DNA of 37,400 nt from Terriglobia bacterium (GTDB taxonomy: Bacteria > Acidobacteriota > Terriglobia > Terriglobales > Acidobacteriaceae). Of the stretch, positions 1-37,400 are shown piece after piece (the stretch's first letter is position 1; each line of letters begins with the position of its first letter). Location: NCBI GenBank assembly GCA_021324365.1, contig JAJPJE010000013.1, forward strand, positions 1 to 37,400. The letters are read 5' to 3'. A model generated the notes under the pieces. The model worked only from the letters and a program-made list of their open reading frames with translations, ran no database searches and had not been told where the DNA came from. Made by a program: the position numbers and the translations under genes.

Positions 1-18
1 CACGGTTATAGATGGTGC

Positions 19-55
19 CCCAGGTTCGCGTCCTTCGATTGGACGCTAACCTGGG
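19..55. repeat. REP-type imperfect palindrome, left
   Basis: The stem CCCAGGTT-c-GCGTCC (19-33) pairs with GGACGC-t-AACCTGGG (41-55), with a 7-nt loop and one internal c/t mismatch. This is a REP-like hairpin. The stop codon of the transposase (46-48) lies inside its right arm, so the gene ends within its own presumed substrate. Confidence 0.85.
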
Positions 56-603
56 ATGAGAAATGTCCTCACCGGTCCGCCTGTGAGTTTCGTCTCTCGA
101 TCGCGGGCTGTCCACTCCGACTCGATCTCCACTATCCCAACCTCACGCAATGCATAGTGACGAAAGCTGCTCCATTTCCAATCTCCGGGGTCCTCCACCA
201 ATCCACGTTTCACCGGATTGCGGTGCAGATATCGCAGCTTCACCGCGAACTCCTCCGCGTCTCTGACATTTCTGTCGTAGTAACGCTTCTGCCAGAACGA
301 TCCCGGTTCCGACGCTGTTCGGCGCACGTGTTTCGCGAAAGACAATTTCAAGTAGTGAATCGCGTCCGCAAGTGTCTGGCGATCAGGTTCACTGACTAGC
401 AGGTGTACGTGCTCAGGCATCACCACATATCCGTAAACGCGCATGGAGAACTTTCTGCGCATGTGTTCCAGACAAAGGACAAACTGGTCGTAACGGGCGG
501 AGTTGACGAATCTCGGTTGGCGACGTAACAGCTGAAAGTGATGAAGTGAGATTGTCCGGATTGGTGGAAGCGCTCGAGGCCGCGCGTCATGCATCGCAGA
601 CAC
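46..603 (-). CDS. REP-associated tyrosine transposase (Y1_Tnp / RAYT)
   Basis: A 185-residue HUH-superfamily single-strand transposase of the IS200/IS605-like Y1 type, the domesticated family that acts on REP palindromes. Visible hallmarks are the metal-binding HUH motif in VMPEHVHLLV, the catalytic-tyrosine region FWQKRYYDRNV, and the downstream YLHRNPVKRGLV and DWKWSSFRHY blocks typical of the family. The longest frame starts with GTG at 601-603; an in-frame ATG three codons later (592-594) is an equally good start. The gene is flanked by two REP hairpins in inverted orientation, and no accessory protein is encoded nearby. RAYTs normally occur once per REP family and are vertically inherited, so this is probably resident rather than freshly acquired. 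Function is assigned from motifs; activity is not shown. Confidence 0.92.
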   Translation of the reverse strand: MSAMHDARPRALPPIRTISLHHFQLLRRQPRFVNSARYDQFVLCLEHMRRKFSMRVYGYVVMPEHVHLLVSEPDRQTLADAIHYLKLSFAKHVRRTASEPGSFWQKRYYDRNVRDAEEFAVKLRYLHRNPVKRGLVEDPGDWKWSSFRHYALREVGIVEIESEWTARDRETKLTGGPVRTFLIPG

Positions 604-639
604 TACATTGGGTCAGATCGGGAAGTCTGTGATCTGCCT

Positions 640-670
640 CCCAGGTTAGCCAAAAGATGGCGAACCTGGG
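640..670. repeat. REP-type imperfect palindrome, right
   Basis: The stem CCCAGGTT-a-GCCA (640-652) pairs with TGGC-g-AACCTGGG (658-670), with a 5-nt loop. The outer eight bases are identical to those of the left hairpin while the inner stem differs. This is the conserved-foot, variable-head pattern seen among members of one REP family. Confidence 0.8.
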
Positions 671-678
671 GCACCATC

Positions 679-1156
679 ACAACCTCACATTCATGTCACA
701 CAGCGTGACCACTCCTCATTTTGGTCAAGCCCCCAAATCGCATAACTCCCTCGCAATGCGAGGCTTCCGCGTGGCGTGTTTCCCCTCCTAAACTGCTATG
801 CTGGATGCAGGGACGTGTGTCGTCCATCAGCCTTTCCGCCGCTTGTGCCAAGTGCATAATCATCGGACTAACTCCTTTGTCTGGCGCAACAAGGCTTGTC
901 CCTTGCGTGTACGTCCTTTGGAATGAAGGAAGTGGCTGGAGGGAGGACCCCCATGGGACCTCCCATTCCAGGAGAATGGAGACGTTCACCGGAGCCGTGG
1001 GACGGCGTAGGAGTTTCAAGCAGTTCGAGGTCATGGTGAGGCTGAACCGGAGCGTCGCGACGGTCAGCCGAATCCATCTATGCATTTGTGGTGGCTGCGG
1101 CTGATACTGCCGCTCGCTCGAGGATGACAGACGCAGGTGGTAGACTTCCGCCGGCG
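679..1156. other. Intergenic stretch without a supported gene
   Basis: Open frames exist on both strands here, but none has a recognisable domain or a credible ribosome site. Visible structure: a short hairpin CCTCGC-aat-GCGAGG (749-763), and a larger dyad in which GGGAGG (941-946) can pair with CCTCCC (959-964) and TGGAATG (919-925) with CATTCCA (964-970). A 21-base stretch at 1109-1129 recurs exactly at 1504-1524. I see no transposase remnant that I can name. Confidence 0.5.
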
Positions 1157-1342
1157 ATGAATATCAGATTCCGAAGCTTGCTTACCCTGTGGCTGATTTT
1201 GAGCCTCGTCTTCTGGGCGATACCGTTTTTTAACCACCATTGGCGCGGTCCTCTGGTGTGGTGGGTCGCCCTGTGCGTCCTTTACTGGGCGATTCCGGTG
1301 GCGCTCTGGGTCAGCACTCGCAAGCTCACGCAGCGCCACTAG
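1157..1342 (+). CDS. Small two-helix membrane protein
   Basis: A 61-residue hypothetical protein with two hydrophobic segments: roughly residues 6-24 (LLTLWLILSLVFWAIPFF) and 30-50 (GPLVWWVALCVLYWAIPVALW). They are separated by a short loop with two histidines, and the tail is basic. It ends just before a good intrinsic terminator, which supports real transcription. ATG at 1157 is preferred because the hydrophobic segment begins immediately after; an in-frame ATG at 1124 would add 11 residues. Neither has a strong Shine-Dalgarno sequence. I do not recognise a family; it could be a superinfection-immunity-like or PLDc_N-like small membrane protein. Confidence 0.6.
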   Translation: MNIRFRSLLTLWLILSLVFWAIPFFNHHWRGPLVWWVALCVLYWAIPVALWVSTRKLTQRH

Positions 1343-1356
1343 ATCGGAGCAAAAGA

Positions 1357-1383
1357 AAAAGCCCAGCTCGCGCCGGGCTTTTC
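1357..1383 (+). terminator. Rho-independent terminator
   Basis: AAAAGCCC (1357-1364) pairs with GGGCTTTT (1375-1382) around a GC-rich 10-nt loop. A-tract and T-tract flank the stem, so it could act in both directions. It lies 15 nt after the stop codon of the small membrane protein. Confidence 0.85.
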
Positions 1384-1503
1384 TCACCTCCGGTCCGGAA
1401 CTGATGTTCCGTGTCAGAGCTTAATAAGGATGTTCGCGTCGGCGCTTTATGCGTGCTTCGCACGCGCGCCGGTCGCTCACCCAGATCCTTCGCTCGCGAT
1501 AAA

Positions 1504-1568
1504 GCCGCTCGCTCGAGGATGACAACTGCGTCGCGCTGAGCGCGACGGGCGGACAGGAGTGTCCGCCC
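1504..1568. repeat. Interspersed intergenic repeat with two back-to-back hairpins
   Basis: The first 21 bases (1504-1524) repeat those at 1109-1129. Two compact hairpins follow: TCGCGC-tga-GCGCGA (1531-1545) and GGGCGGACA-ggag-TGTCCGCCC (1547-1568, 9-bp perfect stem). The phrase looks like one of the short multicopy intergenic repeats of acidobacterial genomes; that copy number is from general familiarity and was not counted here. Confidence 0.6.
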
Positions 1569-1596
1569 CACACAAGCAAAACTGCACAAGCAAAAC

Positions 1597-1677
1597 CTAG
1601 CTGCAACCGCTGGTTGAGCCGCAGGACATGCAGCGGTAGCACGAGCCGTTGCGCGTCATGATGGCGCCGCAGACGTG
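1597..1677 (-). pseudogene. Second, displaced copy of the nrdJ C-terminal tail (26 codons plus stop)
   Basis: Read on the minus strand, this stretch encodes HVCGAIMTRNGSCYRC followed by MSCGSTSGCS and TAG. That is residue-for-residue the last 26 residues of the NrdJ encoded just upstream (1728-1808). At DNA level 26 of 78 bases differ, in 17 of 26 codons, and every difference is synonymous, including serine codons of the AGY versus TCN classes. It is out of frame with nrdJ (131 nt offset) and has no start codon of its own nearby, so it is probably not translated. Its codons are GC-rich like the body of nrdJ, whereas the tail now joined to nrdJ uses AT-rich codons. It may be the original 3' end, displaced by an insertion. 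Confidence 0.85.
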
Positions 1678-1689
1678 CCATTCACCCCA

Positions 1690-1710
1690 GCAAGCCAACC
1701 ACGGGCTTGC
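1690..1710 (-). terminator. Hairpin after nrdJ
   Basis: GCAAGCC (1690-1696) pairs with GGCTTGC (1704-1710) across a 7-nt loop, 18 nt beyond the nrdJ stop codon. There is no T-tract on either side, so it is a weak or Rho-assisted terminator at best. It lies between the two copies of the NrdJ tail. Confidence 0.4.
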
Positions 1711-1727
1711 CGGGGACCCCGAAGGAA

Positions 1728-4700
1728 CTAGCTGCAGCCGGAAGTACTTCCGCAACTCATACACCTGTAACAACTCCCGTTTCTTGTCATGATTGCTCCG
1801 CAAACATGACAAGAAGGCGCGTCGCCCATGTCCACGAGATCCTTCAGCGCGTCGGCGGCGTGGTACTTCGTTTCACGTTTCGCGTTTCCCGTTTCGAGTT
1901 GCTTCGCCGGAGCTTCCTCAACAGCTTCGATCGCGGTGACGGCCGGCGCTTTCGGACGGAAGTTGGCGAACAGCTCGCCCTGCTGTCCGTCGATGAAGCG
2001 CAACTGCAGCCAGCGGAAGATGTAATCCATGATCGACTTGGCAAAGCCGATGTCGGGATTGTTGGTCCAGCCGCTGGGCTCGAAGCGGGTGTGCGCGAAC
2101 TTGTCGCACAGCAGCTTCAACGGCACGCCGTGCTGCAAGGCGATGGAGATCGCCAGCGCGAAGGAGTCCATGAGGCCGCTGACCGTGGACCCTTCTTTCG
2201 CCATGGTGATGAAGATCTCGCCCGGCTGTCCTTCGGGATACATGCCGACGGTAATGTAGCCTTCGTGTCCCGCGATGGAGAACTTGTGGGTGATGGAAGC
2301 GCGCTCCTGGTGCAGGCGGTGGCGCACGGCGATCGGCGGACGATCCGCATCGGCCTGGTCAACGGGACCAGCGGGCTTTGCTGGAACAGCTGCGGGCGAG
2401 GGCGTCCGCACCGCAGAGTCCTGGCCCACATCATCTTTCGACGACTGCGCCGTCTTCGTTCCCGCAGCCGACAGCGGCTGCGCCTTCTTGCAGCCGTCGC
2501 GATAGATGGCTACTGCCTTCAGGCCGAGACGCCATGCCTGGATGTAGGCATCGGAAATATCGCTGACCGATGCATTCTCCGGCAGGTTGACCGTCTTCGA
2601 GATGGCGCCGGAGATGAAGGGCTGCGTGGCGGCCATCATCTTCAGGTGTCCCATGTAATGGATGGAGCGCGTGCCCTTCGCCGGCTTGAACGAGCAGTCG
2701 AAAACGGGCAGGTGCTCTTCCTTCACGTGGGGGGCGCCTTCGATGGTGCCGGTGGCGTCGATGTAACTGACGATGGCGTTGGTCTGGTCGCTGGTGTAAC
2801 CGAGCTTGAACAGCGCCGCGGGCACGGTGTTGTTCACGATCTTGATCATGCCTCCGCCAACCAGCTTCTTGTATTTCACCAGCGCGAGATCGGGCTCGAT
2901 GCCGGTGGTATCGCAATCCATCATGAAGCCGATGGTGCCGGTGGGCGCAAGCACAGTGACCTGCGAGTTGCGATAGCCGAACTTCTCGCCGTGAGCGAGA
3001 GCTTCGTCCCAGGTGGCCTTTGCTCCTTCGAGCAATGCCGCCGGCACGTTCTTCGCGGTGATGTTATTTACCGAAGCGCGGTGCATACGGATCACGTCGA
3101 GGAACGGCTCGCGGTTGTAGTAGAAGCCGGGGCAGGCACCGCCAGAGATAGTGACGCGCTCGCGCAGGAATTGCGATCCGGCGGCCAGCGGCGGGCACTG
3201 CTCGGCGATGATCGACGACTGCTTGTAGGCTTCGCCGCACATGATCGCCGTGACGCAGGCAGCGTAGTCGCGTCCAGCATCGGAGTCGTAGGGCAGGCCG
3301 GCAGCCATGAGCAGCGCGCCCAGGTTGGCGTAGCCGAGTCCCAGCGGACGGTAGTCATGCGAGTTGATGGCGATCGACTCGGTGGGGTATCCGGCGAAGT
3401 CGACGAGAATCTCCTGTGCGGTGATGAGCACGTCGACCGCATAGCGATAGGCTTCGACGTCGAAGGTACCGTTCGGGGAGGCAAACTTCATCAGGTTCAG
3501 CGACGCCAGGTTGCAGGCTGAATCGTCGAGGAACATGTACTCGGAGCAGGGATTCGAGGCGTTGATGCGCGCCGTGTTCTTCGACGTGTGCCACCGGTTG
3601 ATGGTGGTATCGAACTGCATGCCGGGATCGCCGCAGCGCCAGGTGGCATCAGAAAGCTTGTGCAGCAGATCGCGCGCCTTGAAGGTCTGCATCGGGCGAC
3701 CGTCTTTCACAGCCTTGGTCTGGAAGGTGTCGTCGTGTTCGACGGCAACCATGAACTCGTCGGTCACGCGCACCGAGTTGTTGGCGTTCTGGAAGAAGAT
3801 GGAACTGTAGGCTTCCGAGTCGGGACCGCTGGAGTCATATCCGGCATCGGCCAGCGCCCAGGCCTTGGCTTCTTCTTTGGATTTGCACTCGATGAAGTCG
3901 ACGATGTCGGGATGATCGACGTTGAGGATGACCATCTTGGCCGCGCGGCGCGTCTTGCCGCCCGACTTGATGACGCCGGCGAAAGCGTCGAAACCTTTCA
4001 TGAAGCTCAGCGGACCACTCGCCGTGCCACCGCCGCTGAGGCCTTCTGTCGAGGAGCGCAGCGGAGACAAGTTGGTGCCGGTCCCGGATCCCCATTTGAA
4101 GAGCATGCCTTCGGTCTTCGCCAATGTGAGGATGGAGTCGAGCGAGTCGCTCACGGAGTTGATGAAGCAAGCCGAACATTGCGGATTCGTGTAGCCGCTG
4201 GCGGTGAATTCGACCCGCCCAACCGCCGGATTCCAGTGCCAGTTCTGGCCGCTGGCGTTGGGCTCGATGCGGTCGCAACCCACGTTGAACCAGACAGGCG
4301 AGTTGAAAGCGGCCATCTGGTAGAGCAGGATGTGGGCCAGCTCGTCGTGGAAGACAGCCGCATCTTCGGAGCTGCGGAAGTAGCCACCCTCGATGCCCCA
4401 GCGCTGGATGGTCTCTACGACGCGGGAGATGAGCGCGCGCACACCGGATTCGCGCTCCGGCGTATTCAGCGGACCATGCAGGTACTTGCTGGCGACGATG
4501 TTGGTGGCGGTCATCGACCAGTCTTTGGGCGTCTCGACGTTTTTCTGCTCGAAGATCACGTTGCCCTTGGCGTCGGTGATCTGAGCGGTGCGCATTTCCC
4601 ATTCGATCGTGTCGTAGGGCGATACGCCGGCGGTGGAGAAGTAACGGCGGAAGGTGAGGCCAGGGGACTTCTTCTTGTCGACTTTGGGCGCAGCGGCGCT

Positions 4701-4748
4701 GACTGCGGAGTCGGTGGAAACGGTTGTGGTGGTTTTAACTTCCGACAT
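1728..4748 (-). CDS. nrdJ: Adenosylcobalamin-dependent (class II) ribonucleoside-diphosphate reductase
   Basis: A 1006-residue class II reductase making deoxyribonucleotides from ribonucleotides with an AdoCbl-generated thiyl radical, independent of oxygen. Visible landmarks: NSPVWFN (149-155), the redox-cysteine region QCSACF (C191/C194), the radical cysteine in NPCSE (C401, E403), its partner C412 eleven residues on as in the Thermotoga enzyme, APTGTIG (601-607), a TSCPD-type domain (about 815-925), then a linker and a Cys-rich tail (C980, C983, C993, C996, C999, C1005) that probably relays electrons from thioredoxin. The start is ATG 4748 with GAGGAG about 8 nt upstream; a longer frame lacks such a site. 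No nrdAB or nrdDG is in the window. The last 26 codons are AT-rich, unlike the rest, and are duplicated downstream. Confidence 0.97.
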   Translation of the reverse strand: MSEVKTTTTVSTDSAVSAAAPKVDKKKSPGLTFRRYFSTAGVSPYDTIEWEMRTAQITDAKGNVIFEQKNVETPKDWSMTATNIVASKYLHGPLNTPERESGVRALISRVVETIQRWGIEGGYFRSSEDAAVFHDELAHILLYQMAAFNSPVWFNVGCDRIEPNASGQNWHWNPAVGRVEFTASGYTNPQCSACFINSVSDSLDSILTLAKTEGMLFKWGSGTGTNLSPLRSSTEGLSGGGTASGPLSFMKGFDAFAGVIKSGGKTRRAAKMVILNVDHPDIVDFIECKSKEEAKAWALADAGYDSSGPDSEAYSSIFFQNANNSVRVTDEFMVAVEHDDTFQTKAVKDGRPMQTFKARDLLHKLSDATWRCGDPGMQFDTTINRWHTSKNTARINASNPCSEYMFLDDSACNLASLNLMKFASPNGTFDVEAYRYAVDVLITAQEILVDFAGYPTESIAINSHDYRPLGLGYANLGALLMAAGLPYDSDAGRDYAACVTAIMCGEAYKQSSIIAEQCPPLAAGSQFLRERVTISGGACPGFYYNREPFLDVIRMHRASVNNITAKNVPAALLEGAKATWDEALAHGEKFGYRNSQVTVLAPTGTIGFMMDCDTTGIEPDLALVKYKKLVGGGMIKIVNNTVPAALFKLGYTSDQTNAIVSYIDATGTIEGAPHVKEEHLPVFDCSFKPAKGTRSIHYMGHLKMMAATQPFISGAISKTVNLPENASVSDISDAYIQAWRLGLKAVAIYRDGCKKAQPLSAAGTKTAQSSKDDVGQDSAVRTPSPAAVPAKPAGPVDQADADRPPIAVRHRLHQERASITHKFSIAGHEGYITVGMYPEGQPGEIFITMAKEGSTVSGLMDSFALAISIALQHGVPLKLLCDKFAHTRFEPSGWTNNPDIGFAKSIMDYIFRWLQLRFIDGQQGELFANFRPKAPAVTAIEAVEEAPAKQLETGNAKRETKYHAADALKDLVDMGDAPSCHVCGAIMTRNGSCYRCMSCGSTSGCS
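1869..1896. repeat. Four tandem heptamers inside nrdJ
   Basis: cgtttcA, cgtttcG, cgtttcC and cgtttcG stand head to tail on the plus strand, read as gaaacgN in nrdJ. They encode the linker ETGNAKRET before the Cys-rich tail. Seven is not a multiple of three, so a change in copy number would truncate or alter the tail. Confidence 0.9.
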
Positions 4749-5016
4749 TAACAAATCTCCTCGACAGGTTCGATCACGGTTGAAGCCTGCCTGCTCCGCG
4801 CAGCGCGTATTCGCGTCCGTCTCAGCCGCGGAGAGGTACGAACAAAATGGCACAGCAAATTTGGTTTGGGATTACGGCTGGCGGGTGGAACCCCGTCCCG
4901 AATCACCCATCCCGCACAGGCTTTCGCGGATTTCGCTCCGCGCTGATTAGCCTGTCCCAGCTCACCAATTTCCGGATCAATGTGGCGCTTCCGGAAACCA
5001 CCTCCGTGTGCTTGGG
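4749..5016 (-). promoter_or_regulatory. Long structured nrdJ leader
   Basis: If transcription starts near 5016, nrdJ has about 270 nt of untranslated leader. In it ACAGGC/GCCTGT (4950-4955 with 4916-4921) encloses a second stem CGCGGA/TCCGCG (4937-4942 with 4925-4930), a two-tier hairpin. Further G- and C-rich complementary blocks follow between about 4880 and 4915. I looked for the B12-box and conserved core of cobalamin riboswitches and did not find them, so no class is assigned. The Shine-Dalgarno GAGGAG sits about 8 nt before the ATG. Confidence 0.45.
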
Positions 5017-5022
5017 ATGCTG

Positions 5023-5051
5023 AAATTACGCCTGTATGTTGGGTGTGTCAA
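5023..5051 (-). promoter_or_regulatory. nrdJ promoter (sigma-70 type)
   Basis: On the minus strand a perfect -35 TTGACA (5051-5046) is followed, after exactly 17 nt, by TAATTT (5028-5023) as a weaker -10. A palindromic operator begins 4 nt upstream of the -35. The promoter points towards nrdJ, the only gene downstream. Confidence 0.6.
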
Positions 5052-5055
5052 GACC

Positions 5056-5080
5056 CATGTACTACATATTGTAGTGCATG
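5056..5080. promoter_or_regulatory. 25-bp palindromic operator upstream of nrdJ
   Basis: The core ACTACATATTGTAGT (5061-5075) is a dyad of ACTACA and TGTAGT around TAT. It is flanked on both sides by CATG, giving a 25-bp palindrome with one mismatched pair outside the core. Position next to the -35 box suggests a repressor site. AT-rich dyads of this general form are used by NrdR at reductase genes; BlaI/MecI/CopY-type regulators also bind TACA-n-TGTA dyads. I cannot decide between them by eye. Confidence 0.7.
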
Positions 5081-5084
5081 TACT

Positions 5085-5561
5085 TAACGCGTGCGATTCC
5101 GTAACTGTTTGTGTAACGGTATTACACCCATATGGAAATTTCCTGTGCAGCTGCGGCCGTAAGTCTTGTTGCCGCAATCACTTGGCTGGGTGTCTCCTGC
5201 AGAACAACTGTTGCGACTTTATTAATAAAGGAGGGCAGGGTCAATTGAACATTCCTGGTGCTATCACAGATTTCTGTGGAATTCCTGTGTGGGAGTGGGA
5301 CCGAAATAGAAGAGGATGTGGAGGGCTGTGGAGGAAGGGGTTTTCGGGCGATGTTTGGAATTGATTGGAGTGATAGGACTCCCTCGCTGCCCGCTCGGGA
5401 TGATAGCAGTGGAGTGTGTCGTCGCGAACGGCGCGGTGATTCGCGGGTAGTGACCGCCACCCACCAGCTCAGCCAAACATGTGACGCGGCTTTTTTGGGG
5501 CCTTCGGTACCCGCCGGCAGCCTCCAAGGATACTCACCTGCGGCGCGTGAGCTAGGTCGGA
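5085..5561. other. AT-richer intergenic region with several dyads, no supported gene
   Basis: Holds GTGTAA-cggta-TTACAC (5111-5127), a perfect AT palindrome TTTATTAATAAA (5218-5229), and CACAGA-tt-TCTGTG (5265-5278). A strong Shine-Dalgarno-like AAAGGAGGG (5227-5235) is followed about 10 nt later by a TTG codon opening a 39-codon frame of unrecognised sequence that ends at 5364. The rest, to 5561, is GC-rich and resembles scattered intergenic repeat sequence. I see no gene I would stand behind. Confidence 0.5.
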
Positions 5562-6254
5562 TCAGTCTCCGGCGGACGCCATTTCCGCGTGGTCTGACAC
5601 CGCGAAGGTTCCGATAAAGGCACTGCGCTTGTCGCTGATCGACCACGTCTCGCCCAGTGCCGGGCCACGATATTCATCTCGCAACGCCACCGCTGGCATC
5701 GAGTGGGAAAGTTTGGTCAGAGGCGGATAGAAGGTGATCTCATTTCCGCAAAGATGGTCATGCTCGTTGATGGGCCGCGTCTGCACGGTAGCGAAATTTC
5801 CCGCGCGCAGCAGGGCCGTTCCGTGATGCTCGCGCACGACTTCGAGGCTGACAGGCGCGGAGACCACGCGCTCGACATTTGCAGTCAGCTCGCCAGTCAT
5901 GTGATGGGCAAATGCAATCAGCGCGTCGCGCTGCTGCGGCGTCGCCTGATCATCAACGACCAGTACCGACTTTGCCGGGTAGGGATTGGCGTAAGGATCG
6001 CCCAGGGTAGCCTTGGCGCGAACCACCGCAACCACCGCAAGCCCATTCAGCGCGACACCATTCCACTCACCTTTATCGACTCGCCAACCGAGAATGGCTT
6101 CATTTCCGACAAGATTCACCTCTCCATTGGCAAAGCACTGGCCGGTATAAACATCTGCACTGCGAGTTTCAACGTAGTCGCCCTGTATCTGCTGGCTGGC
6201 GGCCAATGATGTGAGCGCAAACAAGAGAGCGGCAAGCAAAGGAATTCTCTTCAC
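5562..6254 (-). CDS. Exported DUF1326-like protein
   Basis: A 230-residue protein with a signal peptide (KRIPLLAALLFALTSLAASQ) and a body resembling DUF1326: GDYVETRSADVYTGQC, GEVNLVGNEAILGWRV, then GEWNGVALNGLAVVAVV. The family's molecular function is unknown. Several family members carry a CxC-type N-terminal cluster; here only one cysteine is kept in that block (GQCF), with a second in DHLCGNE. GTG at 6252-6254 is preferred because GGGGGAGGA lies about 6 nt upstream; the next in-frame GTG, five codons earlier, would put that site inside the gene. It stands alone, with a 104-nt gap to the next gene upstream. Confidence 0.65.
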   Translation of the reverse strand: MKRIPLLAALLFALTSLAASQQIQGDYVETRSADVYTGQCFANGEVNLVGNEAILGWRVDKGEWNGVALNGLAVVAVVRAKATLGDPYANPYPAKSVLVVDDQATPQQRDALIAFAHHMTGELTANVERVVSAPVSLEVVREHHGTALLRAGNFATVQTRPINEHDHLCGNEITFYPPLTKLSHSMPAVALRDEYRGPALGETWSISDKRSAFIGTFAVSDHAEMASAGD

Positions 6255-6373
6255 GGCATCCTCCCCCACGAAGGCTTTTCAGTATTTTCCTACATCCGCT
6301 TGGCTGACGCCAACCCCGGCTGGGCCGGGTGCCACGTCGAGAGTAGCTGGTGTGGCGCACTGATTCGTTCTTC

Positions 6374-6943
6374 TCAGGAAGAGGGGCTGCTGCGGGAAGA
6401 GGATCTCTTGCGCGAGCGCCTGGTGAACAGCGGAGCACCCCAGGCTCCGATCGCCAGCAACGATCCGAATAGGACGACCGCATCAATACTGGAACGTCCT
6501 TCGCGGGCCCAATACACATCACGGAGATTCAGCCAGAGGGCAAATTCATCCAGTGTGAGCGCCGCGCCCGCGCCGTAGAGCAGCGACATCAGGCGGCTCA
6601 TCAAGACCGAAGAGCGGCCCTCGCCGGTGCCGATGTCGATGAGCCAGCCGTAGCCGACAGCAAGCAGCAGCAGAATTCCCCAAACCAAGTGATGAATGTG
6701 GCGTCCTCCCATGCTGACGTCGTGGAACGGACCGATATTGTGGCGAATGGAATAAGTGAGTAGCCGAACGCCACCGAAGGTGAGAAAAAACGCCACGGAT
6801 GCGATAAATAGCCTGCGACGCGGACGATCCGGGATACGCTCGTGCAGCACGGCGCCAAACGGCGTTCGATGCAGCACGGTCATCAGCACGACTACTACGA
6901 ACGCAGCAATCAGGAACACGATCCAGGCACCAATCCAGTGCAT
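6374..6943 (-). CDS. Conserved multipass membrane protein
   Basis: A 189-residue hypothetical inner-membrane protein with about five hydrophobic segments: residues 3-24, 47-65, 82-102, 115-135 and 155-172. It has a conserved-looking polar block HIHHLVWG next to a membrane segment and an acidic block TLDEFALWLNLRDVYWAREG. The C-terminus is very rich in Arg and Ser. I have seen similar HIHH / LDEFALWL membrane proteins annotated only as hypothetical, so no function is proposed. A TAGAAT -10-like box (6955-6950) lies only 6 nt before the ATG, with no clear Shine-Dalgarno, so the message may be leaderless. Confidence 0.75.
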   Translation of the reverse strand: MHWIGAWIVFLIAAFVVVVLMTVLHRTPFGAVLHERIPDRPRRRLFIASVAFFLTFGGVRLLTYSIRHNIGPFHDVSMGGRHIHHLVWGILLLLAVGYGWLIDIGTGEGRSSVLMSRLMSLLYGAGAALTLDEFALWLNLRDVYWAREGRSSIDAVVLFGSLLAIGAWGAPLFTRRSRKRSSSRSSPSS

Positions 6944-7017
6944 GGACAGATTCTATGCTGGCGAACCGAGCGATTTACAGCGTTCCCAGCTCCCACCTTC
7001 TTTGCGCGTGGCGGAAA

Positions 7018-7527
7018 TCAAAAAATCTGAGCAACTTTGGTATGTTTCGGATAGTTCCCCATGATCTTGAACAAGAACCGATGAAAACGGTGAAAGCTTC
7101 TCACCGGTTGCAGGAACATGAACGGGCACTGTCCAGGAATTACTTCCATCCCATGACTGCGGCAGAATTCGACCGCCTCGGGTGTAACCGCGCCCTGGCC
7201 TCCGCCGCGATACATCCAGATGTACTTGATGCCGGCTTCGGTGCAGTCGCGCACCACGGTGTTCGTGACGGCAGGTGAAGTGAGCAGCAGTGCGGCATCA
7301 GGCGCGGGTTGAATGTCCTGCACGCGAGAGAAACAGCGCCGTCCCAGGATCTCGGCTGCTTTCGGATTGACCGGCATGACGTCGTATCCACGACGACTGA
7401 ATTCTTCCAACAGATCGAACAACAGTGATGTCTCGCGCGAACGCTCGCGGGGCATCCCGACGAAAGCGATACGCTTTTGAGCAAAGAAGTTGTCGATTGC
7501 ATTCAGGGAGACGTTCGGCTTTCCCAT
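7018..7527 (-). CDS. CoA-binding domain protein (YccU-like)
   Basis: A 169-residue Rossmann-fold protein of the CoA_binding_2 family. The N-terminal KRIAFVGMPRERSRET loop, then GYDVMPVNPKAAEILGRRCF and PDAALLLTSPAVTNTVVRDC, follow the pattern of stand-alone succinyl-CoA-synthetase-like CoA-binding domains. A conserved GQCPFMFL block lies near the C-terminus. These proteins bind coenzyme A; the physiological partner is generally unknown. The last 20 residues (RSFHRFHRFLFKIMGNYPK) are basic and aromatic. The gene is monocistronic, with 74 nt to the neighbour on the left and 135 nt to the one on the right. Confidence 0.88.
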   Translation of the reverse strand: MGKPNVSLNAIDNFFAQKRIAFVGMPRERSRETSLLFDLLEEFSRRGYDVMPVNPKAAEILGRRCFSRVQDIQPAPDAALLLTSPAVTNTVVRDCTEAGIKYIWMYRGGGQGAVTPEAVEFCRSHGMEVIPGQCPFMFLQPVRSFHRFHRFLFKIMGNYPKHTKVAQIF

Positions 7528-7662
7528 AAAACCCTCGCGCGAATCTGAGATTTATCCATTAAGAACGCGAATGACGGTGGAAGTCTGTGACGGGAGTTAC
7601 GAGTTTTCGGCAACTCGGCACACGCCACAATTCCGAACGCCCGATTACCTCTGGACACTCGG

Positions 7663-7935
7663 TTACCGCTTTCTTCTCTTCGCGTCCACCTTCTGCCAGT
7701 ACTGGAATTCGTGCGCGTAGAGTTCTCCGCCGAGATCCGATAGATGCCGCTCCATGCGAGATTGCGCATCGGCAATTGCACGGTTGTAGACCAATGGCCC
7801 AAGCTCTTCGAGAAAGAAATTCAGCAGCAATCCGGCGGCAAGATCGCCAATCGGTTGGGGCATGTTTTCCTCGAAGTACCGCTTGATCGACACGACCGCC
7901 TGTGCCCGTGTGTCCTTTGAGATTTCAAGGTCCAT
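7663..7935 (-). CDS. DUF2164 family protein
   Basis: A 90-residue protein matching DUF2164 over its whole length: an N-terminal helix ending SIKRYFEENMPQPIGDLAAGLLLNFFLEELGPLVYNRAIADAQ, then a second helical part. The family is small, widespread and of unknown function. ATG at 7935 is preceded by GGGAGGA at good spacing, so the start is secure. The last residues are strongly basic (DAKRRKR). It is separated from its neighbours by more than 130 nt on each side. Confidence 0.9.
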   Translation of the reverse strand: MDLEISKDTRAQAVVSIKRYFEENMPQPIGDLAAGLLLNFFLEELGPLVYNRAIADAQSRMERHLSDLGGELYAHEFQYWQKVDAKRRKR

Positions 7936-8079
7936 TGAGCGAAATCCTCCCAGGGTATGCGATTTGTCAGGATAAGGGTTCCTCAGTCGTTCTTCTTCGA
8001 AAAACGCCCTGTCAGCAATCTGCGTGGCGCGGAAGCGCCGCTTTTCTCCGCCCCCGGCGCAGAAAAATCTGAGATTTAC

Positions 8080-8457
8080 TCAACCGGCAACTTTCCAGAA
8101 TGGGCGGCCTTTAGGATCGTATTCGATGTGGATATGTTGCGCAGTGGTCGCGGGCGTGGCGCCAGCAGCTTCCCAGATGACGTCAAAACCCAATGGCGTC
8201 AGTAGAGACTTGAGTGTGTTGAAGATCTCGGTGCGCTCGGCGGGATTGAGTTGGAGCGTACGAATGTCGACGGCGCGTCCCGCGAGGTGGAGGGAGCCGG
8301 GATTATGGTGTCCGTCGAAGGCGGAGGTGATCACACAATCTTTGCACAACGTGGAATAGGCTTGTGCGGCGACGCCAAGCGCAAACAGTATATGCGGGTC
8401 GAGAGGATAATTCGGGTCGGCGACGCGGACAGAGGGGTTTTTCAGCAGTAGTGACAA
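8080..8457 (-). CDS. M15-like (D-Ala-D-Ala carboxypeptidase fold) peptidase domain
   Basis: A 125-residue protein with the metal-site signature of M15-type peptidoglycan peptidases: TSAFDGHHNPGSLHLAGRAVD gives H57 and D64, and QHIHIEYDP gives H108/H110. Such enzymes cleave D-Ala-containing cross-bridges or stem peptides and include phage endolysin domains. There is no signal peptide or membrane segment, so either it is exported by a partner, acts at lysis, or is a phage-derived remnant; no holin or phage gene is adjacent. The start is TTG at 8457, chosen because AGGAG sits 7 nt upstream. Confidence 0.72.
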   Translation of the reverse strand: MSLLLKNPSVRVADPNYPLDPHILFALGVAAQAYSTLCKDCVITSAFDGHHNPGSLHLAGRAVDIRTLQLNPAERTEIFNTLKSLLTPLGFDVIWEAAGATPATTAQHIHIEYDPKGRPFWKVAG

Positions 8458-9001
8458 AAAGGTCTCCTGTTAATGAGAGCGTTGCTGTAGCGACATTGGT
8501 CTGCGGTGCACTTTCCGGCACCCTCTCCCCTTTTTTAAAAATCTGGAAAACACGACGGTTACGGAGGCGATTTCCGCAAAATCTAGAACCCATTGGAAGC
8601 AAAGCGGAAAATCCAGAAAGCAAGGAAGTTGTCAGTTGCTACAAGTAAAGCAGAAGAAGCTGTACTTCTACTTTAAGAATAGCAGACTGAGGAGCAGTTA
8701 GCTGACAGTTGTCGGAAATTTATTTCCACTTCGGCATGAGGCAGTTACAGCGATTTTGCGGTATCGGAGGTCTTGACAGCGTTTTTGCACGCCAGGAGAA
8801 AAACCCAGGCGTATAGATGCCTTTCCGAGTCGGCACGGGATGATCAAATTCGGCGCGGCTGAGGGGCGACAAAAGAACTCGAAAATTCAGATTCCTCGGG
8901 GACTGAAGTCCTCTCGGAATGACATAAAAAAGAACTTCGGTCGGCGCAGTTGAAGCTGCACCCCTTCAAAACAACTGTCAGTCGCATTTTTTCGCAACCC
9001 T
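8458..9001. other. Intergenic region with a dispersed hairpin repeat, no supported gene
   Basis: No credible coding frame. The right half holds a hairpin at 8891-8920: ATTCC pairs with GGAAT on the outside and GGACT with AGTCC inside. The text looks like a common acidobacterial intergenic repeat. The left half (8520-8760) is AT-richer and may hold promoters, but I see no convincing -35/-10 pair. Confidence 0.5.
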
Positions 9002-10261
9002 TCAGGCAACGGATCGTGGTCTCATTTCCACCACCCGACCCGGAGGCAGCGGGCGCTTGCGAGCCAGGATTGGCAGGAGCAGTGCCACCAGAACTACGAC
9101 ATTCAGCACATGAACCGCGGGGGCATAAATACCGGTTGTTTGCCGCACGTGCGCGATGAGGATCGGGGACGGAATGGCGCCCGCTCCCCATGCCAGCAGA
9201 ATCCATCCGTAAATGCCGCCCATGAATTTGGGTCCGAAGAAGTCGGCCGTAAACGAAGGCATTACGCCGAAGCCGCCGCCATAGCACAGGCCAACCAATG
9301 CCACGCAAACAGAAAATGTTGAGGCACTATGCGCAGTCACAAGAAAGAAGAACACCACGACTTGGATGGCATATAGGAGGAAGTACGTCATCGCGCGGCC
9401 GATATAGTCCGAAACCCAGGCCCAGAACACACGACCGAGGGCATTGAAGATGGAGATCAGCCCAACGACGCCGGCGGCAGCGAGGGTGCTCAGGCCTGCA
9501 ATCTGCTGGGCCATCGGCGAAGCCTGGCTAATGATCATGATTCCTGCGGAGACGTTCAGGAAGAGCATGATCCAGAGAAGCCAGAACTGCCACGTCCGCA
9601 TGGCTTGGCTTACAGTGAAATCGATTGTCGTTGCGGCACGCGCAACTGCTGACGTAGGCTTCCATCCCGGAAGCGTCCAGCCAGCGGGTGGGTTGACGTA
9701 AAACTGTGCCGAAGCAACGACAAGAATGAAGTAGGCCACGCCAAGAGACGCGAATGTGACCGGGATTCCGTAGGCGACAATCTCGCGCGCAGCAATCGGA
9801 CTCATCACGAGTGCGCCTGCGCCGTAACCGCAGACAGCAATTCCGGTCATCAGGCCGCGTCGATCGGGGAACCATTTCGCAATCGTTGCAATGGGCGTAA
9901 TGTAGCCCATACCCATGCCGATTCCCGCGATCACTCCGTAACCAGCATAGAGAAGTGGCAGCGAATGGCTACTCGCAGCCCATGCTGCGACCAGATATCC
10001 AACACCATAGAGCACGCCAGCTACGGTGGCGACCTTACGAGGACCCACACGGTCCATCCACAATCCACCGATCACTGTGCCTACGCCGAGGAAGGCAACG
10101 GAAAGCGTGAATGTGAGTGAAACCTGCGTCAGCGGCCAGTGATTTGTCCCGACCAGAGGCTTCACGAAAACACTCCAGCCGTAAACGGCACCTAAACAAA
10201 TCTGCATGACGACAGCGGCAACTGCGATGGTCCAACGATTGGGAATCTTGTGCTCTGCCAC
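9002..10261 (-). CDS. OFA-family MFS transporter (oxalate/formate antiporter type)
   Basis: A 419-residue inner-membrane carrier with about 12 transmembrane segments and OFA-family features: AVYGWSVFVKPLV near the N-terminus, GGLWMDRVGPRKVA (the MFS loop 2-3 motif), a glycine-rich GYGVIAGIGMGMGYITPIATIAKWFPDRRGL, and the second-half counterpart FWAWVSDYIGRAMTYF. OFA members exchange small carboxylates such as oxalate, formate or monocarboxylates; the substrate cannot be read from sequence. GTG at 10261 follows TAGGAG with about 7 nt spacing. It is monocistronic, without oxalate-degradation genes nearby, so oxalate exchange itself is uncertain. Confidence 0.88.
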   Translation of the reverse strand: MAEHKIPNRWTIAVAAVVMQICLGAVYGWSVFVKPLVGTNHWPLTQVSLTFTLSVAFLGVGTVIGGLWMDRVGPRKVATVAGVLYGVGYLVAAWAASSHSLPLLYAGYGVIAGIGMGMGYITPIATIAKWFPDRRGLMTGIAVCGYGAGALVMSPIAAREIVAYGIPVTFASLGVAYFILVVASAQFYVNPPAGWTLPGWKPTSAVARAATTIDFTVSQAMRTWQFWLLWIMLFLNVSAGIMIISQASPMAQQIAGLSTLAAAGVVGLISIFNALGRVFWAWVSDYIGRAMTYFLLYAIQVVVFFFLVTAHSASTFSVCVALVGLCYGGGFGVMPSFTADFFGPKFMGGIYGWILLAWGAGAIPSPILIAHVRQTTGIYAPAVHVLNVVVLVALLLPILARKRPLPPGRVVEMRPRSVA

Positions 10262-10649
10262 ACCGAACTCCTACATACCAGACGCAAATTGGATGCCGGC
10301 ATCCTAACGGGAGTGGTGCGGACCGCTTATACCTACACACGCAGGGAGGAGGAAGGTTCGACTTTGGATTGGTCACCAGTGCTGCGGTGATCATCGTAGT
10401 GATAAGACCAAGATTTCGCGCGAGTTATCCCAGCACTCTTATTTGTTATCCGGCAGATCACCTGTTCATCCAATCAGTATCTGACGTTAACGATTTTGAA
10501 CGATGTACGTCTATCCAAAAGACACGGACCGTTGACCTGCGGAGGGTTGATGACCAAGGTACAACACCTCATTGTTGAGTAGCTTTCATCACGCAGTAAT
10601 CAAGATCGGATATTCTGGAACTGAGCTAAACACGAAAAAGAGAGTCGAT
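10262..10649. other. Divergent intergenic region
   Basis: Separates the MFS gene (minus) from the STAS gene (plus). No coding frame with recognisable content. A TATTCT hexamer at 10611-10616 could be a -10 box for the STAS gene, but there is no matching -35. Nothing else is evident. Confidence 0.4.
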
Positions 10650-11030
10650 ATGAACTGGGCAGCAAAGAGGAGGAAGGTTGTGCAACTGCATCTGGAAACA
10701 CACTTTTACGGAGAAGCTGCCGTCGTGGACTGCAGCGGACGCCTGGTGTTTAAAGCAGAAGCGCAGGCGCTCTGTGATCGTGTTACAGAGCTGCTGCGAA
10801 ATTATCGCGCCGTGGTGATTAACCTTAACGGAGTGAACGCCACTGACGGCGCTGGTCTGGGCTCGATTGCGGCTTGCGTAGAGAAAGCACAGGAGGCGGG
10901 CCGAATATTGATGTGGTGTGAACTGCAGCGGGAGGTTCGGCGTCTGCTCGAGTTAACTGGCATGGCACGCGTGCTGGAAATTTACAACAGCGAGGCAGAA
11001 GCCCTGGAGGCATGCCGAGTCGCCGCATAG
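10650..11030 (+). CDS. STAS-domain protein (anti-sigma factor antagonist type)
   Basis: A 126-residue single STAS domain: an N-terminal strand region (LETHFYGEAAVVDCSGRLVF), then YRAVVINLNGVNATDGAGLGSIAACVEKAQ and LMWCELQREVRRLLELTGM. In SpoIIAA-like proteins the loop carries a phosphorylatable serine in D-S-S-G-L-G. Here it reads D66-G-A-G-L-G, so neither serine is present and kinase-type regulation at that site is unlikely. The start is taken at ATG 10650, where STAS homology begins, although the Shine-Dalgarno (AGAGAG) is weak. No anti-sigma or sigma gene is adjacent. Confidence 0.85.
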   Translation: MNWAAKRRKVVQLHLETHFYGEAAVVDCSGRLVFKAEAQALCDRVTELLRNYRAVVINLNGVNATDGAGLGSIAACVEKAQEAGRILMWCELQREVRRLLELTGMARVLEIYNSEAEALEACRVAA

Positions 11031-11051
11031 GTTCTACTCCAAACGCAGGAA

Positions 11052-11082
11052 AGGCGTCCGAAAATGGACGCCTTTTTCTTTT
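11052..11082 (+). terminator. Strong Rho-independent terminator after the STAS gene
   Basis: AGGCGTCC (11052-11059) pairs perfectly with GGACGCCT (11066-11073) around a 6-nt loop, followed by TTTTCTTTT. It lies 21 nt after the stop codon. Confidence 0.93.
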
Positions 11083-11213
11083 GCGACTTAAGGATTGCTC
11101 CCTTCGTAACCACCAAAGGTGATTCTCATCGCTGCTCTTTTGTGACATAAAGCATGATGCGCGGAGGTGTCGAAAACACCACTCCGCTGAACGTTGTAAT
11201 CGGGGTGCGCGCG

Positions 11214-13169
11214 ATGCGAGCTATGAAGGTTTTCTTTGCCTGCTTGTTGTTCACAGCAGCGTTGTGCGTGCGCAGCAATGCACAGGATGCAGGAAACGAC
11301 GAGCGCATCCTCAGCTACGACAGCCAGATCACCGTGCACGATGACGCATCGATGGTAGTGGTGGAAACCATCAAGGTTCGTGCGCTCGGAATCAAGATCA
11401 TTCATGGCATCTATCGCGATTTTCCGACTCGTTATAAAGATCCAGACGGGAACCGCTACCGGGTACCCTTCAGCGTTATCAACGTAATGCGGGATGGGAC
11501 GCCGGAGCAATACCGGGTCGAAAGCATTCAAAACGGCAAGCGCGTCATTATCGGGCGCAAGAATGCGGTGCTGGCACCAGGCGAATACGTTTACCAGATC
11601 ACATATCAAACGGCGCGCCAGATTGGCTTCTTCGCAGATCACGACGAACTGTACTGGAATGTCACTGGCAACGGCTGGCTATTTCCAATTGATCACGCCA
11701 CCGCGACGGTGACGTTGCCGGCTGCGATTCCCCGGCGCGTTGTAGAGACTTACGCATACACGGGACCAGTCGGTTACACCGGTCGTGATTTTGCAGCTTC
11801 GAAATTGGCGAACGATGACTTATTCTTCGAAACGAAAGCGCCTCTGCGTCCGGGAGATGGATTAACGATCGTGGCGTGGTGGGACAAGGGGTATCTGCAG
11901 CCGCCCAGTTCCGATGCAGAGCGGTATTTCTGGCTCCAGGATAATGCAACGAGCATTGCTGGTTTCGTCGGACTAGCGCTGGTATTGCTGTACCAGATCG
12001 TTACCTGGTTCATGGTCGGCAAAGACCCCCGCCCAGGGACAATCGTGCCACGATATTTACCGCCGGATAATCTCTCGCCTGCAGGCGTGCGCGAAGTGGT
12101 AAAGATGGGGTTCGACAACCGCTGCTTCGCGGCGGAGATCGTCAGCATGGCGGGGAAAGGTTTTCTTCGCATCGAGCAGGATGAAAGCGGCAAGTACACA
12201 CTTACGAAGACGAACAATCCGGTCGCCGCAAGGAAGTTGAGCGACGAAGAAAACCTGATTGCCCAGGGGCTGTTTCCGGCCAATATGCGCGTGCTGCTGT
12301 CGCCAGCGAATCACGCCATGATTTCCGGCACAATCGCGTCGTTGAAGAGACTGTTGAGCACGAAGCTGGAGAAGATCTACTTTGTCCGCAACAGCAGGTA
12401 TCTGATCCCGAGCGTCATTCTTTCCGCAGCGGCCTTCATTGCGATGCTGCTGTTCGCCGACGGCGACCTCAGGCCGGTCGCCGCATTCATGTCCGTATGG
12501 CTGAGCATCTGGACGGTAGCGGTGGCTGCGTTGTCGCTGGCGGTGCTCAATTTGTGGAAGACCGTGCTAAAGAGCAAGCAGCCAAAGCCGGCCTTATCCG
12601 CGGGCGCCGCGCTCTTTCTGAGCTTGTTTGCATTGCCGTTTCTCGCCGGGGAGTTCTTCGGAATCGCAATGCTTGCAAATGCGACCTCGGCAATGTCGGT
12701 CATGATCATGGCCGTCATAGCTGCCTCGAATTGCGTGTATCACGAACTGCTGAAAGCACCTACGCATCTTGGCCGATATGCGCTGGATCAGATCGAAGGG
12801 TTCAAGATGTTTCTCGCGGCGACGGAAGAAGACCAGATCAAGCGACTGGCGCCAGTAAATTGGAATCTTGAAACCTATAACAAGTTTCTGCCGTATGCGG
12901 TTGCGCTCGATATAGAGGAGGAGTGGACAGCCAAGTTCAACAATCAACTTGCGGCGGCGATGTCGGCAGGCGTGTCATCGGCGGGGGGAGTGGTAACTGC
13001 CAGTTCCGTGGCGGCAGCGGTGAGCACTCCATCCATGACATCGGCTATTGGCGATGCATTGACCTCGGCAATTTCCAGTTCCGCCAGCACACCGGGATCG
13101 AGTTCCGGAGCGGGTGGTGGCGGCTCGTCCGGCGGCGGTGGTGGAGGAGGAGGCGGAGGAGGGTGGTAG
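11214..13169 (+). CDS. DUF2207 membrane protein with poly-glycine tail
   Basis: A protein of about 651 residues anchored in the cell envelope. Order: signal peptide (KVFFACLLFTAALCVRSNAQ); an extracytoplasmic DUF2207 domain with DSQITVHDDASMVVVETI and IIHGIYRDFPTRY; a transmembrane segment around residue 245 (SIAGFVGLALVLLYQIVTWF); a cytoplasmic part with DNRCFAAEIVSMAGKGFLRI; two to four more membrane segments (about 400-500); then GLDIEEEW-like sequence and a C-terminal tail of glycine and serine ending GGGGW. This layout is typical of DUF2207; function is unknown. ATG 11214 is chosen as closest to the signal peptide; ATG 11223 is possible. Neither has a strong ribosome site. Confidence 0.88.
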   Translation: MRAMKVFFACLLFTAALCVRSNAQDAGNDERILSYDSQITVHDDASMVVVETIKVRALGIKIIHGIYRDFPTRYKDPDGNRYRVPFSVINVMRDGTPEQYRVESIQNGKRVIIGRKNAVLAPGEYVYQITYQTARQIGFFADHDELYWNVTGNGWLFPIDHATATVTLPAAIPRRVVETYAYTGPVGYTGRDFAASKLANDDLFFETKAPLRPGDGLTIVAWWDKGYLQPPSSDAERYFWLQDNATSIAGFVGLALVLLYQIVTWFMVGKDPRPGTIVPRYLPPDNLSPAGVREVVKMGFDNRCFAAEIVSMAGKGFLRIEQDESGKYTLTKTNNPVAARKLSDEENLIAQGLFPANMRVLLSPANHAMISGTIASLKRLLSTKLEKIYFVRNSRYLIPSVILSAAAFIAMLLFADGDLRPVAAFMSVWLSIWTVAVAALSLAVLNLWKTVLKSKQPKPALSAGAALFLSLFALPFLAGEFFGIAMLANATSAMSVMIMAVIAASNCVYHELLKAPTHLGRYALDQIEGFKMFLAATEEDQIKRLAPVNWNLETYNKFLPYAVALDIEEEWTAKFNNQLAAAMSAGVSSAGGVVTASSVAAAVSTPSMTSAIGDALTSAISSSASTPGSSSGAGGGGSSGGGGGGGGGGGW

Positions 13170-13419
13170 GAAGGCAGAAGTTCGAAGCGGGAAGTAAGAA
13201 AGTGAGAGAAACGAAAGCCTTAAGTAGCTGAATCGTTAGTTTTTACTTGGTACTTCGTAGTTGGTATTTGCGGTACTTTCGCTGTTTGTCCTTCCGTACA
13301 TGTACCGGACTCTTCGGTAATCTGGCTGAAATTTCACAGCAAGGTAACCTAAAGCTTCATATTCGGCGGATGCGCTGAAGTGTTCGCCTTGCCAGCCGCT
13401 TGCCTGTCGAGAGGAACTG
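13170..13419. other. Intergenic region with purine-rich repeat tract
   Basis: Begins directly after the DUF2207 stop with a GAAG/GAAGT-rich tract (about 13170-13225) resembling the tract at 16010-16056. At 13240-13275 the complementary style appears (tacttggtacttcgtagttg). A perfect palindrome GTACATGTAC is at 13296-13305, upstream of the PilZ gene. No gene seen. Confidence 0.5.
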
Positions 13420-13806
13420 ATGTCAGAGAGAGGAACGGTATACGCTCCCCGAGGTACTTCGGAGAGCCTCGTCAACACGCGACGCTGGAAGCGTTATAAG
13501 CTCGACGTTCCCGTGCGCGTCATTGTTCATACGCGGATGAAGACCAAGATTGTGGATGCTCGCGGCAACGAACTCAACGAAGGCGGCTTGTGCATTGCTG
13601 CTGGGGTGGAGTTGCAAATTGGGGACCGCGTGGACGTTGAATTTACGCCACCCTATTCTGGAGAACCGGTTCGTGCGCGTGCCGATGTTAAAGATCGCAA
13701 CGGCTACAGCTACGGCATGGAATTTGTAGTTTTGGATTCCGACGATATTGAGAATGTGATGCAAATCCGGGCCGCTCTGCAAGGAATGGGAAAACTGATC
13801 ACGTAA
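13420..13806 (+). CDS. PilZ-domain protein
   Basis: A 128-residue single PilZ domain, the usual cyclic di-GMP receptor fold. The first arginine motif RxxxR is present at R21-R25 (RRWKRYKLDVPVRV). The second motif, normally (D/N)xSxxG, reads E51-L-N-E-G-G, so the acidic/amide and serine positions are both changed. The remainder, IGDRVDVEFTPPYSGEPVRARADVKDRNGYSYGMEFVVLD, fits the beta-barrel. The ATG at 13420 has GAGAGGA upstream at proper spacing. Cyclic di-GMP binding is therefore plausible but weakened; the domain could also be a non-binding PilZ adaptor. It is monocistronic. Confidence 0.85.
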   Translation: MSERGTVYAPRGTSESLVNTRRWKRYKLDVPVRVIVHTRMKTKIVDARGNELNEGGLCIAAGVELQIGDRVDVEFTPPYSGEPVRARADVKDRNGYSYGMEFVVLDSDDIENVMQIRAALQGMGKLIT

Positions 13807-13831
13807 CCGCTTCCGTCATGTGCTCCGACTC

Positions 13832-13888
13832 GGCGCCCAGCGTGGGTGCCTCAGGCTGATAACAAACTTGAATGTCTTCCCTCAGCCT
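13832..13888. repeat. Nested inverted repeats after the PilZ gene
   Basis: GGCGCCCA (13832-13839) can pair with TGGGTGCC (13843-13850) with one G-T pair, and AGGCTGA (13853-13859) with TCAGCCT (13882-13888). They start 26 nt after the PilZ stop, without a T-tract. Confidence 0.5.
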
Positions 13889-13917
13889 AAAGCGGCTCCG
13901 AAATGAATTGGCTCTTC

Positions 13918-13990
13918 GGCGCACCTGAAGGTGCGCCCTTCAAAATACGGCCTTCTCAGCAATCTGAGCGCCCAGCTTTGGGCGCCTTTT
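13918..13990 (+). terminator. Two hairpins, the second a Rho-independent terminator
   Basis: GGCGCACCT-ga-AGGTGCGCC (13918-13937) is a 9-bp perfect stem of the type dispersed in acidobacterial intergenic DNA. GCGCCCA-gctt-TGGGCGC (13968-13985) follows and ends in CTTTT, a standard intrinsic terminator in the plus direction. The stretch 13991-14134 holds TTTGAC-n8-GTCAAA (14016-14035), a possible operator or -35 region for the symporter. Confidence 0.7.
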
Positions 13991-14134
13991 GCTTTGCGTG
14001 GTGGACTCGCTACGGTTTGACATCGGCAGGTCAAATCTGACAACGTGTGAGCCACCCTGCGAACCGCTATAGAGCAGTTAAGGACGCGCACCAATCACCG
14101 TGCTCGCGACGGTTCCGGGTCATAATAGGACGCC

Positions 14135-16009
14135 ATGAATTTCACCCTGCTGGATTGGTCCGCCATTATTGCCTACCTGGGAATCACCTTGCTGATGGGC
14201 TTGTATTTTCGGAGCCGCTCGGGCAAGAGCGTAGACGATTACTTCGTCTCCGGCCGCAGCGTCAGCTGGTGGCTGGCGGGCACGTCGATGGTGGCCACGA
14301 CCTTTGCGGCCGACACCCCGTTGCTGGTCACCGGGCTTGTCTACCGGCAAGGGATTGCGGGCAACTGGATCTGGTGGAGTTTCCTGCTATCCGGCATGAT
14401 GACCGTGTTCTTGTTCGCCAGGCTATGGCGGCGGTCGGGTTTGCTTACGGACGTGCAATTCGCCGAGTTGCGCTACAGCGGGAAGCCGGCGGCATTTCTG
14501 CGCGGCTTTCGCGCTATCTATCTCGGGCTGCTCATGAACTGCCTGATCCTCGGCTGGGTGACGAAGGCAATGGTCAGCATCGTGAGCGTGACGCTGGGCA
14601 TGAGCGAGTTTCACGCACTGCTGGTCTGCGTGCTATTCCTCGTTCCGTTCACTGGATTCTACGTTGCGCTAGGCGGACTCTGGGGCGTCCTGTGGACCGA
14701 CGTTTTCCAGTTCATCCTCAAGATGCTGATCGTGATCGCCGTAGCGTATTACGCCGTGCATGCAATCGGCGGCATGGACGTGATGCTGGCGAAGCTGTCG
14801 ACGGCCCGGGCCAGCACTGGAGCGTCTAATCCGATAGCGCTCTTCCCAGATTTTTCGCAGGCATTTACGGCAGAGAATTTGTGGACGTTGCCGATCATCA
14901 CCTTTGTGGTGTTTATGGCGGTGCAGTGGTGGGCATTCTGGTATCCGGGAGCGGAACCTGGGGGCGGCGGCTACATTGCCCAACGCATTTTCAGCGCGAA
15001 GGACGAAAAGAACGGACTCCTCTCCGTGCTGTGGTTCAACGTGGCGCACTATGCGGTGCGGCCGTGGCCCTGGATCATCACCGGCCTTGCGGTGATCGTG
15101 CTGCATCCGGAACTGAGGCTGCCGGGACAGAATCCGGAATCGGGATACATGCTGGTGCTGAATCAGCAACTGCCGCATTCGCTGCGGGGAATTGCCATCG
15201 CGGGGTTCCTGGCTGCGTTCATGTCGACGGTGGCGACACAGTTGAACTGGGGCGCTTCGTATCTGGTTTCCGATTTCTATCGCAGATTCATCAAGCAACA
15301 GGCGACCGAGGCTCATTACGTCGCGATCTCGCGTGTTGCTACCGTACTGCTGGTGATCGCGTCGGCGATCGTGGCGGCGCTGCTGACGTCGATCAAGTCG
15401 GGATGGGAATTTGTGCTGGAACTGGGCGCCGGTACTGGCATCGTGTACCTGCTCCGCTGGTACTGGTGGCGCATCAATGCCTGGAGCGAGATTGCGGCCA
15501 TGGCGACGGCGATGGTGGTTTCGCTATCGCTCCGAGTGTGGCAGTCGCTGGCTTCTGCTGGATCGGTACAGCCGGTATTTTCGGGCAGTGGACCGGTGAT
15601 CTTCGCGAAGTCGGCGTTGACTACGACCGCAATCACGGTGGTAGTGACGCTAGTGGTGACGATGCTTACTCGCGCAGAGAATGATGACGTGCTTCGAAGC
15701 TTCTATCGCAAAGTGCGGCCCGACGTCCGCGGGTGGAGGCCGGTTGCAGCGATGGCGCCGGAGGTCACGCAGACACGCGATCTGGGCCGGAACCTTATCG
15801 CATGGATATTAGGTTGTGGCATGGTCTATTTCGCGCTGTTCGGGATGGGCAAGCTCATCTTTAAAGAGGTTAGCCTGGGGATCGGACTGCTGTTCGGATC
15901 GGTAGCTTGCGCGGTGCTGCTGTACCTCGATCAGTCGTCTCGAGGATGGGGTGCAGAAGAAGAGGGCGAACCCACTCCCGTGTCCGCCATGATGAAGGGT
16001 ATGCATTAA
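14135..16009 (+). CDS. Sodium:solute symporter (SSS family)
   Basis: A 624-residue inner-membrane carrier with about 13 transmembrane segments. The N-terminus (DWSAIIAYLGITLLMGLYF), then GKSVDDYFVSGRSVSWWLAGTSMVATTFAADTPL, is the characteristic SSS start with the Na+-site helix. Further on are GFYVALGGLWGVLWTDVFQFILKM and RGIAIAGFLAAFMSTVATQLNWGASYLVSDFYRRF, which match the family's conserved helices 6 and 9. The solute is unknown; sugars, carboxylates and amino acids are all used in this family. The start ATG 14135 has AGGA about 6 nt upstream. There is one gene per transcript, with a convergent neighbour on the right. Confidence 0.92.
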   Translation: MNFTLLDWSAIIAYLGITLLMGLYFRSRSGKSVDDYFVSGRSVSWWLAGTSMVATTFAADTPLLVTGLVYRQGIAGNWIWWSFLLSGMMTVFLFARLWRRSGLLTDVQFAELRYSGKPAAFLRGFRAIYLGLLMNCLILGWVTKAMVSIVSVTLGMSEFHALLVCVLFLVPFTGFYVALGGLWGVLWTDVFQFILKMLIVIAVAYYAVHAIGGMDVMLAKLSTARASTGASNPIALFPDFSQAFTAENLWTLPIITFVVFMAVQWWAFWYPGAEPGGGGYIAQRIFSAKDEKNGLLSVLWFNVAHYAVRPWPWIITGLAVIVLHPELRLPGQNPESGYMLVLNQQLPHSLRGIAIAGFLAAFMSTVATQLNWGASYLVSDFYRRFIKQQATEAHYVAISRVATVLLVIASAIVAALLTSIKSGWEFVLELGAGTGIVYLLRWYWWRINAWSEIAAMATAMVVSLSLRVWQSLASAGSVQPVFSGSGPVIFAKSALTTTAITVVVTLVVTMLTRAENDDVLRSFYRKVRPDVRGWRPVAAMAPEVTQTRDLGRNLIAWILGCGMVYFALFGMGKLIFKEVSLGIGLLFGSVACAVLLYLDQSSRGWGAEEEGEPTPVSAMMKGMH

Positions 16010-16058
16010 GGCAAGAAGTAAGAAGACAGAAATACGAAGGCAGAAGCCGGAAGTCCGA

Positions 16059-16080
16059 ACCCTGCCTTATGCAACAGGGT
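16059..16080. terminator. Hairpin between convergent genes, containing a stop codon
   Basis: ACCCTG (16059-16064) pairs with CAGGGT (16075-16080). The stop codon of the response regulator (16067-16069) lies in its 10-nt loop. There is no T-tract; it could be a weak bidirectional terminator. Confidence 0.4.
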
Positions 16081-16588
16081 CTTTGGTCAGGTGGAGGGTG
16101 GGATTCTGGCGGCTGCGGCGAGAGTCGATTTTCTCGGCCACAATACCGGCGACGATGCCTGCCATGGCAGGAACTCGGCGAGCAATGGACATCGGCTTTC
16201 GCTCAGTCGCGGACTCATTTGCCTCGGCATCGGCGATTAGTTCCTGGACCTTATTGACCAGCGCAAATCCAGATTCGCCCTTGCACACAAATGCGTCGTA
16301 GGCGTCGGGCGTCCCTTCGGGCAAAGCTGACAACGCCGAAAGGATGATCACAGGCATCTGCGGATTTCGCTTCTTCAACTCGCTGGCGAGTTCGCCACCG
16401 TTCATTTCAGGCATCTGGAAATCCAGAATAGCCGCACTGTAGGCATTCAGATCCGCATAACGTAGCGAAAGCCGGGGATTGGAACAGGTGGTGACGTCGA
16501 ACCCGAAGGCCTCCAGAAAAACTCGGCGAACCGAAAGGGATTGAGGATCGTCGTCAACGCAAAGCAATTTCGGTATTCGCTGGCCCAT
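16067..16588 (-). CDS. Single-domain response regulator
   Basis: A 173-residue protein with a complete receiver domain: acidic pocket D12-D13-D14, phosphoacceptor D56 in AAILDFQMPEMNGG, S84 in IILSALS, and K103 in FVCKGES. No output domain follows; residues 120-173 form a basic Ala/Arg-rich tail with a short hydrophobic stretch AMAGIVAGIVAEK. Such stand-alone receivers act as phosphotransfer or protein-interaction modules. The start ATG 16588 has AGGAG close upstream. No histidine kinase lies nearby, so its partner is encoded elsewhere. Confidence 0.9.
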   Translation of the reverse strand: MGQRIPKLLCVDDDPQSLSVRRVFLEAFGFDVTTCSNPRLSLRYADLNAYSAAILDFQMPEMNGGELASELKKRNPQMPVIILSALSALPEGTPDAYDAFVCKGESGFALVNKVQELIADAEANESATERKPMSIARRVPAMAGIVAGIVAEKIDSRRSRQNPTLHLTKDPVA

Positions 16589-16717
16589 GGGCGCTCCTGA
16601 ATTGGGGATGTTCAGGCGTACTGACCGGGTTAATACAGTTCTGCCACGGAAGCTAGAGCAGGAATAGTGCCAAAACGTATGTTGTTGGTTCCGTGCGAGT
16701 TACAGAAAAATACCTAA

Positions 16718-17356
16718 TTAGTTCAGTGTAGAAACTTTGCTCTTCCTAGTGGAAATTGCACGACCTTTGCCATCTTTTAGAGCCGAATGTTCCTGGAGCA
16801 TGCGGTAAACGAGGGAGACTGGTAGACCGACCACATTAAAATAACAGCCTTCAATGCGTGGAATCCATCGGGAAGCGATGCCTTGGATGGCGTAGGAACC
16901 CGCCTTGTCCATCGGTTCACCAGTCGCGACATAATCACGGATTTCCTGATCAGCGAGTGTCTGAAAGCAGACCCTTGTAATCTCGGAGCGTACATCCTCA
17001 AATTTGCCCCTGCCTCTTGGACCAATGAGGCAGACGCTGGTAATGACGCAATGGACGCCTCCGGAAAGCTGGCGCAGCATACGGACCGCGTCGGCGGCAT
17101 TGGCTGGTTTCTCCAAGACGCGGTTATCGACGAGCACAATGGTATCGGCGCCGAGAACGTATAGGCCGGAGCGATTTTCCGTGCGCTTCCAGATGACACG
17201 AGCTTTGTCGCGAGCAAGGCGCTCCGAGTACTCCACTGGAGCTTCGCCTGGAAGGCGTTCCTCACGTACGTCTGCAGACTTCACCGTGAAAGGAATTCCT
17301 GCGGCACGCAGCAATTCCTTTCGGCGAGGCGAAGCAGAGGCAAGCACCAGCGGCAT
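16718..17356 (-). CDS. maf: Maf-family nucleoside triphosphate pyrophosphatase
   Basis: A 212-residue Maf protein, a house-cleaning NTP pyrophosphatase that hydrolyses non-canonical or excess nucleotides (dTTP/UTP type in many bacteria), also called septum formation inhibitor. Motifs: LASASPRRKELL at the N-terminus, catalytic aspartate D71 in LGADTIV, and MDKAGSYAIQG near residue 150. The C-terminal 25 residues are basic and look like an extension. The start is fixed by homology; the Shine-Dalgarno GGAG lies unusually close, only 2-3 nt before the ATG. It follows the YtxH gene by 54 nt on the same strand and could share its transcript. Confidence 0.93.
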   Translation of the reverse strand: MPLVLASASPRRKELLRAAGIPFTVKSADVREERLPGEAPVEYSERLARDKARVIWKRTENRSGLYVLGADTIVLVDNRVLEKPANAADAVRMLRQLSGGVHCVITSVCLIGPRGRGKFEDVRSEITRVCFQTLADQEIRDYVATGEPMDKAGSYAIQGIASRWIPRIEGCYFNVVGLPVSLVYRMLQEHSALKDGKGRAISTRKSKVSTLN

Positions 17357-17410
17357 GCTCCTATTTCAACATACCGCTGGCAATCTCGTCGCGCTAGAAG
17401 AGTTGCCGGG

Positions 17411-17824
17411 CTAACTACCAGTTTCGTAGCCGGAGGGTTCCTGAGCGGAGCGGACACCGCGGCGGACGCTGCTGCGCACCCGGTCAGCGACTTCATTCGC
17501 CTGGTCCTGAATGGATTGGCGGGTTTCTTCTCCGGACTGGGGAGCGAAAAGAACGCCGAGAGCCGCGCCCACGCCAAGGCCGGCGAGAAACAGAGCAAAT
17601 CGGCCGGCGATAGAAGGTTCCGGTTCATAGCCGAAGCGCTGGCGTGCGACCTTCGCAACTCGTTGCGCGCGATCGCTGACTTGATCGGTGACCCGCTGGG
17701 CACGGTCGGAGACTTCCTCACGGAAATTGTCGGCGGCCTTGGTAGCCTGCCGCCGCGCCTTCTGCGCGCGCTTATTGCTGTCTTCGAGAAAATCGGCCAC
17801 TACTCGCAATACGGTTTCAATCAT
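17411..17824 (-). CDS. YtxH-domain envelope stress-type protein
   Basis: A 137-residue protein with a single membrane segment and the YtxH signature FALFLAGLGVGAALGVLFAPQSGEETR (about residues 75-101). Before it lies a charged, probably coiled-coil region with a duplicated EVSDRAQRV / QVSDRAQRV; after it comes another amphipathic helix QDQANEVADRVRSSVRRGVRS. YtxH proteins are general-stress or envelope-associated and of unclear biochemistry. ATG 17824 is preceded by ACAGGT. It is probably transcribed ahead of maf. Confidence 0.85.
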   Translation of the reverse strand: MIETVLRVVADFLEDSNKRAQKARRQATKAADNFREEVSDRAQRVTDQVSDRAQRVAKVARQRFGYEPEPSIAGRFALFLAGLGVGAALGVLFAPQSGEETRQSIQDQANEVADRVRSSVRRGVRSAQEPSGYETGS

Positions 17825-18036
17825 GACGCACCTGTCGGCTCCATGGGTTACCCGTTTGCCGCAGCGGGCTCCCGGAGCGCGCTTCCCATTCTAATTGCAG
17901 AACAACGATAAGAGGCGATGAGTACCCTAGAAGTTGTCCTGAGCTGTACCGTTTCGACGGAGTCCCTTTCCAAATGGTGACTGGCAGCCGCCCGCTGCGC
18001 GTCACTCAGTCAGTGCGTTGAGATCCACGATCGACG

Positions 18037-18711
18037 TTAATTATTGAGCTTGTAATCGCTATAGTTGATGGTCAGCAGGGCTTTGCCGCCGATGCGGATC
18101 TTGGTTTCGGAACGATTGCTGGCCGGAAGCCAGAAGTCAGCAATTTTTTGGTATTGATGCTGGATGTCCGTGCCGCTGATCCAGAACGACGGATTCACCG
18201 CCGGGTGAGCTTCCACGTAAACGACAGCGAAATCGTTGGCATCGACCCAGATCTTTCCGTTGTACAGATACTTATTCCGGCGCTTCGCCAGAACCTGCAG
18301 AACGTAACAAGCGTGATTGTCTTTCTGTTCCGACCCAACCAGCGAGAAGCTGTAGTTGTCCGACGTGAGGGCGGTCTGAGCGCGGGTTTTGTCTGCTTCC
18401 TGCTCGCTGGTAAGGAGACGATGCAACACACGATCGAGCAGAAGCTTTGAGCCGTTTTCGCTGAGGATCTGGAAGGTCTTCGCGCCATGATCGTAAGTTG
18501 CAAGTACCTTCATATCAGCCTGTTTATGCACGATACCGTCATAACGGACATCGTATGTGCGAACGCTCGTGTAGTGCTGAAGCGCAGCAGAACGTTCTGC
18601 GTTACGCGTAAGCAGGCGGGAAACGATGTCATTTAGTGGAAGCGCGGGAGCAGGGGGGGTGTTGGCAGCGAGAACTGCGGTCGCGAACAGAAGAAAAGGA
18701 GCAAGGCTCAA
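18037..18711 (-). CDS. Exported LolA/LolB-like lipoprotein-sorting-fold protein
   Basis: A 224-residue protein with a short signal peptide ([16 protein letters not shown]) and a body typical of the outer-membrane lipoprotein-sorting superfamily: an N-terminal helix [29 protein letters not shown], then alternating beta-strands, including [26 protein letters not shown] and [26 protein letters not shown]. The fold binds lipid chains in LolA, but many members in Acidobacteriota are of unknown role. The start appears to be TTG at 18711 with no clear ribosome site, so the exact N-terminus is uncertain. It is divergent from lepA. Confidence 0.75.
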
Positions 18712-18971
18712 TAGAACAATGCTGCGGCCTTTCCCGGGCTGGGGTTTCTTCGACAGAAGGGCACTCCAGAATTATCTGCTTACGAATTGCTGGATTCAGA
18801 TTTCATTTTATCGGAAGCGAGTCGGCCGATGTTCATAGCGCCGGTGATGAGGTGGAAATTCATCGGGCGTTTACCAGGCCGTGTCGCGCACGGACGATCC
18901 TCGCTCGGAAGGGCCGCTTTCTGGCCGCACCACGACACACTGATCTACCTGCTAGAATCGAAGTACGCTCG
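18712..18971. promoter_or_regulatory. Divergent region ahead of lepA
   Basis: A TAGAAT -10-like box at 18953-18958 lies only 13 nt before the lepA ATG. That would place the start of transcription within about 7 nt of the start codon. The -35 region at 17 nt spacing does not match consensus, and there is no strong Shine-Dalgarno. Nothing recognisable elsewhere. Confidence 0.4.
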
Positions 18972-20777
18972 ATGGACCGTAAATTCATCAGAAATTTCGC
19001 GATAATTGCGCACATCGACCACGGGAAGAGCACTCTCTCCGACCGTCTGCTGGAGCTGACTGGCTCGCTGACGGCGCGCGAGATGCAGGAGCAGGTGCTT
19101 GACGCCATGGACCTGGAGCGCGAGCGCGGAATCACGATCAAAGCTCATTGCGTGCGGATGATGTACACGGCTCACGACGGGCAAACGTATCAGCTCAACC
19201 TCATCGATACGCCGGGGCACGTGGATTTCTCCTACGAAGTTTCGCGGTCGCTGGCTTCTTGTGAAGGTGCGCTGCTGGTGGTTGACGCCTCGCAGGGCGT
19301 CGAGGCACAGACGCTGGCCAACGCATATCTCGCGATCAATCATGGGCTGGAAATCATTCCGGTGATCAATAAGATCGATCTGCCGAGCGCCGACGTTGAG
19401 CGCTCCAAAGAGATGATCGAAGGCGCCGTCGGTCTGGATGCGAGCGAAGCGCTGCCCATCTCAGCGAAAACCGGGCAGGGTGTACCGGAGGTTCTGGAAG
19501 CGATCGTAAAGAAGATTCCCCCGCCCAAGGGTTCACCGGAATTTCCGCTCCAGTCCCTGATTTTCGATAGCTGGTTCGATCCGTATCGTGGCGTAATCGT
19601 GCTCACCCGCGTTTTCCAGGGCACGCTGCGTATTGGGCAGAAGGTTCGGCTTTTTGCCAATGGCAAGGTTTTTCAGATCGAGGGATTGGGCACGCTGACG
19701 CCCAAGCCGGTTGTCGTGGAGACGCTCGAGGCAGGCGAAGTCGGATTCCTGATCGCCAACATCAAGAATGTTGGCGATACGAAGATTGGCGACACGATCA
19801 CGGACGACGAGCATCCGGCGATTGAGCCGCTGCCGGGATTTGAAGACATCAAGCCGATGGTGTTTGCGGGGCTCTATACGGTCGATTCGCACGAGCACAC
19901 GCTCTTACGCGAGGCCCTCGAAAAGCTGCGCTTGAACGATTCGTCCTTCTTCTTCGAGCCGGAGAGCTCTGTGGCGCTCGGCTTCGGTTTCCGTTGTGGC
20001 TTCCTCGGCTTGCTGCACATGGAAATCATCCAGGAGCGGTTGGAGCGCGAGTACAAGCTCGACCTGATCACCACGGCGCCCAGCGTGCGCTACAAGGTGA
20101 CGAGAACTGACGGCGTGCTCGACGAGATCGACAATCCTTCGAAATGGCCGCCGCAGGGTGAGATCCAGAAGATCGAAGAGCCGGTGATCATGGCGACCAT
20201 TCTCACGAATGAGGAATTCGTGGGCGGCATTCTGAAACTCGTCGAGGATAAGCGCGGGCGCCAAAAGGGATTCGAGTACGTCAGCGCCAATCGCGTGATG
20301 CTCACCTACGAATTGCCGCTGAACGAAGTAGTGTTGGACTTTTACGACCGGCTGAAGTCCGTCTCGAAGGGATATGCGTCCCTGGATTACCACATGGCGG
20401 GTTTCTGGGAATCGCCCATGGTGAAGATGGACATCCTGGTTGCAGGAGAACCGGTGGACGCTCTATCGCTGATCGTACACCGCGATTTCGCTTACGAGCG
20501 CGGCCGGGCACTCGTATCGAAAATGCGGGAACTGATTCCGCGTCAGATGTTCGAGGTCGCCATCCAGGCGGCGATCGGGGCAAAGATCATTGCGCGCGAG
20601 ACGGTGGGCGCTATCCGCAAGAACGTGCTGGCCAAATGCTACGGTGGCGACATCACGCGAAAGCGCAAGCTGCTGGAGAAACAAAAAGAAGGCAAGAAGC
20701 GGATGAAACGGATTGGCAAAGTCGATATCCCGCAGGAAGCCTTCCTTGCCCTACTAAAAGTTGGCGAAGAAGAATAG
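18972..20777 (+). CDS. lepA: Elongation factor 4 (back-translocase GTPase)
   Basis: A 601-residue LepA, the ribosome-bound GTPase that acts on stalled or mistranslocated ribosomes. GTPase motifs: AHIDHGKST (about 12-20), RERGITI (switch I), [12 protein letters not shown] (about 78), [17 protein letters not shown] (about 132) and SAKTGQGV. Downstream come the beta-barrel domain [26 protein letters not shown] of domain III, and the LepA-specific C-terminal domain, including [34 protein letters not shown]. Length matches the family. ATG 18972 is set by homology; a longer frame upstream has no family similarity. It is monocistronic. Confidence 0.98.
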
Positions 20778-21115
20778 AGTCCGGCAGCAGATTTCTCGTC
20801 TGATCGGCTTCCAGTTTCACCCGATCTTCGCTCCCTCGACATCCCGCGATCAACCCTAACCCGTTCGGGATTCAGGAACTTAGTTGTGAAAAAGTGACTT
20901 TCGTGCTTGCGCGAGTTGGCGAGAATGCAACGGTGCCGTTGCACCGTTCATGGGCTGTGTAAGTTATTGCAAAAATGAGGTTTGCAGTTGCAGTAACAAT
21001 AGGGCAAATCGCTGAAAGGCGCGGATTTCGCGGGGGCCAATCGAGTGCTGGTATTGTTCTCCACAGGGTTTTCCACAGATCGGAGGAAAACCCTGCGGCG
21101 CAATCGAAGTTATGA
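20778..21115. other. Intergenic region between convergent genes
   Basis: No gene. Contains the dyad TGCAACGG-tg-CCGTTGCA-like sequence around 20925-20942. Two DnaA-box-like nonamers in the same orientation are TTCTCCACA (21057-21065) and TTTTCCACA (21069-21077). The second is part of an 11-bp inverted repeat described separately. Confidence 0.5.
21064..21095. terminator. 11-bp inverted repeat near the end of the parvulin gene
   Basis: CAGGGTTTTCC (21064-21074) pairs perfectly with GGAAAACCCTG (21085-21095) over a 10-nt loop, 20 nt past the stop codon of the minus-strand gene. No T-tract follows. It is likely a transcript-end hairpin between convergent genes. Confidence 0.6.
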
Positions 21116-22186
21116 CTACTTGGTAAGGCCGTTATCCTTAAGAATCTGTTCGGCGAAGTAGTTCTCGACCTTGGCCTGATCGCGAATTACGTCGTAATAC
21201 GCCGATTTCAGCAACTGTTCGCGGCGATCGCGGAGCTGATCCCGGATTGCCTGCTGCACGCGGGGGTCATTCAACTCGCGCTGACCCGCGGGCTCTTTGG
21301 CGACCAGCTTCACGATGCGATAGCCCATGAACTGCTTGTTCTGAGGATTCTGAATCTGGATCACGCTGCTGTACTGGCCGGGCTTTAGCTTCATGACGGC
21401 ATCACGGGTCGCCGGATCGGTGCGCTGCAGTCCCGATTCAGGTGTGAAGCCAAGGTCACCGCCATTCTGTGCGCTCTCCGGGTCTTCGGAATACTTCATG
21501 GCGATGCTGGCGAAGTCCTCACCGCTGTCAAGACGGTTGAGGATCATCTGTATCTTCTTCTTCGCGTCCGTGTCGTTCTGCGCCTTGTCGTTGACGCGCG
21601 CCTGCGGATTCGGAACCGGCGTGACGACAATCTGTGCCAGATGATACTGCGGCTCGATCAGGTTGAACTCGGGCTTGTGGGCGTTGTAATACGACGTGAT
21701 GTCAGCGTCGGTGACGTTGATCTTTGACGTAATCTCCTTATTAATGACCTTATCGACCGTGATCGAGCGGCGAAGGTCGCGCTTGAAGTCGTCGAGCGAG
21801 ATGTTGCGCTCTTTCAGCCGCTGGTCAAACTGCTCGGGGGTGTAGGGCGCTTTGATCTCATTCAATTTCTGATTGACTTCGTCATCAGTTGCGAGCAGCC
21901 CAAGCTTCTGCGCGCGCTGCATGAGGATTTCGTTGTCGATGAGCTCGCGCAGAATGTTCAGCTTAAGGCTGACCGCCTGCTCTCCGGCAACCGGCTGTGG
22001 AGACTGAGCGGTTTGATTGCGGAAATACTTATCGACTTCACTGGCCAGGATCTTCTTGCCGTTGACCTTGGCCATGACGTCGGCGCCACCCTGCCCACTC
22101 TGGCAGGCGACCAGCGCGGCTATCAGGAGAACACAAAAAGCAGCAGCAAACGTATGAAAACGAACGTAACGTTGATTCAAGCTCAA
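21116..22186 (-). CDS. Lipoprotein parvulin-type peptidyl-prolyl isomerase / chaperone (SurA/PrsA-like)
   Basis: A 356-residue envelope chaperone. The signal ends in lipobox LVAC with C28 as the lipidated residue. A SurA_N-like helical domain follows (KILASEVDKYFRNQ; LKLNILRELIDNEILMQRAQKLGLLATDDEVNQKLNEIK), then a parvulin domain from about residue 178 (QYHLAQIVVTPVPNP; DFASIAMKYSEDPESAQNGGDLGFTPESGL; VMKLKPGQYSSVIQI) and a C-terminal helix. It should assist folding of exported proteins. It lies 53 nt downstream of a DsbA-like gene in the same orientation, so the two probably form an envelope protein-folding operon. Confidence 0.92.
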   Translation of the reverse strand: MSLNQRYVRFHTFAAAFCVLLIAALVACQSGQGGADVMAKVNGKKILASEVDKYFRNQTAQSPQPVAGEQAVSLKLNILRELIDNEILMQRAQKLGLLATDDEVNQKLNEIKAPYTPEQFDQRLKERNISLDDFKRDLRRSITVDKVINKEITSKINVTDADITSYYNAHKPEFNLIEPQYHLAQIVVTPVPNPQARVNDKAQNDTDAKKKIQMILNRLDSGEDFASIAMKYSEDPESAQNGGDLGFTPESGLQRTDPATRDAVMKLKPGQYSSVIQIQNPQNKQFMGYRIVKLVAKEPAGQRELNDPRVQQAIRDQLRDRREQLLKSAYYDVIRDQAKVENYFAEQILKDNGLTK

Positions 22187-22239
22187 TTTTCCTCCCGCGC
22201 CGGGGAGCTAATCACGGCGCGAAGTCCGGGATTTACTGA

Positions 22240-23154
22240 TTAATGCGAAGTTGCGGCCGCAGTCGTGACTCCGGCATCGCGTAACGCATTGTCGATGGCG
22301 GCATGCAGCTCTTCGGCTGGTATAGCGCCATCGATTTTGTAGCCATTGATAAAGAGCGTCGGTGTTGCACTGACGCCCAACTTGTCGGCTTCTTCCATGG
22401 AAGCCTGAACCTGTTTGTCCGACTGCGCCTTGATACAAGCCTGAATGGTGTCGGCGGGAATCTTTGCCTTTTGCGCCTGGTCCAGAGCGATGCGATCAAT
22501 GTTATTTTCCTGCTCCAGCAGCGATTTCGCCTGGTGGGCGATTTGCTGCTGGTTATCGTGCATGTAGTCGGCGAAGTCCCAATAGGCCTGGCCGCTCTGT
22601 GCGGCAAGACAGTTCGCATCGATGGCGGCGTGCTTGGCCCAGGGATGAATCTCGGTCAATGGATAGTCCTTGTAGATAATGCGAACGCGGTCGCCATAGT
22701 TCTTGAGGATGTCGTTCGTAAGTGTCTCGTGCATGCGCGCACAGAACGGGCATTCGAAATCGTCGTAGTTGACGATGGTGACCTTGGCATTTTCATTGCC
22801 GCGTACCGGCCGCCCGGCGAGATCAATCTTCTTCATCGTGGAGGCATAGGGATCCTGTGTCAGGTCGAAGCGGGTCACCCGCAGCAACGTCTTGTTGTCT
22901 TTCGAAATCAGGAACTTCTGGTCCTGCTTCTTCTGGCCGTTATCGAAGGTAACGACGAGGTTGTCGTACCCAGAGAAGTCACTGGGAGTGCGCGCACCAA
23001 CGAACAGTTTCACGTCGGCGGGAACGCTGTAATAAGAACGCAGATTGCGTTCGATGTTGCGGTTCAGATCAGGCGAAGGAGCCTGGGCGGCGCAGCCAAA
23101 AGACAATAAGAAGAGCAGGGCGCAAGAGCGCCGAATCCATGTTGAAATCAGCAT
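22240..23154 (-). CDS. DsbA-family thiol:disulfide oxidoreductase (thioredoxin fold)
   Basis: A 304-residue exported protein: signal sequence (RRSCALLFLLSFGCAAQA, possibly a lipoprotein), an N-terminal domain of about 85 residues with beta-rich sequence (PADVKLFVGARTPSDFSGYDNLVVTF), then a DsbA/DsbG-like thioredoxin domain with active site C135-P-F-C138 in NYDDFECPFCARMH, IIYKDYPLTEIHPWAKHAA, and the cis-proline block GVSATPTLFINGYKIDG. It should oxidise or isomerise disulfides in the periplasm. The parvulin gene follows downstream. The N-terminal add-on is common in acidobacterial homologues. Confidence 0.92.
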   Translation of the reverse strand: MLISTWIRRSCALLFLLSFGCAAQAPSPDLNRNIERNLRSYYSVPADVKLFVGARTPSDFSGYDNLVVTFDNGQKKQDQKFLISKDNKTLLRVTRFDLTQDPYASTMKKIDLAGRPVRGNENAKVTIVNYDDFECPFCARMHETLTNDILKNYGDRVRIIYKDYPLTEIHPWAKHAAIDANCLAAQSGQAYWDFADYMHDNQQQIAHQAKSLLEQENNIDRIALDQAQKAKIPADTIQACIKAQSDKQVQASMEEADKLGVSATPTLFINGYKIDGAIPAEELHAAIDNALRDAGVTTAAATSH

Positions 23155-23242
23155 AAAGGCCTGAATGGGAATTATCTCATGCAGAGCGGGCCGGAGGCGG
23201 ATTGGGCGGGGATTTGAAAGTACTAGATGGGTAACTCGCGCG

Positions 23243-24070
23243 TCAGGTGGCGCGTATGTCCGAAAGTGGAAGCAGGGCGTTCATCGATCCTGAGCGGAAG
23301 CCTTCGAGGTCGAGTGTGATGTACGTGAATCCGAGGGCCTTGAAGATACGAACGAACTCGGCGGCCATTTCCGGCGACAGGGCGCGGGAAAGCTCGTCCT
23401 GGGAAACCTCGATGCGGGCAATCTGGCCATGATGGCGCACGCGAAATTGGCGGAAGCCAAGCGAGCGCAGGGCGTCTTCGCCGGCTTCAACTACTGCGAG
23501 CGCTTCACGGGTGACTGGACGGCCGTACTCGATGCGGGATGATAGACACGCAGAGGCGGGCTTGTCCCAGACACGTAGGTTTGCCTGCCGGGCGAGCTCA
23601 CGTATCTCCTGCTTGGTCAGACCGGCTTCGAGCAGGGGAGCGACGACGCCGTGCTGACGCGCGGCATGCTGACCGGGACGGAAATCTCCCTGGTCGTCCA
23701 CATTCACGCCATAAGCAATAGTGGTGAAGCCACGCTTGGCGGCGAATTTTTCCATCACGGTGAACAGCTCGTCCTTACACTGGAAGCAGCGCTGACCGTC
23801 GTTACGCACGTAGTCGGGACGGTCCATTTCCGAGGTGGTGAGGATTTCGAGCGGCATGTCCTGCTCTTGCGCGAAGGCTACCGCGTCTTTCAGTTGCGCA
23901 CGAGCGAGGGAGGGCGAATCGGCAATTACGGCGAGGAGGTTATTGCCGAGCACCTGCCGCGCTTCCCACGCGAGATATGCGGAATCGATTCCGCCGGAGT
24001 AGGCAACCAGCAGCTTTCCATAGGACTGCAGGCGTTTTTGCAGGTCGGCGCGCTTTTGGGCCAGGTCCAC
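23243..24070 (-). CDS. larE: ATP-dependent sulfur transferase LarE, three-cysteine type
   Basis: A 275-residue LarE, which adenylates and thiolates the pyridinium carboxylate precursor of the nickel-pincer (NPN) cofactor of lactate racemase-type enzymes. It has the PP-loop SGGIDS (25-30), DFRPGQHAARQHGVVAPLLEAGLTKQEIR and DKPASACLSSRI with C175. Unlike the Lactiplantibacillus enzyme, which sacrifices a single cysteine, it also has C95-F-Q-C98. C95/C98/C175 match the three-cysteine LarE type that carries a [4Fe-4S] cluster and is not sacrificial. The start is GTG at 24070, without a clear ribosome site. larA, larB and larC are not in the window. Confidence 0.9.
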   Translation of the reverse strand: MDLAQKRADLQKRLQSYGKLLVAYSGGIDSAYLAWEARQVLGNNLLAVIADSPSLARAQLKDAVAFAQEQDMPLEILTTSEMDRPDYVRNDGQRCFQCKDELFTVMEKFAAKRGFTTIAYGVNVDDQGDFRPGQHAARQHGVVAPLLEAGLTKQEIRELARQANLRVWDKPASACLSSRIEYGRPVTREALAVVEAGEDALRSLGFRQFRVRHHGQIARIEVSQDELSRALSPEMAAEFVRIFKALGFTYITLDLEGFRSGSMNALLPLSDIRAT

Positions 24071-24130
24071 GCAAGTATCTTAAACGAGTGAACAATCTCT
24101 TTGTAGCGTCCGTGGATTAAGCGTGTGTTG

Positions 24131-24169
24131 CTGGAAATCCAGGTACTCGGAAATTTCCAAACTTTGGAA
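24131..24169. promoter_or_regulatory. Cluster of palindromes in the divergent larE / Cys-rich-gene region
   Basis: Three adjacent dyads: CTGG-aaat-CCAG (24131-24142), GGAAATTTCC (24149-24158) and TTCCAAACTTTGGAA (24155-24169). The last two overlap, so binding to one could exclude the other. They sit midway between two divergent genes, a likely operator position. Confidence 0.5.
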
Positions 24170-24249
24170 CAGAAAATGAATTTCATATTCGGCCCGGATA
24201 CACAAAACTAAACTTTCTGTCGTCGCATTTGTGGCTCGGAGGTTATGCG

Positions 24250-24684
24250 ATGCCCAAACTGAGACTCCTTTTGATGCTGCCCCTCCTCTTGATGACGTCC
24301 CATCTGCTGTCAGCACGTTGTTCAACATGCGATCCGAATACAGTTAAGTACAGCTGCTTGCCCTCCTGCCAGGGAGGCTACGTGATGATCGTCAAGTGTT
24401 CCGGCATTGACGGATTTGGCTGTGTTGACGCTTGGAATGAGCAGGCCTGCGGCTTTTGTCTTGTTGGCAGCGGAACGAACGGGTGCATTGAGACACCAAC
24501 ACGTTCCTCGAAAGCTCTGTCTGGCGAAAGTCTGTTGCAAGATAAGCTGCCAGTGATTGCTCACGATCAGAAACCAAGCTGTATCTCTCCAGCATTTCAG
24601 AGTTGGCTGAATGCAAAATTCGCTGCCCAAAAGCAAAAGCAGCAGGCGGCGAATTCTCAGATGGCATTGGGGGGACTTCAGTGA
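24250..24684 (+). CDS. Exported cysteine-rich protein
   Basis: A 144-residue protein with a signal peptide (PKLRLLLMLPLLLMTSHLLSA). A compact region of about 55 residues follows with nine cysteines (RCSTCDPNTVKYSCLPSC ... VKCSGIDGFGC ... QACGFCLVGSGTNGC) and a tenth near residue 113. The spacing suggests several disulfides in a small secreted domain rather than haem or Fe-S motifs. The C-terminal helix is Gln/Lys/Ala-rich. I do not recognise a family. ATG 24250 has GGAGG about 9 nt upstream. Its stop overlaps the start of the next gene (GTGA), so the two are translationally coupled. Confidence 0.7.
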   Translation: MPKLRLLLMLPLLLMTSHLLSARCSTCDPNTVKYSCLPSCQGGYVMIVKCSGIDGFGCVDAWNEQACGFCLVGSGTNGCIETPTRSSKALSGESLLQDKLPVIAHDQKPSCISPAFQSWLNAKFAAQKQKQQAANSQMALGGLQ

Positions 24685-25403
24685 CAACTACCAGGTCGAT
24701 GATTCTCCTTATTTTGGCCTGCTTCGCGCAGCAAACTATGCGCGGGGCAGCGCCCCGAAGCTTGGAGCAGACTTCCGCTGTGACTGTTCATATCCCGGTT
24801 TTTGCTTCCTGGGGTGACACGAGATGCGACGCGTCGGGGAATGTCTACTTCCAGGTCTTTACGGGGTCAGATGATGGAACCATTTGGCTCAGTGCGTACT
24901 ATGCCCCGAGGGCTGCGGAGCAATTAAGGGGGAAACAGTACGTAGCGATATCTGACGCTTCCGGCAGGCTGATCAAGCAGCTACCCAGCTACTTGCCTGA
25001 TAAGCACCAAGGACAAACTGGCGCTAAAACATTGGAAGGCAACGCCGCGCTCGGGAAAGATGGCAATTTGTACCTGCTGGGCCCGGAAAAGATAATCGTG
25101 ATGTCGGAATCAGGCGAAGTGCTGCGCACAATCAAATTCGAGAAGACAAATCCGCAGCAGATAGCAATGCGAGTCGATGTTTCCGATGGCCTAGTCGCGA
25201 TCACGTTAACTACAGTGGACAAGAATACTCCGCATGATGAGTATCTGGTGCTCGACTCCCTGACGGGAAATCCATTCGGATTGTACGAGGTTGACCCGAC
25301 GGCACCATCAAAGTCCATGCTCTGTTTCAACCGCCAGGATGGGTTCACCTTTTTGGGAGGAGATAAGGCGAGCGTGAAGTTCCTGCATTATGCCTTGAGG
25401 TAG
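24681..25403 (+). CDS. Exported protein of unknown function, coupled to the Cys-rich gene
   Basis: A 240-residue protein with a signal peptide (ILLILACFAQQTMRGAA) and a beta-rich body whose repeated phrases CDASGNVYFQV, LGKDGNLYLLGPEKIIVMSESGEVLRTI and VDVSDGLVAITL resemble blades of a WD/NHL-type beta-propeller, about half a propeller in length. GTG 24681 is chosen because it overlaps the previous stop codon (GTGA), and GGGGGG lies upstream; an ATG at 24699 is the alternative. The tight pairing suggests that the two exported products act together. Confidence 0.65.
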   Translation: MTTTRSMILLILACFAQQTMRGAAPRSLEQTSAVTVHIPVFASWGDTRCDASGNVYFQVFTGSDDGTIWLSAYYAPRAAEQLRGKQYVAISDASGRLIKQLPSYLPDKHQGQTGAKTLEGNAALGKDGNLYLLGPEKIIVMSESGEVLRTIKFEKTNPQQIAMRVDVSDGLVAITLTTVDKNTPHDEYLVLDSLTGNPFGLYEVDPTAPSKSMLCFNRQDGFTFLGGDKASVKFLHYALR

Positions 25404-25433
25404 GACTGTACCGGGCGGCCTGGTACCCGTTCT

Positions 25434-25462
25434 TTGACTCGCGGAAACGGCTGGCCTAGAAT
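25434..25462 (+). promoter_or_regulatory. tatA promoter (sigma-70 type)
   Basis: TTGACT (25434-25439), a 17-nt spacer and TAGAAT (25457-25462) form one of the best promoter matches in the window. It lies about 80 nt before the tatA ATG. Confidence 0.75.
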
Positions 25463-25516
25463 CAAGTGGAAGCAGAAAGCTTCGAGATGCGGTTCCTCAG
25501 GCACCCCGCGGGTGTT

Positions 25517-25534
25517 CTGGAGGAGCTCCTCCAG
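25517..25534. promoter_or_regulatory. 18-bp perfect palindrome in the tatA leader
   Basis: CTGGAGGAGCTCCTCCAG is a perfect palindrome. Its last two bases belong to the Shine-Dalgarno AGGAG (25533-25537) of tatA. As RNA it would form a GGAGG/CCTCC hairpin abutting the ribosome site. It could also present a decoy GGAGG. Confidence 0.6.
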
Positions 25535-25544
25535 GAGACCAACC

Positions 25545-25709
25545 ATGCTAGGCAAATTGGGATTGCCTGAAATTCTGGTGATTGCCGCCATTGCGCTGCT
25601 CATCTTTGGGCCGGGACGGCTGTCCGAACTCGGCAAAGGCTTGGGCGAAGGCATCAAGAATTTCAAGAGCGCAGTAAAAGACGGCGACAACGCGAACGAG
25701 AAGAAGTAG
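25545..25709 (+). CDS. tatA: Sec-independent translocase subunit TatA/E
   Basis: A 54-residue TatA-type protein: a short N-terminus, one membrane helix ([19 protein letters not shown]), the hinge with FGPGRL, then the amphipathic helix [20 protein letters not shown] and a charged tail. It would form the pore-like part of the twin-arginine pathway for folded proteins. AGGAG at 25533-25537 gives the start. tatB and tatC are not adjacent, as is usual for orphan TatA/E copies. It is convergent with the P-loop kinase gene. Confidence 0.93.
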
Positions 25710-25785
25710 TCGCGCGATTTTGGCCACGGATTTTCACGAATGCCACAGGTTGGCGTGTGTTGGTGAAAGTTTGTGGCTTTCGTCT

Positions 25786-26307
25786 TTAACCTTCCGTGAG
25801 CGCGAGCACTGCCCGTCGAACACATGCATCGAGCGGGTTATCAGTGTCAATCACCGTTTTCGGATAGGTGATTTCCTCAAACCGCTGCTTCATTCCGACG
25901 TACAAATCAAAGTTGCGATTCAACGCTGGATGAGCCTGCTGATTGGAGTTCTTTTCAAGCCGCACACGCGCGGCTTCGTCGGAACAAACGCATTCGAGAA
26001 TCCGCCAAGGCTCGCCGATCTGTTCGGCAAAACGGATCACTTGTTCGAGTTGGTACCGTCGTGAGAACGGTCGCCCATCGATGATGATGGGGCGAGATGG
26101 TCCCCGATGAACAAGGTACGCCGCGGTTTGCATGAGGATGCCCATGACGAAATCATCCTGGGAGGTGGAGTATTCGATGTCCTCCGGAGCGAAGAGTGCG
26201 GCGCGAATGGGATCTTTGTTGAGAATGGTTGCGCCGATGCGCGGTGCGAGCGCGCGGGCGAGAGTGCTTTTGCCGGTGCCGGGCAGGCCGGCCATCACGA
26301 TGATCAT
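25786..26307 (-). CDS. P-loop kinase (AAA_33 / zeta-toxin-like nucleotide kinase)
   Basis: A 173-residue predicted small-molecule kinase. It has a Walker A at 7-14 (GLPGTGKS), GATILNKDPIRAALF as the usual NMP-kinase-like second block, an aspartate block RPIIIDGRPFSRRYQLEQV, and the lid-type arginine region CSDEAARVRLEKN. The substrate is unknown. It starts 30 nt beyond the stop of the biotin-carrier gene on the same strand, so it is probably the last gene of the carboxylase transcript. No antitoxin gene is adjacent, which argues against a toxin role. Confidence 0.8.
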   Translation of the reverse strand: MIIVMAGLPGTGKSTLARALAPRIGATILNKDPIRAALFAPEDIEYSTSQDDFVMGILMQTAAYLVHRGPSRPIIIDGRPFSRRYQLEQVIRFAEQIGEPWRILECVCSDEAARVRLEKNSNQQAHPALNRNFDLYVGMKQRFEEITYPKTVIDTDNPLDACVRRAVLALTEG

Positions 26308-26337
26308 TCTGGACTCTCGGCGTCGGCTGTCAGCCCA

Positions 26338-26850
26338 CTATTCCACAATCGCGAGAACTTCACCCGCGTTTACGGTTGCGCCTTCCTTGGCGAGGATTTG
26401 CGAGACAATGCCCTTCTTCGGCGATTTCAGCTCATTTTGCATCTTCATGGCCTCGATCACGACGACGCCCTGACCGGCTTCCACCTGCTCTTTTTCTTTG
26501 GCGAGTACACGAACGACTTTGCCCGGCATGGGCGCGATCACTTTCTGTGGGCCTTCCGTTCCCGCGCCTTTTCCGCGGCGGCTGCGCAGCGAACGCGGAT
26601 CCCGTACTTCGGCGGCAAAACGTGCGCTCTTTACCCAAATGTGTGTATCTGTGGGCGTGAGCTCGCGTTTCACCTCATAGGCGATGCCATCGATGATTAA
26701 CGAGACGACATTCGGACGGGCAAGGACGGCATCTACATGGACTTCCTCGCCGTCGAGACGGCAAAGCCATTGGCCGTCGGCCTCGGTGAGTTCGAGCCGG
26801 TGAGACTTTCCGTCGATGAGAACGTCGTAGGTCACGAGTGAGCTTTTCAA
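26338..26850 (-). CDS. Biotin carboxyl carrier protein of an acyl-CoA carboxylase
   Basis: A 170-residue protein ending in a biotinyl domain: VIAPMPGKVVRVLAKEKEQVEAGQ, then the biotinylation site AMKM with K136, and GIVSQILAKEGATVNAGEVLAIVE. The first 100 residues are a beta-rich segment resembling the linker/BT region of propionyl- or methylcrotonyl-CoA carboxylase alpha subunits. Together with the biotin carboxylase upstream it looks like an alpha subunit split in two. The start is uncertain: TTG at 26850 or GTG at 26835, neither with a strong ribosome site. Confidence 0.88.
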   Translation of the reverse strand: MKSSLVTYDVLIDGKSHRLELTEADGQWLCRLDGEEVHVDAVLARPNVVSLIIDGIAYEVKRELTPTDTHIWVKSARFAAEVRDPRSLRSRRGKGAGTEGPQKVIAPMPGKVVRVLAKEKEQVEAGQGVVVIEAMKMQNELKSPKKGIVSQILAKEGATVNAGEVLAIVE

Positions 26851-26926
26851 TTCTTCGGTTATCAGTCAGTTCACGTGCGGGCCAGAGGCCCACGCGACAG
26901 CGAGCCACATCAAACACCCGCCAAAG

Positions 26927-28462
26927 CTAACTCCGCGTGGCTTCCAGCCTTCCAACCTGCTTCCACTTCGACACGTCGGTGGCGTTTGTCTTAGCGGTGC
27001 TGTTCGTCGAAACTACTCCGCTCCCGTTCACCGGCTGTAAAATGTTGAACAATCCTGCGGCGATGGCGGCCACACGCGCCTTGTTTGCCTCCGAAGTCTC
27101 GTCCAGAGGCAGATCGTAATTCTTATCGGCAAGCAGACGATCGAGAAATCCCGTATCGATTCTTCCGGTTCGAAAATCCTGATGGCGCAGGATGCGCCGG
27201 AACAGGCTGATATTCGTTTTGATTCCGCCGACGAAGTATTCGTACAACGCGCGCTGCAATCGCGAAATGGCCTGCTCGCGATCGGAGCCGTAGCCGATAA
27301 GTTTTGCGAGCAGCGGATCGTAGTCAAGGGGGACCGTCCATCCTTCATACATGCCGCTATCGCGACGTATTCCCGGTCCTGAAGGCAAGAGCAGCAACGT
27401 GATTTTGCCGGGACTTGGAAAAAAATTGTTGTCGGGATCTTCGGCGTAGATGCGGCACTCGATGGCGTGACCGCGCAGCCTCACATCTTCTTGTTTAAAC
27501 GGCAGCCGCTCGCCAGCCGCAACTTGCATCTGCAGGTGGACCAGATCGAGTCCGGTAACCAGTTCGGTGACGGGATGCTCGACCTGCAGGCGCGTATTCA
27601 TCTCCAGGAAATAGAAGTTGCGGTCCTGGTCGACGATAAATTCCACGGTACCAGCATTGGTATATCCGGCGGCCTTCGAAACGCGCACGGCGATTTCGCC
27701 CATGCGGCGGCGCATCTCTTCATCGACAATGGGTGACGGAGACTCTTCCATTACTTTTTGATGACGTCGCTGCACCGAACATTCGCGTTCGCCAAGATAA
27801 ACACAGTCGCCATGCTCATCGGCGAAGATTTGCATCTCGACGTGGCGAGGATTCTCAATGTACTTCTCGATGTAGACTTCGCCATCGCCAAAGGAACGCT
27901 CTGCCTCGCTGCGTGCACCTTCGAAGGCGGACTTGAGGTCCTGCTGAGAGCGCACCATGCGCATGCCCTTGCCCCCACCACCGGCGGCGGCTTTCAACAT
28001 GACGGGATACCCGATCTCGGCTGCCTTCTTTTCCGTGTCCGGATATTCCATGCCGCGAAGCGAACCAGGAACAAAGGGCACATTGGCCTTTGACATAGCT
28101 TGCCTGGCCCGGGTTTTCGAGCCCATGCGATCCATGGCGTCACCCGTTGGCCCGATGAACTTGATTCCGGCATCGGTGCAGGCGCGCGCAAAGCCGGCGT
28201 TTTCGGAAAGAAATCCGTAGCCGGGATGAATAGCTTCGGCGCCGCTGCGCTTGGCAGCTTCGAGAATCCTGGCAATGTTCAGATACGACTCGCGCGCGGT
28301 GGCCGGCCCGATGTGATACGCCTCATCGGCCTTGCGCACGTGCAGCGAGGCGCGATCGACATCGGAATACACGGCAACCGAGCGAATACCCATCTCGCGA
28401 CAGGCGCGGATGACGCGCACAGCAATTTCGCCGCGGTTGGCAATCAGAACTTTTTTGAACAT
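26927..28462 (-). CDS. Biotin carboxylase subunit of an acyl-CoA carboxylase
   Basis: A 511-residue ATP-grasp biotin carboxylase: N-terminal FKKVLIANRGEIAVRVIRAC, HPGYGFLSENAGFA, the glycine-rich ATP loop AAAGGGGKGM (about 158-167), GERECSVQRRHQKVMEESPS, FLEMNTRLQVEHPVTEL, and the biotin-carboxylase C-terminal domain RGHAIECRIYAEDP. The last 55 or so residues extend beyond the usual AccC length. It carboxylates the carrier encoded 76 nt downstream. The carboxyltransferase beta subunit is absent from the window, so the acyl-CoA specificity (acetyl, propionyl or methylcrotonyl) cannot be read. Confidence 0.94.
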   Translation of the reverse strand: MFKKVLIANRGEIAVRVIRACREMGIRSVAVYSDVDRASLHVRKADEAYHIGPATARESYLNIARILEAAKRSGAEAIHPGYGFLSENAGFARACTDAGIKFIGPTGDAMDRMGSKTRARQAMSKANVPFVPGSLRGMEYPDTEKKAAEIGYPVMLKAAAGGGGKGMRMVRSQQDLKSAFEGARSEAERSFGDGEVYIEKYIENPRHVEMQIFADEHGDCVYLGERECSVQRRHQKVMEESPSPIVDEEMRRRMGEIAVRVSKAAGYTNAGTVEFIVDQDRNFYFLEMNTRLQVEHPVTELVTGLDLVHLQMQVAAGERLPFKQEDVRLRGHAIECRIYAEDPDNNFFPSPGKITLLLLPSGPGIRRDSGMYEGWTVPLDYDPLLAKLIGYGSDREQAISRLQRALYEYFVGGIKTNISLFRRILRHQDFRTGRIDTGFLDRLLADKNYDLPLDETSEANKARVAAIAAGLFNILQPVNGSGVVSTNSTAKTNATDVSKWKQVGRLEATRS

Positions 28463-28622
28463 GATTCGAGGGCCGCGTTCACCCGCTGAGATTCTAATTC
28501 AGGCCCACGGTCGAGCGGAAACGTGGGGACTGTAGCAGCCCCCGAACATCGAGAGTGTGCGGCGTGTCACGTAGTTGCGTGAGGTGTCAGCTGTTTCCTA
28601 AAAACTGTTTTGGGAGAGCTAG

Positions 28623-30011
28623 CTATGTTGAGGCGGCGGTGGTTGCGAGCGCCTTCTTTTCAGTCTCGGCCTGACGCGCTTCCTTGCCGGCCTCTTGTGT
28701 CTGGTCCCGCATACCGAAGCCGACGCCGATCTTCTTCAAGAAGTCGAATGGCGGCGTACCTCCGGCGAAGATCCAGACAAAGTCGTTGGGGATCTCCTGC
28801 TGCTGACCCTTCACGTCGATGATGACGGATTCAGCTTTGAATTCCACAGGGTTCGAGTTGAAGAGCACCTGGATTTTTCCGGAACGAATGCAGTCTTCGA
28901 TGCGTTTCTCGTTGCGATCCTTGATACGGCTAAAACGCTCCTGACGATAAGACATGGTCACTTTGTTGCCGTGCTGATTGGCGAGGCCCATTGCAGCTTC
29001 GACGGCGCTGTCGCCGCCGCCGACTACCAGTATCTTCTTATTGACGTAATGATCAGCCTCGATCAGGCGATACATTACTTTGGGCAACTCCTCGCCTTTG
29101 ACTCCAAGCTTGCGGGGAGTACCGGTGCGGCCCAAGGCTAATATGACGGTGCGGCTGCGGTACTGCTGGCTTGGAGTGGTTATGGTGAAAATGCCATCGG
29201 GCCCGCGCTTGATATCGTCTACTTTTTCTCCGGTGCGAACGTTGAAGTCGACACGATTCAGAACGACATCCCAGAACGCAAGGAGATTCTCTTTCGAAAG
29301 TTCCGTGCGTTTAAACTTTCCGTACATAGGGAATTCGACCGGGCTGGTCATCACCAGTTTTTGGCGTGGGTATTTCGCGACCGTGCCGCCAATCTCATCT
29401 TGCTCCACGGTGATGTAGTTCAGCTTGTTCTCGATCGCCCGCAGAGAAGCACTGATTCCGGCCGGGCCTGCGCCTACGATCAGAACATCGTGAACGTCAG
29501 ACGATGGCTCGGTGATTCCCGCGGAGATCAAGCGGCCGGTGATGGTGTCGATACACTCTCGTCCCTGGTTAACCGCGTTCTTGATCAGCGCCAGGCCGCC
29601 CAGTTCTCCCACGATAAAGAGGTTGGGGATCGTGGTTTCGTGTTGCGGTGAGATAGTTGGGAGATCGGCTCCCATGCCCGGCGTGGCCATCACCCTGGTG
29701 ATGGCGCCGACGGGGCAGGCTTCCGCACACAGGCTATGGCCAATGCACTTGTAGCCGTTCACGATAGCCGCTTTGCCTCCGACCATGGCGAGCACATCTC
29801 CCTCGGGACATACGGAGGTGCAGGTTCCACAGCCGATGCACTGCGCCGTGTCGATATGCGGATGTTGCGCGCGTGGTCCCTCGGAAAAGACTTTGCCCTT
29901 TTCGGCCGCCTGACGGGCCCTGTCTTCCTTTTCTTTCTGGCTTTTCAGGTATCCGCGGAGGAAGAACAGGGTAATGCCGCCAACAATAAACAACGTAATC
30001 AAGGTATCCAA
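28623..30011 (-). CDS. Membrane-anchored ferredoxin / FAD / NAD(P) oxidoreductase
   Basis: A 462-residue fusion. Residues 5-20 form a membrane anchor. C58, C61, C64 and C68 form a complete 4Fe-4S motif; the second motif is C89-x2-H92-x2-C95-x3-C99, with histidine replacing one cysteine. Residues 124-160 (TTIPNLFIVGELGG, KNAVNQGRECIDTI) resemble the FAD segment that ends thioredoxin-reductase-like folds, but here it precedes the first Rossmann motif VGAGPAGISAS (about 179). A second dinucleotide site is VVGGGDSAVEAAMG (about 329). It should pass electrons between NAD(P)H or ferredoxin and the membrane. The start is TTG at 30011 with GAGGT upstream. It is the last gene of the cytochrome operon, 8 nt after the b-type cytochrome. 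Confidence 0.88.
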   Translation of the reverse strand: MDTLITLFIVGGITLFFLRGYLKSQKEKEDRARQAAEKGKVFSEGPRAQHPHIDTAQCIGCGTCTSVCPEGDVLAMVGGKAAIVNGYKCIGHSLCAEACPVGAITRVMATPGMGADLPTISPQHETTIPNLFIVGELGGLALIKNAVNQGRECIDTITGRLISAGITEPSSDVHDVLIVGAGPAGISASLRAIENKLNYITVEQDEIGGTVAKYPRQKLVMTSPVEFPMYGKFKRTELSKENLLAFWDVVLNRVDFNVRTGEKVDDIKRGPDGIFTITTPSQQYRSRTVILALGRTGTPRKLGVKGEELPKVMYRLIEADHYVNKKILVVGGGDSAVEAAMGLANQHGNKVTMSYRQERFSRIKDRNEKRIEDCIRSGKIQVLFNSNPVEFKAESVIIDVKGQQQEIPNDFVWIFAGGTPPFDFLKKIGVGFGMRDQTQEAGKEARQAETEKKALATTAAST

Positions 30012-30019
30012 TTAAGACC

Positions 30020-30961
30020 TCACATGAATCCGAGCATCATGACGACCACGATATGCACGATAGCAAGCACAGCGAACGAGTAGCTGAACGGTTTGTGCAC
30101 TACATGCCAGAGATGAAAGACCTGTTGCGAGCGTGACAGGAAGACCAGTCGCTTGGAGAGTGAGGCTCGCTCTCGAGCGAGCGCAATCACCTGCTCGAGA
30201 CGCACATTCTTCGAGGGCAGGAGTCCGCCCAAGCTGGTGATAACCTGCCCGCCGCTCATGGTCCGGCATCGCAGGCGCGCGACATGGAATGGCCTGGCGA
30301 TATCGAGAATTACCATGTAGATCAGCGCAAAGACTGTTGGCCAGGCGGTGACGTCCTCTTCTGTGGGCAACTTGAATAGAGCCTTCAGGTGGCCGGGGGA
30401 AATCACCTTTTGTTGGGCTAGTTGCTCAGTCATTTGCGTCTGAGCTTCGCGCGCTTCTTTGAGGGAGATTTCCGTGGCAGAAACGCCGCGGTGGATCTGG
30501 GCATAGAGATAGCGGCCGACGATGCCGCTGAGAGAGACGGAAAGCATGATCCAGAACGCCATGCCGGCCAGTCCACGAAATTTAAATGACGAGTGCAGCG
30601 CAATGATGAAGGGCGCCGAGATTCCAAGCACGATGTGATAGTCGAGCCAGTGGCGCGCTGTTCCCCATTGTTGTAACCACGTTATTTTCTTACGCAGCGG
30701 ATACAAGAAGATCAGGCAAAACATGCCGAACCCGAGCATGCCGAGCTTGATACCGATGGATCCGGAGGGCTTCAGCACTTCATGTTTCGCGGAAAATGGC
30801 CGTTGCGCAGAGTCGAGCGTGTAGTAGTCGAAGCCGTAGATCGTAACTGCTGCGATGAGTGCGAACACCACAAGATAAGCTAAGACAACGAACAGGCGAT
30901 GACGTTTCTCCTTGTTCAGCCCTGCCATCGAGGGCGTTGCAACTGCAGTATGCGCCGTCAT
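30020..30961 (-). CDS. Di-haem b-type membrane cytochrome (ferric-reductase-like)
   Basis: A 313-residue inner-membrane protein with about six transmembrane helices (23-43, 70-90, 105-125, 130-152, 207-225, 292-312). Two helices carry paired histidines 14 residues apart, H109/H123 in WLDYHIVLGISAPFIIALH and H289/H303 in the last helix. This is the geometry of bis-His haem b pairs in ferric reductases and cytochrome b561-like proteins. A charged helical loop (160-205) lies between. It is not a close match to cytochrome bc or NrfD that I can see. Its ATG overlaps the upstream stop codon (ATGA). It would link the Fe-S/FAD protein to periplasmic haems. Confidence 0.75.
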   Translation of the reverse strand: MTAHTAVATPSMAGLNKEKRHRLFVVLAYLVVFALIAAVTIYGFDYYTLDSAQRPFSAKHEVLKPSGSIGIKLGMLGFGMFCLIFLYPLRKKITWLQQWGTARHWLDYHIVLGISAPFIIALHSSFKFRGLAGMAFWIMLSVSLSGIVGRYLYAQIHRGVSATEISLKEAREAQTQMTEQLAQQKVISPGHLKALFKLPTEEDVTAWPTVFALIYMVILDIARPFHVARLRCRTMSGGQVITSLGGLLPSKNVRLEQVIALARERASLSKRLVFLSRSQQVFHLWHVVHKPFSYSFAVLAIVHIVVVMMLGFM

Positions 30962-31758
30962 TGGGTTTTCACCGACTCCTGTGTGCTTACGTTGAACTGC
31001 TGATACTTGGTGAAGTGATGGATGTTGCGCCAGTGCTGCCGCGGGGTTTCAACTTCGATTTCTGCGTCAGTAGGAAACCAGTAGACCTGCGGATCGCCAT
31101 TGAACTTTACTGGGCTGTAGTGGACGTCCGTATTCAACGTACGCAGTCCGAGATCTGTCATCGGTTCTGCAAGCGTAGCGACAATGCGGTGAATCACGCC
31201 GGTGTCAGGCTCCACCCAGGCGGTGCCCATCAATTGCAGAGGGAATTCTCTGCCGCGCAGCAGCAGCGCGGTCGGAGACTTCCCTTCCTTCACTGCTTCA
31301 AAATTGATCCTCATGAGCAGCTTTGCGTCCATCAGTTCGGTGCCGCCATTGGTGAAGGTGAAACTATTTTGGTAGGAAGGATGAAAAATGAGCTCGAGGA
31401 TTGCGAACCCGTTGGTCACCAGCAGCGAAGCGCTCTTCTTGTGTTCCGCCGTGTTCACGGCAAGGCGAGATTCCTGCAAATCCAGATCGTCCGCGGTGTT
31501 CTGCGCGATCAGCAGGTAGTCGAATGTGGAGGTTTCCTTGTACTCGACTTTGCCGTGCTTGGTCAGGCGTAACTGCTGAACGTTTTCTGTGCACTTCACG
31601 TCCGAAAACTGGTCGAGGAACGTTGCTACGTGTTTGCGCGTGTGCGCAAGCGCGGCACTCAGATCATCGGCAGCAAACGCGCTCGCAGACAGCAATGCAA
31701 TCAGGCAAACCGACAGTACTGTCCGTTTACCGCGTAGCTGATGGAGGAACGTTTTCAT
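30958..31758 (-). CDS. Exported protein of unknown function in the cytochrome operon
   Basis: A 266-residue protein with a clear signal peptide (KRTVLSVCLIALLSASAFAAD) and an alpha/beta body: helix SAALAHTRKHVATFLDQFSDVKC, then many short strands (VEYKETSTFDYLLIAQ, FAILELIFHPSYQNSFTF, GTAWVEPDTGVIHRIVATL, VYWFPTDAEIEVETPRQHW). The pattern recalls the lipoprotein-sorting fold but is too weak to assign. It has no haem motif. It overlaps both neighbours by 4 nt (ATGA), so it is made in step with the porin and the b-type cytochrome, which argues for a structural or assembly role. Confidence 0.75.
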   Translation of the reverse strand: MKTFLHQLRGKRTVLSVCLIALLSASAFAADDLSAALAHTRKHVATFLDQFSDVKCTENVQQLRLTKHGKVEYKETSTFDYLLIAQNTADDLDLQESRLAVNTAEHKKSASLLVTNGFAILELIFHPSYQNSFTFTNGGTELMDAKLLMRINFEAVKEGKSPTALLLRGREFPLQLMGTAWVEPDTGVIHRIVATLAEPMTDLGLRTLNTDVHYSPVKFNGDPQVYWFPTDAEIEVETPRQHWRNIHHFTKYQQFNVSTQESVKTQ

Positions 31759-33602
31759 TTTCTGCCACTCGCGTGATTATCGAATCGATATCCCATGGTG
31801 ACGAACCACTGGTCGTAATCCAGTGAGCCGCCGCGCTGTACCGTATAACCGCCTTCGAGGAAATAATGACGGCCCACGTTGGCGTCCACCATGCCGTTGA
31901 TGAACTTCGAGCTGTCGTTCGAGGTGAAGGTGGAGACCAGGGACTGATCCCCGAACTGAACTTGTCCCATGAAGCGCTCGCCGAGATTTCGCGACACCGT
32001 CAACGAACGATAAGTTCCCTTTCCGAATGAGCCGTCAAACTTCGAGTAGCGCGCATCGAGGCGAAATGCGGTATGGAGAACGGAATTCCACGTCGCGCCA
32101 TACAGCTGATTCCAGGAATTCGTTGTGTCGCCCGATTCGTGGCTGCGTCCGATGGTGGTATAGACAACCACGTTGTGCAGAACTTCCGCTCGCACGCTGC
32201 CGCTCAGTCCCTGGAACAACAGGGTATCCACCAGGCCGGTTGCAATCAGTCGCGGGTCGAAGGTCAGTGCATCGCGGAAGTAGTTGTAGTTGGCATCGAA
32301 AGAAAGGCGCCGGTGCGGCTGAAAGCGGACGGTAACAATCGCGCGTCCCAGTCCTGGCCCCGGCATGAATCCAGGAGTCGAGTAGCCTTGCGGATCATCC
32401 GCTTGCATGGCGTTGTAAATGGAAATGTAGCGTTTGTAAAAGATACCGTTTTCGATGAAGACGAAGGGCCGATCGAGTTTCCACTGCATCGTGGTTAAGG
32501 CAGCGCCCACGGTGGAGGTAAAACGGACAGAATCGTAGCTGCCAGTCTCATATGCGAGGAAGGTGCCACCCTCGCGGCGATCGGGGCTGTAATTCCAGGA
32601 TGTGGGATCCGGCGCGGAGCCGGCAAAGATTCCACTGGTGAATCCATGTCCGAGCCGACGCGCGAGATAACCGCCGTCGATCGTGTCCAGGCTACCTGCC
32701 CAAGGCAGATAGAAGCGGCCGATGCCTGCAACCCAGTTGTTGTTCGGGCTCGCGTAATTGAGTGTCAGCGTATAGGTGCGGTTGATCAGGTCCTGAAGCG
32801 TCTGTTGACCGGCCGCAGAACTGGAGGTAAAGCGGCCTCGCCAGTAGCCGTTGAGGTTCCAATAAGTTCCCCCAATGCGGGTGAAATCCATGCGAGCCAC
32901 GCCGCCGATCTGGCTGTAGCTGCTGCTGGTCGAACCGGTGCTGTTGATGCCGCTGTAATCGATACCGAATCTCCCGCGCATACGATCCACTTCCGGCAAC
33001 GGCGGACGTGGCACGTTATCGCGGACTTCTTCATCGAGCGGATCGCCCTCACTGAAACTGATCACCTGAGGATACTTGCGCTGCCCGCTGGTCTCACGCT
33101 TCTGCACCATCATCTCGGCGTCGGAGACGGATACGTAAGCGAGATCACCGGGCTGAATTGGCGTGTTCGAACTGTTGATCTGGCAGACGGTGGAAGCGGC
33201 GGCCACCATCTCGACTTCTACTTCCGCAACAACCAGATTTCCGGTTGCGTCGGTATTTGCGGCAGGAGTTTTGTCTTCCGTCGCAGAGAGCGGACGAGGT
33301 CGCTTGATGGTCAGGTGCATTCCGGGCGCAAGTCCCGCGGCCTTTCCACCGCTGAGGTAAATCGCATCGGCAGCGACGTACTTTACCGTGAAGACGGTCC
33401 GCATATCGAGGCCGGGGCTTCGCGTCGAAAGTTCAAGCCCTTGATTCGAAACTGGCGCATTTCCCGACTGCGCAGTTGCGTCTCGCGCAGCAGTGTCCGT
33501 CACTGCGGCATTCTGAGTAGTACTTTGCTGGGCGGCAACTACGTTTGGAGCCGACACCACGAGAAGCAAACTGAAGAGGAGGAGGTAGGAAACAGCGTGC
33601 AT
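31755..33602 (-). CDS. Outer-membrane beta-barrel (porin-like) with N-terminal SH3-like domain
   Basis: A 615-residue exported protein. After the signal peptide (AVSYLLLFSLLLVVSAPNVVAAQ) and a low-complexity stretch comes a small beta domain, about residues 68-165 (VFTVKYVAADAIYLSGGKAAGLAPGMHLTIKR, PGDLAYVSV), similar to SH3-like/FlgT-C-type folds. From about 210 to the end it shows the alternating pattern of a large barrel (RGRFGIDYSG, GGTYWNLNGYWRGRF, YTLTLNYASPNNNWVAGIGRFYLPWAG, SFDANYNYFRDALTF), ending YDQWFVTMGYRFDNHASGRK. It sits 5 nt after the 25-haem cytochrome, which suggests a porin-cytochrome pair. Confidence 0.8.
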   Translation of the reverse strand: MHAVSYLLLFSLLLVVSAPNVVAAQQSTTQNAAVTDTAARDATAQSGNAPVSNQGLELSTRSPGLDMRTVFTVKYVAADAIYLSGGKAAGLAPGMHLTIKRPRPLSATEDKTPAANTDATGNLVVAEVEVEMVAAASTVCQINSSNTPIQPGDLAYVSVSDAEMMVQKRETSGQRKYPQVISFSEGDPLDEEVRDNVPRPPLPEVDRMRGRFGIDYSGINSTGSTSSSYSQIGGVARMDFTRIGGTYWNLNGYWRGRFTSSSAAGQQTLQDLINRTYTLTLNYASPNNNWVAGIGRFYLPWAGSLDTIDGGYLARRLGHGFTSGIFAGSAPDPTSWNYSPDRREGGTFLAYETGSYDSVRFTSTVGAALTTMQWKLDRPFVFIENGIFYKRYISIYNAMQADDPQGYSTPGFMPGPGLGRAIVTVRFQPHRRLSFDANYNYFRDALTFDPRLIATGLVDTLLFQGLSGSVRAEVLHNVVVYTTIGRSHESGDTTNSWNQLYGATWNSVLHTAFRLDARYSKFDGSFGKGTYRSLTVSRNLGERFMGQVQFGDQSLVSTFTSNDSSKFINGMVDANVGRHYFLEGGYTVQRGGSLDYDQWFVTMGYRFDNHASGRK

Positions 33603-33607
33603 TGCTC

Positions 33608-35518
33608 TTACCCTGCCCTTCCATTCTTATGGCAGTTGTAGCAATTCACGCTATTCCAGACGTAACCACTGACCCCCTGATGCTGCGGATTGGTTTGAGC
33701 CTGCGTGTGACAACTGGTGCAGACGAATACGGTGTAATCAGATGAATTGGTGTGGCAGTCAGTGCAAAGCTGAGCATTGTGATGCGGAATCGGGAACCAG
33801 CTGTGATTGAAAGTCGCGCCTGTCCATGCGGTTGTCGTATGGCATGTCTGACACGTAGTCGGGAATCCGGCTGCGACGTGATTCGGATTGGTTGTGCCGG
33901 TGTAGTCGGCTTTGTGACAAGAGTAGCAATCCGTCGGAACGGTTGTGTAGTTGCCCCCAATGTGGCAACTCGCGCACGCGACGGTGGTGTGCGCACCGGT
34001 CAATGGGAACGCGGTTTTGCTGTGATCGAAAGTGGCAGGCTGCCAGGCTGTTGTGTTGTGGCAGACCTCGCACGTTGTCGGGAATCCAGAGGTCACGTGG
34101 TTAGGATTCGTGGTGCCGTTGAAATCCTTCATGTGGCACGACGAACAGGCGGTGCTCAGGCCCGCGAAAACATTGTTCACGTGGCAACTGGAACAGGCGA
34201 CCGCGGTATGGGCACCGGTCAGCGGGAACGGCGTGTTGTTGTGATTGAAGACCGCTCCAGCCCATGAAGTCGTGCTGTGACAGATGGAGCAGTCCGTCGG
34301 GAATCCTGCCGCCGAGTGATTCGGATTATTCGTGTTGTTGTAATCCGTCATGTGACAGGTCGAGCACGCGGCGGAAGTCAGGTTGTAGTTGTTGTTCACG
34401 TGACACTGCGCACAGGGCACGGCGGCATGAGCGCCGGTCAGCGGAAAGCCCGTCATGGTCGCGTGATCGAAGGTAGCCTGCAACCACGAGACGGTGTTGT
34501 GGCACTGCTGGCAGGTCTGCGGGAATCCCGAGGTCACGTGATTCGGATTCGTGGTGCCAGTGAAATCCTTCAGGTGGCATGATGAACAAGCCGTGCTGAG
34601 TCCGGCGAACACATTGTTTACGTGACAACTCGAGCACGGAACGGTGACGTGCGCTCCGGTAAGTGGGAATGGCGTCTTGGAATGATCGAAAGTTGCCGGT
34701 GTCCACGAGACGGTGTTGTGGCACTGCTGGCAAGTCTGCGAGAAACCGGCCTGTATGTGATTCGGATTTGAGGTGCTGGTGAAATCTTTCAGGTGGCACC
34801 CGATACAATTCGCGGGAGTGCCCTGGAATTTGCCGCCGATGTGGCAGGCCGTGCATTCGAGCGTCGCGTGTGCTCCGGTGAGCGCGAAGCCGGTCAATTT
34901 CAAGTGATCGAAACTGGCGCCGAACCATGTATCCATGCTGGTGTGGCATTGCGTGCAATTCGTAGGGAACGCGGCCTGCTGATGGTTCGGAGCAGTAGTA
35001 TTCAGATAATCGGTCGTATGACAACCAATGCACTGTGTGGGAAGTCCGGCAAACTGTCCGGCTGCCATGTTCTTATGACAGGCATCACAGTCGACTACCG
35101 CATGTGCGCCAATGAGCGGAAAACGGTTCTGATGCTCGTTGATCGACTTCATCGAAACCTGCCATCCATTAACGTTGTGGCACTTCTCGCAGTCGGCGCC
35201 CATTTGGCGGCGATGGATATCAGCGTGGCAATCAGCACAACGCAATCCCACGTTCGTAAACACCGGACTGGTATGGCACGACGTACACGGAACGCTCTTG
35301 TGCATTCCGCGCAGCGGATATTTCGTTTTGTTGTGATCAAATTCCGGGACATTGCGAATCGGCTTCCATCCAGAAAATGTGTGACAGTTCTGGCAGGGGA
35401 TGTTGAGAGGACCGTGCGGACTATGCGTTGAAACAGGGTTCTGCGGCTGCTGCGCGGGCGTATTCAACCACGCAATGGTGAAAATCACGAAGACTTGCAG
35501 AATCTGTTTTGCCGTCAA
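33608..35518 (-). CDS. 25-haem c-type cytochrome with tandem tri-haem modules
   Basis: A 636-residue periplasmic or surface cytochrome with a signal peptide (QILQVFVIFTIAWLNTPAQ) and 25 CxxCH motifs, one haem per 25 residues. Five near-identical modules of 73-74 residues fill positions 203-569. Each contains FDHxxTxFPLTGAH, two CxxCH, NPNHxxxGFP and a third CxxCH. Each module thus has three haem motifs and three further conserved histidines (FDH, GAH, PNH), enough for bis-His ligation of all haems. The N-terminal 200 residues hold less regular copies and the C-terminus three more haems. No membrane anchor follows the signal. The start is TTG at 35518 with a weak ribosome site. It is first in the operon. 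Confidence 0.95.
   Translation of the reverse strand: MTAKQILQVFVIFTIAWLNTPAQQPQNPVSTHSPHGPLNIPCQNCHTFSGWKPIRNVPEFDHNKTKYPLRGMHKSVPCTSCHTSPVFTNVGLRCADCHADIHRRQMGADCEKCHNVNGWQVSMKSINEHQNRFPLIGAHAVVDCDACHKNMAAGQFAGLPTQCIGCHTTDYLNTTAPNHQQAAFPTNCTQCHTSMDTWFGASFDHLKLTGFALTGAHATLECTACHIGGKFQGTPANCIGCHLKDFTSTSNPNHIQAGFSQTCQQCHNTVSWTPATFDHSKTPFPLTGAHVTVPCSSCHVNNVFAGLSTACSSCHLKDFTGTTNPNHVTSGFPQTCQQCHNTVSWLQATFDHATMTGFPLTGAHAAVPCAQCHVNNNYNLTSAACSTCHMTDYNNTNNPNHSAAGFPTDCSICHSTTSWAGAVFNHNNTPFPLTGAHTAVACSSCHVNNVFAGLSTACSSCHMKDFNGTTNPNHVTSGFPTTCEVCHNTTAWQPATFDHSKTAFPLTGAHTTVACASCHIGGNYTTVPTDCYSCHKADYTGTTNPNHVAAGFPTTCQTCHTTTAWTGATFNHSWFPIPHHNAQLCTDCHTNSSDYTVFVCTSCHTQAQTNPQHQGVSGYVWNSVNCYNCHKNGRAG
33812..34912 (-). 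repeat. Five tandem copies of a 219-222 nt coding module
   Basis: Codes for residues 203-569 of the 25-haem cytochrome. Modules two and four are the closest at protein level (CSSCHVNNVFAGLSTACSSC is shared exactly), although their DNA differs at many third positions. This points to old module duplication kept by selection rather than a fresh tandem duplication. Confidence 0.85.
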
Positions 35519-35827
35519 TCTTGCTCGTCCCTTGCGACGGACTCAACAGCTCACCAGGAATGCTCCGGAAAGAGCAATCGAACGCCCACAAACTGAGAGG
35601 AGGATACCCGAAGAAAATAGCGCAACAAAGTTACGGAATCTGCTGTACTAAAGTACGACCTGTGGTGACAGGCGAGTCGCGGGAACCCAGTATCCATGGG
35701 GGCTTCGCAAGGTAAGTTCTTCCTGCTTCGAGCAAGAATTCCTGAACATGACGGATTCATGAACTCTGCATGAAAAAGCGCGGGTGCGTGATATCGCTAC
35801 CCATGGCGGTGAAGTGCTTTGGCGCGC
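35519..35827 (-). promoter_or_regulatory. Regulatory region of the cytochrome operon
   Basis: 309 nt between two multihaem genes. It contains three direct CATGA repeats at exact 11-nt steps on the plus strand (35747, 35758, 35769; read TTTCATG, GTTCATG, CGTCATG in the direction of the operon) and a perfect palindrome GTACTTTAGTAC when read on the minus strand (35645-35656). Helically phased direct heptamers are the usual site form for OmpR/PhoB-type regulators. I found no consensus -35/-10 pair. Confidence 0.5.
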
Positions 35828-37400
35828 TCAGGCCTTCGCTCCATGACAGGCTGCGCACTCTTTCGGCGTGGGCTTATAGAACAGTACCTGCTTGTCATTC
35901 ACCGTCTTGAACAGCGTGTGGCATCGTTCGCAGCGAACGTTCCTGTGCACGCCTTCGAGCGGCAAAGCGGTGCGACTGTGATCGAACAACGACGGTTTCC
36001 ACTTATTGGTGTTATGGCAGTCAGCGCAGTGAGTTATCCCGGCTTTCGCAAACTGCCCGGCGTGCACGTCCTGATGGCAGTTTTCGCAGATCGTCGGGGC
36101 GGAACGGAAATCGACACTAGACAATTTCAAACCCAGGTTTGGAGGCTTGTGGCACTCGATGCAGTTGACAGCGCGGTGCGATCCGGTGAGCGAGAAATCG
36201 GTTTTTGAGTGGTCGAACGTCGAGATGTCTTTCCAATCTGACGTATTGTGACAGGTTTCACAGCCGGATTTCCCGGCAACTGTTCTCAGCATTCGTTCCT
36301 TGAACTGCCCATTGTGCGGATCGCGGTGACATTGTTCGCAACCGAGATCAGCGAAACGGAACTGCGGAGTTTTATATTGAGCACCTTCGGTATCACGAAC
36401 TTTGTGGCATTCGGAGCAAGTGGTAGCCAGGTGTGCGCCGGTGAGCTGGAACTTTGTCTTCTTGTGGCTCGCCAGAGTGAACGTGGAAGGCGCGTATCCC
36501 TGGACGGTGTGGCACGCTTCGCAGCGATTCAGGTAAGGCGCTGCCGCGAACTGCGATTCGTGCATGTCGTGGTGGCAATCGAGACACTGCGAAAACTTGA
36601 TCTTGAAGCGCGTGTCTTTGCCGGCGGGAATATGGCACTTTGCGCAATCGACGTCCGCATGCTTGCCCTGCAACGGATACAGGGTTGCCGCGTGGTCTTT
36701 TACAGTGAACAACGATGGCTTGAATCCATTCACGTTGTGACACGATTCGCAACGGCCGCCATCGGCACGCTTCGCGAATTGTCCGCCATGGGGATCAGGG
36801 CGGTGGCAGTCGGCACAATTGTGAAATGCCAGCGGCCTTTTGAAATCGCCGGAGGTATGGCATTTGTCGCAGGTCACTTCGAGGTGTTTTCCCAGGAGAG
36901 GATACTTCGTCCTGGAGTGGTCGAAACGGGCGCTCACGTTCGCCATCGAAACAGCTTTCCAACTGGCGGTGATATGACAAGACTGGCAGGGACTCGCGAA
37001 GCTGCCGTGATGCGGATCGGAGTGGCACGCATTGCAACGATCGAACGGCAAATCGGCGTAGCGCGGCTTTCCCTCCGCGTCATTGATGTGGCATTTCGCG
37101 CAGGCAACTTTCTCGTGCGCTCCGGTCAGCGGGTACTTCGTTTTATTGTGGTCAAATTCCGAGACAGTTTTCCAGTCGTTAAAGCCGTGACACTGTTGGC
37201 AAGCAGGACCAAGGCGCCCCTGGTGCTCGTCGCGGTGGCAGGATCCGCATTGGTGTGACAAGCCGAGATACGTGTGGTTCGCGTCTTTAACCTGAATCGT
37301 GCGGCGCTCGGCGGCGCTCACGTGTTCAGCGGTGTGGCAGCGCTTGCAATCGAGGCCTGCGTGTTTTCCCTCGAGAGGATACCCGGTCTTGCTGTGATCG
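35828..37400 (-). CDS. Multihaem c-type cytochrome, at least 20 haems (5' end outside the window)
   Basis: The visible 524 residues are the C-terminal part of a protein that continues past the right edge: the frame is open to base 37399 and still reads a haem motif (LDCKRCHTAEHV) before the first available start codon. At least 20 CxxCH motifs are seen. Repeating units have the form FDHSxTxxPLxGxHxxVxCxxCH, often with DPHxGxF between them; it is related to but more irregular than the 25-haem neighbour, with spacings of 20-45 residues. Histidines in FDH, GxH and DPH could be distal ligands. It ends in ECAACHGAKA. It lies 309 nt upstream of the cytochrome operon on the same strand. Confidence 0.93.
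   Translation of the reverse strand, partial: DHSKTGYPLEGKHAGLDCKRCHTAEHVSAAERRTIQVKDANHTYLGLSHQCGSCHRDEHQGRLGPACQQCHGFNDWKTVSEFDHNKTKYPLTGAHEKVACAKCHINDAEGKPRYADLPFDRCNACHSDPHHGSFASPCQSCHITASWKAVSMANVSARFDHSRTKYPLLGKHLEVTCDKCHTSGDFKRPLAFHNCADCHRPDPHGGQFAKRADGGRCESCHNVNGFKPSLFTVKDHAATLYPLQGKHADVDCAKCHIPAGKDTRFKIKFSQCLDCHHDMHESQFAAAPYLNRCEACHTVQGYAPSTFTLASHKKTKFQLTGAHLATTCSECHKVRDTEGAQYKTPQFRFADLGCEQCHRDPHNGQFKERMLRTVAGKSGCETCHNTSDWKDISTFDHSKTDFSLTGSHRAVNCIECHKPPNLGLKLSSVDFRSAPTICENCHQDVHAGQFAKAGITHCADCHNTNKWKPSLFDHSRTALPLEGVHRNVRCERCHTLFKTVNDKQVLFYKPTPKECAACHGAKA

Follow-up and report, generated by a model that had tools for sequence, protein, structure and literature searches.

A probable PCC3-like electron conduit with one near-constant and one highly variable multihaem cytochrome in Acidobacteriota

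What is built from a tight run of five genes that sets a giant multihaem cytochrome and a beta-barrel beside a membrane cytochrome b and a flavoprotein, with a second giant cytochrome just upstream? We addressed this question in a soil Acidobacterium, using a window of 37,400 bp that is a whole contig. The cassette probably encodes a route for electrons through the entire cell envelope and resembles PCC3, a published but only predicted kind of porin-cytochrome system; we infer its function, its direction and the location of the two large cytochromes, cyt1 and cyt2.

Components of the gene cluster

Re-reading of the coordinates placed all six genes, the five-gene run and the upstream cytochrome, at the positions first reported (Table 1). 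In order, the run encodes cyt1, the beta-barrel, an exported protein, cytochrome b and an Fe-S/FAD protein. Successive genes are separated by 5 nt, a 4-nt ATGA overlap, a second 4-nt ATGA overlap and 8 nt, bearing out the original prediction of five tightly spaced genes with gaps of at most 8 nt and two such overlaps. The 25-haem cytochrome placed first in the run is likewise upheld, cyt1 having 25 CXXCH motifs against 0.32 expected from its composition. Since 309 nt lie between cyt2 and the five-gene run, cyt2 may be on a separate transcript. cyt2 is incomplete because the window ends where the contig ends; it agrees with the predicted second cytochrome of at least 20 haems in that 20 CXXCH motifs are visible, with a spacing that aligns with 23-haem relatives, three haems being absent at the N terminus.

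Table 1. Positions of the cluster genes and their parts in the window.
Feature	Positions	Strand	Remarks
cyt2, multihaem cytochrome of near-constant size	35828..37399	(-)	C-terminal 523 residues; 20 of probably 23 haems; 5' end off contig
cyt1, 25-haem modular cytochrome	33608..35518	(-)	TTG start; N terminus signal-peptide-like
cyt1 fixed head, haems 1-7	34943..35395	(-)	spacings 36,16,16,34,19,25
cyt1 variable middle	33767..34855	(-)	five trihaem units of 70-74 residues
cyt1 trihaem units	33767-33976, 33977-34195, 34196-34414, 34415-34636, 34637-34855	(-)	
cyt1 fixed tail, last three haems	33611..33766	(-)	
Outer-membrane-type beta-barrel protein, 615 aa	31755..33602	(-)	structure model
Small N-terminal beta domain of barrel protein, residues 70-157	33132..33395	(-)	possibly SH3-like; model and sub-threshold FlgT_C
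Barrel part, residues 207-608	31779..32984	(-)	22 strands in model
Exported LolA-like protein, 266 aa	30958..31758	(-)	fold model
Cytochrome b, 313 aa	30020..30961	(-)	two His pairs; weak Ferric_reduct
Membrane-anchored 2[Fe-S]/FAD/NAD(P) oxidoreductase, 462 aa	28623..30011	(-)	
Ferredoxin-like part, residues 50-105	29697..29864	(-)	C58 C61 C64 C68 + C89 H92 C95 C99
TrxR/FNR-like FAD and NAD(P) domains, residues 174-438	28698..29492	(-)	GAGPAG at 180; no CXXC pair

Cytochrome b is marked by the motifs W105xxxH109x13H123, S145GxxG149 and W285xxxH289x13H303; both WX3HX13H motifs and SGXXG recur in 28 of 29 cytochrome b sequences. A simple hydropathy count gives 3 to 6 transmembrane helices in relatives, most commonly 5, and the window protein has 6 hydrophobic centres at a lower hydropathy cut-off. 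Its match to Ferric_reduct (PF01794) scores 16.9 bits, below the cut-off of 28. In the last gene, the predicted ferredoxin, FAD and NAD(P) domains are all present; the Fe-S part required correction, as a conserved histidine replaces one cluster cysteine in the eighth place (7 Cys + His). This protein matches YpdA/Bdr and TrxR-like FNR. It is not a bacillithiol reductase (YpdA/Bdr; TIGR04018, 176 bits against a cut-off of 339.9), nor a thioredoxin reductase, its sole CXXC run being in the Fe-S part with none in the NADPH domain.

The barrel is modelled with 22 strands (mean pLDDT 80, pTM 0.63). In structure comparison it matches outer-membrane barrels (best Z 17.9 with 345 aligned, rmsd 5.0), with barrels of other types among the tied matches. 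No Pfam or NCBIfam barrel model matched it at E <= 0.1. A small, well-modelled beta domain does precede the barrel at about residues 70-157, as predicted; its proposed SH3 character stands on a FlgT_C match below threshold (E 0.0091, 16.9 bits against 27). The third gene product, predicted simply as exported, can be refined to a LolA-like protein, belonging by its modelled fold (pLDDT 88) to the LolA superfamily, a predicted fold that says nothing of carrier function. Its best structural match is a putative lipoprotein-sorting protein (Z 11.7, rmsd 3.6, 180 aligned) and the top Foldseek match is LolA3 (E 1.2e-6, with a TM-score of only 0.42-0.45). Profiles of cytochrome b, the barrel and the LolA-like protein found no match in the PDB at E <= 1.

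Conservation of the cluster and modular build of its cytochromes

Among 297 genomes of the phylum, 58 contain relatives of cytochrome b at E <= 1e-3, the host's own included, and in 33 of those 58 the match reaches about 1e-30 or better. Scanning GTDB contigs with a single pattern gave 388 relatives, the best 80 of which were examined. Among these, where the contig left room, the FAD gene accompanies cytochrome b in 68 of 72 loci, the LolA-like gene in 76 of 79, the barrel in 64 of 66, cyt1 in 47 of 49 and cyt2 in 42 of 45. All six genes lie in strict order on one strand in 35 of the 80, many others being cut by contig ends. Conservation of gene order and an outer-membrane rather than soluble barrel fold had been set beforehand as two tests of the prediction; both were run, the order proved conserved and the barrel was modelled as the outer-membrane type. 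The flavin gene is absent from four loci with room (L135, L144, L147 and L148) and lies on the opposite strand in six. Moreover, 10 of 21 more distant loci have no intact flavin gene in the stretch covered, some of them being cut by an end. Its absence from some loci indicates that the flavin gene is not obligatory. The LolA-like protein is confined to the cassette form that includes the window. The core genes are also found in more distant Acidobacteriota, with a barrel in several of these loci, and, in a search outside the phylum that covered plasmid records only, core, FAD gene and barrel were present on plasmid pEMTOL02 of Emticicia oligotrophica (Bacteroidota).

cyt1 has a modular architecture, in which a head of 7 haems and a tail of 3 are fixed and the trihaem units between them vary in number. 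Those relatives of the main set that fit this ladder have 3-23 units and hence 19-79 haems, and cyt1 length is unlike between close relatives, including near-identical hosts such as L107 and L112. Of the 52 cyt1 rows, the 48 that carry 15 or more CXXCH motifs were tested against 7+3n+3 together with cyt1 of the window (49 in all); at the set tolerance 12 of 49 departed from it, and by haem number alone 6 of 45 were not 1 mod 3. Among distant uncut cyt1 or fused reading frames, 9 of 14 have 1 mod 3 haems and 8 the full spacing pattern. cyt2, on the other hand, has 23 haems in 37 of 42 uncut reading frames of the main set. The exceptions include one split gene (L084; 11 + 12 haems, sum 23), a 19-haem frame adjoining a 4-haem piece (L119; sum 23) and single frames of 20 (L107) and 21 haems (L126). 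In 13 distant loci cyt2 has 23 haems in nine, 24 in three and 20 in one. In five distant loci cyt2 and cyt1 are fused in a single frame with cyt2 leading, which suggests that the two make up one unbroken wire.

Repeat collapse or expansion during assembly of metagenome contigs could shift single haem counts, but such an artefact would not account for the constancy of 23 haems. The same ladder appears in two named-strain records, the Occallatibacter savannae draft (cyt1 of 34 haems) and the Emticicia plasmid (cyt1 of 40 haems, 7+30+3, with a 23-haem cyt2). Trihaem units in some relatives are up to 99% identical as protein (L134); TRF at its default threshold detected no DNA-level tandem repeats in cyt1. 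The sequence of cyt1 found no match in the PDB at E <= 0.001. It does match nanowire_3heme (TIGR04257; 47.1 against a cut-off of 40), which we take to represent the GSU1996-type tandem c7 cytochromes. These too have trihaem c7 units in tandem, whereas cyt1 adds a fixed head and tail around a variable middle, a 23-haem partner, and a barrel and cytochrome b in its cluster. Few N termini (5 of 52 cyt1, 1 of 42 cyt2) carry a lipobox-like motif that could account for surface anchoring.

Relation to known systems

Judged by published motifs and gene content, the nearest published kind is PCC3, which is predicted in many bacteria, together with PCC4. The PCC3 inner-membrane protein is described as having about 300 residues and five transmembrane helices, with SGXXG and two WX3HX13H motifs, a motif signature shared by PCC4 (He et al. 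2017, PMC5566968). PCC3 is also reported to have two very large cytochromes, with medians of 34 and 21 haems and up to 85. Its proposed periplasmic subunit has 21, 24 or 27 haems and its proposed extracellular subunits vary irregularly (10-18, 26-35 haems), and the system is described there as functionally unverified (PMC5566968, PMC10734462, PMC12442390, PMC8788666). The cassette shares with PCC3 one barrel, two giant multihaem cytochromes containing repeats, an inner-membrane protein of about 300 residues and cytochrome haem steps of three. It differs in that PCC3 is reported mostly from Proteobacteria and has four genes, with neither a flavin/Fe-S nor a LolA-like gene. Moreover, the three-step subunit of PCC3 is the proposed periplasmic one, whereas here it is the highly variable cyt1, so that cyt1 should not be taken without more ado as the counterpart of the extracellular subunit.

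PCC4 has additional Fe-S and redox genes (PMC5566968), and so resembles the cassette in having extra Fe-S genes by a porin-cytochrome cluster as well as in its inner-membrane motifs. It has three smaller periplasmic cytochromes and none outside, instead of two giant ones, and we do not assign the cassette to it. A 2026 metagenome paper on ghost-rock reports PCCs in Acidobacteriota, PCCs whose cytochromes exceed 20 haems, and ferredoxin-NADP reductase genes near PCCs (PMC13264449). In the last the reductase gene lies beside the cluster as here, but the clusters are built on decahaem cytochromes. These precedents, and the distant loci that lack the gene, mean that the flavin/Fe-S module is neither as unusual as originally predicted nor constant. 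In searches of an open-access library we found no description of the cassette in Acidobacteriota or Emticicia; this falls short of proof, and the ghost-rock PCCs may include examples. Finally, ferric reductases and NADPH oxidases (FRD, PF01794) likewise combine two HX13H pairs in a membrane protein with an NAD(P)H-flavin partner; in the cassette the flavin resides in a TrxR-like protein of its own that also has two Fe-S clusters, and the proposed acceptor is a multihaem chain.

Proposed electron path and its alternatives

In the mechanism we propose, cytoplasmic NAD(P)H would reduce the FAD domain of the membrane-anchored protein, whose two Fe-S clusters, if occupied, would relay the electrons to the di-haem cytochrome b. 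The latter, with its ferric-reductase/NOX layout, would move them across the inner membrane to cyt2, which would bridge the periplasm. cyt1 would join cyt2 end-to-end, thread or sit in the barrel and carry electrons onward to an acceptor outside such as Fe(III) minerals, humics or others, with the count of trihaem units determining how far it reaches. A periplasmic part in assembly or lipid handling may fall to the LolA-like protein. A more specific version, which we put forward tentatively, is that the two cytochromes together make a single unbroken haem wire in which cyt2 is a constant ruler of the periplasm and cyt1 an evolvable extension of equal-pitch trihaem units, gained or lost to tune reach outside the cell, the wire being driven directly by NAD(P)H through the flavin/Fe-S protein and the NOX-like cytochrome b and by-passing the quinone pool.

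The original prediction invoked the logic of MtrCAB or of Geobacter porin-cytochrome systems. Its trans-envelope conduit remains the best reading, but the motif set brings the cassette closer to PCC3, and a canonical complex of either type with unusual haem numbers is very improbable. MtrCAB and OmbB-OmaB-OmcB do lead electrons from the inner membrane to the outside via multihaem proteins and a barrel, and similarity to MtrC/MtrF domain II/IV is above the Pfam cut-off (44.6 and 37.4 bits against 30). The DmsE/MtrA model TIGR03508, however, has a cut-off of 192.2 bits, and the scores reach only 37.9 and 40.5, which places cyt1 and cyt2 outside that family and leads us to reject MtrCAB membership; nor was MtrB among the Pfam matches at E <= 0.1. 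The host genome holds a separate DmsE-family decahaem beside a large porin-like gene (contig C84), and the barrel profile is unlike this porin-like protein (hhalign probability 0.2%). The same conduit might instead run inward, taking up extracellular electrons, with Fe(II) or other organisms among the possible donors, and exchanging them between cytochrome b and quinone, with the flavin protein as a side branch. PCC3 was indeed predicted in iron-oxidising bacteria and modelled with quinone (PMC5566968), and Acidobacteriota versions exist without an adjacent flavin gene. We nevertheless consider inward flow unlikely: cytochrome b has the NAD(P)-FAD-FeS gene beside it in Emticicia and in nearly all loci that leave room for one, no energy-coupling subunit seems to be encoded that could drive high-potential electrons to NAD(P)+, and both PCC3 clusters of Sideroxydans ES-1 are reported to be down-regulated on Fe(II) (PMC5566968, PMC10734462, PMC12442390, PMC8788666). 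We favour an outward flow that starts from NAD(P)H, given the low potential of this donor and a flavin module encoded without an energy-coupling partner.

The haem arrays could also serve as an electron store or reductant sink, either as a periplasmic or surface capacitor or by passing electrons to oxygen or an unlinked reductase. Such proteins have been suggested in print to act as capacitors, and the very high haem numbers would suit this. Occallatibacter savannae and Emticicia oligotrophica, the named cultured hosts, are aerobic heterotrophs and neither is known to reduce metals, a point against the conduit; their probable aerobic habit also speaks for a store. A purely periplasmic store, however, needs no barrel, and the presence of one in nearly all main-set loci with room, in Emticicia and in several distant loci argues against it, making a store quite improbable beside the trans-envelope conduit.

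Set beside published PCC3, the new features are a gene order conserved in related Acidobacteria, a core that extends to distant Acidobacteriota and a plasmid in another phylum, a near-constant 23-haem partner, a three-haem ladder, natural cyt2-cyt1 fusions, a LolA-like fold in the exported protein, and a flavin/2[Fe-S] protein with a conserved histidine, found beside cytochrome b in the majority of lineages though not in every one. The cassette offers a clean system of PCC3-like kind, present in two phyla, in which the candidate point of entry for electrons is obvious. The natural fusions show which of the two cytochromes comes first, and cultured strains carry copies. With cyt1 ranging so widely against its partner, even between near-identical hosts, the family is a natural experiment on wire length. 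If our reading is true, extracellular electron transfer would extend to common soil Acidobacteriota, which are usually taken as aerobic heterotrophs, and the question of how the length of such a wire is determined would be open to direct test.

Layout and distribution of the cassette

The host genome (4.44 Mb, 125 contigs, 95.4% complete) carries the cassette on the minus strand at the end of one contig (C34), which is the entire window. Cyt2, a multihaem cytochrome, leads the order and is cut by the contig end, with 20 haems (CXXCH motifs) visible. The modular cytochrome cyt1 (25 haems) follows after a gap long enough for its own promoter and lies 5 nt from the barrel gene; ATGA overlaps join the barrel to the exported protein and the exported protein to cytochrome b, and 8 nt separate cytochrome b from the Fe-S/FAD gene. 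Biotin carboxylase-like and BCCP-like genes downstream, recognized by eye from translations, have no evident connection to the cassette.

Coordinates of features in the window and in related loci
Feature	Location	Remarks
cyt2	window 35828..37399, minus strand	
cyt1	window 33608..35518, minus strand	
cyt2-cyt1 gap	window 35519-35827	309 nt
SurA-like PPIase and DsbA/thioredoxin-like protein	window 21116-23154	exported-protein folding genes, ~5.5 kb from cassette
cyt1 relative of the distant set, 10 haems	L042:4589-6703	head and tail, zero middle units
Genes adjoining the Emticicia cassette	L151:1-3826	YceI, DUF5777 beta-barrel, Rieske protein, second barrel and sigma-70 factor, on the opposite strand
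Porin-cytochrome cluster of the host genome	contig C84 (L067), ~103.5-109.2 kb	

Of 297 genomes sampled from the phylum, the host's own counted, 58 contain a cytochrome b relative at E <= 1e-3; 33 of the 58 (manual count) match at E ~1e-30 or better, the remainder more weakly. Neighbourhoods were examined for 34 of these genomes' matches and for six further stretches (five from its own genome, one a second match in G121). Scanning GTDB contigs with one pattern gave a further 388 relatives, of which the best 80 were examined. Their record titles include Terriglobia, Acidobacteriaceae, Sulfotelmatobacter, Bryobacterales, Solibacter and plain Acidobacteria, among others, and 79 of the 80 are titled MAG, the sole exception being Occallatibacter savannae (L130). 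The commonest order in these best 80 of 388 is cyt2, cyt1, barrel, LolA-like protein, cytochrome b, Fe-S/FAD. Where the contig leaves room, the Fe-S/FAD gene is present in 68/72 loci, the LolA-like gene in 76/79, the barrel in 64/66, cyt1 in 47/49 and cyt2 in 42/45. The Fe-S/FAD gene is inverted relative to cytochrome b in six loci (L084, L096, L102, L115, L125 and L128), lying more than 3 kb away in the last two, and hence can be an independent transcript.

Gene order varies across 21 more distant loci (L042-L062). Cytochrome b is followed by Fe-S/FAD, cyt2, cyt1 and barrel in L043 and L047 (and in L053 as far as its cut), by cyt2, cyt1, barrel and Fe-S/FAD in L042, L045 and L057, and by cyt2, cyt1 and barrel without an intact Fe-S/FAD gene in L048 and L054; the others have further orders. 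The Fe-S/FAD gene occurs in 11 of the 21, the stretches examined in the other 10, some cut by an end, holding none or a fragment. A profile search of these 21 loci found no relative of the LolA-like protein.

Protein searches of plasmid records returned 15 records for cytochrome b (E <= 0.01), 1 for cyt1 (E <= 1e-10) and 2 for the Fe-S/FAD protein (E <= 1e-30). One record is common to all three: plasmid pEMTOL02 of Emticicia oligotrophica DSM 17448 (Bacteroidota), on which a CcsA/ResB-type biogenesis gene, cytochrome b, Fe-S/FAD, cyt2, cyt1, the barrel and a GW-domain protein follow one another close to ParA and replication genes. GW domains are SH3-like. Protein identities are 40% (Fe-S/FAD), 38% (cyt2), 40.8% (cyt1) and 29.3% (cytochrome b), and the barrel is matched by profile across 488 columns (probability 97.3%). 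On the plasmid, 23 haem motifs are counted in cyt2 and 40 in cyt1.

Haem numbers of cyt2 and cyt1

Cyt2 has 23 haems in 37 of 42 uncut ORFs among the best 80 relatives, and three of the five exceptions are parts of two split genes, each adding up to 23. In loci with both genes uncut (n=37), cyt2 ranges from 20 to 23 haems (sd 0.58) and cyt1 from 19 to 61 (sd 8.8). The cyt1 haem number is 1 mod 3 in 39/45 sequences (binomial p 2e-13), and in 32/36 (p 7e-12) after restriction to loci with cytochromes b less than 80% identical. This is because cyt1 consists of a 7-haem head (spacings 36, 16, 16, 34, 19, 25 residues), n trihaem units (~33, 16, 25) and a 3-haem tail, a pattern that fits 37 of 49 tested sequences with n from 3 to 23 (window, n = 5). 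Among the 14 uncut ORFs of the distant set, 8 fit when the tolerance is loosened, from n = 0 (L042) to n = 10 (L043). Each unit carries three CXXCH motifs and three more histidines, conserved at 100, 100 and 87% over 279 units, which would be sufficient for bis-His ligation. Cyt1 length changes fast: just one of ten overlapping pairs with cytochromes b at least 85% identical shares its cyt1 haem number. Short-read assembly may have dropped or added units in individual cases.

Five distant Acidobacteriota loci encode cyt2 and cyt1 in a single open frame, two uncut (L046, 51 haems; L062, 53) and three cut by the contig end (L049, L055, L060). The 24-haem cyt2 spacing is followed by a ~33-residue step and then by the cyt1 pattern of the unfused L051, L056 and L058; L046 comprises 24 + 27 haems, its join based on spacing. 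Among the six best profile matches per fused sequence, a head-type match follows the 24 haems in four of five, and a tail appears in L062 only. These fusions fix the order cyt2 then cyt1, and suggest end-to-end docking of the two in unfused systems. Giant cytochromes of varying haem number are already published for Burkholderiales, Chloroflexi and Gallionellaceae; evidence of a constant partner or of cyt2-cyt1 fusion was not found in the portions of the published work considered here (PMC5566968, PMC10734462, PMC7399161, PMC12442390, PMC8788666, PMC13386937, PMC8100337, PMC12977616, PMC7096707, PMC3669403, PMC13264449).

Barrel, exported protein and inner-membrane module

The barrel is modelled with 22 strands (counted from the strand list; pTM 0.63). 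Both TonB-dependent receptors and OprD-type porins appear among VIA-align rows of near-equal Z, and since they span different barrel types these matches do not fix the strand number. In Foldseek the usher FimD, MOMP and AlgE come first, all with low TM-score. The fold of the exported protein is LolA-like (Z 11.7, rmsd 3.6, 180 aligned).

H109/H123 and H289/H303 are invariant in cytochrome b, which also has W and SGXXG motifs, and 28 of 29 sequences contain the complete signature of PCC3/PCC4, predicted porin-cytochrome conduits whose inner-membrane layout is described, in the part of the source considered, as a ferric reductase domain with two haems b (He et al., PMC5566968). A remoter relative (hhalign probability 98.6%) lies on a Sphingobium plasmid within a decahaem cluster with a FAD-cNMP-FeS protein. 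A set different from the cassette recurs in L063, L064 and L153 (L153 being Sphingobium plasmid pTomTYG65a): a FAD-cNMP-binding-FeS fusion (scanned in L064 and L153), a cytochrome b relative, and FHA-domain and LVIVD-repeat decahaem cytochromes, with an HbpS-like protein additionally in L064 and L153. With its cNMP and FHA domains, this set may form a regulated conduit.

At its N-terminus the Fe-S/FAD protein has a single hydrophobic helix with basic residues after it, and it would face the cytoplasm. Of its two ferredoxin motifs, the second has His in place of the second Cys in 63/63 sequences (the window, 61 of 66 named-locus rows, five short ones being dropped, and Emticicia) and in 18/21 of another, partly overlapping set; in Emticicia, the first motif has Ser where its second Cys would be. 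The protein may plausibly hold a His-ligated or three-iron cluster. Its FAD/NAD part is of TrxR/FNR-like type and contains no CXXC.

Placement and direction of the proposed wire

At ~1 nm per haem, the value for GSU1996, 23 haems would suit a periplasm and 79 haems, ~80 nm, could hardly stand across it, and so the variable cyt1 is more easily placed outside than in the periplasm. In the part of the PCC3 description considered, the subunit proposed as periplasmic has 21, 24 or 27 haems; the one proposed as extracellular is more variable (10-35, and up to 85 elsewhere), with no clear three-haem steps. That the three-haem steps of PCC3 fall in its proposed periplasmic subunit counts against placing cyt1 outside. 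The NAD(P)H module favours outward electron flow, but the relatives with no flavin gene alongside imply that another source, perhaps quinol, can supply the core.

Elsewhere in the host genome, contigs C31 and C124 (L065, L066) carry proteins of 16 and of 4 haems close to a SurA/PPIase gene, as well as an 11-haem protein adjoining an NHL-repeat protein, a pairing that recalls the Uet set of Tenderiales in the part of its published composition considered. Contig C84 encodes a DmsE-family decahaem cytochrome (277.7 bits against a cut-off of 192.2), an 813-residue porin-like protein weakly similar to GSU2204-family members and an 11-haem protein that also carries a cytochrome b561-type domain, together a GSU2203/2204-like porin-cytochrome cluster. 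The cassette thus comes on top of a more conventional porin-cytochrome cluster in this organism.
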